Origin: Letharia columbiana | Lineage: Eukaryota; Ascomycota; Lecanoromycetes; Lecanorales; Parmeliaceae | DNA length: 64,000 nt | Direction of reading: 5' to 3' | Assembly (NCBI RefSeq): GCF_014066305.1 | Contig: NW_023501037.1 | Span: 682,001 to 746,000 of the forward strand | Shown: one piece after another, positions 1 through 64,000 of the stretch | Layout of the letters: each line of letters opens with the position of its first letter | Position numbering within the stretch: position 1 is the stretch's first letter | The notes under the pieces: generated by a model | Told to the model about the DNA's origin: nothing | Databases searched by the model: none | The model's input: only the letters and a program-made list of their open reading frames with translations | Translations under genes and position numbers: made by a program

Positions 1-3000
1 ATTCTATAAATACTATATATTTTATAAGATTATTAATAACTCTTACTTACTTCGTCTTTAATTTTCTCTATTATTATTTTATTATAATCGTAGTTTATAC
101 CTTATAGGGGCCGATAGTACGAAAGACGATATATCTATAGATAGTGTATATAGCGTAGATAACTAGTTTTTAATATTGATTATCTCCACTATTCAATTAT
201 AATAAACATTTCCTCGACTAGTTAATAGACCGTTTTAGATAATATATATCTCTACGATTAGAGAGTCGAATTAGTTATTTTTATAAACCTTCTATTAAGA
301 TAAATAATTCGTCTCGAATAACTCTTCGTTTTATTTGACTTTATAATTTATATAACTCTATATCCGATTAATAGTTATCGACCTATTATATATTACTTAA
401 AAATCTATTAAAGATTTATTAAAGATCTATTAGAAATCTATTAAATATCTATTAAAGATCTATTAAAGATCTTTTAATTCTATCTCTATAGATATCGAAT
501 TATTTTAATTAAGTACTACTTTTATTTTATATAATAAACTAGATCTAATTAATACTAATTTATATACGTATCTTATATATTAATAATTACTATTATTTAT
601 AAAATATATTATATAAATAAAAGTAGTTACCCTCTTTACATCCCTCTAATCTTATCTATTTTATTCTCTTATCTATCTTATAATATTTATTTAATCTTTA
701 ACTATTATAAGTTAATTAGTAATCTTTTATTAGTAAAATATTTATAGAGTAATATACTAAGATTAAAAAGCGATATATATTTAATAATATTTATATACTT
801 CTTATATCTACTAGATTAAGTAATTAATAATATTAAAGTATATATAATAAAAGCGTAGATAAATTATATATTTTAATTATACTATATTATCTATATTAAA
901 TAAAATTTTATTTATAATTTAATCGCGTTATAATTAGTATATCTCTTCTATTTATAATATTAACTTATTATATATTAGAAGACTCTTTAAACTTTAAATA
1001 TAAGCGCGCTAAGAATAAAGAAATAAAAAGAAATATATAATAGAAATATAGTATTATTAGATAGGCGATATATTAAAGAGAAAGCTAATATAGAAAATAA
1101 TTTATTAACTTAATTCTCGCTAATAATATAAAAAAATATACTTACTTTTTAATAATAGAAAAGAGAAAAAAAATTAATCTATTTATAATATAAGATTAGC
1201 TATTTAGATTATTATATTATATAAATATTTTTAATATATCTATAAATTAGACTTATAAGTTATTTAATATTATATAGATATTTTTAATATATTTATAAAT
1301 TAGACTTATAAGTTATCTAATTTATAGAATTATAAAAATTATTTATATCCTCTATATCCCCGTTATAATTAACTTATTATTATTATATAATTTAGAATAA
1401 AAGATATTTATATATAAGTCTATTAACGTATTAATGCTTATTACTATAAATATAAATTATAATAATTAATTATCTTTAGTAATTATTAATTTAAAAGAAA
1501 TATTAATTTAGATATAATAATAAATAATATAAAAGCTAAAAGTGTAAAAACGCTAAATAATTATTAATAAAATATAAAAATATTATTATATAAAAGAGCG
1601 CTATTAGCGAATATAAAGAGAGTATAAGAGACTAAGAATAAAAGAGATATCTTAGAAATAATTTAGAAATAACTTATTATACGTTAGAGATATCTTATAG
1701 CTACTTATTATATTTATTTATATAATTAGATTACAAATTAGCTATATCTAATTATTATTATTATAATATAAAAGAATTTAAAAAAAAGATAGTTTATCCC
1801 TCTAATACTTTCTATTTTAATTTATATTAAAATTATTATATAGCTATTATATAAAGACGTTAATATTATAATAGCTAGCTTTTTAAAAAAAGAAATATCT
1901 TAGAAAGTCGTATTAGTACGCTTTTTATATATTCTTATAAATCTAATATTTTAAGTTTACTTTTTCGCTAGATTAGTTAATTTATAGTAAATAAAATATA
2001 AATATAAGATAGAAATATAGAAATTTAATAAAGGGCTTATTTATCTATATTATTTAATTTATAATATATTTAGTAATAATATCTAATAACTCTTATCTTC
2101 TTATTACCTCTATCTTTAAGATATTTTACTTAAAATAAAGTATCGCCTATATTAATAGCTAATTAAAATATCGAAGAATAAAATATTTAACTTATATATT
2201 AGTCTAAAAGTAGATTTATTAATTTATATAAATTAAATATCGTAGTTATAGTTTAATAAAAGAGTTTAATTATCTCTCTTTAAGCCTCCTTTAATTTTAT
2301 TATTACGCTTTTTATAACTTATATATAGAATATAATACTTTCTTATATTAATATCTAAAAGTCTAATAATTTATACTATCTTCGATAATTTTTAATAAAA
2401 AACTTTAAAAATAAGGTTAAGCTTTAATTTTCTAAAGTTCTATATTATAATTACTTTAATAAATAGTTTAATATATTTTTTAAAGAGCTTATATAAGAAG
2501 ATATTATTAACTCGAGCTAAGTCGAAATTTCGAATAATAATAAAATCTTTAATATTAAATATAATTCGATATTTAAATACTCTATTATAATTTATTAATA
2601 ATTATTTATTCTAAATAGCGGTTTTTATAGCTATTATTAAGTTTATATATATAAATAAATAATAAAAATATAAAAGCTATTAAAGGGAGGAGAGTTAGAT
2701 ATCTTATCGATTTATAAAATTAAACTTTTAATATTATTATAATTTAACGCGTCTAGATAAAATAATATTAGACTTTTTATAGTCTATCTTATAAATATAT
2801 TATAATAATATTAAAAATAGATTATCGAGAGTAAGCTAATTAGATTATAAAGATTATTTTAAATTCTTTATAATATATTTATAATTTAAATATTCTAGCG
2901 TTAACGATTTTTTATAAACTATATTTCTAATAATTACTATTTAAAATTAATATAAATTATTTTCTTTAATATTTAATTTAGAATAAAGTAGTAAATTAGT

Positions 3001-4130
3001 TAAAAGAATAAAATACTTTAAATATATTCTTATTATTTTTATAGTTAATCTAGATTTAGTAGATATATATAAATTAATAAAAATAAAGTATAGAGTTTAA
3101 TATAAACTCTTTTTGCTAAGTAGAACCTTTTCTATATCTTAAAAATTAATTTAAATTATTACTTTTTTAAAGAATCTTTTTTATTAAATTAGCGTAAAGG
3201 CGGTAAATAAGATAAATTCTATATATATATCTATATTTAAAAATATCGCCTATATTTATATTATTAATATAAAAGAAATTTTTCTTAATAATCTTTATAA
3301 ATATCTAGAAATATCGATTAAGATAGATATTAATTATTAGTTAGATAATTTTTAAACTAAAATCTTATAAAAGACTAAGGGATTAATATAAAATTAATTA
3401 TAATTTTATTTATTCCTTAAGAATAAAGTAATAATTAAGACTATCTTTATAATATCTCTTCTTAGATTCGCTTTATAATTTTTATATATATTTTTAGCGA
3501 TACGCGATAAGTTAGAAAAGAAGTATTATAAATTAATATAGAATAATAAAGTTCGAGATATTATTTACGATCTCTATATTTATTATTAAATAAAAGAGAG
3601 TAAAGTCGAAGTAATTAATTTATAAGCTATTATTAATAAAAGTATTATAGCTATAATTAATAGAGTAATTAACTTTTTTAAATTAGTATAAATTATTCTA
3701 GCTAAAAATATTCTAACGTTATATATCTAAAGTCTCTTATATATTCTAGCGTTTACTAACTCTTAAATAATTTAATTCTTTAATTAATTTAATTATATTT
3801 TAAAGCTAATATAGATTATCTAATAGCGATAAAAAAAGATATCTATATAAATTCTCTAAGTTAAATTTTTTTTAATTACTACGAAACTACTAGTAACGCT
3901 AATATTCTACTATTCGTTATTAAGGAAAGCCGGCTTAAAGAATATAAAAAAGTTTAATTTCGAGATTTAATAAGCTCTATAAAACGGGGGTACTAGAGTC
4001 TTTAAAGATATATAGAACTCGATATATATAATTTTAATAATTTTAGCTAAAATAGTATATAGTAAATACTTTTTCTAGATTAACTATACTATTAATAAAT
4101 TAATCTCTAACGCTATTTTATTAAATTAAT

Positions 4131-5330
4131 ATCTATTACTCTTAATTTTATATATATAAAAATTAAATATATTTTAATAGAAATACTTTATAGAGATTAA
4201 TAATTATCTTATCTTTTTATTAAAGATTAGCTTTTAATAAGTTTATTTTATAATCTTAAGTAAGAAATTAAAAACTATTAATTTTAGCGATAGAATTAAG
4301 GGCTCTATTTTTATCTATTAATATTATTATAAATTAAGAATCTCGATAAATAGAATATAAGCTATAATTTATAATAAGTTTAGAATATCGTATATAGAGG
4401 ATTTTCTTTAACGATTACTCTATAAAAAATTCGATTAAAAATTAATTTTATTTAGATATTAATATAATAATAGCTATACTCTATTTATAGTATTAATTAA
4501 TTTTTATTTTATATATAAATTAAGTATATAGTATTAAAAGCGATATAGAAAGAGTTTTTTATTATTTTAAATCGATTAATTCTTAATTTAATAAGTACTC
4601 GAGATAAGAATTATTAATAAGATAATTACTTTTATAGTACTTAATTCTAATCTAAAGAATATTAATAAGAAATAATAGAATATTCTTTATTAAACTATTA
4701 TTTAATTTTTATAAAAATATTATTTATTATATAGTTTTAGCGATTTAGTTATATACTAATCTTTAAATATTATTTAAAATTATTATTAAACTTTAATTCG
4801 AAAGTAGATTCTTATAAATCGAGTTTTATATCTTTATAAGAGATATTAAACTAAGAAGTATAATATATAAATCTTTAAGAATCTTTAGAGAGAGCTTTTT
4901 AATTAAATAAAGGTTTATAAGAGTTTTATCTATTTAATATTTAACTTCTTTATAATAATAAGTTAAATTAAGTATAAAATAATAGAGATAATTAAGAAGT
5001 TAAATAATATTATAGAGAATAATAATATAGATATTAGCGATATTAATAATTAAGATAAATTAATAAACTTAAATTTACTATTTAGATAATTTTTTAAATT
5101 TTTATTTATACTCTTTTATCTCTAATTTTATTTAATTTAGCGTTAATTTAATAGAGTTACTCGATATAATCTCTCTTTATAAAAGACCTTTACGCGATAT
5201 TTTATATATACTCGAATATAAGTAATTTACGAATTCGAGTTCCTATAGATTTCTAAATAGAATACCTTCGTTAAAGCGGCTATCTCAGCTAAATAATCAA
5301 ATAAAATAAATAACTTTCAAATCAACAATT
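4131..5330 (+). repeat. Inverted repeat arm A of a ~1.2 kb degenerate element
   Basis: This segment is similar, in reverse complement and with many RIP-type differences, to 10,940-12,129. Shared landmarks are GCTGAGATAGCCGC with AACTTTCAAAT at the inner end (about 5,275-5,330) and TATTACTCTTAATT at the outer end (about 4,131). The inner ends face each other across about 5.6 kb. It may be two inverted copies of one transposon, or the long terminal inverted repeats of one larger element. The class is not recognisable because the coding content is destroyed. Confidence 0.65.
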
Positions 5331-7254
5331 AAAGCTTTTTAAGAAATATTATTTAAAGACTATTCTTCTATAATATAATACTAATAAGATTCTATAGACT
5401 TTTTATACTTTTTATTAAAGTTCTTATCTATAGTATTTTCGAATATTTAATAAACTCTCTATTATTAAAGTTAAAAGCGATTTTCTAGATTATATTAAGA
5501 TCTAATAAAATATAATAATCTATTTATATTATTAAAAGCGGGTTAGAAAGAATAAGACTATTATTATTCTTAAGATTAAAAATCTAATTTATTTATAAAC
5601 TTAATAATTTAAAGGCGTTATAAGGAAACTTTTAACTAATTTTTATTTAAATACTAATTTAATTATATTAATCTATTTAAATAGCTTAAATAGCGAAATT
5701 ATTATAGCTAATAAGCTTAAAAATTCTAATTAAAAGAATATTAAGATTATAGCTTAAATCGATATAAAGATTAATACTCTACTTAATAATTAAATTAAAG
5801 ACTTAATTAAACGAAGCTTAATTAATCTTTACGATTAAATAAATTATTATACTAATTATATTACTCTATAAACCTACTTTTATAAAAATAAGATTATTAA
5901 TTTATCTAAAAAAAAGATTTAAAAGCTATACTTTTTAAATTTAAATTCCTTTTATACTTACTAATATAAACCTACTATTTATACTTATAATTATTAAGAA
6001 TTATAAAAATAAATTTATAATTATAGTATCCTTAGATTTCTTAATATTATATTAAAGTTCGAGATTAATATTATTATAAATAATATTAAATTAATTCTTA
6101 CTAAGTATTATATCTATATTCTTAATTAATCTTAAAATCTTCTAAATATATTTATATAGTTTATAATAAGAAATTATATTATATATAATATAACGCTTAT
6201 AAAATATAGCGTTAATCGCTATTATAATAGATTTTTTAAATTTAATAATTAATAAAATAATTTATTTCTTAATACTATTATTAAACTTAATAATATATTT
6301 CTCGATAATAGAAATTTCTATTATTTACTATTCTAATATCGTTTTATATAAATTTATTTAAAAAAATTCTCGAATTAGATTAATACTTTTAATAATAACG
6401 AGATTCTTAGCTCATTTTATAAATAGATATATATCTTAAAAATTTATTTTCTTATTAATATACTCGATTAATAATTTAATATTAATAGATTTATTATTAT
6501 AGCTAGAATTAAAGAAATTAAGATTATTAGAATTTTAATATATATAATTAAAAACGTTCTCTATTATAATAGCTTTAAGAGATCTTAGCTTATTAGATAA
6601 TTCTTATAAATCTAACTAGCTAAAAATACTACGTAGTAATCCTTATAACGCTATTTATTATAACTATAAAAAACTAATATTTTATTATAATTAATCTTCT
6701 ATTATAGCTAAATTAATTAAATCTTTATAAATTATCTTCTTTATTAAGATTACTCTAATAGTTTAATTAATATCTTTAATAAAATTTAAGATTATACTAG
6801 ATAAATCTAAAGAAGTATCTATTAATAAGATATAAGATATAAAATCTATAGAGGATAGATTATAATTTCTAAAGTATTAAATAAGCTTAAGCTTACTTCG
6901 AAAGTTATATATTCGATTATTAAAAGCTCTAACTATTCTTTAAAAAATAAATTAATTTATAAATTAGCTATATAAGAAAGTCGAGAATTTAATTAACGAT
7001 ATTCTTAAATACCTCGATAATTCTAATATCTACTTCGATTAATAATTATAATTCTAGATAATATAATCGATAGAGTATTTAATAAACTCGAAAATCTCGT
7101 AATAATAGACTCGGTTTATCGTTATGAGAAACTCGTAGATCTAATAGTTAATACTAATAAAATCTCTTACTAGTAATAAAGTTAGCTTAACGATAGCTTT
7201 CTTATTCTAAAGAATCGAGATTCTCATATTAAAGAATTAGAATTCTCGAGATTC

Positions 7255-7620
7255 TTATAACGTAGTAAGGGTGATAGCGGAAAGAGCGAGATTTAAAGAA
7301 TTAGAATTCTCGTGATGTAGAAAGAAATGTAGCGGAAGCGATAAGGATTTAAGGACCTAACTGAATCTTTAATATAGTAAGAACTGCTAATATATCAGAA
7401 GTGTGATGCGTAGTAAGCGGTTATATAATGCTTGCTATGCAATAATCTAATATTGCTACTATTGTTATGGTAGCAGGAAATCAATTGCTATTACTATTAT
7501 AAATTCATGGGTTGAATATAAGACGGTGAGATTCTATAGAGAAATCTACTAATAAGTATTATCTGCCAAGGCACTATAATAGCGCCATCTTCTACCTCTT
7601 CGTTTCTATCTTTCTATTAT
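7255..7620. other. Less RIP-mutated island inside the AT-rich block
   Basis: This segment contains normal numbers of CA and TG dinucleotides, for example around TGCTTGCTATGCAATAATC near 7,430, unlike the sequence on either side. TTAGAATTCTCG occurs twice, about 70 bp apart (near 7,228 and 7,301). It could be a solo LTR or a short insertion younger than the last RIP event, or too short to be a RIP target. No coding potential is visible. Confidence 0.4.
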
Positions 7621-7926
7621 ATTCATAATAATATATTATAATTATTATATTTAAAATTATAATTACTATAAAATCCAATATAAATATAATTTATATACTC
7701 GATTTAATTTAGAAAAGATTTAAACGTTGTAAGAATTATAGAATTATTCTTATTCAAAAGTAAAAATATAGCGAAACGAAGTATTTTATTATTTAGAAAG
7801 ATTATTATTTATTTATAATTATTATAAAAAATAGAAAAAGGCTTTTAGAGATTTTTATAAATTAAATTATTTTTTTAGCGATTTAATATTATATAACGTT
7901 TATATAATTTAATTTTTATATTAATA

Positions 7927-8627
7927 CTGTCCTGGCCATTACTAAAGATATATTACCGTTATATAACGGTTCTATAACTAATAACCGATAAACAACCGAT
8001 GTATCACCGATATACAACCGATATGAAACTCAATTCATACTCGTTAGAAGAATTATTCTAACTCATAATTTCACATCGGTTGTTCAACGGTCACGTGATC
8101 GTCACGTGACAGTTGTCGAACGGTTGTAAAACGGTTGTAAAACGGTTGTAGAACGGTTATACGATTCTTATAGAACTATAAATAATCTATATAATAACTA
8201 AAACAAATTTTTATTTTAAAGTTCTTTATAGGGCTGAAAATTCGCTTAGTATATATAAGCTTAAATATCAACGCTAACAACTTAAAATTCGTTTTTTTCG
8301 AATTTTAGCGAAATTTTTATATTAGAAGATATATTATATAATACTACTAGCCTATTCGAGACTTAGTAAAAATAAAAATAAAAATATTATTATAACCATT
8401 ATAAAACGGTTGTAGAACGGTTGAGAACGGTTGTAAACTATAACCGTAGTGGGTTCTAAGGGAAGAGGTCTTTAGTTTACGACGGTTGTAAAACGGTTGT
8501 AAAACGGTTGTAAACGGTTGTAAACGGTTGTAAATCGGTTCTGACGGTTTTCCAACTAGCATAGACCGTTATAATACCGTTCCATAACCGTTACGCTGTT
8601 CTAAACTTTACAAAGGCGGACGGTAAT
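7927..8627. mobile_element. Putative non-autonomous DNA element with CGGTTGTA subterminal repeats
   Basis: About 700 bp retain normal CA/TG content within RIPed DNA. Two clusters of direct repeats of CGGTTGTA, spaced 8-12 bp apart, lie at 8,117-8,160 and 8,400-8,545; related ACCGTT/ACCGAT motifs lie at 7,950-8,025 and 8,560-8,590. The ends show only an imperfect inverted match (TACTGTCC at the left, complement of TACCGTCC at the right). Clustered short subterminal repeats are typical transposase-binding sites in hAT-like and related elements. No transposase is encoded; the one short open frame here is just the repeat translated. A twin CACGTG motif is at 8,092-8,112. Confidence 0.45.
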
Positions 8628-10939
8628 ACTATATAATTTATATATATTTTTAAAAGATAAAATAAATTTATTTATTTTAATATATATTTTAATTAATTTT
8701 TTAAGATTCTAATATTCTAAGTAATTATAATAAGCGTATTATATATATAAGATTTCTTTATTAATTTAAGAATCTAGAATATTAGCGAATAAGAATAAGA
8801 ATTTAAATTTAGATATAAATATAGATATAGTAAACTTATTATAGATAGAGATATCTTTATTAATAACTATTAAATATATAAAGATCTTTATTTATATATT
8901 TAATATATAAAGATAATTATATTAGTATCTAAAAATAACATTATACTCTTCTACTCTAATATTTTTAAGTATAAATTAAAAGAAATAATTTTAATCTTCG
9001 AGTTACTTTTAAGAAATTAAATTAAAATTACTATTAAAAATATATTAGATATCTTTTATATATAAAATTCGTTTATCTTTAAAACTTTTATATTTAAATT
9101 TAATATATTCGAAATTTATATTTATAGTTAAGCTATTAACTTTATTAATTAAATAATATAATTCAAATAAAATAAAAGTTTAAAAGATTAAGAAGTTATA
9201 AGTAATATATTAAGTATAAATATTATTAATAAATTATAAATATAATAATATAATAGTTATAAATATCGAAGAAGTTTAAATTATAATCTTTAGACTTTTT
9301 TTAATAAAGGAATAATAAACTTAATTTTATAAAGATTAAGAATTAATAATAAAGTATATAATATTCTCTAGATTAGAATTAATATATATTATAAAACTAT
9401 ATATTATTACTAGCTAGATATACGCTATAATAATTTTAATATTACTAAATTAACGATTAGTAATAAATTTATTAATTTAAATATTTTTATTTTTATCTTT
9501 ATTATTTAAGCTAGAAAAATTATTATTATTATTATTATTATTATCGCTATCTTTATTATTATAACTATTATAATCTCTATAATTATTTCGATCTCCCCTA
9601 TTATTATTATTATTTAATTTCTTAAATTTAAAATATAGAATAATATATTTAATATTATTATATTAGTTTTTTTTATAATAATTATAATATTTATAAATTT
9701 AAATATAAGTATAAGAGTTATTATCTTAGTATAGGCTTCTTATTAAATTCTATACTCGATAACTTTATTAATAATAATTAACGTAATAACGCTTTATAGA
9801 TTATATATAAAGGATTTATTAATTAATATAATTAATATATAGACTTTAATATTAATTAAGTTAATAAAATTAATTATAAAATTAATAAATCGAATAATTA
9901 TATAGTTTAAATTAAACTTTATAATATTATTATTTTTAGAAATATTATAATTTTAATTATATTATTTATAATATAAATTATATAAAAAATTTAAGCCTGA
10001 ATAGAAGCGATAAATCTTTTAATTTTTATTAAATTTTGATTTTAAAAATAAGTTATCGAATTTATTTAGAATCTCTATAAATTTATTAATATAAAATTAA
10101 GAGTTATTATTATAATCTATAAGAGTAATATTATTTATTTTTTTAAATATAAAATTAAGAATATTTAAATCTCGAGATTTAAACTTATTTAGAGTCTTCT
10201 AAGCTTTTTTAATATTAATCTTATTTTTAATTTTAAAACGCGATTTTCTTTTATAGCGCGATTTTAATATAATATAGATTTAATTTTATATTTATAGCTA
10301 GCTATTAATCTAAATTTTAATAATAATCATATTAATAATTAATTTTATATATTTTTTTTTAATATAGCGCTATAGTCTAAGTAGCTTTAATTTATTCTTA
10401 AATTATTACTTTTAGATTTAATAATTAAAGATGTTTTTATTACTTTTAGATTTAATAATTAAAGATATTTTTAAACTTATTAATATTATTAAGATAATTT
10501 AAAGAAGCTAAAATTTTAGAATTTTCTAAAAATATAATATTTAAAAACTTAATAAGCTCTCTTTATTAAAGAATAAATTAAATAAACTTACTCTATTAAA
10601 GTTTAAATTTAAAAATAAAGTTTATATATTAATAAGATTTAGAGAAGTAATTAAAGTAAACGATATTAATAAAATTAAGCGCGTTTAAAGATTAAAGAAA
10701 TCTTTATTAGAGATTAATTCTAATAAAGACTTAAAGATTAATTACTCTAATATCGAATTAAAATTAATAAAAAGCTTAATATATATTTACTCTCGCTATT
10801 AAAATATCTCTTATAGTATACTAAAGATTTAAGTATATAAAATAAATCTTATTAAATTTTAAAATTAACTCGATATAGCTTAGATCTTTATTTATAAAGA
10901 TTTATTATTTATTAATATTTAAAATAGTAAATAATATTT

Positions 10940-12129
10940 AATTTGAAAGTTGTTTATTTTATTCGGCTATTTAGCTGAGATAGCCGCCTTAAAGAAGATA
11001 CTTTATCTAGAAATCTATAGAGACTTAAATCTATAAACCACTTATATTTAAGTATATATAGAGTATCGTATAAAGGTCTTTATAGAGGAAGGCTATATTA
11101 AATAACTTTATTAAATTAATATTAAATTAAATAAAATTAGAGATAAAAGAGTATAAATAAAAAATTAGAAAAACTATCTAAATAATAGATTTAGATTTAT
11201 TAATTTATCTTAATTACTAATATCGCTAATATCTATATTTTAATTCTTTATAATATTATTTAACTTCTTAATTATTTCTATTACTCTTTATTCGATTTAA
11301 CTTATTATTATAGAGAAATTAAATATTAAGTAAATAGAGCTTTTATAAATCTTTATTTAATTAGAAAACTCGCTTTAAAGATTCTTAAATATTTATATAT
11401 TATATTTCTTAATTTAATATCTCTTATAAAGATATAAAACTCGATTTATAAGAATTTACTTTTAAATTAAAGTTTAATAATAATTTTAAATAATATCTAG
11501 AGATTAATATATAATTAAATTATTAAAATTATATAATAAATAATATTTTTATAGAGATTAAATAATAGTCTAATAAAGAATATTTTATTATTTTTTTATT
11601 AATATTTTTTAGATTAAGACTAAATATTATAAAAGCGATTATCTTATTAATAATTTTTATTTTAAATATCGAGTTAAGAATTAATCGGTCTAAAATAATA
11701 ATAAACTCTTCTTATATCGCTTTCGATATTATATACTTAATTTATATATAAAATAAGAATTAATTAATACTATAAATAGAGTATAATTATTATTATATTA
11801 ATATTTAAATAAAATTAATCTCTAATTAAATTTTTTTATAGAGTAATTATTAGAGAAGATTCTCTATATATAATATTTTAAATTTATTATAAATTATAAT
11901 CTATATTTTATTCGCTAAGACTTTTAATTTATAATAATATTAATAGATAAAAATAAAGCCTTTAATTCTATCGCTAAAATTAATAGCTTTTAATCTTTTA
12001 TTTAAGATTATAAAATAGATTTATTAAAATTAATTTTTAATAAAAAAATAAAAAAATTATTAATCTTTATAAAGTATTTCTATTAAAATATATTTAATTT
12101 TATATATATAGAATTAAGAGTAATAAGTA
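10940..12129 (-). repeat. Inverted repeat arm B, abutting the coatomer gene
   Basis: This is the reverse-complement counterpart of 4,131-5,330. Its outer end stops at about 12,129, immediately at the last coding base of the truncated coatomer alpha gene, and contributes to that gene's stop codon. The copy either inserted into the gene or marks a rearrangement breakpoint. Element class unknown. Confidence 0.6.
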
Positions 12130-14927
12130 CTAGTTGGAATGGGAGGCTGCTTTCACCGGCCAGTTGGCTTTGTGTGTGTGAACAATAGGTCTTGGTGGTT
12201 TCAATGGCTTGCCCATCGTAGGCAGAGAGATTTGATCTTCCGTCAGCCCACTAGCCTCAAGCATTGTTTGGCATTCGTCCTCAAGTCCAGCGGCTTTGGC
12301 TGTCGCATATGCCAGAGGGTCTGCGCTGGTTAGCGTCGAGTCTTATGAAAGAGCGGCTGGTGCGAAAGACTTACATAGGTCGAGGTCCTGAAGCATTTGA
12401 ACCCGGGCTTCGACGTCTCCCAGATACAAAGCATTTTGGAAGCGCGATTGGAAGTCACCACGGTGCTCCGCGATCTTGGCCATTCGGGCAAGCTTCTCTC
12501 CGTCGCCCGTTGAAAGATATAGGAAGGACAATTTGTCAAATTGCCGAAGTTTCTGGTAAGTCATTTCCACGATCGTGTGATTTCCGTGCGCCAGGGCCTC
12601 AGTACCCAGTCGGGTCCAAAGCTTGGGTCGGTCAAGCTGCTTAGCCATTTCCACAGCGACATCAAGGTTGCCGCACTCTATAGCAAGCTCAAATCTGGTC
12701 TGAGGGTCTTGCACAAATTGGAGAGCAATCTCTGGGTACCCCTTCTTCTGCAGGTACGAGATGATGCTTTGACCGACAAGACTCGATGTTTTAATAATCT
12801 GCAGCATCTCTTCGTAGTTTCGCTTGACAAGAGCAAGTTTGAAACGATATTCCGTGGGGTCAACGTCTAGCACTTTCGGTTTTGAGGCCCGATCCAAGCA
12901 GTATACACTTCGAGCTTTGACTCGCACTAGGTACACGGTCTGGTCGAGTGTTCTGACAATGCCATTGTCTCTGCAATGAAGTTAGCGCACTCCTTCAAAA
13001 GATTTACTCTGCCTACCCATTGAGTAATGTGTATTTGATATGATTAAGGGTCGAGTATAGAAGTACGCCGGCGTCATCCCATGCTGCAGATTTGATTCGG
13101 ATCGTCTCGTGAAGCGTACTGACTTGCTCTAAAGACTTCGTAACAATCGTGACGTTATGCTTGCTAAGTAGAGCTGCGTAAAGCCCATCGCTCGACCAGA
13201 CAACGTATTTGACCCCAGCGACTGCTAGCTCAGAAAGCTGCTTCTTTTGCTGAATATCGTAAAGAACCACAGATGTAGCAGTAACCAAAAGAATGCATCC
13301 AGTCCCCCCGAAAAATACATCCGTGGTCCCTGGAGGTGGCTTGATGGTTTTCGTCGTCGAATTTGTGAGATCTTTGATGTCCACTTGCTGACTTGACTGG
13401 GTGAACACTGCGAATCGATTGCGTGCCACGAATATAGCAGAATTGCCTTGGCCCTTCTTAAAATCTGTGGGCTCAATCGCTCCAGATGCATCACGAGGGA
13501 GAGGGATCAGCTCGTAAGTACCATTGTCAATAGGGGACGTCACGAGTACGGCTCGCTCGGCTGGATTATAGGAAAGAGTCCTAGGTGGTACCCATGGACT
13601 GCCGAATTTCCGGAGAGACAAGATCGCAGGGGACTCGGCGTTCTTCGAGAAGTCGTACGAGCGTACGAACTTCTCTTTCGTGATGTAGAATAGCTGATTT
13701 TGATAATTGGCAGAGGCAGGCCTCTCTCTTTCCAGCTTGAAAACCATGACTCCATTGTCATGTCCAGCAGCGAACAGGTTTATCTCGGGATGAGCTGCGA
13801 TAACCCAGAATCGATCGTTCTCGCGCTTAAACGACTGGACAGATGTCCGCTTGTTCAAGTCCCAGACCCGAATTGTTTTGTCTTCGCCAACTGAAAGAAT
13901 GAGGTCCTGGTGAGGATGGAACAGACAAGCTGAAGAGTTCTGGAAATGACCGCGACAGGTGTCCACTTCCCAAGCCTTGGTTTCTGTATGAAGTTAGTGC
14001 TACAATCGAAATGGAATTGCTAGCAGGCCTACCGCTCATTCTCCACAGCTTGACGAGTCGATCATCGCCCGAGGAGACGATCAATGGCAAAGTTGGGTGA
14101 AATGCGACCCAGTTCACGCCTCTGTCATGGCCCTCTAGAACAAACTTGACCACCGCATCTGTATTACCGAACATGTCCGCTTGGTTCGAATTGGCGCGAG
14201 CCATTTGGTCTTCGAAGGTCAAAGATGTGGGAGCAGATTGCTTTTTGCGTAGCCCCGAGATGTCCCAAACTCGCACTGATTGATCCAATGAAGCAGAGAC
14301 GATGAGATCATCCTTGGGGTGGAATTGGGCGCACATGGTGTAGTGGTTATGCCCTGTCATCGTACAGACTAGCAAAAGGATATCAGCTTACGCTTCGCCG
14401 TAAGAAGCTTCTCCACTTACTCAGAGACCTGTTCTGCCAATTCCATATCCGGATTGTTTGGTCGTCCGAGCTTGACAGTATCCAAGGAAGTTCATGGTGG
14501 AAAAAGACAGTCCGAACGTAGTCCAAATGGCCATTCAAGGTGAAGAGACATCTTCGGCTCTGATACGACCAGACCTTGATCTTGTAATCGTCCCCCCCAG
14601 ATACGAATAGCGGTTGTGTCTTGTGGAAGTCTATGCCTCTGACGGGTCCATCATGCTCCTCGAACCGATCTATCAGGGTACCCATCCGGTAGTCCCATAG
14701 CTGAATCGTGGAGGAATGTAAGGAGACCAGTATCCAAGGTCTGGGATGGGTCAGCTTGGAGAAGGACTCGGAGGCAGGCTGGGCAATGTGCGGACCTCTT
14801 TGGGTGGAAAGCAATGCCTTTTGCTCTTGAGGATTTGGACTCGAACTTATTACAGAAATTGATATTAGCCTGGACTTTGGATTCTTTGAAGAAACACTGC
14901 GTCATGGTGTGCTACCTTTGTGAGCAT
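12130..14927 (-). pseudogene. COP1: Coatomer subunit alpha (COPI), 3' truncated
   Basis: Coatomer alpha is a scaffold of the COPI coat that mediates Golgi-to-ER and intra-Golgi retrograde transport. Seven exons can be placed: 14,927-14,916, 14,845-14,796, 14,740-14,421, 14,368-14,033, 13,983-13,017, 12,970-12,375 and 12,320-12,130. They total 2,472 nt with frame kept throughout (823 residues). The N-terminal WD40 propeller ([45 protein letters not shown]) is followed by the coatomer WD-associated and helical region (YPEIALQFVQDPQTRFELAI). The family is about 1,200 residues long; the last ~390, including the C-terminal domain that binds epsilon-COP, are missing. The frame ends in ...KAASHSN-TAG, with the TAG made at the junction to RIPed repeat DNA. 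No internal stop or frameshift is visible, so truncation is recent or this is a partial duplicate. The first intron uses an unusual AAG acceptor, chosen because it gives the conserved MLTKFESKS start. Confidence 0.9.
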
Positions 14928-15193
14928 ATTGGGTGAGGACTGCATGTTGGGCGAAATCTATAGGGGAAGGAGACAGCTCTCCGGGAATGGCAGTCACAAC
15001 ATGTAGAAGAACTTCGGTGCTGCCTATTTTGTGCAAGTAGCAACAGGCCACTGTTGCTTGACTCAAAAGAATGACAGGCGCGAATTGCGTTGCAGGGTGG
15101 TCAACTCTCAGAGGTGTCCAGTCCAAAGCTTTTCGAGAAGCGAGGATCTGCGGGCCGGGTCTTGGCGTTGATTTCCACCATCGAACGTTACTT
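14928..15193 (-). promoter_or_regulatory. Upstream region of the coatomer alpha gene
   Basis: About 265 bp separate the coatomer start codon from the TA target site of the Fot1-like transposon. This is what remains of the proximal promoter and 5' leader. No TATA box or other defined motif stands out. Confidence 0.4.
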
Positions 15194-15195
15194 TA

Positions 15196-17046
15196 CAGAG
15201 GTCTGCACCGAAAGTCCTGCACATACGCTAAAACTCTTGGCATTCTTGGTATTCTCCGGCAATTTGACAAATTTCTTAAATAGCTTCATTTTTTATTGAT
15301 AATTCTTTATATAACTACGTATATACTCATTAACTCGCTTATTTGAATTATATAGCCGTATATCCCCTTTAAAACGGCCTTCCCTGTACTCGTTATCGCC
15401 TTTTAAACGAATAACTTCGATAATATATCTAAGTATACGTTCTATCTACTTCTAAATTCTCTCTTATAAAAGCTTATATTTCTAGTAATAAGTCTATCGC
15501 TTTTTAGCCTCTTTTTAAGTCGTTAATAAATCGTTTCGAGTAGTATATTACTTTATCTAAAATTAATATAACTTAATATAATTTAAATTTAACGAGTTTT
15601 TATATTATAGTAATCTAAGTATATTTATAAATATAAAAACTAGTTTCTAAAACTTTAAGATATAGGCTAAGACCTTATCTTTCATAACTACTATATTAGA
15701 TCTATTCTCTTTATATTTCTAGATAAATTTTAAAAGTAATAAAAGAAGAATCTATATCTAATTAGCGAAAGAAGCCGAAGAATTTAGAGAAATATATATA
15801 AATAGATCTTCTTCTAATAGCGATATTAGTTAATTCCCCCTTTCTTTTCTATAATAATAACTTTTCTAATTTCTACTATAAACCTTTACTAAGGCTTCAC
15901 GTTAGGAAGATTACGTAAGCCTATACGTCTTATATCGATCTAAAGTTTTTACTATAATCTAATCTCGAGCTTTAAGGCCTTATTAATAGCAGCTAGTTCC
16001 TAAGTACATTCCTTCTTTTCGACTATTATTTCGACCTTTTAAATATAATATAGACCCTTCTTATCATATAAGAAATATCTTTAAAATATAAACTTTATAG
16101 CGTTTACGAAATAATATTAAATAGCGGACTTAATATAGATCTTACCGGGCTAACGCTATTATTATATTTATTCTTATCGAGAGTTTAAGACTATATTAGT
16201 CTCGTTAATTTAAATTATATTCTTTTAATCCTCTATAATTTAGTCTTTATATCGTAAAGCGAATTAATAACGAGCTTTTATTTAAGTTATCGAAAGAGGC
16301 GGTTTTTTAATAATTTTAATTAACCGAAAGTTATTACGTTTAAGTACTCGTAGAACTATTATTAAGAAGATTCCTTACTTAGTAGCTAATATAAAAGAGA
16401 TTTTTTTACGATTATAGCGATTCTTTTATATAGCGGCTAAAATAGTACTCTTAAGCTCGAGCGTAATAATAGAGAGTTATTTAAATCTAGAGGCATCGAA
16501 TATATATAATAATAATAGCTTTTTAGATACGGTGAGGTTATATTCTCTATTACGAGCTTATTATTTTAGACGAGTAACGATTTAATAAGAGACTTCTATA
16601 ATAATTATAACGATCTTCGCTATAATATTATATTCGATTAAAGTAAATATCTAAAGTCTAATTTCGTTATTATAATTAATACTCTAAGTATTAAATATAT
16701 TAGAATTAAAGAGTAATAAGAAGATATCTACTTACTATACTAGATATATATTAAATATATACTAAAATTCTTTATATTCTTTCTTTATTTCTCTATTTCT
16801 CTATTAACGCAAGTATATATAGTATTAATATCGCTATTATCGCTATAATATATATAGTAATATCGTAATTATATACCTCGTATATATATAGTAATATCGC
16901 TACTATGTATCATATATGCATGCATCATATATAGCAAGCATTGATATCGCTACTATGCAAAGCATTGATATTCAAGATATTAAGAATATTTGCCAAGAAT
17001 GCCAAGAGTTTTAGCGCATGTGCAGGACTTTCGGTGCAGACCTCTG
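15196..17046. mobile_element. Fot1-like (Tc1/mariner-pogo) DNA transposon, RIP-degraded
   Basis: Perfect-type inverted ends: both begin CAGAGGTCTGCACCGAAAGT and match for 54 bp with one mismatch (15,196-15,249 versus 16,993-17,046 reversed). TA dinucleotides flank both ends (15,194-15,195 and 17,047-17,048), as expected for the TA duplication of Tc1/mariner elements. The 1,851-bp length and TIR size match the Fot1/pogo group. The interior is AT-rich with many RIP-type changes and holds no readable transposase. The insertion lies about 270 bp upstream of the coatomer start codon. Confidence 0.8.
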
Positions 17047-17048
17047 TA

Positions 17049-17329
17049 CACCGAAAGTCCTGCACCCGCCAAGACTCTTGCGCTCAGACTTCGGATAACG
17101 CCCCACCTAAAGGGTTACCTGGACAATACGTCTGGAGTTCTTCGGAATCGCACCTAGCCCTAGCCAGGTTTCGGGGCTTACTGCCCCTATCAAGGCTAAA
17201 AGAAGTACCTTAAGTCCCATCATGCGCTGTGAGAAGATATTTTTAGGCTTCCCCTCTACAGGGCCGCTTTCCGAAAGTAGGGTTAGGGCTGCACTAGTGC
17301 GGGTGCAGGACTTTCGGTGCAGACCTCTG
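17049..17329. mobile_element. MITE related to the Fot1-like element
   Basis: The right end (about 17,295-17,329) is an inverted copy of the Fot1-like TIR ending in CCTCTG followed by TA. The left end begins CACCGAAAGTCCTGCACCCG but lacks the outermost ten bases, and directly abuts the right TIR of the neighbouring 1.85-kb element. The ~280 bp of interior are not RIP-mutated and have no coding potential. CTTTCCGAAAGTAGGGTTAG near its right side recurs in reverse complement in the copy at 21,641, defining a small non-autonomous family. Confidence 0.65.
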
Positions 17330-17331
17330 TA

Positions 17332-18048
17332 CAGTCCTTACTTTGGTGACTGGAGAACCACACCCTGCGAAAACCCTCATATTGCGTGACCGCGGAGATA
17401 ATGCAAGTACTATTGAAGATCAACAATATTCAATCGGCTTGCAACATTTCTATTTCGTCATCCAATTGCAGGAAAGACTTGGCTCAGATCGTTTGCCAGC
17501 AGCCTAAAACGTGTTGATATGCTACCTACATTCTTTCGGCCGAGTTGTCTGCTATGACAATCTCTTGCTAAGGTGTTGCAGTGAAGAATAGTCTAGATGT
17601 ATGTCGGTGATCAAGGCGGACAATCCAGATGTACATCGGTAACCAAATTCCTACAATCCAACTCGGACGACTCGAGATTCTCCAACACTGTCTATAGACT
17701 TTCGTCAGTTGTCCTTACACTTCTTGAAGTTCTCTATGCAAAGACGAGTACTACGGTAATGCAACACTCATACATTCTCCGTTTGTGGTCTCCATCACTT
17801 CTTCCATGTGGGACAATGGCAACAGAATTTAATGCCATTTTTTTGAGCAAGATAGAAATTCATCCTTGCCATATCACCCTGCTGTTCTTTCTTCTGTCCT
17901 TTTTATTTCCGAGTAGTCCTCTCCCCCTCATTTCCCTAAATATATATCCCTCCAAAAGACTTGGTTCAACACGAAGACACCGCCCCGTTCGAGACCATTC
18001 ACCCTCGTGCGCCTTGTCAAAACTCCCTTAATCTCGCCAGGTCTGACC
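17332..18048. other. Upstream region of the 18,049 gene
   Basis: This is ordinary-composition non-coding DNA. A TATA-like AAATATATATCC at 17,938-17,949 lies about 100 bp before the chosen start codon and is preceded by a pyrimidine-rich tract (17,880-17,935), a common fungal core-promoter arrangement. No gene is recognised. Confidence 0.4.
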
Positions 18049-18885
18049 ATGGATCCGGCCCAACCCCCAAGATCCGAAGCACCTGTACGGGGTAGAAGCC
18101 CATACGTCCCACTGCTCGATGGTGCCACCAGCGCTGAGCTTGCTCAGCCGACACCTCCCTCCTCCTCCTCCTCAATCCTGAGAAGTAGCACCACGGATCC
18201 GGAAACGCCAATCTTCAGTCCCATTCCAAGCCGATCACCCCCATCTCAGATGGCCGAAGCCGGGCCTTCTACCACTAGCATGGCGATCGAAGTCGACACA
18301 AACCCCCGGGATCTCCTCGCAGAGATAAACCAGTATACTATCGAACGGCCATCCAGCATGGAGGTAGCTCTCACAGGCAGACGTTCACATTTGTCTGGAC
18401 CCTACCAACGCAGACGCGAACGCATGGAAAGAGAAGAGCCGCAGGGAGCAGAGAGAGCGATAGAGGACCGCATCGAGCAACGACGCACAGAACGCCGAGC
18501 CCATAGGCACAGATTCCGCAGACATCGAGCCTCCAGTACGGATGTGCTAGCCGACAGCCTGAGCACCTTGAGCACGAACGAGCAGGAGCTGAACATCATC
18601 CGCGGAGCGAACATCCCAGGTATAACGCGCCAAAATCCATTGGATCCAGCTTGGGTCCATTGGAATGCCGGGAGAGCTCAGCCGATGAGGGACGTCGTGC
18701 AAAGCAATCAGTGGAGAGCGGGGGGAATGGATGTTGCTCGCGAAGAGGGTCTAGTAGGCGGAATCATGGCCACTGACGTCGAACGTGCGGATACTGCTTC
18801 TGTATATGGTGGACCCACTGAGGATGCAAACATCCAGATGTCCTACCCTCAATTACCCCATCACTCGCAGTCAAGAGAGAACTGA
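18049..18885 (+). CDS. Hypothetical arginine-rich protein
   Basis: A single-exon frame of 278 residues if the start is ATG at 18,049 (context GACCATGG); an upstream in-frame ATG at 18,007 would add 14 residues but has a poorer context. The N-terminal third is Pro/Ser-rich and looks disordered. A strongly basic segment about residues 115-160 has the repeated RRRERMEREE / RRTERRAHRHRFRRHR character. A C-terminal part contains LSTNEQELNIIRGANIPGI and NPLDPAWVHWNAGRAQP. No domain is recognised. Possible nucleic-acid binding is only inferred from charge. Confidence 0.65.
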   Translation: MDPAQPPRSEAPVRGRSPYVPLLDGATSAELAQPTPPSSSSSILRSSTTDPETPIFSPIPSRSPPSQMAEAGPSTTSMAIEVDTNPRDLLAEINQYTIERPSSMEVALTGRRSHLSGPYQRRRERMEREEPQGAERAIEDRIEQRRTERRAHRHRFRRHRASSTDVLADSLSTLSTNEQELNIIRGANIPGITRQNPLDPAWVHWNAGRAQPMRDVVQSNQWRAGGMDVAREEGLVGGIMATDVERADTASVYGGPTEDANIQMSYPQLPHHSQSREN

Positions 18886-19228
18886 CTGAGCGCAATAAAT
18901 CAAGACTCCATTCCGAGAGATGCTACTCGCGACGCAATGACAGTCCATTAAATCAGTGAATCTTTCGACTTTGAAGATCTTGTAGATCAGTTCTTGTTTC
19001 AAGGGTTCCACGCTAGGATACTGAAAGGGCACTTCAATTCTTGTGTATATACGATTCGACATTAGTATTAATGAACATAATACGTGCAATCTTGTCTACT
19101 TGCACGATTGTGTTGATGATATGTGCTGAGACAGCCAGGACCCAAGCTGTCCTTTGATTAGTATTACAATTGCTAAATGCCATGCATGTACAGTCTTTCC
19201 AATCATTACCCACAAAGGTCTCGGTCTC
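18886..19228. other. Convergent intergenic region
   Basis: About 340 bp between the 3' ends of the arginine-rich gene and the GT69 gene, which point at each other. It should contain both polyadenylation regions (TATTAATG at 19,064 is one AT-rich candidate). No gene is seen. Confidence 0.4.
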
Positions 19229-20713
19229 CTAAACCAGGTCCACTCCTCTGGGTGCCGGATCCATCCCACCAAGCTGCTTTTCCCACGGCACCCAGGTTTG
19301 ATTACCGTAATTCGGCATACATTTGACAGCCACAGGCGGTGTCGATTCCCACTCAATCCTCGCATCGCTCTCACCCCCTCGTCCCACCCAGCCAGAAACG
19401 TAGCCCTTCGCATCCTTGATCTTCGTCGCCGCCTCATCACTATACTCAATATTGACGATTGGTACCACTGCGATCTTCCCGTATCCCAGATGCCACATCT
19501 CCGTGCACCAAGTCATCGGTTCGCCCTGCGGACATTCATGCTCATGCGAACCGCGGAATCTGATCTTTGACTCAAGAAAAGGTTTTGCGGTGAAAGCTGT
19601 AGCGCCATTCCAACAGGAAAAGACTTGAAATGGCTTCCCCTCCCAAATACGTTCTCGCGCGATAGGGTTATTCCAAAAGATATTCCAGGCTGAGTCCCAA
19701 TTACCGTCTTCCGGTATTTCGAAAAAAGTGTCACCGTTCATGCCGCGAGCGATCCAGACGTCGTAGAAGGTAGGGTCGGGGCCAACATACGTCCAATCCA
19801 TACCGCAGACCATATCAGCATGCTGACAGCGGCGTTGGTGGATCAATTCTAAGATGTCCTCGGAGCAGATTGCTACGTCATTGAGGAAGATTATGGTGGT
19901 ATCATCCATAGAACTCCCCTCGTAATGATAGTCCATAAGTGGTTGCAGTGCTTGATTGCGCAGCTCCGCTAGACCTTTGATGCGATCACCTGCGTTAATG
20001 CGATCGCCTGCTGAAGGGTCGATGCCGCTCGAGTTGAAGTAGTATTTGACACCTATACGTTCGATTTCCTTGCGCAGCGACGAAAGGATCTCAAAGGTTC
20101 CGTCGTCCGAACGGCCTTCTATAACCGACAGAGCGCAATTTTGTGGACCGAGGAAGCGTATGCTTTCGACGATTGAACCGAACAAGCGAGGAAGTAAACT
20201 CGCGCGCTGATGGAGGTCGAGCGCGAAGAAGTATTTTGGGCGCAAATTCGTGGTAGAATCGTGGGGCGTCTCTGAGGACTTGGTGTTAAGGTAATGATAT
20301 CGATGGTCATTTAAAACCGGGCAGTCCAGTCTTGGAAATGTCGTATCTTCCGGATCCATGATAGCTTTGATATAAGCTGGTACCGTATCGAGCAAAGTGG
20401 CATCGCTGTCCTTGAGAGCAGATTTGGATGGCGGGCTTGGGGAAGCAATTGCAGAAGCATTCTCTATTGCGGCAATCGTTGTTTCGGTCGGAAGGTGAAA
20501 GCGTGATGCAGTGGCACTCTCTCCTGATAGCTTCTCGGTCTCGTTCGTGAACTCTCCGCCTGATGAAAGGATCCCATTGGGTATGGACGGTTTTGCGTTG
20601 AAGAAATCAGAGGTAAAGCTAATGAGAAGATAAAAAATGAGTAGAAAAAGGAGTACGGTCTTCAAACGTACACTGAACTTTGCCAGCATGATTGGCAGCA
20701 GGTGGCGTTTCAA
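19229..20713 (-). CDS. GT69 family alpha-1,3-mannosyltransferase (CAP59/CMT1-like)
   Basis: A 494-residue intronless frame. Residues about 17-33 form one transmembrane segment after a short basic N-terminus, giving a type II Golgi membrane topology, followed by a Ser/Thr-rich stem. The region from about 160 to 470 matches the CAP59/cryptococcal mannosyltransferase family: YFFALDLHQRASLLPRLF, SVIEGRSDDGTFEIL (residues 196-210), FLNDVAICSEDILEL (276-290, the likely acidic metal-binding motif), ADMVCGMDWTY and FRGSHEHECPQGE. Such enzymes transfer mannose from GDP-mannose onto glycans. Substrate in this fungus is unknown. The start precedes the TM segment with the usual basic residues. Confidence 0.88.
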   Translation of the reverse strand: MKRHLLPIMLAKFSVRLKTVLLFLLIFYLLISFTSDFFNAKPSIPNGILSSGGEFTNETEKLSGESATASRFHLPTETTIAAIENASAIASPSPPSKSALKDSDATLLDTVPAYIKAIMDPEDTTFPRLDCPVLNDHRYHYLNTKSSETPHDSTTNLRPKYFFALDLHQRASLLPRLFGSIVESIRFLGPQNCALSVIEGRSDDGTFEILSSLRKEIERIGVKYYFNSSGIDPSAGDRINAGDRIKGLAELRNQALQPLMDYHYEGSSMDDTTIIFLNDVAICSEDILELIHQRRCQHADMVCGMDWTYVGPDPTFYDVWIARGMNGDTFFEIPEDGNWDSAWNIFWNNPIARERIWEGKPFQVFSCWNGATAFTAKPFLESKIRFRGSHEHECPQGEPMTWCTEMWHLGYGKIAVVPIVNIEYSDEAATKIKDAKGYVSGWVGRGGESDARIEWESTPPVAVKCMPNYGNQTWVPWEKQLGGMDPAPRGVDLV

Positions 20714-21640
20714 TGCCGCAAACGAGGAAACATGATTTTAAAGGGTAGCATATTCGCAAGCAGAGCGCCGAACGTGAATGGATCTCATACAGAGATGGAG
20801 ACAGAGAGAACGTGACGAACTATGAGAGGATAGAGGGATAGAGACGGAAGAAAGATAGGGACGAGGACGTGGATCTAGGATCCAAGGCAGCGTTGAGCGG
20901 CAGCATTTTCCTTGACTGATAGGGTATGTTGACACGAAGTGTATGTCCAATTGACCAACGACAGTCATTCATTTCAGCCAAAGACTGTGCGTGTGTGGAC
21001 TGGGTCCTCATAATACGTACGCACTTTAGTACTCCGGATGCTGAGTGTAGGTATTCACCAGAGTGTTGCATACGTCATGTCATGCAGAATGTATGCAAGG
21101 CTAGCGCGTGGGCCTCATGGGCCTTCCGTCATCCGTTTTCGTGCAGTTCTAGAGCTTTATTACAAGACCCAATTTTTCCCCTCACTGATCATCAGAAATG
21201 AAATCACAATGTTCAGAATATCTAAAACGACCATTTTAGTTTGCGTACATAGATGGGCTCGACAAGCCATGATGTACCCTCCACTTCTTCGGAACGTGGC
21301 CGCTTTATCAAGTGAGGAGGTGACTAGGCGTGATGCTACACTTGCCTGTGATAGACATTCATTCTAAGGTACTTTTCAACCATGCAATATTCTCCTACCC
21401 TGTGATATTCTGCTAGCCTGGGATACTTTTATCCTCTACGAGATTGTTTTACTCTTCGATGTTACTCTGCCAGTATCTATAGAAAAAATCCAACGTCGGA
21501 GTTAATGAAAGATGTATATCGATATATATATAGAAAGTTTATTCAATACTCATTATTCATATAGATAGATACTAATATATAATCCGTTTATTGTCTATAT
21601 ATAAATATCGTAAACATTTATGATTATAATATTAGAAGTA
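20714..21640. other. Intergenic region upstream of GT69
   Basis: About 930 bp without a convincing gene. The first ~300 bp upstream of the GT69 start are purine/pyrimidine-biased leader-like DNA. From about 21,500 to 21,640 the sequence becomes AT-rich with RIP-like TA steps, as if a short degraded repeat precedes the MITE. Confidence 0.4.
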
Positions 21641-21847
21641 TAGAGATCGATATAAAAAGCCCTGCACATGCGCTAGTAACAGCCCTAACCCTACTTTCGG
21701 AAGGCAACCCTGTAGCTAAAGACCCCCTAGAATTATCTCCCGGGAGCTCATGGACTGAATAGACCCTCAAGCGGGGGTGATGCTAGGTAAACGAGGCGAG
21801 CTGGACCCTTTTCTTGGCGGGTGCAGGACTTTTGGTGTCGATCTCTG
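21641..21847. mobile_element. MITE, third copy of the Fot1-related TIR family
   Basis: 207 bp with inverted ends related to those at 15,196 and 17,329. The right end reads (reversed) CAGAGATCGACACCAAAAGT; the left end is the same motif with C-to-T changes (TAGAGATCGATATAAAAAGC). TA flanks both sides (21,639-21,640 and 21,848-21,849). The interior has CCCTAACCCTACTTTCGGAA, shared with the 17,049-17,329 copy. Non-coding. Confidence 0.65.
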
Positions 21848-22038
21848 TAAAGGAGATTTTTCAATGATGCCACCGATGCGGCTGCAAATTTACCAGTGTA
21901 AGTGGAATTTTTCTGGCTCTGGCATGCACATGCGAATGCAAAAGAAATCGAAACTGAAAACTGGTTAATACGTTGTGTTGCACTATGATTCGTTCTGGGG
22001 ACTTGCAGCAGTTGAACGGTGGAAAACAATGATAAGAT

Positions 22039-22048
22039 AAAAAAAAAA
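22039..22048 (-). terminator. RNA polymerase III terminator (T10)
   Basis: Ten A residues on the + strand give T10 directly after the discriminator base of the tRNA on the minus strand. This is a strong Pol III terminator and argues that the tRNA gene is transcribed to its mature 3' end. Confidence 0.85.
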
Positions 22049-22188
22049 TGCCCATTCTCGGAATCGAACCGAGGATCTTTTCATTATCAAGGATTTGCCT
22101 ACGAGTGAAACGCAGTACTACGAAGCATTAACTTTGATCTCCGCGAACAAGGGCGATATTGTTTTCTTACCCACTATGCCAAACGGGC
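22049..22188 (-). tRNA. tRNA-Thr(CGU) with a 15-nt canonical intron and a 53-nt D-loop insertion
   Basis: Read on the minus strand, GCCCGTT (22,188-22,182) pairs with AATGGGC to form the acceptor stem, the B box GGTTCGATTCC is perfect, the A box TGGCATAGTGG is perfect, and T10 follows. The anticodon stem TTTCA/TGAAA encloses the loop CT-CGT-A, interrupted after position 37 by 15 nt (22,099-22,085), the normal site of eukaryotic tRNA introns. A second insertion of 53 nt (22,170-22,118) lies within the D-loop. It begins GTAAGA and ends CGTAG. Removing it gives a 3-bp D stem (GCA/TGC) and a nine-base loop, and the total becomes exactly 72 nt. Neither insertion contains TTTT, so Pol III should read through. 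Alternative: a tRNA pseudogene with a random insertion, but intact stems, boxes and terminator argue against it. Confidence 0.8.
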
Positions 22189-22833
22189 AACGTACATTAT
22201 TTTGGTGTTATTTATAACTATATTCATTATAGCAACTAAGATCTAAATCTGAGTATACTCGTGTGGCCGAGAAGTCTATCATCTTGGCAGTCTAGCTTAG
22301 ATAGGTTAGCGCTATAGATCATAGGCATAAATTCAGTGTCCAACTGCGGAGGAACGAGATAGTCTGATTGGTGGGTACTCCCGCGCCGGACTGATAAGGT
22401 TGTCGCGAAAATTCTTGGCAAAATATGACTTCTGGCTTGTCTCCGCGCAATCTCATTCTCAACATGAGCTATTTTCTGCACAGGTAGAGTTCGGGTATAT
22501 ATCTTTTTACGTATCTATTCACGTGTACTGGTTACTACTTAGATTGAGTATGCACATGCTACTATATGTACTATCTATATAGTACTGTACTTGAACGGAA
22601 TAACACTTATTCATTACTACCTACCTCCTCCTCCACGGCAGTCAAGCTTTATCGACCTTCCGGAACGCCACGCACCCAGAACGCGGCATGGTATCTAAAG
22701 CACGCATCTTGATGTATGTAGTGCCGACGTGTATTTGGCATCACGCATTGCCCTTCCTCCATCCACTTTGCCTTGCTTTTGCATTGGAGTTGCTTCCACA
22801 CAAACAGTTGCGCTTGTAGCGGATAGACGTTGC
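22189..22833. other. Intergenic region between tRNA-Thr and the Kelch gene
   Basis: Roughly 640 bp between the tRNA 5' end and the 3' end of the Kelch gene. Nothing resembling a gene, RNA or repeat is recognised beyond local AT-rich stretches (22,490-22,580). Confidence 0.4.
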
Positions 22834-25358
22834 TCAGTCGCGGTTAATAACCCTCAAACTCCTCCTCGGGTTCAGTAGCACCCCAAAGAAACTCGGCTCA
22901 CCCGACAATTCCTCGACACTAGAGTTTGCCGTACTATTTCCCCCTATTGGCGCCTCCCCTGCCATCGGCAACGGTGGTACAGCGGTATATCCACTGCTTC
23001 CTGCTCCACTTCCCATCTTTCGACTGCTCTGATCAGTGCTATACTTATTTCTAGCACTTGAGCCTCCAGATGGCGTAGGAGCCAGGAAACTAGACTTCTC
23101 ACCGCCTCCGGCAGCGGTGGCGCGTTGGGACATTGCAACGTGGTTCTTGTAGAGGGTGAGTTGACGGCGGTATACCCAGGCGCAAAAGCCGAGGTAGCCC
23201 GCTAACACTGCAAAACAGCCCGCGACTATCCCAGCGACGATGGCGCCGATGTTAGGGCCGCCTTTACCGTTGTTGCTGGCACTCGAGCCAGTGGTGGAGG
23301 CCGTGCCAGTCTCTGTGACCTCGGCACCATTGGAACCGGTAATTGTGTATGTGATAGGCTTGCCGGTCGCTAGCGGTCCTGCTGTTGCACTTTCAGCTGG
23401 AGCGGTAACGGTTGCGCCACCACTGCCCTTGCCGCCAATGACTGACTGGACAGGGACCGGGACTTCGTATCCGTAGCTTCCTGAAAGACCAGAAATGTCT
23501 TTCTGCTGTGAAACCTGCTGATTTTGCGTGTCACCTCCAGTCAGGGGATTGTAGTTGTTCTGCCACTGCAGACTCGTTGCATTGAAGACGTAAAAACCGC
23601 TATCGCAGCCAAGCCCATTGGAAGGAGGACCAGTGTAGCCACCGACGACGATGATTTGGCCATTCCATACATTGCATGTATGCCCAGTGCGGCCCGGCGG
23701 TACGGATTGGCCTTTGGTGTCTACTTGGATCCAGGTAAAACTGGGGATTGTGAGGATCCACATGTCACTGTACTGCGTCTGGTTTCCATAAGGAATGAGA
23801 TTTTGTCCGCCGAACATGTAGATGTTTGTGCTGGAACCATCAGGAGCCGAAAACGCAACGGCGCAAGGATTAACGCGGAGAATAGGGTAAGCACCGGATG
23901 TTGATTGTCTATACCATGCTGAGCTGCCAACATCGTAGACATCTATTACGTTCATTTGCGTCTGAACGAGGTTTTATGTTAGCAGCGCAGCTGAGAATTG
24001 GAAATCGCACTGGGACTCACAAAGGACTCATTGGTTCCACCTGCCATGCTTACGAGGATGCCGTCGACGCCGTACCCAGGGACATATAAGATGACACCAT
24101 CCGCTCTGTTCGGAAAGACTGCAGTATCTTGGATTCCACCCTGCGTTACGTTACGCCATACACCTCCACTACCAGCAGTATTGCCACCGCTAAGAGTCTG
24201 TACACCATCATTGCTATGGCCAGGAAATGTGAACTCCAAGAGAGATTTCAGGTAGATGCGATAAATCTGTTGTGACCATCCAGGTGTCGTATACGGATCT
24301 TGATGACCAGCAAAGTAGAATCCCCTACCTAGCTCAGGCACACTAACACCAGCACCCTCAGCAGATCCTAGAACAGGCTGATCACCACCGTCGCTATTAT
24401 TGCCAGCAGAAGTTTGCGGATTCTGTGTCTCCGTCCACGTTGAGCTTGCTATATCGTATTGCCACAAGGAGTAAGGAGAGGGATTTGTAATTGGATCGCT
24501 CGAGTATTCACCGCCGTAGAGGTACAAGGTATCATACGAGTTCCAGAGGTAGCCATTTGCTACCGGAGGCGGACCAGACGGCTGAGGACGCCCTGCGATG
24601 ACGGGTAATGCGATATCCCAAGACTTGGTTACATCTATCGTCAAAAAGTCGTTGTTCCAAGTGTCCGACATCTGATCGGCTGTAGTCGTGGTGTGCCCTC
24701 CGTAAAGATAGATTGTGCCATTGACGAGTGCACTCTGCTGGCTCCAGCGATTGCACACATTTGTGTCTGTAATAGCCTGCCGCGTCACCAATTTCCCGTC
24801 GACAAACTCTTTCTTCTGAGGCCCAAATCTCCTGATGGCACCAGCGTTTGCCCCTATTATGCTTGGTCCTGCTATTCCCAGAAGTGGTGTATCATACAGC
24901 AAGGGCATTGCCACCAGCAGTACTAATGCCAGCATCATAAGTCGCGATGAGGAAAATGCCCGCCACGAAGTCGTCCACTCGTTTTTCGATGTAGCGAATT
25001 CAAATTGATCCGAAGACTCTGACCCGTTGGGGGATATGGGTGACGCATCATCGCTCTGCAGTGAATCAAATGAATCTGGCTGATTGCGGAGCCGTTGTGT
25101 TGGGCGACTGGTGAGGGAATCTATGGCGGTCCTGTGCGCGTGACTAGTTTGGGCATCCAGCATCGTATCGACGTCGAGCTCCTTGAACGCGGAGACTTTT
25201 GCACGACGTCTTCGACTTGCTGCATGTTTCGAAGATTGCTCGCTAGGAAACGATCGTGTGTAGGTATGGATCGGTCTTGCGCGTACTGAGGGCGCTTTTA
25301 CCCCCAGGTATTCTGCTTCGCTTGGGAGAGGTCGGTATGAGGTGGTATCACTGTCCAT
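22834..25358 (-). CDS. Kelch-repeat membrane protein
   Basis: Two exons, 25,358-24,021 and 23,961-22,834, joined across a 59-nt intron (GTGAGT...TTCAG), give 821 residues. A disordered basic N-terminus (1-135) precedes a transmembrane segment at about 140-162 (LMMLALVLLVAMPLLYDTPLLGI). A long extracytoplasmic part carries Kelch-like beta-propeller blades (NGTIYLYGGHTTT, DTLYLYGGEYSS, TNIYMFGGQN, NGQIIVVGGYTG) and many NxS/T sites. A second transmembrane segment near residue 680 (GAIVAGIVAGCFAVLAGYLGF) is followed by a basic, Ser/Gly-rich cytoplasmic tail. The arrangement resembles Kelch proteins annotated as cell-wall-anchored or galactose-oxidase-like in Pezizomycotina; a sensor or adhesive role is inference. 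No oxidase active site is evident. Confidence 0.85.
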
Positions 25359-26048
25359 GGTCTAGGAGTACAACGTTGTGCGGTCTTCGATGGAGGCAGT
25401 AAGTAGCTGTCATTATCATAGGTTGTAGAAATAGAGGTTGGGCCTCCGTGGCTATCCTGATGCAATTTCGAGTTGCCCAGTCCCTAGACATGCCATGACC
25501 GGGGAAGAACCAAGGCAAACAGCGCTATAGCGAACGTAGTTTAGCGTACTGCTGCTATTGAAGGAAACCCTGCACGCGATTTCCCAATCAACGTTTATGA
25601 ACCGGTGAATAGTCCGGCAGATCTTTATCTCTGCCAATTGCAGTTGAGTAGCATGATATAAAAGGGAAAGTCAATGATGGGAAACTTCCTGCTTACAGAA
25701 AAGATCAGCATTCCAGCGCCACCAGCCAGTTTTCACTCCCACTAAAGGCTTCTGCGCGATCGTAAATCGGAATTTCTTTGATTGCTGTCAAACGCCGACG
25801 TGTCTAAAATCTAGGAACCATCTTGGGTCCTAAATCTGCGCCTTCTAGAACAGAAATCTAGGCTTTCGTATCAACTGGGGCAATTGGCTGGTAGAAGCAC
25901 GATGAGAAGCGTGTACCGAATCAAATAATGCACATCAAAGTTATTATTAGGCGTTTGACCGGAGCATTAGATTCAATTTTGAACCTTCGATGCTACGAGA
26001 GATATTCAAGGGTTGTTGGACATTTGCTCCTGCTTGCCTCCTTCTACT
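25359..26048. other. Intergenic region: Kelch promoter and SDR 3' side
   Basis: About 690 bp containing the upstream region of the Kelch gene and the downstream region of the dehydrogenase gene, both on the minus strand. No additional gene or repeat is seen. Confidence 0.4.
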
Positions 26049-26824
26049 TCACCAATCTGCCATTTGGTTTGTAAAGGATAGGCCCAATACAGTCTCATCC
26101 TCCCTCAGTCCTGAAAGCTTCACGCTCTCAACCCAAAGCTGCTTCTGCTTGGCCTCATCCCTCGCTTTCTGGCTAGGTTTCATTTTTGCAGTCCCATTCA
26201 GATAAGCAGCTTTCGGATGCTTGCCCAGGGTTCCTTCTTCGAAATTGGAATTTAGAAGGTCTTTCGCCGATTTCTTTGGAGTTGCGGAAGTTCCCGTTTG
26301 GTGAGAGTATTGTGGTTACTACAGCAAGGGGAGCCAGCATCCAATAAAGAACAAATCGTAAAGCGGCAGGCGACTCCTTGAACAAGCCACTACCTCCCAA
26401 TGCTCCCGAATCGACGGCAAGGACTGAAATGTCGGAGTACTTTGTGCCCGCGAGACGACGCTGAAGTTCGTACCTAGGACAAAGTCAGCGACGGCTAGAC
26501 TGCTCTAACAGGTGCCATACATGAACAAAACCATCAGAGTCTTGCTCATACCGTAGCGCCTCATGCCAGCTTTGTACTCATCACCCTTAGCATCCTTGAG
26601 GCTTCGCTAAAACTTGTGGGCCGCCCTCTGGAATGACTGTCTTGTGCTGTTCATTTGTGATGTGGCCACTGTTCATATAATGGGAAGGATGATGAGTCCA
26701 GCTGGAGACAATGACAATGCGGCCCATTGGGTCCATGCTCTGGAGTAGCAGGTTGGTAAACAAGAAGTGTGAAAGGTAGTTGACAGCGAAGATAGCCTCC
26801 AGACCGTCATCGGTGCTTTCATGC

Positions 26825-26957
26825 CTCGGAGTCAGCAATGCCTATTTCAGGGGTATCCCGAAATTTACAACATGTTATCTAGAGAGTAAGCCCTCCCAAG
26901 ACATTTTCTCGAGGCTCGGGATTGAATCCGAAAAGGGGATATGAACTCCCAAAATAC
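26825..26957 (-). mobile_element. Introner-like intron (SDR intron 2)
   Basis: A 133-nt intron whose 5' side reads GTACGTATTTTGGGAGTTC when the last four exon bases are included, and whose 3' side contains GGCATTGCTGACTCCGAG. Both ends resemble the introns at 27,173-27,324 and 29,789-29,944. It is longer than the 46-74-nt introns common here and contains the internal motif GGGAGGGCTTACTCTC, a variant of GGGAGAGTCTACTCTC in the other SDR intron. Introner-like elements, which multiply as introns, are established in Dothideomycete fungi. Confidence 0.55.
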
Positions 26958-27172
26958 GTACGCTGTAAAGCCGCATTAAGGACTACAGCAAGAATGCGAG
27001 GAATCGAGCCAGACGCTACTCGCTGATTTAGATCGTTGGTGGCAGTGTGGACGCTGGCAAGAGAGCTAAGATCTACGGCAATTATCTCATGATCGTTTGC
27101 GTTTGATGAACCGGCGAGAACATTCTTGAGGGTGTCCACTGAGGCAGGATTGCGGACCGCGAAGAGGCCTTT

Positions 27173-27324
27173 CTTGATTACGATTTCCCTGTCAGTATTG
27201 CTTATTTGAGAGGGTGTTCTGAGCCTTGAACCGTGTGTCGAGAGTAGACTCTCCCAATTTCATACATGTCTCAAGACTGCAGATTTTGCTTATAATATGA
27301 AACAGGGACTCCGAAAATACGTAC
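27173..27324 (-). mobile_element. Introner-like intron (SDR intron 1)
   Basis: A 152-nt intron beginning GTACGTATTTTCGGAGTCC and containing AGCAATACTGACAGGG near its 3' side. It splices to an AAG acceptor (27,173), or one base-set further at AAAG; a CAG immediately after the CTGAC branch site is too close to be used and breaks the frame. Related in sequence to 26,825-26,957 and, at its 3' side, to 29,789-29,944. Confidence 0.5.
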
Positions 27325-27773
27325 GTAGTCTTTGGCATAAGGGGATCTGAGAAATTGAGAGACGAGATTGGAACCAAGTCCCCCATTGGCGCCAGTAATG
27401 ACGAATGTGCCTTTCATGTTGTGCAATGCTCAGATGGGTAGGCTTGGGACTAAACAAAGGAATGGTACAGGAGGGCAGTTATAGACAACCGGAGGTCGAC
27501 CATGCAAGAAATACCACAGTTGTAAGAGGACGAGAAGTAAAGAGTCTACCAAATGAGAAGACCAGCTGCGGAACGTTCCTCAAACATGGGTAGAGTAAGG
27601 CCTACGAAGACGGTCCCTGCAGGTCACATTCACATGCACTCATAATTTTGTCGACCTAGGTACCAGACGCGTTCAATTAGAGTAGGTAGTGCTTACCGTC
27701 CGCCAAGCTATAAGATATGTCAAGTACCTCAATCTCGCCCCCTAATCAGAATATGGGTTTCAAGGACGGCAGG

Positions 27774-27901
27774 GTACCTAGGTAATTCTGAAGTAAGATG
27801 AATCTTCATTAATGAATCTCTATTAAGTAATCTCTATAGATGAATCTTCATTAATGAATCTCTATCAATATACTTTAGTCTTTAATGATTTACCTAGGTA
27901 C
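27774..27901. repeat. Short foldback element with internal direct repeat
   Basis: 128 bp bounded by the inverted 12-mers GTACCTAGGTAA (27,774-27,785) and its complement (27,890-27,901). Inside, a 27-bp sequence starting GATGAATCTTCATTAATG occurs twice (27,797 and 27,839). Composition and size suit a tiny MITE; CCTAGGTACC also occurs just upstream at about 27,655. Confidence 0.5.
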
Positions 27902-27986
27902 GTCGACCTCATGCTTTTCCGATCTACCTTACCCACCTTCCCTAGCAACTAGCAACGGGCTGGTGCCAGAGAACGCCAAGCATGAC

Positions 27987-28667
27987 ATTTATGAATTGCA
28001 AATTAAATAAGAATGCTTGGCAAAGCTGATTCAGCTCCGCCTCCGACTTTTTGTTAGCGTCATTCATACAAAATTGTAGAGAACGTACTTACCACTCTTA
28101 TACCAGCCCACTTCATATTTTTAAAGCTTCTATATAGCTTAAATACGAATACGGTGGTGTTGCAATGCCCCGGAATACCGTCAATTCTCGTCAGACGGTC
28201 AGGCCTTGTGGAGGGAGACTTACTAGCATGCTTATGCTCTGGAACGATTAGGTCAGGGAGAAGGTCATAGAGAAGGTGGAGGATTTTGATTGATATTACG
28301 TAGTATTTCATTGTAACTACTCTGTTATCTCCATAGTCAAATACTCCAAATCTCGTTCAAATGCCTCAATTTCGCCGTCAAATATGTAGCCTGCAGTGCT
28401 CTGCTTGAAATGCTCCACCGCAAATCTATCACAGCCACTAACATCGATTATATGCTTCAGAAATCCTTCAAAATCGTTCTAAAAGACGTGTCGAAAGGTC
28501 TCAAAATGACGCCGCGAATGTCCAACTGAGGTAGCAGACGACAGTGGCTATTGCAAGAGTGGCAAGTACGTTCTCTACAATTTTCTATGAATGACGCTAA
28601 CAAAAAGTCGGAGGCGGAGCTGAATCAGCTTTGCCAAGCATTCTTATTTAATTTGCAATTCATAAAT
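27987..28667. mobile_element. 681-bp MITE with ~120-bp terminal inverted repeats
   Basis: The left arm (27,987 to about 28,106) and right arm (about 28,546 to 28,667) are reverse complements with few mismatches; both outer ends start ATTTATGAATTGCAAATTAA when read inward. The arms share the segment GAATGCTTGGCAAAGCTGAT. The ~440-bp centre has no recognisable transposase. The sequence is not RIP-degraded. The target duplication is unclear, so the superfamily is not assigned. Confidence 0.75.
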
Positions 28668-29474
28668 AAACAACGGCCGAGATCACCTAATCTACTCCTC
28701 CCCAAAGCGCACGTTCGGTTGCCTGTCTTTTTATTAGCGATGCGACCGCCAAGACTTTTGTCTGCTGCAGACATGTCTGCGGACGGTCATTACGGTCACG
28801 AATAGGAGGCCTGACAGCTAACCCGATTAGGTAGTAGCTTACACTAGTGTACTACCTTTCGTCTGATGTTTTGAGGCTACTTTTCGTTTTTCGAGATTCC
28901 AGGGGTTTTGAAATGAAAATTTCGGCTATCAAATAACGGTATTCATGAAGATGGCCGTACCCGGAGCAAGGGTATATGTGAGAATGTTGATATTTGGCTT
29001 GTTTCTCTACAGGATCTCTGCCCGCAGACCGCCAAGACCTCACTTTGAAGCATTTTCGCCAATCAATGGCTTATCACGCTCGGAGAAACTTCTATCCGGA
29101 GATTACAGAGATTACATGCTAACGGCCAAAATGTGGTAATTCTGTCTTACTTCACGAATACATTCTGACGGTCATGCGCATCGCTACCTTTTATGCACCC
29201 TGCTTCGGGTGTCGCATCGGCCGTGGGAACAAAGCGAGTCCCAGCGGGGGTACCGGCGATAATACCTACTTACCTTACATGACCAACTCGTCGCCAACGG
29301 CTATTCGGCCGAGGGAAGGATAATGGCAAAAAGATTGATAATCAACCACGCAAAAGCTTCATAAGTGACTTCTAAAACCGAGGACACCCGGGAGTTACTT
29401 TAAAAACACACACACACACATAAGGCTTACCATCCACGGCTTACTCCATCCTGGCGCGTCCCCACGTACGCAAA
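28668..29474. other. Intergenic region upstream of the DsbA-like gene
   Basis: About 800 bp with no supported gene. It includes an imperfect palindrome GTAGTAGCTTACACTAGTGT at about 28,831-28,850 continuing into CTACC, and an ACACACACAC tract near 29,405. The last ~70 bp are the leader of the DsbA-like gene. Confidence 0.4.
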
Positions 29475-30290
29475 ATGACAAACTTCAACATCGCCATCAC
29501 CTCGGACAACGTCTGCCCGTGGTGCTACGTCGGCAAGAAGAAGCTGGAACGCGGCATCTCCCTCTACAAGGCCGCGCATCCTGCCTCCGACGACAAATTC
29601 ACGACGACATGGCTTCCGTTCTACCTGAATCCCGCCGCGCCCAAGATCGGCGTCGACAAGCGTTCGTACTACAAGTCGAGATTCGGCGATGAGAAGGCGG
29701 CGATGATCATCGAGCGCTTGGCCGCCGTGGGCAAAGGTGCTGGGATCAATTTCAGCTTTGGAGGCAAGACTGGCAACACGAGGGACAGGTACGTCTATTT
29801 CCGAGCCGATCGCCCCTTTGTGGTATCGAGGTAGAGTCGCAAGACATGTTTCGGGAGCGAGAAGACCCTTCTACTCCGGAGACCTGTCTTGCAACTCCAT
29901 CACCTACCTTGAACAGGCAATGCTGACTCCGAAACCCGCGTAAGTCACCGTCTGGTCGAGCTGGGGAAGACGAAGGGCGCAGAAATGCAGACGAGGGTTG
30001 TGGAGGAGTTGTTCAAGAGCTATTTCGAGGGAGAAGGAGATATCACAAGCCATGACATGCTGAAAGAGGCAGGTGTGAGGGCTGGCTTGAAAGAGGCGGA
30101 AGTGAAGAGTTGGTTAGAGAGCGATAAAGGAGGAGAGGAGGTGGACAAGGAGGTAACAGAAGCGCAGACTCGCGGTGTGAGTGGGGTGCCGAACTTCGTG
30201 TTGCAGGGAAAGTACGAAATTGGTGGGGCACAGGATGCAGAGGCATTCGTGAAGGTGTTCGAGAGGGTGAAGGAGATGGAGGAGTCATAG
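29475..30290 (+). CDS. DsbA-family (FrnE-like) thioredoxin-fold oxidoreductase
   Basis: Exons 29,475-29,788 and 29,945-30,290 give 219 residues, a normal length for the family. The active-site CxxC is seen as CPWC in ITSDNVCPWCYVGKKKLE (residues about 9-26). The C-terminal half has the family signature TRGVSGVPNFVLQGKYEIGGAQDAEAF, including the cis-Pro of the thioredoxin fold (VPNF). Members catalyse thiol-disulfide exchange or act as 2-hydroxychromene-2-carboxylate isomerase-like enzymes; the substrate is unknown. No signal peptide, so cytosolic. The intron ends with TAAG rather than the usual CAG/TAG and belongs to the introner-like group. Confidence 0.85.
29789..29944 (+). mobile_element. 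Introner-like intron of the DsbA-like gene
   Basis: A 156-nt intron, GTACGTCTATTT at the 5' end and GGCAATGCTGACTCCGAA before the TAAG acceptor. The 3' segment is nearly identical to that of SDR intron 2 (GGCATTGCTGACTCCGAG) two genes away on the opposite strand. Such similarity between introns of unrelated genes is not expected by descent and suggests intron transposition. Confidence 0.55.
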
Positions 30291-30914
30291 TCTTGGAAAT
30301 GAGGAGCTTTCTTTTGTCCATTGCTTCCCGGACACCCTCTCGTTGCGTTTAGCGAATCATCTCTTTACACACAAATCGCTTCTGATGACCCATTTCTCGC
30401 CCTTTCTGACCGTCTTTCCTTCGTGCAAGAGACAGTCCTGGCCGTGTTTGTGCAAAAGAGCCATGCCAACTTCTAGGTCAACAACGATAGGGTCTGTGTC
30501 AATGCCTTTCCCTGAAAACTTCTTTGCCGGGCCAAGTTCAGGATAAAAGACCGTTTCCCCTCCAACACAGCCCGTTGTGGGTCCAGTAAGGTAGATAAGT
30601 AACGTCCAGGTTGTTCTTGCTGGGGTTGGCGGAGTAGACGAAAGAGTGATATTGTTTGACTCATCATCTGTGATTGGTCAGCGGACTCTACCACATGTTG
30701 CAAGCAAGTTGTTGTCGCTGAGCATAATAACGCTACATACAAACAGCCGTCTTCCTCGTTTTCATATTTGAAAAAAACATGCACCAAGATCAAAACCGGT
30801 CTGCTGCAAGCTACAGGACAAAGGCCACGACTGTCATGAGCCAAGGGGAAAGGTGGACCGGCCAAGATTGAAGTGGACGCTCCAAGTTGGGCGCACACGA
30901 CCGAGGATCAAACA
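30291..30914. other. Convergent intergenic region
   Basis: About 620 bp between the 3' ends of the DsbA-like and zinc-finger genes. A 141-codon open frame lies on the minus strand (30,473-30,898) but shows no domain or codon pattern that convinces. No repeat recognised. Confidence 0.4.
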
Positions 30915-31673
30915 CTATGTCCACTCGGTGGCTGTTTCAGATGAAGCTGTCGACTTGTCGCAGTCTATGTCACGGAGGTGTCTCTGTGGAAAATATATAA
31001 GTTACTAATTATCTGAGCCTATGCGTGAAAAGCTTACCTGGAGAACATCTTTCCTCGAGAAGCTCTTCTCACAGACCGGGCAAGTGAAGAGATCCACCTT
31101 AAGATGCGTTCTCTGATGCCTTTTCAGGTCATGATTCCGCTTGAAACTCTGGGCACACTGATCGCACTTGAAGGGTCTCTCAGGTCTCTCAAGATGTGTT
31201 CTCTGATGCCTTCTCAGATCATGATTTCGCTTGTAACTTCGGAAACACTGATCGCACTCGAATGGTCTCTTAAGGTGTGTTCTCTGATGCCTTTCCAGGT
31301 CACGATTGTGCTTGAAACTTTGGGGACACTGATCGCATTTGAAGGGTTTCTCACTAAGCTGTGCTGGTTGCGGATTCCCATACATCTGTTGCTCCAGATG
31401 TGGTGCGCGGCCGCGATAGTAGCCAGCCTTTATTGCTTCCTGAAGATATTTTTCTGATATGTACGAAAGATCATGTTCTTGTTTGCTGACCGAATCCGTT
31501 GGATTGTTTGAGTTATTCTCGATCGGTCCGCTCATGGGCCCTGTGAGAGTATGTGGAGCATGTGTGGAGCCGCCATTGAATGGATTCGACGGTGACGTGG
31601 GAGGGGAGGAGGTTGCTGATTGAGCGTTGATAGGCGATGTCCGAGACGCTTGTGGTGGTGGTGATGGGCTCAT
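30915..31673 (-). CDS. C2H2 zinc-finger protein
   Basis: Exons 31,673-31,038 and 30,983-30,915 join across a 54-nt intron (GTAAGC...CACAG) to give 234 residues. A Ser/Pro/Thr-rich N-terminus of about 100 residues precedes four tandem zinc fingers. Three are near-identical C2H2 units (FKCDQCPQSFKHNRDLERHQRTH, FECDQCFRSYKRNHDLRRHQ, FKCDQCAQSFKRNHDLKRHQ). The fourth, FTCPVCEKSFSRKDVLQRHLRDIDC, is completed only after splicing and ends in a C2HC form. A sequence-specific DNA-binding role is likely. The start codon lies only 153 bp beyond the stop of the truncated oxygenase gene on the same strand. Confidence 0.82.
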
Positions 31674-31825
31674 TGGGCTCTGCCGGACCGGCGATGATCA
31701 AGGGTAAGGCAAAGGACAGAAGAAGGTCACCCAGTTCCGAGGATCACTGGGCTGAACGTGACCGCCGAAGATGCAAAACCGACGGCTTGATTGAGATTTT
31801 GGAAGAAATGAACGCCTCACGCGAA

Positions 31826-32422
31826 TCAAATGCAGGATATCAATGCGGTGGTGTTTGAACTAGGATATTTATGGTACATACAGTGCTGACCAAAAAATTG
31901 TCCCTGGCCTGGCGAAAGTCAACGATGCTAGGGGAAAGAGCGACGGACGAGAAACCTACCGTAGCGATAGATTCGGATACGTGGATTGAGACCACAGACT
32001 TCACCTCCCCAAATCTTCTTCGCTCCTTCATATGTAAGACCATTAGGTTCGACATTCTCTGCCGAGCCACTGATAAGGGATCTAAGTCCTGTAGAACCCC
32101 AAAGCTGTTCGGCAAAGGCAGGGTCATTGAATTGAATGCGGTCATTGAGCCTGATTGCTTCCCCTTCTTTGGGTTTCGCAGGGGTAGTGATCAACTGGAG
32201 TGAAGACAAGAAAGAGACATATTTCTTGCACAGCGTAGAGGTAAAGAGATTGCGGATGAGAATGATCTGGTCCTCTAAAAGTGTTTCTAAAGCAAGATCT
32301 GTTGTAGGAATTAATGGTTGTAGTGGAGGCCAACCAGGCGCGGTCTCCTGTTCTTCAGGTGGCCTTCGCGTTGATTTAGTTGTGGCCTTTCCACGATACC
32401 GCTGAGACATCACTATGGGCAA
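31826..32422 (-). pseudogene. Fe(II)/2-oxoglutarate oxygenase (prolyl-hydroxylase-like), C-terminally truncated
   Basis: Exon 1 (32,422-31,960) and exon 2 (31,908-31,826) give 181 residues. The N-terminal part matches fungal prolyl-4-hydroxylase-like oxygenases: LLEDQIILIRNLFTSTLCKKYVSFL, RLNDRIQFNDPAFAEQLW, NPRIRIYRYGQGQFFGQH. The frame then reads HCM where the iron-binding HxD motif is expected and stops shortly after. The distal histidine and the 2-oxoglutarate-binding arginine are absent. The rest of the domain is not found before the zinc-finger start. A GTATGT at about 31,883 could be a further donor, but no downstream exon restoring the family was found. Probably a non-catalytic remnant. 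A second ATG at 32,410 is an alternative start. Confidence 0.65.
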
Positions 32423-32706
32423 GATAGAAGTGAAGCCAATGCGAAGATTCTACGCGTCTCGCAACTCACAGGGTTTTCACGAGTCATGACAGGAAGTAGC
32501 ACTAGCGCCAATAGCTAGTGCGAACTCTTGGCTTTTTTGACGCACGATTTCCTGAAGAGGAACAGTAGTGAAAGAGAAGGAAGTAACAGCTGACACAACC
32601 TTCTGCCAGATTTCACGAACAACAAGAGCAAACAAATCGTTCTAGGCATAGAATCATTTTTGAGACACCTTACAGCACCCAGGAAGATGCGAAGACGGCC
32701 TTAGCC
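32423..32706. promoter_or_regulatory. Divergent promoter between oxygenase remnant and forkhead gene
   Basis: 284 bp separate two start codons on opposite strands. No clear TATA box. CTAGCGCCAATAGCTAG at 32,501-32,517 is a small hyphenated palindrome around a CCAAT core. Confidence 0.35.
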
Positions 32707-35700
32707 ATGGAGGAGGAACGCTCAGAGGGCGGCGCGCAGACTCAGCCAGTAATCCCACATCAAACCCTTGGGTCAGAATCACAAGACGCCATGTCAAACA
32801 TTGGGGCCCAGGCAGTATCGATCCTCCAGCAAGTCGCACAGGAAGCCTCAAAAGCTGCGGAACAGCCCAACGGCTTCAATATCTATGAGGAGGAGAATGA
32901 ATCACAGAATCCCTCAGCAAATTCTGTAAGGAACATAGCAGAACAGGGCCTACAGCGCCTTCCGGACGACTATTCAACGATCTCCGCTTCTTTGGAAACG
33001 CCTACAACCTCTCTCGCAGCTATTGCAGGTGACACAGCTACTGAGGGCGATGTTGGTTACAGCATAGTCCCATTCCCAGATCTCGAAGAAGGACAGCAGG
33101 CTCTTGACGACAACCCACTGTCCTGGGTGGGTGTTACAATCGGTGGTGGATCTTTTGGGGGTTCTCAGCAAAATGAGGCTTCATCTGGTGTAGAAACAGA
33201 ACAGCACCAGATACAGGCTTTTGCGAAGCTCGAATTTGACGATGGGGAGTTCTACATGAACACATATGCGGTAGAGATTGGGAGAGATGTACATGCGGCT
33301 CGCCAGGCAGCTGATCTCCAGGCTCGTCAGGACACGGAAACAAAGTCTAGGAAACGAAGTGCAAGCGCGGGTGGTTCCATCACGTCAAGCAAGGTCAGCC
33401 ATAGAAATGGCCAGAACATAGCAAGTAGCGCCCCCAGTGAGAGTGGGGGTGTCATAGCTGTCGATCATTACGAGAGTGAGCCTACCAGGAAGCCAAGGTC
33501 AAGAAAGCCCAAATCCTCGAGCTCGTCATCGCAGCAGCTGTCTCGAAAGTCCTCGATGCTACTTTCCAACGGTAAGACGGACTACACTGCTCTTGCCATG
33601 GCTTCGCTCATGGACCATGACTCGGGAGCCAATGGCTTTGGCCCCAATAGCCCATTGCCGGCTCCGGAATTGGTGCCCCTGGTACCAGTACACCCGCCAG
33701 CTTTACCAGAGGGAGCCCCTAGCGGCGGTAAAAGTATATCAAGGAAACACATAAGGATAGCCTACAACTTTGAAGAGAATGTTTTCGAGGTCAAAATCTT
33801 GGGCCGGAATGGAGGTTTTGTTGATGACGAGTGGTACGCTCAAGGGGATGTCCAGACTCTTATGAATGGAAGCATCATCCAGATTGGCGGAGTGGGAATA
33901 CGCTTCGTGCTGCCTGATGTCGCCCCTGGTGAAACTGGTGCTGAAATAGGTCTGAGATCGGATCCGTTGTCTGGTGGAGAAATGAGCTTCGATATGGCAG
34001 AGAGCATTGAGGATGAGAGTGATGTTGATCTTGACGAGGACGAAGAGCGCGGCCGTACGAGGAACATCAAAAATGAGGAAGAAGAGGAGGAGGAGGAGGA
34101 GGAGGAAGAGGAAGATGAAGAGGAGCCAGAGGTGGTAAGAATAAGAGCCAAGGGTAAAAAGAAGTCTGAACCCGAACCAATGCCTGTGACGAAGCGCAAA
34201 GGTCCAGGCCGGCCGCCGAAGAACGGCATCATTTCAAAAAGAGAGCAGGCATTGTTGGCAAGACAGGCTCGGGAGGATGCCAAAGTTGCGGCAGATCGGG
34301 GTTCTGGAGCTCTACCTAATCGCGGTAAAGTAAAGGCTGGCAAAGATACTAAGGCCGTCAAGAAAGAAGAACCCTTACTGCAAGCAAACGGGAAGAGGAA
34401 ATATACCAAACGAAAAAGAGCTGGAGGCACCGATGACCAACGAGGGGTTCGTGAAAGCACTGAGCAAACAGACTCGGTCCCACCAGAGCAATCCATCGCT
34501 GCAGTTTTACCCCCAAAACCTGCGAAGGAGAAGAAACCGCCTAAACCTCCAAGGTCCCCGTCTCCTATCTTTGATGAGGCCACATTGACTCCAGAACAGC
34601 TCACCAAGCCAACACAGAACTACATTGTTCTGATTCATGAAGCCCTCTCGAACTCTGAGACCGGCGCCATGGCGCTGCCCCAGATCTATCGAGCCATGCA
34701 AAGAAGATACCCGTATTTCAAACTTCGTGCAACGACACTAGGATGGCAAAGTAGTGTTCGCCACAATCTCTCCCAGAACGCTGCTTTCCGTAAAATTGAG
34801 CGGGATGGCAAAGGTTGGATGTGGGGCTTGGTCCCCGGTGTTTCCATTGAGAGGGAGAAGAAAAGGAGGGCGACGCCGCCTCCAGTGTCACAGCAGCCTT
34901 ACTACCCTCCAGGTCCGCCACCGATGCAGTATCCCTATTCGTATCCAGGCATGCCACCTCCGAATGGGCGAATGCCGCCAAATCCTTACGGTATGCCTCC
35001 TGGCATTCCACCCGCCCATATGCCTCATGGACTACCCCCTCAAGGGCCGCATGGCTTTCCATTACCTCTGGTCAATGCGCAGAGCGAGTCGACTTACCAA
35101 TCACCATATGGAACTGATCCGTCATCTCAACTATCATCAGCGCCCGCTCTTCAAACGCAACAAGACTCTAATAGTAATGGCGCCAACGGTCACTACCCTA
35201 ACCCCACATCGCAGCCTCGGGTGCAGGCACCTGACAAGGACCATGAGACATTTGGACCGGCGCCAAGTCCTTCGTACGCTCCCAACCAGCCGAAAACCGG
35301 AGCCTTGACTGGCTCATTGGGCGAGTCAAATAGCAATGCACATGGCCAAGACGTTTTTCAAGCCGTCGCCAGATACAAGAGCGACTTCATCGACGGGATG
35401 CCAGACAAGGCCAAAGCAGAATTTCTCGTCACGTCAGCCATTAACCGCACCCTCGGTATCTCAAACCCAAAGGATACTACTGCAGACGAAGCAGAAGATC
35501 CGCAGGTGAAGGCAATCATGAGCGAGATTGCGACAGTCTTGAGTGATCTCAGCAAGAAACGTATGGAGACTCAACGTCGAGCTTCCGATGCCATTCCGCC
35601 ACCTTCGAAACCGAGCCCTGCGCCTACTGACGATCATGCTGCTTCGTCACTTCCAGCAGCTGCTTCAAAGGCTGCGGAGAGTGCGGTGAAGAGTTCTTTC

Positions 35701-35853
35701 GCGAATGGCGATGCTTATAGGCGGAATAGTACTGTCGGAAAAGAAGCTGCTGAAGACAAGGGCAGCGGTAAACGGCCATTAGAAAATGGAGACCGCGATG
35801 AAGTCACTGACAATGGTCAGCCAGAGGCAAAGAGGGTGGCTATCGAAGCGTAG
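32707..35853 (+). CDS. FHL1: FHA-forkhead transcription factor, Fhl1-like
   Basis: A 1,048-residue intronless frame starting at an ATG in good context (GCCATGG). An FHA domain interrupted by a long insertion spans about residues 170-400 (AKLEFDDGEFYMNTYAVEIGRD, then KSISRKHIRIAY and LGRNGGFVDDEWY). An acidic Glu run follows near 456-475, an AT-hook-like KRKGPGRPPKNG near 495, and the forkhead domain at about 627-720 (KPTQNYIVLIHEALSNS, ATTLGWQSSVRHNLSQNAAFRKIERDGKGWMWGL). The C-terminal part is Pro/Met/Tyr-rich, then Ala/Ser-rich. FHA plus forkhead in this order is the Fhl1 architecture; yeast Fhl1 controls ribosomal-protein genes. Regulation of ribosome synthesis here is inferred from that. 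Confidence 0.88.
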   Translation: MEEERSEGGAQTQPVIPHQTLGSESQDAMSNIGAQAVSILQQVAQEASKAAEQPNGFNIYEEENESQNPSANSVRNIAEQGLQRLPDDYSTISASLETPTTSLAAIAGDTATEGDVGYSIVPFPDLEEGQQALDDNPLSWVGVTIGGGSFGGSQQNEASSGVETEQHQIQAFAKLEFDDGEFYMNTYAVEIGRDVHAARQAADLQARQDTETKSRKRSASAGGSITSSKVSHRNGQNIASSAPSESGGVIAVDHYESEPTRKPRSRKPKSSSSSSQQLSRKSSMLLSNGKTDYTALAMASLMDHDSGANGFGPNSPLPAPELVPLVPVHPPALPEGAPSGGKSISRKHIRIAYNFEENVFEVKILGRNGGFVDDEWYAQGDVQTLMNGSIIQIGGVGIRFVLPDVAPGETGAEIGLRSDPLSGGEMSFDMAESIEDESDVDLDEDEERGRTRNIKNEEEEEEEEEEEEEDEEEPEVVRIRAKGKKKSEPEPMPVTKRKGPGRPPKNGIISKREQALLARQAREDAKVAADRGSGALPNRGKVKAGKDTKAVKKEEPLLQANGKRKYTKRKRAGGTDDQRGVRESTEQTDSVPPEQSIAAVLPPKPAKEKKPPKPPRSPSPIFDEATLTPEQLTKPTQNYIVLIHEALSNSETGAMALPQIYRAMQRRYPYFKLRATTLGWQSSVRHNLSQNAAFRKIERDGKGWMWGLVPGVSIEREKKRRATPPPVSQQPYYPPGPPPMQYPYSYPGMPPPNGRMPPNPYGMPPGIPPAHMPHGLPPQGPHGFPLPLVNAQSESTYQSPYGTDPSSQLSSAPALQTQQDSNSNGANGHYPNPTSQPRVQAPDKDHETFGPAPSPSYAPNQPKTGALTGSLGESNSNAHGQDVFQAVARYKSDFIDGMPDKAKAEFLVTSAINRTLGISNPKDTTADEAEDPQVKAIMSEIATVLSDLSKKRMETQRRASDAIPPPSKPSPAPTDDHAASSLPAAASKAAESAVKSSFANGDAYRRNSTVGKEAAEDKGSGKRPLENGDRDEVTDNGQPEAKRVAIEA

Positions 35854-36405
35854 ACCTTTGACTTCGGATAAAAGTACCTCTCTTTGGCTTGCTCGGGGCT
35901 CTCTGCATGGGTTTAATGAGGACATCTTAGCGGTGGCATTTTACATGCATATGCATGGCACGGCGGCACGTTTTGTTATTGGCGGATACCCTGGACGTGA
36001 AAAATATGTAATTCACATAGATATAGCATAGTCTAACCAACTAGCTAACTGGAAAAAAATAATCCGAATCATACCATTGCCTTGTCCTATATTCCGAGGA
36101 CTTGCCCAAACGCCTCTTGCACTCCCAACTCCAATCCTAGCACGCCGCAATGCAATCAACATATCGTAAATCAAGCAAGTCCGGCCTCTTTATCTCAATA
36201 GCCTCATACGGCGTCTAGGACCCATTCGGGTTCTGGACTTGCCCGGCGCTCTCTGCTCAGACTCACGGCCCATGCAACGGTCCATGAGAGCAGGGAAGGC
36301 TTGATTCCAGGACGAGAGTCAAAAGCATTATTGTAAGGGTATGCAATTACAACGATCGGACGGAAGTTGATCCCATTCCGTTCCCCCTTGGCTACCCTGG
36401 GTTTC
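35854..36405. other. Convergent intergenic region
   Basis: About 550 bp between the 3' ends of the forkhead and Snf7 genes. No gene, RNA or repeat is recognised. Confidence 0.4.
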
Positions 36406-37342
36406 TCACATGGCCATCTCAGCCTGCAGCTTCCGCAACTCCTCCTCCTCGTCCTCTTCTTCCACCGGCGCTTTCGATTTGCCTTTGACTAAATAACAAA
36501 TCACCTCGTCAGCAAATGTTTTTTTCGTCTTCTTTCTCCTTTGACCATCCATTGATAAATGGTAATACTTACGTTCTCCATTCGCCGCTTTGGGCAACCG
36601 GTTCAGACTGTCCGCCACGGGTACCGTGCCCGTTCCCAGCATCTTTTCGTCGAGATTTTCCTGCTCTAGCGCCGCCAGATCGGCCTCCAGTTCATCCTCG
36701 TCGATAGGCTCCGTGATGGGCATCGAGGTGATGGCGTTGCCGATTTCTTGGGTGAGTTCGTGTTGTTCGCGCAGTTGCTCCCTACGGCCACGGTATCAGT
36801 ATTGGCCCTCCCCTAAAAGGGTTGAAAAACCAAGTGAGACCCACATCGTCGTATCCACATCCTCCATGGTCATCTTGCCATGGATTTGTTTCATCGCGGC
36901 GCCGGCATTCTTCATGGCGACGAGGGTTTCTTGGTTGATGTTTGCGGATTCGATGGAGTAGATTTGCTGCTCGAGCATGGAGATTTGGCCGTTGGTTTGT
37001 TCGAGGGAGTGCTCGTGTTGCTTCTTGCGTTTGAGGGCGTTGCGGGCAGCTAGGCACGGAAATATTAGCACGCGTCAACTACCATCCCCTTCTACCTCTT
37101 GATTGTGGTATATCAATCTACAATGCCCAGCAGATCGGCCACTCTGCGACAAATGGCTGCGTACCAGTCTTGTTCGTAGTGACATTCTCCCTCGCTATCT
37201 CGTCCTGCTTCGACATCTGATTCTCTAGATGTCTCTCTCTCTTCTGCAGCATATCGAGCTGCTGCCGCAGATCAAGTATAGCTTTCTTGGGTGCATCTTT
37301 CCTCTTCTGCCCGCCATTACCACCGAACCAGGCTCCCCACAT
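36406..37342 (-). CDS. SNF7: ESCRT-III subunit Snf7/Vps32
   Basis: Snf7 forms the membrane-remodelling filament of ESCRT-III at endosomes and other membranes. Four exons, 37,342-37,165, 37,049-36,845, 36,781-36,573 and 36,488-36,406, give 224 residues, the normal size. Seen: MWGAWFGG N-terminus, the basic helical hairpin (DLRQQLDMLQKRERHLENQM, AARNALKRKKQHEHSLEQTNGQI), the conserved MKQIHGKMTMEDVDTTM, then an acidic C-terminus (EPIDEDELEADLAALEQE) and EEEDEEEELRKLQAEMAM with the MIM-type helix. The third intron is 84 nt long and open in frame, so retention would add 28 residues. It is divergent from TEN1. Confidence 0.93.
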
Positions 37343-37843
37343 GTTGATCGCTCTTGTCGTTTGCTCGACTTCAGACCCAAGAGATCATCGGCCCTTCGCT
37401 ATCGATGTCTGGTGCGTCAAGGTCCTGGTGAAGGGCAGGTTGTCGTAGAGAAGGTGCTTAGGTTCGATGATCAGGCTTATCCGATGACCTGTAGATTGGG
37501 GGCAAGAGGGCCACAGTCGCTTCAGGGTATGAATGAGCCGGATCCAATAGGGGGGGGTTTAGAGACGCGTGTATAGTGATCTAGATTTAGAGAGCTATTC
37601 TTTGCTGCCTTGTGCGAGTGAGTGGAATGGGAAAGTCAGGCTTCTCAAAGCATTTGTCTATGACATCGGCGCTAACCCATCTCCAGCACATCACGTGACA
37701 GTGTCTCGAAGCGCGAGCCGGGACCACCGACCTCAACACCTTCGCATACGCGTCGCATAGCACGCGCCATGGCTTGAAGCTCAACAGTATGGGCTCTGTA
37801 ACGCCCACATCCATTATCGTTCTTTCGAACTCTCAATGAAACC
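37343..37843. promoter_or_regulatory. Bidirectional promoter between SNF7 and TEN1
   Basis: About 500 bp between two start codons on opposite strands, so both promoters must lie here. TCACGTGA occurs at 37,691-37,698. No obvious TATA box for either gene. Confidence 0.45.
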
Positions 37844-37847
37844 ATGA
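37836..37847 (+). promoter_or_regulatory. Minimal upstream ORF overlapping the TEN1 start
   Basis: ATG AAA CCA TGA encodes three residues. Its stop codon overlaps the TEN1 start in the form ATGA. A ribosome that initiates at the first ATG would terminate on top of the main start, an arrangement that usually dampens translation or requires re-initiation. Confidence 0.5.
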
Positions 37848-38323
37848 ACAACGGGCCCCTCCCAACCCGCATCGTCTTCCTCTCGGACCTACCCACTCAA
37901 GCTCACGGCACCAAAGTCCGTTTCCTGGGCTGCGTAACGCGATACACCTTCTCCACTGGTGTACTAGAAGTACAGCATGCCTATCATCTTCCTCCAAACC
38001 AACCCACTGTTGCTTTGGTGGACGTCAATGTGATTTTGGAAGGCTTGGAGAGAGAAGACACGCAAGTGGGGGCTTGGGTCAATGTTCTGGGCTACGTGGA
38101 GGAGGTGCTGGAGGAGGGGAAGAGAAAACGAGGGCAAGGGAAGGGGAAGACGGGGTTAGCAAAGAGGAAGGGGGACAGGATACGGGAAGGGCCAAGAGCG
38201 GGGAGAGCGAGGGTGCGGGCGGTTATGCTATGGAGCGCAGGGGGAGTGAAGATTGGGGAGTATGAGAGGACTCTGGAGGAGAGGCTGAAACTGGACAAGG
38301 GATCTCGAGAGGGTGGTGCTTAA
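37844..38323 (+). CDS. TEN1: Ten1, CST telomere-capping subunit
   Basis: A 159-residue single-exon frame matching fungal Ten1, the small OB-fold subunit of the CST complex that protects chromosome ends and helps lagging-strand fill-in. Visible family features are the N-terminal beta strand LPTRIVFLSDLPTQAHGTKVRFLGCVTRY, VLEVQHAYHLPP, and VALVDVNVILEGLEREDTQVGAWVNVLGYVEEV. The loop after that strand is expanded into a Lys/Arg/Gly-rich stretch (about residues 93-125) before the last strand, ARVRAVMLWSAGGVKIGEYERTLEERL. Divergent from SNF7. Confidence 0.85.
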   Translation: MNNGPLPTRIVFLSDLPTQAHGTKVRFLGCVTRYTFSTGVLEVQHAYHLPPNQPTVALVDVNVILEGLEREDTQVGAWVNVLGYVEEVLEEGKRKRGQGKGKTGLAKRKGDRIREGPRAGRARVRAVMLWSAGGVKIGEYERTLEERLKLDKGSREGGA

Positions 38324-38983
38324 GGAGCCGATCGATACCTGGATCAGAAACCCCGAGGTGGCTTTCCATGAGGCCATCGTTTAGTGAACTGGTAGGGTCA
38401 GAAGCGAATGCCTCCAGAGATCCCCTTTGATGGCGGCTTCCCCTTTGAGGCGTATCAGCGGCACCATGCTTCTAAACAGGAGAGCATTGATTATACCGCG
38501 AAGACAAATATACGCCTTAAAAGATAAATATAAAACCCAGAGAATTGACAAAGGTCGAAAATCTTCAAACAGTTGAATACCACAGGCTGTTCGTGATGCA
38601 TTATGAATAATTCTCCACGTCCTTGAAGGCTGGGTTTGGAGTACATGTACAACTAGAAGACCATTCCTTTTCTTCGTAAGTCTCAAACGCCGTGGAATAC
38701 CTTTTTGTTGTTCCTTCAATAAAGAATCTCTGAGATTCATGCAATCGCTTCGCGAAGCAACTGTCATGTGACATTCTTCTATACAGACGCCATCATGCCA
38801 GAGAATGGTAGTCATAAATCTTGATATTCACCTGACACCAGTCCCTCATGTACAACTGACAGTGGTGTCATTGGCACAGAAAAGCCCTGTAGTAGGCTCT
38901 ATACGTCTCAAGAATCACTCTCTTAACTGCGATGAAACCCATCAATCACCGTTTCCTCTGGCTCAGAATACGATGCTGAAAAG
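38324..38983. other. Convergent intergenic region
   Basis: About 660 bp between the 3' ends of TEN1 and the bZIP gene. A 144-codon minus-strand open frame (38,381-38,815) shows no domain or signal and overlaps likely untranslated regions, so it is not called. GCTTCGCGAAGC at 38,748-38,759 is a perfect 12-bp palindrome. Confidence 0.35.
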
Positions 38984-40958
38984 CTACCTTCTCTGTCCAG
39001 CCATTACCTGCTGGCCATTTGGCATGCCCATGCCGTATGGATGTGCGTGAGCATTAAAATCTTGCTGTTGTTGGAAGTAGCCACCGAGGCCCTGGCTTTG
39101 GGATACCGGACAATCTTTGTGTTGCAGAAGTAGAGTTTTGAGTCCCACAATCTCCTCACGCAGGGAAGACACCTGCGCGGAAAGCGAGTCATTCTCACTG
39201 CTGAAGATTTCGACCTTGGCTTGCAAATTGGCAAGCCATTGCTTCTTGCGCTGTCTGCACTTCAATGCTGCCACCCTATGATAACGTTAGATGGTTGGAA
39301 TGGCAGAGAAATACAACATTACGGACCTATTTCTCTCGAGAAAATTCTTCCGCTTCTCTTCATCGGTCATTTTCTTTCCGTCTGGGTGGTATTGTTCTTC
39401 TTTGATGTTCGGTTGCTCTTCTTCCGAATCCATGCCATCTATATCCATCATTGAAGTGTTATGGTTCTTCTTTTGTTTCTTGGCAGACGGCTGCTTTGGT
39501 GGAGTATCATCTGCTTTTCGTCTCCCATTGTTTGGTGCAGCATTTGCACCAGCGGAGGCGCGTTTACCCCTATTTCTCGTAGTAGGTTTGCTTTGGTCGC
39601 CACTGTCAGAGATATCCCCACTCATCTCACTCTGGCCTCCTATTGAACCATTGCCATTACGCGCTCCTTTGGACATGTTTGGCGACGTTTCATGGGATCG
39701 GTTGCTTGTCATAGTGTTGTTCGTGTTGGGAATCGCATATTGATGGTTAGCTTGCGCTCCATTGCCAGCTTGAGCAAGCAGGAATAAGCCATTTGCGGCA
39801 TCGTTGTCGTGCTGGCCAAAGGTCGGCTGTTGGGGCTGTTGTTGCAGTGACGGATCCATAGGTGCGACAGGTGCCCGCTGGTCTTCTGCTTGTGTGTTTG
39901 AACCGTTTGTGTGATTGCCTTTTCGCGCCGCCGCAGCATTCATGGCCGTTCGGTGGAAATCTAGTGTGTTTGGAGTAGCACCACCATTGGCGAGCTGTTG
40001 AAATAGGGCCTGTGAATTCGGACTGGGCGCTGGGAACATAGACCCTCCACCACCAGGTGTAAGGCCTGTGCGAAGTGACGATTCGTTGGGTGTCACGCCC
40101 GAAGGGAAACTTCCTCTTAGCGATGGGTCGAAGTAATCATTTGGCGCAGCGCCGACAGGTCCACCAAGCATAGCAGGACTCAGTGGCCCGGATCGTAACG
40201 AGCCTGGCCAATTATATCCACCTGCAGACGGACCGTCTCCACCCAGCGGCGCTGGTGACGTTAAAGCTGCGACAGGTGGCAACAATGACTTATTCGCGGG
40301 GAGCTCTGACGATGGGTTGCCAAAGGATTGTTCGAAGGGGTTGGGTTCACGAGAGAAATGACTGTTGGTGTGGCCTCCTGAAAAATAATCGACGCCTTCC
40401 TCTGCGTTCTGATGTGTTGGCCCGGGTCGTGGTGGGGGAGCAAGCGGCTGTGCCGTCTCAGCATTGGATATGGGCTTGATGTCTTTGCTATCGGCCTGAT
40501 CAGGAGGCTCTTTGACCGTTGGAGGAGGATCTGATGAAAGGTGAGCAATGATGGCGACGATTAGGGTTGCCAATGTCGGCGCATTGATGGAGTTTAGACG
40601 TACCCGATCGCGGCGGCGTAATCTTGACAGACGAGTGTGGATTTGAATCGAGTTGGGATGTATCTATGCATAACATGTGTTAGTCATGTGATATCCATGA
40701 TTCCCTGGGACTCGATAAGTCGATCAATATGACGAGGTAAGTATTGGCCGAGGAAGCGCGTAGTACCAAAAAGAAGCCCGGAGACAGGACAGCTCAGGGA
40801 CAGTGGTGAGAAAGGATCAAAGTAGCAAAGTGGCGGCGATATTGCGACGAACCTTCAATTTTGATGACGCCCTTCTTGCTATCCATGGGCGAATGAGTGT
40901 TTGTGACGGAACGTGGCATGTGGTTCTTGGAGTTCCTTTGGGCGACGGTAACTGACAT
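38984..40958 (-). CDS. atfA: bZIP transcription factor, ATF/CREB (AtfA/Atf1-like)
   Basis: Four exons, 40,958-40,853, 40,663-40,604, 40,530-39,327 and 39,275-38,984, give 553 residues. A Ser/Pro/Asn-rich N-terminal half contains VKITPPRSDPPPTVKEP and DYFSGGHTNSHFSREPNPFEQSFG, consistent with the osmotic-stress domain of Aft1/AtfA, and NYFDPSLR-like text in APNDYFDPSLRGSFPSGVTPNES. The bZIP is at about 445-510: EKRKNFLERNRVAALKCRQRKKQWLANLQAKVE then leucine-zipper heptads. The basic region is split by intron 3. AtfA acts downstream of the Hog1/Sty1 stress MAP kinase in stress response and spore tolerance. An upstream in-frame ATG at 41,000 is an alternative start. Confidence 0.9.
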
Positions 40959-41958
40959 ATTCTGGCGATGATGACGAAATCGGGAGAAATTGGGGGGCAA
41001 GACCCTTGTTCTTGTTACTCGAGCCGAGGGAATAGGGATTGTGCAATTAGGGAGAGCGGATCTGCAGAAGAGACTTGGGGCCCTGGGGGGGACAATGGGT
41101 AGGGGTATATTTTGGGTAGGGCGTTTATGCGTTTATGGCTTGAGTGTGTGCTTTGAATTCTTGCAAGATGACGTTGTTGCTGTCTTTGCACAAAAATAAC
41201 CATGACGAAGATTTCAGAGGATGGGGGCGCCCAGATACGAGACGGCCTTCACCCAGTTGACTATATTTTCCACCCTATCCTCCATCGGGCTAGTAGCCAT
41301 ACACGTGATCATTGGCAGAAGCCCGAGGGGCCCCTCGGGCGTAGCCAATCACTCCTTCATCTCACCAATCCAACTTTTCCCGCTTGGACGTCCCAGGCGA
41401 TCAAATGGCCGAACGGATCTGGGTCTTTCTCGGTGGGAGAACAATTTGCTTAGGCTGCTTTTGCACATCCGATGCCACTCGTTTCCGCTTGACACCCAGG
41501 ATTTGACAGAATTAAATGATGCCAATGGTGCTAACATTGACGACTGCGTGACGACTGCTTTTCTTTCTTTCTGACAGCGTGCCTAGTTTTTCGTCAACCT
41601 CTTGCTTTGCAGCCAGGGAAGACGATATGAACGAGGAAAGTTATATCTTACAGCTTGTCCATCTCTAGGAGGCGCCAAGTTGTCCTCAAGCAACATGAAG
41701 GCGTCAACTCGAGTCGGTCAACTCGAGTCAGAAATTCACTTTCACATTCCAATGGTATCAATTATCATGACAAGTACAACCTCAACGGTATCAGCCATCA
41801 CAACAATCTATGTGTACTGACTCAGAGAACGACCAAATACCCAAACTCTCCTCACCTTCTCCCCAACCGCTCTCGCTCTATACATCAACCCAGTGTCTCC
41901 TCACCCTTGCCTTAATTGCTCTCTTTATCGAAATTAGCTCAGTGTTGATGAGTCAATC
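40959..41958. other. Upstream region of atfA and 3' region of the 41,959 gene
   Basis: One kilobase without a supported gene. It contains a perfect 20-bp palindrome GCCCGAGGGGCCCCTCGGGC at 41,321-41,340 and a CCAAT at 41,345. GTCAACTCGAGTC is doubled at about 41,702-41,728. The length suits the long promoter typical of stress-factor genes. Confidence 0.4.
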
Positions 41959-43029
41959 CTATCGAGGCCTGATGTCAAGGCTCTTCTCCCTGAGTATCTC
42001 TGCCATAGGCATGCCCGGATTTTCCTGCAGCAATTTCAATCGCATTTGACGAAAGGCTTCCAGGCACTGGGTCAGCTCGGTCTCCACAACACTGATGCCT
42101 GATGGACGGAAAGGGCGTGTCACCTTTCTCATTAGCGTGAAAAAGTTATTTTGCAGTATCATCTGAGTTTCGCGGCCGTCCTCTCCTTGGAACGTCCCGG
42201 CATCAATCATGGTTTGTACCAGTTCCATCAATTCAAGAATCATTTCGAGCACCCAGTCTATCTCTTCTGGATCCTCCTTGCTGAAAATGGTAGAGTCGAA
42301 TTTACCGTTTCTGCTTGCCTTGAGAGCTTGTTGGATGATATCTCTCAGCACACTTTCTTGTATGCGAAGCTGCATCGTCTTCAACGGACATTCTCTAGGG
42401 ATTCTAAAAACCTTGTTGCAGTTGAACCTTCGGGTATCTGCCTCCAAGTTGAGACCCCTGATGTCGTCATCATCACAGAGAGAATCCTCGTCCTCACTGT
42501 CTTCGAAGTCAGCGGCGCAGAGTGTCCTGTGGGCCCTTACTACTGTTGGAGTAACATCTTCGCAGTCGTAATTTCCACGGAGCGTATCTTCGCTGTTCAT
42601 GTCGTCGAAATCAGTAGCGCGAAGGCCCCCGTTTCTGGGGCGGTCGTCATCGTAACTCACTCGAGACTGGCGTTGGATGTACCACTCCTCTCCGTGCTTA
42701 ACATAGCTAGATATTTTGCTGTCTTCGGCTTTTGTGGCTTCCGAATACGCCTCAGTGTCTGTGCTCTCGACCCGTCCGTATGCTGCACGTAAGTTCGAGT
42801 ATGCATTTGACCGAGGTCTAGTCGATCGAAGGGTCCGTACAACAGCACTTTGCGGCCTTGGGGGAGAGGCAGTGGGGACGACCAGCTGTACGGTGTGAGC
42901 AGGCCCCTTACGGTATGCAATATCTGTTGCCCGATGATGCGCGATAAGGACTTCATTCATATACGGTAGATCAGCGTTGCTCCTAATCATAATGGGGCCG
43001 GCGTTGATTTCTAGACGCATGTTGAACAC
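41959..43029 (-). CDS. Hypothetical acidic protein
   Basis: A 356-residue single-exon frame, not recognised. The N-terminal 120 residues are mixed and basic. Residues about 125-205 are strongly acidic with FEDSEDEDSLCDDDDIRGL. The C-terminal 150 residues look folded and helical: LKTMQLRIQESVLRDIIQQALKA, EDPEEIDWVLEMILELMELVQTMIDAG, NNFFTLMRKVTRPFRPSGISVVETELTQCLEAF. Codon use and length suggest a real gene. A second Met four residues in is an alternative start. Confidence 0.65.
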   Translation of the reverse strand: MFNMRLEINAGPIMIRSNADLPYMNEVLIAHHRATDIAYRKGPAHTVQLVVPTASPPRPQSAVVRTLRSTRPRSNAYSNLRAAYGRVESTDTEAYSEATKAEDSKISSYVKHGEEWYIQRQSRVSYDDDRPRNGGLRATDFDDMNSEDTLRGNYDCEDVTPTVVRAHRTLCAADFEDSEDEDSLCDDDDIRGLNLEADTRRFNCNKVFRIPRECPLKTMQLRIQESVLRDIIQQALKASRNGKFDSTIFSKEDPEEIDWVLEMILELMELVQTMIDAGTFQGEDGRETQMILQNNFFTLMRKVTRPFRPSGISVVETELTQCLEAFRQMRLKLLQENPGMPMAEILREKSLDIRPR

Positions 43030-43991
43030 GAAAGATTTGGAATGGGTGGTAAAGGGGTTTGGTCCGATGGGAATTGTGGTTTGTGTTCTGGCTCAAGTCC
43101 CATTTATCTAAAAAGTCGTCCTTGTGCTCTTCTTGCTTAGTCGCCTTTCTTCAGTATGTGGATAATGCCATTGTGTCTCGTACAAAGACACCACCGGTAT
43201 CCTACCAACAAAGACTTCGAACCATGTCTACAAAGAGAAGACGCGAGTATCTAACAAAGGGCATGGACATGGTGCAAGAAAGGTCAGCTTCTCCGTCAAG
43301 ACCCGGGTTTGGGGTGATTGCCAGATTTGCTGCCGAATTACAGCGGCCATCCACTATTGTAGGTCTTGTTAACCTGATGCAAGATCGCTGGCTGTGAGCC
43401 TAGATATTGCAGCGGAAATGATCTGTTCAGTGACAGAGTCCTTACTATTGTGGGGCGCAGTTTCTGCAAATGTCACAATTTGTGATAATCCCGACAGTGT
43501 TATGTCGTCCTGCCCCATGAAAAGTGGGCCTGGGGTGCTGCATCTATCTTGATGCGCAGCTGAAAACCAATTCGCCACTGACCCAATTGATTGAGAGCTT
43601 TAAGCGCCTTATGGTGCAACCTCACATTAATGGCAGTTGGGAATGGTTGATGTTGTGTGAGAGTTCGCGATGAAGGAACCAAGCTTCACCTAAAGCTATG
43701 ACTATGTTGTAGGAGACTCTTACTCATGGTAAGAAAGTTCATTGTTCCTGGTCCATAGCTCAGCGTAATGTCTACCCTGGACAAAGACAGCACCGTCATC
43801 AAAGGATCTGAAGACAAAGCCATGTATGAAGCAAGTATGGAAGAACGTGGATAACTCCGGCTTGTCATACATGTTTCGTTTCTCTTACTTTCCCTCTCTT
43901 TCTCAGCATCTGTTCCCTACCTTTTACCCCCTCAGCACCGAATCGCTGAGCGAGAGCATCAACACACATTTCCCAATAACAATTCTTCAAC
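43030..43991. other. Intergenic region
   Basis: About 960 bp between two divergently oriented genes. A 57-codon frame from ATG 43,224 (MSTKRRREYLTKG...) has a fair start context (ACCATGTC) but no other support, so it is not called. Pyrimidine-rich DNA at 43,870-43,940 followed by CACACATTTCCC leads into the small MGC gene. Confidence 0.35.
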
Positions 43992-44258
43992 ATGGGCTGC
44001 GTCCCTTCTCGTCCGAGCAATGGCCGTTTCGACAACGGCGGATCCTTTTACCACGGTCCCAGATATCCACAAGTGCCTCCTGGGCAAATACCCCAAGACT
44101 GCAACAGTTGCACACCCGTGAACAGGAAATTCCAGCAGAAATGCAGCAAAGAATGCACGGCGACACGGCGAAGTAACTTGAGATCCAAGTGGAACCCGAA
44201 CAACCATCCAAGGAGACACTCCTGGGAGGTCTACGAGGAAGAGACGCCATGGCAATAG
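43992..44258 (+). CDS. Small lipidation-type MGC protein
   Basis: 88 residues starting MGCVPSRPSNG. Gly2 followed by Cys3 and Ser6 fits N-myristoylation plus palmitoylation, which would hold the protein at a membrane. The remainder has four further Cys in CNSCTPVNRKFQQKCSKEC and a basic stretch TRRSNLRSKWNPNNHPRRH. It is preceded by a CT-rich leader and CAAC before the ATG, typical of expressed fungal genes. No family is recognised. Short length leaves real doubt. Confidence 0.5.
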   Translation: MGCVPSRPSNGRFDNGGSFYHGPRYPQVPPGQIPQDCNSCTPVNRKFQQKCSKECTATRRSNLRSKWNPNNHPRRHSWEVYEEETPWQ

Positions 44259-45145
44259 AGGTTGATGGGAGGCCAATGGTTTGGCTTGACGTTTGACACT
44301 TAGAGCGGTGCTCGAATTTATCAAACCACGCAATTTACCTACTGATGCAGTACTAACAGTAAGCTACAAATTCACAAATGAACGACCCAGCTGTATCTTT
44401 CCAAAGAATAACCCTGACCGCAATATTTCGCGTCAGATTATGATTTCTAAAATAATTCAAACGCCTTCGTCTGCAAAATGATCTCTACAAAATCACTCGT
44501 TGTGGAGCTAGAACAAACAAAATGCAATAAGTGGGTAAACACGGGTATGTCTAAGTCTGCGATTGAGCCCAAGTCGAGCGTGAAAGTATACTTCCCTTTT
44601 CTGTCATTGTGCCAAAGTTCCATTTCATATCGCCACGTCATCAGGGCTCAGCGAGCATACATCTCCGTCCTCTGTCCTAAGCAATGCAGGGCCTCTACCG
44701 CCCAACCTAGTGAAACCGACCTTGGGCATACTTCCCATGGAGCAGGGTACTTCCGGTGACATTTGCAAAGACTGCGTCCCAAATGGGCAAAGGCGGCCAG
44801 TCCTTGCCTTTGACGGTTGTAGAATAGTCTCCTTTGTTACCCTTTGTGGGGGGTATGAACAGCATCACTTTCCTTCGAGGTTCAACCAGTTCGTTTACCG
44901 TGAGACAGAGCAAGATCGTGAAGCATGCTCTCACTCGGCATCCTCTGGTCCAAAGACCCCTAACCTCCTTTGCTGGTCTCGCCTTTCACGGGGCTCTTTT
45001 CTTTTCTTCCCCCCTTAGAAATCGATACGGGAGTCTCTTCAAAAGCCACGGACGTCCCCTATATTCCTCACAATTCACAGATCAAGAATCTCGAAAAAGA
45101 TAAATCATTACAGCTTCACAACACACAACCAATCCACCCTCCACC
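44259..45145. other. Intergenic region
   Basis: Nearly 900 bp in which small open frames occur on both strands but none has a recognisable domain, conserved splice pattern or convincing start. Nothing called. Confidence 0.35.
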
Positions 45146-45634
45146 ATACTCCCCACCCTCCCCACCCTCCTCCTCTCCACCAACCCCCTAACCCTCGCCC
45201 ACCCCACCACCAACCCTCTCCAACCCCGCCAAACAACCCACGCCGAAGCCAACCTAATCCTCACCCCCTTCACCGGCCCCGGCCGCAAAGCCGACCCCGC
45301 CCTCGCCCCGGAGACCTCCGATTCCCCAATCGACGTCCGATACGGCCTCGACAACGCCGCGCCCATGCGCTCTTACGCCTTCAACCGCACCCACCTCGCC
45401 AACGAACCGCTCGACTCCAGCACCTCCGTCTTCGGCGAGGCGGACGAGGACTTCGACGTTGCGAACTCTGGCGGGCCCGGGTCGGAGTGCACGGTGCGGC
45501 TGGGGCGGGCGAACGCGACGGAGAGGCAGGCGGGGTGTCACACGCTGGAAGCTCATCCGTCCGCGGAGTGTTTTCGGCTGTGGGGGCCTGGGGTGGATCC
45601 GGAGTTCGCTTCGGTGGTGGCTTCGCAGTCGTAG
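45146..45634 (+). pseudogene. Possible secreted small protein whose start codon reads ATA
   Basis: A GC-rich frame is open for 162 codons up to TAG at 45,632-45,634. Its first part, LPTLPTLLLSTNPLTLAHP, looks like a signal peptide, but the codon where Met is expected (CCACC-ATA at 45,146) is ATA. The body has three Cys (SECTVRL, AGCHTLE, AECFRLW) and the motif DVRYGLDNAAPMRSYAFNRTHLANEP. Either a real small secreted protein with an upstream exon providing the start (an acceptor-like TTACAG lies at 45,108-45,113), a gene that lost its start, or an Met-less remnant. The first internal ATG is 45,365. Confidence 0.35.
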
Positions 45635-46163
45635 ATGGGGCTGCTGGTGACGAGCCTAGGCGCATGTTTATCTGGTAGGCTGAGAAAAGGGACGTGATAG
45701 AGCATAGGTGGGCGAGATGTTGGCGAGGGAGCTGCGCGGTGTTTTTCTGGAAGTCGAAGAAGAAGACTCGGAGAGAAAAGAGAGAGATGCGCGGTGTGGT
45801 CTTGCTCGTACTGTTCGTGTGTTTCGTGGCAGCCGCTTCTGTTCCATCCTTGGAGTAGACGAACCTTTGTCAATCGATTTTGGCGTCAGGTTCGTTCATA
45901 AGTGAATGCGACATTCTTTGTCCGGGGGACCAATGCTCTCAAAGCGAGATTGGCTTCTCGGATCAAAGACGATGAACGCTTTATTTAGCACTCCGCCTTT
46001 TTGGTAGAAAGCTTTCATAGCCCAAGAAACTATCTATATAGTCGCCTCTCCTCCGTTCTCTCTTCCATTAGCACTACCGTCCCCATACTCAACTTTCTCT
46101 ACCTTGAACCTATCCCCGAATCTGTCCAGAATCATCTTTTTAAACTCCTTAACGCTATCCACC

Positions 46164-46472
46164 ATGACAACGCAAAACCGAGCCGCCCTAATGCTATCGA
46201 GCCTCAAAAAGACTATTATCGAAGTCTCTGGAAGCTACAGCAACCGAGGATCTGGCTACTACGATGCGCCTCCCGTCGAGGACAAAACACCTTTGGTTCA
46301 AGACCTGGAAGAGATGATTGTCTCACCGTTGACGACGAAGGACGAAAAGGTCGTGCTGATAGATACGTTGATGGTGGTGAGAGTGTTGCAGAGATTGAAG
46401 GAGGAGGAATGGTCGGACAGGTTGAAGGAGGTTTTTGAAAAGGGTGACAAGGAACACAGCCGGAGGAGGTGA
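46164..46472 (+). CDS. Small orphan protein, paralogue 1
   Basis: 102 residues from an ATG in good context (CCACCATGAC). Helical composition: NRAALMLSSLKKTIIEV, then TPLVQDLEEMIVSPLTTKDEKVVLIDTLMVVRVLQRLKEEEWSDRLKEVFEKG. The spacing of LKxxII, DLE, TTxxEK, DT and WxxRLKxVFE matches the protein encoded at 46,876, so the two are tandem paralogues. No known family. An upstream in-frame ATG at 46,104 is weaker. Confidence 0.55.
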   Translation: MTTQNRAALMLSSLKKTIIEVSGSYSNRGSGYYDAPPVEDKTPLVQDLEEMIVSPLTTKDEKVVLIDTLMVVRVLQRLKEEEWSDRLKEVFEKGDKEHSRRR

Positions 46473-46875
46473 CTGTGTGAGAGTATATTCGGTCTGTCGT
46501 TGTCGATAGAAAGTTTTCCAACATCGCTTTGACTCTTTTTTGGTAGCTTGGGAATAAACAACTTGTGTTGAGAGCAGTATGTGACTTCACTGGGGGCGCC
46601 GGCTGTTGCCTCTTTGTGTGCCACTCGGAACCACGCGTAAGCCGATTGGCTCTGGTTCAACGGTATGGATTGTATAACACAAATATCAACCACATCAATC
46701 AATGACCATAAGGTCTTCCCCTAGGCACACAAGCGGATAAGATTGCGTTCATCATACACAGACCAGCAAGCGCATCAACGCAGGCAACAACCCAGATTCA
46801 GAGGCCTGTATACTCCTCCAAAGCTACACTATTACAGCTCACTGAGTGGACGACCAGTAGCCAGCAACATCAAAC

Positions 46876-47484
46876 ATGGATGGGAAGGAAAGCCTCACGC
46901 AGAAATCTCGCAGAAGTGAAGCTGCTCACGTCGCTATCGCAATGTTGAAAGCAGCAATTATCAAAGCTTGCTACGAGAATCATTGGAGAGACGGAGCTTT
47001 CTGGAGTATCAGGCATTCCTCGTCGGACGTGGACAACGATCTGGAGCGACTGGAGGAGTCCATGAAGACCACCGAAGCTGAAAAGGCCATTTTCAAGGAC
47101 ACACGTTCGAAGGTTGCGGATATGCGCGCATACTTGGAAGGTCGTCCAACAAATCTGTCTAGTGTAGACGATTTGGACTGGGTAAAGAGATTGAAGAGTG
47201 TGTTCGAGAGCCAAGTCGGAGAGGTACTAGAAGCAGGGGAGGTGTCGACTGTGCAGAACGATGGGCCTAGTACGAAGCCGGCGTTAAGCAGGAAAGGAGA
47301 CGAGGATGATGGCTTCGAAAAGTCAAAAGGTTTATGGTGGTTCGGGTGGCTCGCCGAAGTATTGATGTCGGAGAGACGGCCAACGATGATGTGGATGATT
47401 CGTATGCGCAGAAGCTTCTATGCAACCAGTAGACATACGCCTGTATTTCATCGGACCTTGCTGTCTATTGTTAAGATCCCATGA
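46876..47484 (+). CDS. Small orphan protein, paralogue 2
   Basis: 202 residues. The first 115 align in pattern with the upstream gene: AMLKAAIIKACYENHWRDG, DNDLERLEESMKTTEAEKAIFKDTRSKVADMRAYLEG, then DDLDWVKRLKSVFESQ. It has an extra C-terminal ~85 residues of doubtful coding quality (KGLWWFGWLAEVLMSERRPTMMWMIRM); a second frame is open over part of that stretch, so a frameshift or an undetected intron is possible. Function unknown; no signal peptide. Confidence 0.5.
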   Translation: MDGKESLTQKSRRSEAAHVAIAMLKAAIIKACYENHWRDGAFWSIRHSSSDVDNDLERLEESMKTTEAEKAIFKDTRSKVADMRAYLEGRPTNLSSVDDLDWVKRLKSVFESQVGEVLEAGEVSTVQNDGPSTKPALSRKGDEDDGFEKSKGLWWFGWLAEVLMSERRPTMMWMIRMRRSFYATSRHTPVFHRTLLSIVKIP

Positions 47485-48564
47485 ACGAGGCTCAAATTTG
47501 AATAGTAGGCGCTCCTATAGCCATATTCCCACTACACTCGTGACAGGTTGAAGGCAGCTTTCAATAGATCCATAGTTGCAGTGGTCAAAGGCCCACTCAG
47601 TAAAGTAGGGAGTAGGGTTTTTTCCTTGGAGCTTTAATGAAAGCGGTCAATTGGCGAGGGACCTTCCGTTTCGTCAACTTTGTAGATGAGTGTAGTCAGG
47701 TTGCCGGTGTTCGGGCTGGAGATTGTAAAGCAGCGATGAGGTCGCGACCTCACTTTCTGTTGGGGCAAGGGGAAAAGGGGAATAAATCAATTGGAGGACG
47801 AATAGTTGCTTCGCGTCTGGAGTGATAGACGCGCTCGACACGCTAGTGGGTTTAGCGGCAAAGTCTGCGGTCTCCCTCTCACTCTCTTGAAGTGGAGTCT
47901 GTTGACAGAAAATAGAGGAACCTCGCATGAGCTTTGCAATCCCTACTTATGATGTAACGCCAACTGGCTCACCTATCTGTAAGGAGGTTTCCAAGAGTTA
48001 AGAAAGAGCACAGGCCGTGGTTGACCGAAATTTACCCCTCAACCGACAACCGCCCATCTCCTAACTTCCAAGTGCCTCATAAGCTCCTTCTTTCCTGCTC
48101 TTTCTTCCCTTCTTTGTCCATCAAATGTCTCAGCAACGTGTTTATCGTGGTTGTTGTGGACTGTTGTGGTTCTGCACGGACGCATACACCAACGTTTCCT
48201 TATTGCATGGCTTCAAGCAGATTACACTGCTATTGGAAAGCTTCGCCGCTTGAAGCACACGCCAGTCGTCTTCCGAGTCCAAGGCCATAGGTTCCGTTAG
48301 ATGCTCTCAGCTCATTGGGGAGACTTGTGGCCTTTCCGACCTTGTTAGTGTTGGGACTTCGCGTGTCTGCGCTATCGCAAGGTTTCCTATTCTTACCGAT
48401 CACGCGCTTGAGCCGCGCTCATTGTATGGCGGCTTCACCAAGGCAATATGCCAATATGCGGGGGAAGCCACTATATAAGGTAAAGCGTTCTTCTACTTGT
48501 ACTTTTCCATAAGTGCCTTGCTAACAGAGATAACCACCTCTTAAAACTCACGTCAAGGCTCAAG
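47485..48564. other. Upstream region of the fasciclin gene
   Basis: About 1.1 kb without a supported gene. ACTATATAAGG at 48,470-48,480 is a good TATA box about 85 bp before the fasciclin start codon. Confidence 0.45.
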
Positions 48565-49607
48565 ATGTATCGATATGTTGCTCTCTCACTTGCAATGGCA
48601 GCTACTAGCATGGCGCAGATACCGACGAATCTCACGTTTCACGAGTTGACCACGCAATATTTACCATTCATCTCCCTCAACACCGCCTACATCTTCAATG
48701 ATACAAGAGCCTCCCAGCAACTGGCTAACGCAGTAGACAATCCTGTGACTATTTTCTTGTCTCTCAATACTCCCTTTCAACAATTTGAAGCTACACCACC
48801 GCCAAGCGGTGCAGCCGGACAGATCGAAGCCGCCAGCGTAACAAGCGCAGCATTGAACAGCGATCTATTTCAGTATCTCCAACTGGATGGCCTCCATCGT
48901 TCTACGTCCTTTAACGGGACATCCTTCATGAGGACTCGCTTCAACGACACGCAGTATGAGCACGTCACTGGAGGACAGAATATCGAGGTGTTTCGCAACG
49001 AGACCGCGTTCTACGTTGGAACGGGCATTGGATTCAAGTCCAATGTCCTCATACCCGCACGTAACTCAATGAGCACAGTGAGGTCGCACCGCTGACAAGA
49101 CGCAGGATCTCGATTTTGCTGGTGGTATCATTCATATCGTAGATCACCCAATGGCGCCGCCATACTCCCTTGGAAACACTGGCACTGTCCTGAGCATCGA
49201 TGCTATCGCAGGTATCATTCAAGCGAGCGAGAAAGGTCCTAGTCCTAGCTTCCTCCCCAATATTCAGAACTCCGGCGATGTCACAGTCTTTGCGCCCCAG
49301 AACTCAGCTCTTAATAATATGTCGATTGCCTCGCCTCAAATCGCCGGAAACTTCGTTGTTTCTGGACCGGTACTATACTCTACTGCCTTGACTGCTGGGA
49401 CAAACTTTCTCACAACTGGAAAGACGAAGCTTTTCGTCACCACCAACGCAAGTGGGGCAATCTTTGTCAATGGATCACGTATCATCGAATCTGACATACT
49501 CACTGCGAACGGTGTTGTGCACGTTATTGAGAGGTAAGAACCCTTCCCATGCAATAGCATTTGCAAAGACCACTCGCTAAGCTGAATTTATCCGTAGTCC
49601 TTTTTAG
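48565..49607 (+). CDS. Secreted fasciclin (FAS1) domain protein
   Basis: An N-terminal signal peptide (MYRYVALSLAMAATSMAQ) is followed by two FAS1-type domains: TVFLSLNTPF-like TIFLSLNTPFQQF and SNVLIP in the first, GGIIHIVDHPMAPP and DVTVFAPQNSALNNM with NGVVHVIE in the second. FAS1 proteins are extracellular adhesion modules, often GPI-anchored in fungi. Exons are placed at 48,565-49,056, 49,106-49,533 and 49,598-49,607 (309 residues). Only a GC-AG first intron (GCACGT...CGCAG, with CTGAC branch) keeps the frame; with the nearby GT donor the frame is lost. After the last intron the frame stops after three codons, so the usual Ser/Thr-rich tail and GPI signal are missing. Splicing of both ends is uncertain; a decaying gene is possible. 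Confidence 0.7.
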
Positions 49608-49926
49608 CTCTACTAGGTCCCCAAAACAACATTGAAGCGCACTATACAATCTGTGCTTAGTGGGTCAAGCCAATGCGCAGAAGCGTAGCGGCTAGTGGAC
49701 CACTCAAATCCCGCAAAGGAGAACATGGCAAGGATAGCTAAATTTAGCGATGGAAACGGTTGAAGTGGCAATTGCTTAGGATCTGACGTTAAGATCAAGA
49801 CTACTGGTGACGAGATGGAACAATATACTTGCACGGAGTTTAATTCTGCGAGGTAACTTCTGATTCAGGAAAGCAATACCCGACCATACATGGCCCTATG
49901 ACATACTTGAACTTGAACGAAACTAC

Positions 49927-51364
49927 CTAGCCTTGCTCACTTGTATCTCTAGTTATTTCCAGTGAGATTCTTTTCCAAATTCCTTTTTCCAAATCCGTAT
50001 CTACCTCATCTGAGCCAGAACTACCTCCCTTCCAACCTCCCCTTGCAACATTTTCGATCCTTTCTCCTTGATAAGTATCATCACACTGAGCAATGGGATG
50101 AGACTTCCATGTTTCAGTTTCAAAAGCACTCAACCTTTGCTCAGCACTTGATCTGCCTGAGTCTCTTTTCTGAACCGAATGCATCTGGTATGACCCTGTG
50201 GCCTTTGATCGTCGCCAGGACAGGTAGTTGGATCCTGACTTCAGAGTAGTGAAGAGGAGGAACATAAGTGGTCGGAGGCAAGGTAGACACGCGGCAACGA
50301 TACCTAAGCACACTTCGGCCTGTGACCAGATAGCGGCGCCAACGTCGGAGTCTGGTGGCCCAAATTAGTCAAATCAACTCGTCAAAAATGGAAGATCCGC
50401 ACGTACACGTGAGGTCATCGGGCCCGACATAAATTAATTTTGGAAGTCTGATCAAATTCACCACGGCGATGCTATTACCTGTAAGCCAAGGCACTCTTTT
50501 GCAGGGAGAATTAGAACGCACAAGGACCCCAGAAGGAACATGCCGCTGACAGCAATCTTCTCCGGTCTTGTTATCTGGAGATTCCAGATCATAGGCAGCG
50601 GGAGTACGACGACATAGATATCCAAGACAAGGAAAAGAATGTCTTGGGCAATCCACATGACGTGTACATTGATGCAATGCCCTCCTACGATGGCTTTGTC
50701 CCAGGAATATGCAATGGGCGAGCATTGAAATATCGTGGGAAAGACTTGTGACACGCAGACTCCAACCGACAAACCAGCGCACACCAGCAGCGCAATCTTG
50801 AATCGAGCATCTCGGAGGGTGAAAACGCGAACATAGAATAGGAGGATCGAGAGCTGGATGATGCAGATGGCAATCGGAAAAACGAGTACGTTCGCATAAA
50901 GGCCCTGGGAAGATTACCCCGTCAGCTTGCATCAGCACCTTTCGTTGTAGATGGAATCGACTCACCTTCTCGAGAACGATGGCTTCATTCGGCGTGACTG
51001 TGATCAGGTGCCTTCCCAGCCCATTGTGACCGCCTAACCTTGAATCAGACCCCTACGCTCAAGCTATGAGTAGGAAGACTTACATATGACATTGGTCACG
51101 AACTCTCCCCAGGCAATGAGCTAGAGACTGATCAGCTCTCCGATCGCTTTCCGGCATTCGAGGCTGGATACAAACCAAGGCGATCACAATAGCCCAATCA
51201 TCTGCCTTCAAGCCAACTTTTGTGTGTACTCTGGTAATGAAGCGCGCAAGTACCAGCACTGTCGCTAAAGCTGAAAGTGCGGCAGTCGAACCGATGAGCT
51301 GGCCTGTCTTGCTTTGGTGGGCATGAGCAAGCTGGTATGCGGCTTCTGCTGAACTGATTGACAT
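49927..51364 (-). CDS. Rhodopsin-domain integral membrane protein (Pth11/SAT4-like)
   Basis: Six exons, 51,364-51,176, 51,120-51,084, 51,033-50,966, 50,904-50,520, 50,478-50,407 and 50,351-49,927, give 391 residues. They contain the family landmarks: ALATVLVLARFITRVHTKVGLKADDWAIVIAL, GLGRHLITVTPNEAIVLEKGLYANVLVFPIAICIIQLSILLFYVRVF, IFQCSPIAYSWDKAIVGGHCIN, LDIYVVVLPLPMIWNLQI, AAIWSQAEVCLGIVAACLPCLRPL, typical of the seven-TM fungal rhodopsin-like family. A cytoplasmic Ser-rich tail follows. Some family members (Pth11) are surface-sensing receptors in plant pathogens; the ligand here is unknown. Intron 4 is only 41 nt and must use a GC donor (50,519-50,518) to keep frame. Confidence 0.82.
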
Positions 51365-52710
51365 CTTGATATTGGGAGTTCAGAGAACGGGAAGAAAGCA
51401 GTAAACAAAATGAAGGGACGTGTCTAGGACGCTGATATATCAAACATGTTGCTGAACACGGCAAAGGACTGGCTAGGAAAAGGCCGCCACAGTTCGTCCC
51501 TCTCGCAACGTCGTCAATCGTCATCCCTAATCGTCATTCCTAGTCGTCAAAATCTTCAGACAAGGCCAGCAAGCTTTCTCGCTACCATTCCACACTTCCA
51601 CGGATCTCTAACGCTGGATTTTCCCCTAGGTACATAGATCGTGCAGAAAGTTTGGCGTTAGGAGAATTAGGCGACCCGCTTCAGGTCCGCTTGATGTGTT
51701 TCTCGAAAATGCTCTGGTCGCTTAACAGCCACAATCCTCCGCGCCGCACATGTTTTCGCGGAGTCTGAGACCATGACGATTGGCAGAAAGTGAATTGTTG
51801 CGACTCACTTGCACAGCTGGGTTCTGGAACGTCCAACTGCGCGTAAATAGGCCTGCACTGTTTCAGACATCGAGGGTCGGCCAATCAATTCCCAGTCGAC
51901 CTGAGCCTTACGCAGACACTATACTAGCACTAGTATGAGACGCTATATAGACCTTCTCGATTTTTAGCTTCACACTTACATTGAACAAATGATCAGAATG
52001 TCAAGATCAGCTCCCGCACCAATGAGAGGTGGAAGGAATCGGAATTGATCTTGAAGCATTTACAGCGATCCCAACCGGCACCGATGATGATGATGCCGAA
52101 AGCCTAGACAGGAACGACGTTTGATACTAAGACATGCTAGCAAGCAGAACAGAGGAACTTTAAACATCCTTTTCGTGACAGAGCACCTGCCGTTGCCCGT
52201 CAGAGCCTGATCTACCAACACAGCTACTCCTTATCGCTATCCGAGCATTGCTTGCTGAATTAGCATTCAATCTGTGAACCCTCCGTTCTTGTTCGTAGGT
52301 TTTCTCGGCATGTCGATCTCTTGGACTCAAGATATTTGCGATGGTACTAGTGCCGTTGAACAGACACAGGTGGCTATCCTGATCACGCCAATTGAACGGG
52401 TCAACACTTCGAGAATTGCCTGGTATTCTGGAAGCTACAGTATAAAAGAGGCTTCAGGGGCTTCATGTCCACAAAGCGGCTTGAAAGATGCCAAGTGATT
52501 GATGCGCTAGCGTGAAGACTGTCTACGGTCTATTGTTCTTACTCGTAGGCCTGACAAAAATCCGTCTCGGTGAAATGATCCGCCGAACATCGATACTTGC
52601 CCACTTGTCTCCTCCACTTAACCTTACAATTCATCAAGCCACCGCCAATACGATTTCCAGATACGCATCCGCTATACAGACTTCTACTTGTACTAATATA
52701 CTTGAGTAGG
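51365..52710. other. Intergenic region
   Basis: About 1.35 kb upstream of both flanking genes. TATATAGACC at 51,944-51,953 is TATA-like. A 74-codon frame at 52,274-52,498 with a GTG first codon is not supported. No repeat is recognised. TCGTCATTCCTAGTCGTCA-type tandem motifs lie at 51,508-51,550. Confidence 0.35.
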
Positions 52711-53366
52711 ATGGAACAGTCTTTCCCTCTAGTCCCGCGAGGCTCAACATCATTCGATTCTGCTCCGACTACACAAGAAAGACCTACAACTATAGCATAT
52801 CCGAGTGCCCCTACTCCAGATGCCAGCCCAAAGCAAGTCCAAGAGTTCTTTGAACAATGTTTCCTCGCCCATAGAACACATTTGGGTGAGATAGAAGCAG
52901 AGAAAAAAGCAGCACTACTGGCGGAGAAACTTTGTATAGGTGGTATTGGCCTTTATATGTTGAGCAAGGAGACTCTCGTTGGACACTTTGGTGGTGAGGG
53001 AGAAGTTATTTATACTATTGTTCAATCTGGACAACTTAGTTATGTGAGTCGATACTCTATACATCATTTTCAGCTCCATTCATTAAGTTCTTAGTACAGG
53101 AAGGCGGCCCATGGCCTGCTCTCAAAGTTCTCTCAAAGATTTTCTTTCTGGTGGCGGGATGCAGTGGTGCATACCAATACGGCAAAGAATCCAAAGACAG
53201 AAACCTTACCGTCACAGTTGTATTCGGGGCCCTCAGCACTATCATCCTCGCCTTCCATAGATTCTGCTCTTCCGATAGAGTCGTCCTATCAAAACGCTTC
53301 TGGCCAGAATACATCAAGATCCGAAATAAGACCGCAGCAGGGGTCCTACCGTTTGTCCCCTGGTGA
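52711..53366 (+). CDS. Hypothetical small membrane protein
   Basis: Exon 1 52,711-53,043 and exon 2 53,100-53,366, joined by a 56-nt intron (GTGAGT...TACAG), give 199 residues. The N-terminus is disordered (MEQSFPLVPRGSTSFDSAPTT). A helical segment PKQVQEFFEQCFLAHRTHLGEIEAEKKAALLAEKL follows, then two hydrophobic segments around PALKVLSKIFFLVAGCSGAYQYG and LTVTVVFGALSTIILAFHRF. No family recognised. A different reading frame stays open to 53,442 after about 53,240 with a plausible C-terminus (SSYQNASGQNTSRSEIRPQQGSYRL), so another splice form is possible. It is the last gene before the RIPed block. Confidence 0.5.
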
Positions 53367-53694
53367 AGAAGCCTATGAAGACACGAGCAAATTCCGGAAT
53401 GATATCAGGTTTCGGCGTCAGTTTCACCTAGATATAGATTAAGACAATGTCGTAAGAATAATCAACAGTCTTTCCACCACACCACTTATGAGTTACATCA
53501 TATTGATTCCTTAATAAAATATATACTGGGGCGCGGGCTTTCTAGTAGTGAAAAGCTTATCGAATACTAGTTTTTAACTATTTAATTCTTAGAGAGACCC
53601 TCTAAAACCCCTCGGACCCTTCGAAAGCTCTTTAAAAGCTCTTCGAGAGTTTCTATCGAAGGGGCTATTAAAGTAAACTCGAAATTTAATTATT

Positions 53695-53969
53695 TGTCAG
53701 GCCTGATGCGTCATGGGCCTTGGCGCTGCTTGCGCCAAGGCGCCGATATCGCATATTCTACGTTAGGGTCCCTTTTAGGGTCTAGTTTTAATAACGTACC
53801 TCGTATGTCTAGGGGCTTGGCGGATATAGGTCTACTTTATATACCTCGAAGTTTTAGTATTTTTTAGAGATTAGTTCTACTATTAAATATATTATTAAAT
53901 TTTATAATAATACTATATTTTTTATAGTCTATATCCGCTAGCTAATCGCTAATAAACTACGCTCTTATA
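53695..53969 (+). repeat. Left LTR of the Gypsy element
   Basis: Begins TGTCAGGCCTGATGCGTCAT and is only lightly mutated in its first 130 bp, including the hairpin GCCTTGGCGC...GCGCCAAGGC. It ends GCTCTTATA, where the canonical final CA has apparently become TA. Confidence 0.85.
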
Positions 53970-56900
53970 ATTTTAATCTCTCTATCTTTTAAAGGAAAAA
54001 GTCTATTATTATTATAATATCGAGTTTATCTCTAAATCGTATAATAAAAAATAAAGATAATATCGAGAGCCGCTATAGCGCTAATAATAAGTTCGAGAAT
54101 TTCTTATTAATAAAAGATCTTATTATAGAATAACGTCTTATAATTATTAAGGTCGAAAATCGTTATTTAAAATAAGAATAAGAATTAACTATATTAAAGG
54201 TTTATAATCGCGAGCTTTATAACGCTAGCTTATTATTTATAATTAGCGAAAATTTATCTATATTAATTACTATCGTATTTTTAGCGAATATATTAATTAA
54301 GATAAAAATACTTCGCTTTAAAAGAATATATTCTTATAAGAATATTAGTAAGAAAGAGTATCTACGCTAGTTCCGCGAAGTCGAAATTAAGTTTCTTATA
54401 AATTCTAAATATTTTATTATTAATTAATTAAGAATTATTTATTATATATAATCTTTAGAAGATAATTTTAATACTTAATAATATAAATACTATTAAACTT
54501 ATAATCTAAAGAATATAATTTTCGAATTCTTTAAGTAGTTTTTACTTAATTTAGTGGCGGATCTAGTAAATCGTTATCTTTTTATATACGAAAAGTAAAA
54601 AAAGATTAAATAATACTTCGATTAGAAGATATCTATTTTTAAGACTTATTTAAAGAAGCTAGAGGCCTATATAACTCTATTTTCTAAGAAATATTAAGCT
54701 AATTTCTTCTTAACTAAGCTTAGATTAGAGCTTAAGAATAAGATTTTAAGTATTAATAGTATATTAAAATAATAAAAAGAAATTCTTATCTAGGCTATTA
54801 TATAGGAAAAGATTTTAAAACGCGTATACTTCGGCGGTGGTTTTTATTCGAAGTTTTTAAGAGGGTTCGCTAAGGATAAATCTTTAAAGAATTAAATTTC
54901 GAAGTCTAAATTAGCTTTAAACGACGACGCTTATATAGCGCGTATTTAAGATAATAATATAAAGCGTAAAGTTAAATTCTTTAACTCTAATTATAAGAAG
55001 AATAGTTATTTTTATTATAAAAAATAGAGTTATTAGATATCTAAGTATTTAAATCTCGATAAACCGCCTATAGTCTATATCGACGTAGTATTAATAAAAA
55101 AAGATTCGATCTTATAATCGTCTTAGAAGCGAGATAAGAATAATAATTAATAGAAGTAATCTCTTCTATTCTTACGAAGAGATAAATAAAGCTTTAGAGT
55201 AAATAGAGATAACTCATTACTCTACTCGATACTAAAGCGTATATTAATTTAATTTTATAAAAGTTCGTAATCTAATAAAACTTAGAATCTTATAACGTTA
55301 TCTTATTATAATTAAAAGCGCTAAGCGACTAAAGTATATATTACTATAACGCGTATTAGCTAAATTATTAATTAGTAGATAGCTAAAATTAAAGTAAAAA
55401 GTATAATATACTCTTCTATATTATTAATTAAAAAGGTTTTAATATTATATTAAATATACTCGAGCTAAGTTAATTATAAGTATTATTAAATTTAGCGACG
55501 AAGTAATAGTAATTTAAAATTAACGCTAATAAATTATAGATTAAAGAATTAATTAAATTTACTCGAATTATTAAATAAAAGCTAAATATATTTATAATCA
55601 TATACGTCGCGATAATGCGAAGCGAATTAGAAAATAGATGTAGTCTAAAACTTTTTTAGAAGTTATTAAAGTTTAATAACATTTTTTTTAATAAAAAAGT
55701 AGAAATCTTATTTACGCTTAAGTAGGGGGATTATATTATTAAGATCGAGAGCGATAAGAAGTCGCTATATAGTTTTTTATATAATCTATTTTAAACGAAG
55801 TTAACGAAGCTATAGCGTTATCTAAAGAATTTCCTTTAGAAAAGCTAAATTCGTTACTCGACTTTCTTAGTCGAAATATTAATTCTTTTTATTCTTAAAA
55901 AGAATAAGAGGCTTTATTTTTATATTGATTATCGAGGCCTAAACGCGATAACTATTAAAAATCGATACTCGCTATCTCTAATTATTAAGACTCTAAATCG
56001 CTTATATAACGCTAAAGTCTTTATAAAGCTAGATCTTAAGAATATCTATTATTAAATTTAAATTAAAGAAAGTAATAAGTAGAAAATAGCGTTTCGTAGT
56101 CGCTATAACTACTTCGAATATTTAATTATATCTTTTAGACTCGTTAATATATTAATAACTTTTTAAGCGTATATTAATAGAGCTCTTACGAGTCTAGTAA
56201 ATATAATATATATAATATATTTAAATAATATTCTAATTTATAGTACTAATTTAGCGAAGTATTAGCGATATATTAAGTAAGTACTTAAGCGTTTACGCTA
56301 GTTTTAACTATACGCTAATCTAAAGAAGTATTAATTCTATATCGAGTAAATTAAGTTTCTAGAGTTTATTATATCTATCGAAGATATCGCGATAAATTAA
56401 AAATATATCGCTATTATTAAGAAGTAGTTAAAATTAAAAAGTTATTAAGATATATAAGTCTTTTTAGACTTTATTAATTTCTATTAATAATTTATCTATA
56501 GCTATTCTAGTATAATAATATTACTTATTAATTTACTTAAAGAGAGTAAAAATAGTAAAAAATCTAGATTATTAGAGTAAATAGATAACGCTAAGCTAGC
56601 GTTTTAGTAACTTCGAAATACTTTTATAACTACGCTATTTCTACGCTATTATAATTTAAATTTAAAGTTATATCTTAAGATCGACGCTTTTAACTTCGAT
56701 ATAAAGGCTATACTTTTATAATTAAATAAGAATAACTATTAACGACTAGTAATATTCTAGTTTAGAAAAATAATTTCTATAAAATAAAACTATAAGATTT
56801 ATAATTAAGAGCTACTCGCTATTATAGCGTTTATAAAATAATAATATTACTACTTAAAAGATAGTACGTTTTATATTAAGATTTTAACGAATTATAATAA

Positions 56901-59900
56901 TTTTAAGAGCTTTATAAAGTAGAAGAAATTAAACTCTAGATAAGCCCGTTAAGCGTTAAAGTTAGCTACTTATAACTTTAAGATTTTTTATTAAATAGAT
57001 AAATTAAATTCTATTAACCTACTATTTACGACGCTTTAATTATAAAAAAACTTCGCTATTAAATATTAAACTTTTATTAATATTATAAAATAAGCTTATA
57101 CTTTAAACTAGCGATAAGTAGTTATAAAGAGATAAGAAGATTATAGCGGTTATAGCGCCCGCATTTTATATTATTAGCGTTTAGGTAATTATTTCTAGAA
57201 GAAAGTCTAAGACTATATAAGAGATTACTTATAACGTATTTTAAAGACTAATAAAAATATTAATTCGAGATTTATAAGTTTATAATAATTAAGTAAGCTC
57301 TTTTCGAATTAATATTAATAAGTCGATAATTAAGCGTCGCGTATATAGTTAAGTATAGATCTTAGATTTTAAGAAATTATTAAGATATAATAATCGCCTT
57401 TATATTTCTAGAGATAAGATTTTAAGAGAAGAGCTTATTAGTAAATATTATAATAATTTATTATTAAGATACTTTAACGCTATAAAGACGTATAAGCTAT
57501 TTATTCGTAAATATTATTAAGATAAAAGTCTAAAGTAAGTTATCGACTATATTAAGATATATAACGTTTATTAGCGAATTAAAGCTTCGCGATATCGCTT
57601 ATATAGCGAATTAAGCTCGCTTTCTATTACTATTAAGTTATAAAAGAAAATTTCTATAAATTTTATTATCGACTTATTAGCGAGTAAGTATAAGAGTATT
57701 ATTTATAATACTATCTTAATTATAGTAAATTAATTTATAAAAATAATAAAATATATTTCTATATCTATTATAATCGATATCGCTTAGCTAATAAAAGTAT
57801 TTTATTTTAAAATAGTATATCGCTATAATATACTAAACGATATTATTAATAATAGAGGCTCTATATTTATTAGTAACTTCTAGTTCGCCGTTTACTTTTA
57901 TTTTAAAATTAAGCGATATTTAAGTATCGCCTTTTATTCGTAAATCGATAAGTAGATTAAGCGATAAAATTAGATATTAAAATACTTCTTACGCGTATTC
58001 GCTAATAATAAGTAAAACGTTTAGATAAAATAACTATTAATAATAGAGTTCGCTTATATAAATAATTAATATTCCTTTATTAAAATAATATTATTCTTTC
58101 TAATATATAAATATTATTTTAAAATTCGTTAGAAGATTAAAGACGATTTCGTTAAGAGGGAGATATTCGCTATAAATAATAGAATAAAGAAGTTATAAGT
58201 ATTAAGAAATAAGATAGTAAAGCGTCTTTATAGCGCTATTACGATTTAATCTAAATATTATAATAAAATATATTAGCTTTAAAGCTATAAGATAAGTAAT
58301 TTAATAATACTAGCGATTAAGAATCTAAAGTAAAAATATTTAAATAAGAAGTTATCTTATAAATTTATAAGATTATTTTAAATTATAGATAAGATAGAGG
58401 CGTAAACGTATTATCTACTTCTATTCTTAATATATAGAATTTATAATATCTTTTATATATCGTTATTTAAGTTTTATTATCTTCGCGATTATAATAATAT
58501 AGCGAAAGTCTTTATATAAACTCTCGATCTTATTAATAACGATAAATTTTAAGAGATTAAAGAAATTATTAATAAGATTAAATATAAGAAAGGCGTTTAA
58601 TATAAAGTTAAATAAATTAATTAAGATAAAGAGTATAATTAATAGCTATTAGATAATAAACTTATTAATATTAATAAATTAATTTAAGTTTATAAATAAA
58701 TATCTATAAATCTAAAGTTTTTTCGTATAATTTCCGCCGAGTTCGTATTATAAGTACGATTTAGTATGATTTAGTTCTATTAAGTAGACTTTATCTATGT
58801 TAATTCTTTTCGCTAGTTCTATTAGTTTAGTAACTTTAAAAAATTTTTAGTAACTTTAAAAATTTGTAATGTACTCTAATATACTCTAAGTACTATTTAT
58901 ATATAATATTAATATATATTATTATTAATATATTATTATTATACGTTATATTAGAGTATTATCTACGTAATTAATTTTATTAAATCGTCTAATTCCGTAG
59001 CCAAATTTGAGTTAGCGTTAATACTCGTCGTCGTAAAACCTTGTCGTCGCCGTTTTTGACTTTCTTTTTTGTATTTGCTAAACTGATAGACTGAGAAAAG
59101 ATTGTAGTTTTATTTTTGTTTTGTTGATGGCGATTTTATTTCTATTCGAGTCGATTTGAATTTTTTTTTTGATAGATAATAAGCGAAAGTATTAAGTAAT
59201 AAATAATAAGTCTCTTATTATTAAAGAGCTCGATTAATTATATAAATTAACGATAAGTAAGTAAAGATAATAAAATAAGATATAATTATCGATTAGATTA
59301 GATATATTTCTAGATAATACTTATACTATATATATACTTCTCTATACTTACTATTATTAAGATATAGATTAATAAAATAATTATATTATTTAACTATCTA
59401 CTAAACTCTACTATAAAGAAAATTTATTATATTAGAGTATATGCTATTAATATAGACGTATTTTTATCTAGAATAGCTATTAAAGAATTATCTAAGAACT
59501 TTACGCTAGCGCTATTACTAAAAAAAGGTTATTATTTAAGTATTCTTCGCTATCTTAGCGTTAGATATCGAGTTAAATTTATCGATCTAGTTCTCTAATA
59601 AGAAGATAATTAAAGTATAATCTTCGAGTTAATATCTATCGATATTCGCCGTATATCGACGGAGGCTCTTAAGCTTCTTCTCTAATAACTCGTTTATTCT
59701 CTTTAATTTCTTTATACGCTTATATACCGCTATAAGCTAGTCTTAAAGATCTATAATTATAATAAAAGCGATCGAAGTTATTATTATCGTATACTTCTAT
59801 AACTTATATTATTAAGTAATCTTCTTATTAAGCTTAGTCTATCGACGAGATAACTTTTAAAACTATCTAACGCGGCGATAGCGCTATATTAATTTTCTTA

Positions 59901-61010
59901 TTTACGTCTAAAGATATAGAGGGATTTTAATATAGCGATTAATATCGCGCCTTTCGACCTTATAGTTATCATAGAAGAAAGACTTATTTTAAATATATAA
60001 ATCGTCGTCTCGATAAAAGTAAGTTCTATATAATAAATTAGATATTAGAATTTATTAATAGATATATATATAAAGCGATAATAATAGAAATAGTTAAGGG
60101 TTAGTAATCGCGCCTATAAGACGACTATATACTTACTATTAAAGTTATTATTATTATTAAAAAAGAATATTATAAAATTATTAGTTTACGTATCGACGCG
60201 ATTAGTAATAATAAGATATTTACGATAAAGAGAAGTAAACTACTAATATAATAAGATATATTATACTTATATTAATATTAATATCGACGTTATAGCGCTA
60301 GAGTAAGTATTTATAAGAGAGATATTAGAAGTTACGAAGAATAAAAATAAATAATTCGAAAGAAGTTTTTATATTCTTTATCGTAGCGTTAATACTAGTA
60401 GATAGTATTTAATAACGTAGATAGTAGCGACGCGGTGATATTTCGCTATTATCTATAGAACCGCGTCGTCTAGCTATTATTATTATTTCTACTATTATTA
60501 TTAATTAATAATTAAGAGCGTTATCGCGAACGCGTTACTTTATCGATTACTCTCTTCGAATTCTTATAATAAAGATTATTACTACGTTGCTTCGCTATAG
60601 ACGTAATACGCTATAAAAATAATATTATCTATAAAGAAACTCTTCTTTCTTCTTTTACTTATTAAGTTTTTAAGATTTTATTATAAGTTCTTAAATCTAA
60701 TATTATTCGCTATAGGGGCTATTAATTAACGTTATAAGAACGCTAATATTAAGCGCGTCGACTTACTATAGATTATTATTAATTAATATTATAAAAGCGA
60801 TATTATTCTCGAAGATAGTATTAATATTATTATATAATATATTAGTTATACTCGCGTAAGAATTAATTCTATCGCGTTATTAAAACGATATCGTAATTTT
60901 AACGAATCAACTCTTTTCTCTTATTTCTCTACTAGAATTTAAAGATTTTTTAATAAGCGTTTTATTTTTATTTAGGCGTCTAGAGACTAAGGCCTAGAAG
61001 AAAAGATAAT

Positions 61011-61285
61011 TATTAGATTTAATACGTTATAGACCTTAACGCTACTTACGTTAAGACGTTAATATCGTATATACTACGTTAGAGTTTCTTTTAGAATTTA
61101 ATTTTAATAATATATCTCGTATATCTAGAGACTTAACGAATATAGATTTACTTTATATATCTTAAAGTTTTAATATTTCTTAGAGATTAGTTCTACTATT
61201 AAATATACTATTAAATTCTATAACGATACTACGTCTTTTATAGCCTATATTCGCTAGCTAACCGTTAGTAAACTACGCTCTTATA
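61011..61285 (+). repeat. Right LTR of the Gypsy element
   Basis: Same 275-bp length as the left LTR and colinear with it, but with many more C-to-T and G-to-A changes (it begins TATTAGATTTAATACGTTAT). The unequal RIP damage of two LTRs that were identical at insertion is notable. Confidence 0.82.
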
Positions 61286-62178
61286 TTATTTTAATAATAT
61301 TTAATTAATTTCGAGCTTACTTTAATAGCTCCTTCGATAAAAGCTTTTAAAGACGAAAAGCTCTTAAAGAGCTTCGAAGAGTTTAAGGAATTTTAAGAGG
61401 TTTAATTCTAAGAATCGAGAGAGATAGTTAATATATTCAGGGGAAGACTCTCTAAAACCCCCCTAACCCTTCGAGGGCTCTCCGAGAGCTCTCCGAGGGC
61501 TTCTGCCGAAGGGGCTATTCTCGTAAGCTCGATAAATAAAAATCTTAATTTTTAGTATATCTTTATAAATACGATATTAAATTTCATTTACGCTATATTA
61601 TTTAAAAGCGTATAATTAACTCTATAACTTTATAAACTTATTTTATTATTATATCTTTAATACAAGAAAAGAAATTAAAAAAGGTAGATTTAAGGATTTT
61701 AAAGTTCTTTTCCAGCTTCCTCTTTTAAACGTACCCGTATATACTCGCTTTTAGCTTGAAAACGACGAAATAAGATAAGTTTTAGCTTTAAAATTACGAA
61801 ATCTAAAGATCTAATTAATTAACTTTAAATTTATAGTTATCGAATATTTTATAATTTTAATCTTAAGTAATAAGAAAGTAAGCTTTTTAATAATAGTAAT
61901 ATTTAAAGATTTATATTTAAAGATTAATAGACGTTATATTAAACGTTTATATAAAGTTTATATTAATATTTAATAGTATAACGCTTTAAGTTAAATCTTT
62001 TAGAAATATAATATACGTATATTTCTTTTTAATATATATATATCCTCTTTTAATATATATATCTCTTCTTTTAAATTCGATTAGCTTTCGCGCGACCGCT
62101 AGCCGTATAAGGTATAAGTCTCGTATAAAGCTTTCTAGAGAATATTATCGAGACTCTTAATAAGAAAAGTAATATACG

Positions 62179-62232
62179 TACACCCCCTTTTAATATATAT
62201 ACACCCCCTTTTAATATATATACACCCCCTTC
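62179..62232. repeat. 21-bp tandem repeat
   Basis: Units starting TACACCCCCTTTTAATATAT begin at 62,179, 62,200 and 62,221 (last one partial). More diverged units on the same theme occur at 62,030-62,075, 62,755-62,800 and, inverted, 63,190-63,245, at the borders of the inner duplicated segments. Confidence 0.7.
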
Positions 62233-62340
62233 AAATCCGATTAGCTTCCGCGCGGCCGCTAGCCGTATAAGGTATACACCCCGTACATAGCTTTCTAGGG
62301 AATATTGCCGAGACTCTTGGTGGTAGCAAGGCAAGCCTTC

Positions 62341-63190
62341 GCTGCCTTCCTAGACCTCTTCTGATAAAGTCTAAAAGATCAGACGGTTTCAAATCGTCGA
62401 ATGATAAGGTCTTTGAAATGTCCTTCTACATGGCGATAGCTGATTGGCTGGCTACCCTCTCTCGTTGCTACTAGAAATACGCCTATCGTACCCGAATATC
62501 TACTACCTATTAGCCACCTAGCCTTCCTGCAGCTGAAAAGTACCAAACATGGTCTCGTTACCCTGCATTAGGCTGGCGTACCACGTTCACCTCGCTATCG
62601 ACTACCTCGCTGTCCGCCTCGTGTAGTCCCACCTCTTATAGCCCCGTCTTGCCGTCCGCCCCCTGTAGCCCCACCTCTTTCGGCCCTACTTCGGCTATGT
62701 GCGGGGTTTATACCTTATGCAGCTAGCGGCCGCGCGAAAACTAATCGGATTTAAAGGGGGTATATATGTATAAAAAGGGGGTATATATATATTATATCCC
62801 CTTAATAATAGTAAGATAAGCCTTTCTAGACCTCTTTTGATAAAGTCTAAAAGATCAGACGGTTGCAAATCGTCGAATGGTGAGGTCTTTGAATTGTCCT
62901 TCTATGGCGATAGCTGATTAACTGGCTACCCTCTCTCGTTGCTATTAGAAATACGCCTACGGCCTATCGTACTCGAATATCTACTATCTATTAGCCACCT
63001 AGCCTTTCTATAGCTGAAAGATATTAAATATAATCTCGTTACCCTGCATGTAGGCTGGCGTATCACGTCCACCTCGCTGTCGACTATCTCGCTATCGACT
63101 ATCTCGCTATCCGCCTCGTATAGTCTTATCTCTTTCGATTCTACTTCGACTATATGGCTAGCGCTCGCATAGAAGCTAATCGAATTTGAA
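62341..63190. repeat. Tandem duplication of a ~400-bp segment
   Basis: 62,341-62,770 and 62,818-63,190 are direct copies. Shared text includes TAAAGTCTAAAAGATCAGAC, GGCGATAGCTGATT, GGCTACCCTCTCTCGTTGCT and CTCGTTACCCTGCAT. Each copy ends in an Ala/Arg-codon-like GCTAGCG...CGCG box and the (A/T)-rich 21-bp-type repeats. The first copy is less RIP-mutated than the second. No gene is evident. Confidence 0.65.
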
Positions 63191-64000
63191 AGAGGGTATA
63201 TATATATTAAAAGAGGGTATATATATATTAAAAGGAGGTATACGTATATTACTTTTTATCTTTTATATACTTATTAATTATCGAGTATTATTTAATTAAA
63301 AATTTACGTTTAAATCGATTCTTTTAATAGATTTATTAATATTAATTATTACGAATATATAATATAACTAGAAGAATTCTACTATTTAAACGAGATTTAC
63401 GCTCTTTTATACTACGATTAAATCGAGTATTACGACTTATAATATTCGAGAGAATATTATCTATAAAAGAATAGTATTAAAATTTTAGAGTAAGAGAATA
63501 ATATTTTTAAAAATTTAAAAAGAAGTTCTATAGTATTTCTTAATTAAAAAGCTTATTTTCTTAATATTTAAGAGTTGAAATCTTAAATAGCTTTTACGCT
63601 AAGAGACTAGTAGTTAATTAAATTATCGAATTTTATTATTTTTAATTTAAAATATATCTTATTTCTTTATTTTTAATTTAAACGTAAGTATATACGAGTA
63701 TATTTAAAAGAGAAAGTTAGAAAAGAACTTTAAAATTCTTAAATCTATCTTTTTTAATTTCTTTTCTTTTATTAAAAATATAATAATAAATTAAATATAT
63801 AAAGTTATAGAGTTAATTATACGCTTTTAGATAGTATAGCGTAGATAAAATTTAATAAAGTATTTATAAAGATATATTAAAAACTAAGATTTTTATTTAA
63901 ATTATCGAGTTTACGAGAAGAGCCTCTTCGATAAAAGCCTTCGAAGAGTCTTCGAAGAGCTCTTAAAGGGTTAGAGGGGTTTTAGAGAATCTTTCTCTAA

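Follow-up and report, generated by a model that had tools for sequence, protein, structure and literature searches.

The window, by which is meant the whole 64-kb stretch of DNA analysed here, carries on its reverse strand a 140-bp precursor gene for tRNA-Thr(CGU). The gene was read from its letters and from the ARAGORN call on its spliced form, and its parts and flanking signals are as follows.

22211..22216 (-): upstream TATAAA, 28 nt from the gene start
22049..22188 (-): tRNA-Thr(CGU) precursor gene, 140 bp
22171..22188 (-): exon 1, 18 nt, with the 5′ strands of acceptor and D-stem and the D-loop as far as GG
22118..22170 (-): D-loop insert, 53 nt, GT-AG, a very probable U2-type spliceosomal intron
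22127..22131 (-): TTAAT within the insert, branch-site-like; putative branch A at 22128, 10 nt from the intron end
22100..22117 (-): exon 2, 18 nt (remaining D-arm, 5′ anticodon stem, anticodon CGT)
22085..22099 (-): intron of 15 nt at the canonical 37/38 position, non-GT-AG
22049..22084 (-): exon 3, 36 nt, from the 3′ anticodon stem through the variable loop and T-arm to the 3′ acceptor strand and discriminator A
22039..22048 (-): T10 run, like a Pol III terminator

The original prediction had placed at this locus a Thr(CGU) gene with a 53-nt insertion in its D-loop and a 15-nt intron at 37/38, together with an A box, a B box and a T10 terminator, and the coordinates and letters agree with it throughout. 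The B box reads GGTTCGATTCC and the A-box letters are unbroken in the DNA, while exon 2 ends one base 3′ of the anticodon CGT. The 53-nt insert runs GTAAGA...CGTAG (also given as GTAAGA...TTAATGCTTCGTAG) and sits in the D-loop, away from the 37/38 position that the 15-nt intron occupies; by eye, its boundary can slide by one base with the same product, and the GT-AG phase is one of the two. A branch-like motif had been predicted about 10 nt before the AG and is there, as TTAAT with its A 10 nt from the end, though it is weak next to the CTRAY found in 18 of 22 related inserts (see below) and is among the weakest of that set. Removal of both inserts leaves the predicted 72 nt, which ARAGORN calls Thr(cgt), whereas with the D-loop insert kept the program is silent unless its intron mode is used, and the Rfam tRNA model gives a partial match of 14.7 bits against a gathering score of 29.

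Interrupted tRNA genes in the Letharia assembly

The Letharia genome assembly (52.2 Mb in 161 contigs, from one lichen fungus of the Parmeliaceae) contains at least 22 such inserts in at least 17 kinds of nuclear tRNA gene, and these inserts are real, non-random and of one kind. Proteins encoded near two of the genes have relatives in the same family. The window encodes a fork-head protein with 84% identity to one from Cornicularia normoerica and 81% to one from Alectoria fallacina, and an eIF4E-type protein adjoining the Lys(CUU) gene on its contig shares 91% identity with one from Imshaugia aleurites; Cornicularia and Imshaugia belong to the Parmeliaceae in the Lecanorales, which are lichen-forming fungi.

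The kinds were found by three routes. A scan for stems and box letters, with no splice signals required, recovered six: Thr-CGU, Thr-AGU, Ser-AGA, Trp and Ser-CGA, with extra pieces of 51–55 nt, and Ser-GCU as the sixth. Arg-UCU, Lys-UUU, Gln-CUG (two inserts), Lys-CUU (four) and Arg-CCU were read by eye at further B-box places, and a scan that excised GT-AG or GCAAGT-AG pieces yielded Arg-UCG, Leu-UAA, Ile-AAU (two inserts), Met, Tyr and Phe. The inserts lie in the D-arm (Trp, Arg-UCU, Lys-UUU, Lys-CUU and Ile besides Thr-CGU), the anticodon arm, the variable loop or arm (Thr-AGU, Ser-AGA, Ser-GCU) and the T-arm (Arg-UCG, Leu-UAA and Arg-CCU, with that of Ser-CGA in the T-stem). Once spliced, the genes are 71–82 nt long. 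Two of them are divided into exons that are small for a spliceosome, 7–28 nt in Lys(CUU) and one of 5 nt in Gln:

C33:162450-162950 (L095): Lys(CUU), whose four mRNA-type introns separate exons of 10, 7, 10, 18 and 28 nt
C62:134650-135150 (L097): Gln(CUG) with a GT-AG and a GC-AG insert around a 5-nt exon, plus a 37/38 intron

The two Arg genes with anticodons UCU and CCU have identical exon letters in the D-arm, and the insert follows nt 15 in Arg(UCU) and nt 49 in Arg(CCU). The 17 kinds are represented by 18 genes in that Ser-CGA occurs twice, in copies (L087 on C53 and L091 on C81) that agree at 99% for 1.8 kb and at 93% for the 1.2 kb that follow; either the gene was duplicated or the assembly contains a second haplotype.

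For comparison, 18 insert-free tRNA genes were read after exclusion of the mitochondrial contigs C94 and C110. The expression 'about half' used below thus stands for 18 of the 36 genes read and is no census: the box patterns do not pick up all genes equally well, and the reading never came upon several isoacceptors, Asn, Asp and initiator Met among them. With one box pattern about the first 100 of 131 matches were covered, and a repeat of this listing without redundancy dropped genes with short trailers. Pattern loci with no convincing nuclear tRNA (L080, L096, L098, L100-L104, L106-L113, L116, L118-L123 and L126-L132) were kept out of the counts, as were further loci from the same listings; L021 and L070 were put aside as mitochondrial-like by eye, and L073 because it yielded no model. 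B-box-like letters also occur in repeats. The B-box-like GGTTCGATTCC followed by letters like TAATGGCGCTGGTACAATGG is present in many copies on C2, C3, C4, C5, C12, C24, C25, C32 and other contigs and may be a tRNA-related or some other repeat, and a second repeated B-box-like sequence, GGTTCGACCCCGTCATGTACGGGGCGAAAAACATTTT, is found with its variants on C1, C3, C9, C14, C19, C48, C77, C82, C83 and C153.

Likeness of the inserts to mRNA introns

The inserts form a narrow class. They are 49–58 nt long (mean 53.3, sd 2.2, n = 22), and 21 have GT-AG and one GC-AG ends, the latter with GCAAGT as its 5′ end, all of which are ends of the U2 type. At the 5′ site +3 is A in 18, +5 is G in 19 and +6 is T in 17 of the 22. 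CTRAY is present in 18 inserts (CTAAC in 11, CTAAT in 3, CTGAC in 3 and CTGAT in 1), and the branch A lies 9–18 nt from the 3′ end, as in U2-type introns. Some of this regularity is owed to the search: the ends of 11 of the 17 kinds are not independent evidence because these were found by eye or by a splice-signal scan, and the presence of a branch motif is partly built in because the excision scan already asked for a loose branch-like motif and the motif given for each insert is the best among its candidates. The CTAAC majority and the narrow branch distance are not products of the scan criteria.

The measure for mRNA introns was taken from one protein gene in the window, with junctions picked by eye among several in-frame options:

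12321..14795 (-): stretch of an alpha-COP-like gene with five mRNA introns
14795-14741, 14420-14369, 14032-13984, 13016-12971 and 12374-12321 (-): the five introns, exons joined in frame

Two of its exons match the Pfam families COPA/B propeller and COPA/B TPR. The five introns are 46–55 nt long and each has CTRAY 9–14 nt from its end, so that the tRNA inserts resemble them in both size and signals. The 53 nt in Thr(CGU) falls within this range, as had been predicted, and the spliceosomal look first remarked on in its D-loop is borne out by 16 more kinds of tRNA gene with mRNA-intron-like ends, length and branch motif. The alpha-COP-like gene itself (12133-14901 on the reverse strand) runs at about 12.1 kb into a block of 14–20% GC that occupies positions 1-12000 of the window, where its frame stops as if an AT-rich, RIP-like block had cut the gene short or split it; a second low-GC block, of 21–25% GC, lies at 54–62 kb.

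The introns of eukaryotic nuclear tRNA genes are generally known from position 37/38, where a protein endonuclease excises them and a ligase rejoins the halves. A control set of 22 introns at that position in Letharia measured 7–39 nt, and none had GT-AG ends (some ends are approximate). Canonical introns in general have no branch motif either and keep to their fixed place. In Letharia the two classes coexist, in 12 of the 17 inserted kinds within one gene. It is nevertheless conceivable, albeit very improbable, that the inserts too are tRNA introns, of a non-canonical type cut by the tRNA splicing endonuclease at sites resembling a bulge-helix-bulge (BHB), as in the red alga Cyanidioschyzon and archaea. 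For C. merolae, PMC3978253 describes ectopic and multiple tRNA introns in the D-loop, the T-loop and elsewhere, with most of the tRNA set disrupted, and in lying outside the anticodon loop these introns and those of the Guillardia theta nucleomorph are like the inserts here. The C. merolae introns, however, are BHB-mediated and many of the Guillardia ones have no defined BHB (PMC3978253), whereas the inserts have ends, a length and a branch motif of the mRNA-intron type, unlike the 37/38 introns of the very same genes. A four-pair BHB central helix could be formed at 2 of the 22 insert junctions versus 6.3% of random places, a measure that does not tell the two classes apart, since the canonical introns gave 0 of 12.

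Copies, cloverleaves and alternative folds

If the interrupted genes were dead or dying, functional tRNAs would have to come from intact copies, missing from the assembly or among the kinds not searched for, or from wobble, and we give this about as little credence as cleavage of the inserts by the endonuclease. In its favour, the assembly has 161 contigs and a diverged sequence as its sole 5.8S rRNA match, and hence its repeats at least are incomplete; the search for intact copies, moreover, covered 3 of the 17 kinds. For those three, namely Thr(CGU), Trp and Lys(CUU), BLAST of the spliced tRNAs against the assembly returned only pieces of the interrupted genes and no intron-free copy. The unspliced Thr(CGU) gene likewise found no second copy of itself, and the original prediction had named an intact copy, together with transcripts showing the insert retained or the gene silent, as something that would count against it. 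Trp has a single codon; unless the assembly lacks a copy, its gene must therefore be functional. The codons concerned are common ones, with ACG at 14.5, UGG at 14.0 and AAG at 23.0 per 1000 in three ORFs of the window. Decay is also at odds with the stems, which remain paired around the inserts in all 17 kinds with few exceptions (one D-stem mismatch in Lys-UUU and one anticodon-stem mismatch each in Met and Tyr). An intron-bearing Phe pattern had no match in genome_contigs or viral_contigs, nor a Trp pattern in viral_contigs, as is expected of collections without fungi.

Excision of the inserts restores a tRNA cloverleaf in 17 of 17 kinds. Without its intron mode, ARAGORN called none of the 17 precursors and none of them with only the 37/38 intron taken out, and it called all 17 when fully spliced, with amino acid and anticodon as read. 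The Rfam tRNA model at its gathering score found one of the ten loci tried. Together these figures imply that tRNA genes in lichen genomes may be undercounted. In intron mode all 17 fully spliced genes were called, as were all 17 with the GT-AG pieces removed and the 37/38 intron kept, 15 of these as expected and Ile and Phe with a shifted anticodon.

The same program provides the case for a simpler fold, in which one long anticodon-loop intron accounts for each gene and nothing is inserted in the D-, T- or variable arm. In intron mode it called 9 of the 17 precursors, always in this way. The expected anticodon was kept in six, with introns of 36, 89 and 49 nt at the ordinary position 38 in Thr-AGU, Ser-AGA and Ser-GCU, and with the intron before the anticodon in Gln, Met and Phe; Ser-CGA and Tyr were given a wrong anticodon, and Thr(CGU) became an Ile(GAT) tRNA with a 63-nt intron. 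The Rfam model, too, accepts unspliced Thr-AGU (53.5 bits) and Ser-AGA (42.2 bits). Yet the other eight precursors (Arg-UCG, Leu-UAA, Arg-CCU, Trp, Arg-UCT, Lys-UUU, Lys-CUU and Ile) were not called at all, and in Thr-AGU the GT-AG cut restores the full anticodon stem and scores 20.5 versus 18.8 in our own matcher. The original prediction had foreseen a single conventional intron as a possible refutation, but the version of it that ARAGORN offers is an Ile tRNA with the anticodon GAU, which the passage on this anticodon in PMC3978253 attributes to prokaryotes and, among eukaryotes, to C. merolae alone. As the common ends, branch motif and length would also stay unexplained, a single long intron per gene is less credible still than either endonuclease cleavage or gene death.

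Where the pieces must be cut was also asked directly of the cloverleaf. In a free-excision test all cuts within 4 nt of the called length were compared, with the 37/38 intron removed first, padding, and stricter tRNA rules, and the called GT-AG cut was among the best tRNA-restoring cuts in 13 of the 13 scorable genes among 14 with a single insert, Lys-UUU being without a score owing to the A-C mismatch of its D-stem. Multiplied together, the chances that a GT-AG pair falls there come to about 1e-15 for the 13 genes and about 1e-5 for the six kinds found blind to splice signals, or about 1e-4 for the latter when the prompting Thr gene is left out. An unpadded version of the test left 3 of the 14 unscored (Arg-UCG, Trp and Lys-UUU) and put the called intron outside the top set in five (Thr-AGU, Ser-AGA, Arg-UCU, Met and Tyr). 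A scan for places where a tRNA scoring 19 or more is restored by the excision of a single GT-AG piece with a branch-like motif had the Thr(CGU) gene as its single hit in the 64-kb window and no hit in 912,000 strand-bases resampled from the window with a first-order Markov chain. The corresponding two-insert scan, which recovers both of its positive controls, the Gln and Ile genes, found nothing either in 910,000 resampled strand-bases or in the real window.

We attach the least weight of all to degenerate group I introns, abundant as these are in lichen rRNA genes (PMC8527467), or copies of a recent introner-like mobile element as the source of the inserts, since all 22 begin with GT or GC and end with AG within 49–58 nt and since their pairwise similarity is close to that of shuffled letters (mean local score 7.8 vs 7.2), leaving no visible recent spread of one element.

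A predicted spliceosomal step in tRNA synthesis

The preferred reading is that the 53-nt insert of Thr(CGU) is a U2-type spliceosomal intron in a working tRNA gene, and that at least 22 such introns are spread over 17 kinds of gene. Judged from position, ends, branch motif, length, the restored cloverleaf and likeness to mRNA introns, and from the failure to find an intronless Thr(CGU), Trp or Lys(CUU) gene, this is very likely to be correct.

The Thr(CGU) gene is presumably transcribed by Pol III, in view of its upstream TATA, its B box, its T-run terminator and the lack of a T5 run inside. The other genes have similar signals. A TATA starts 28–43 nt upstream in 13 of the 17 and at −49 to −53 in one more, with none within 60 nt in three. 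Of the 17, 16 have a listed run of at least five T in the 60 nt that follow the gene, the exception being Trp, with three listed runs, all of them T4. The longest T run inside any precursor is four, although the scarcity of T5 runs in the inserts (0 seen vs 2.4 expected, P 0.07) is not significant. The insert splits the A box in four kinds (Arg-UCU, Lys-CUU, Gln-CUG and Lys-UUU), for which reason the upstream TATA may matter more; in Schizosaccharomyces pombe tRNA genes an upstream TATA is known to matter.

In the proposed pathway Pol III would transcribe the interrupted gene, and the spliceosome would recognise the short GT-AG intron and excise it before the cloverleaf is able to fold. What has become an ordinary precursor would then be processed by RNase P, by the modification enzymes and, at the 37/38 intron, by the tRNA endonuclease and ligase. 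The GT-AG pieces are placed first in this order since RNase P and the endonuclease rely on the D-arm, T-arm or variable arm that these pieces disrupt. Making tRNA in this fungus hence seems to need the mRNA splicing machinery. It is likely that expression of about half of the nuclear tRNA genes, among them the one Trp gene found and a Lys gene in five exons, requires the spliceosome, which would add a further class of nuclear tRNA intron and make translation directly dependent on mRNA splicing.

The U6 snRNA gene of S. pombe contains a spliceosomal intron. The original prediction had named this among its precedents, aptly in that an mRNA-type intron lies in a Pol III gene, the product there being an snRNA and part of the spliceosome itself. 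Spliceosomal introns in nuclear rRNA genes of lichen-forming fungi were reportedly described by Bhattacharya et al. in 2000, and these provide the nearer precedent. According to PMC8527467 they are 'ectopically' placed in lichen rRNA and are removed, and when a 57-bp rRNA intron of Cladonia grayi was transplanted into yeast rRNA, with a single base of the 5′ site changed, it was spliced out. They share with the inserts in Letharia a lichen-fungal host, a size class, the 5′ GUAAGU, a yeast-like branch and 3′ site, and a transcript other than mRNA (PMC8527467). They differ in that they interrupt a long host RNA made by Pol I, whereas here up to four lie in each Pol III-type gene of 71–82 nt.

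Among the titles and abstract openings listed from the open full text of PubMed Central, a scope exclusive of subscription papers and preprints, no report of spliceosomal introns in tRNA genes was recognised. The main text of PMC8527467 has no word beginning with tRNA, the single main-text mention of tRNA in the C. grayi genome paper (PMC6652019) stands in the organelle part of a table, and the passages on tRNA in PMC11782384 deal with archaeal-type and group I introns. Should the present reading be true, mRNA-type introns across nuclear tRNA genes would be a further class of their own and the spliceosome would have as its substrates very short RNAs made by Pol III, with exons of as little as 5–7 nt. 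This raises the questions of whether splicing by the spliceosome depends on Pol II or a cap, of how spliceosomal introns are gained (as between Arg(UCU) and Arg(CCU)), and of whether lichens slow their translation by means of ectopic introns, as proposed for those of rRNA (PMC8527467).

Two observations concern the assembly's other RNA genes. Intact rDNA seems to be absent from it, and its sole 5.8S rRNA match (C7:26657-26811, L093; 49.8 bits) is diverged and lies in an AT-rich setting, like a mutated rDNA relic. The mitochondrial-like contig C94 has the same set of tRNA genes close to both of its ends (at about 2–16 kb and 92–106 kb) and is probably a circle that was assembled past its start.
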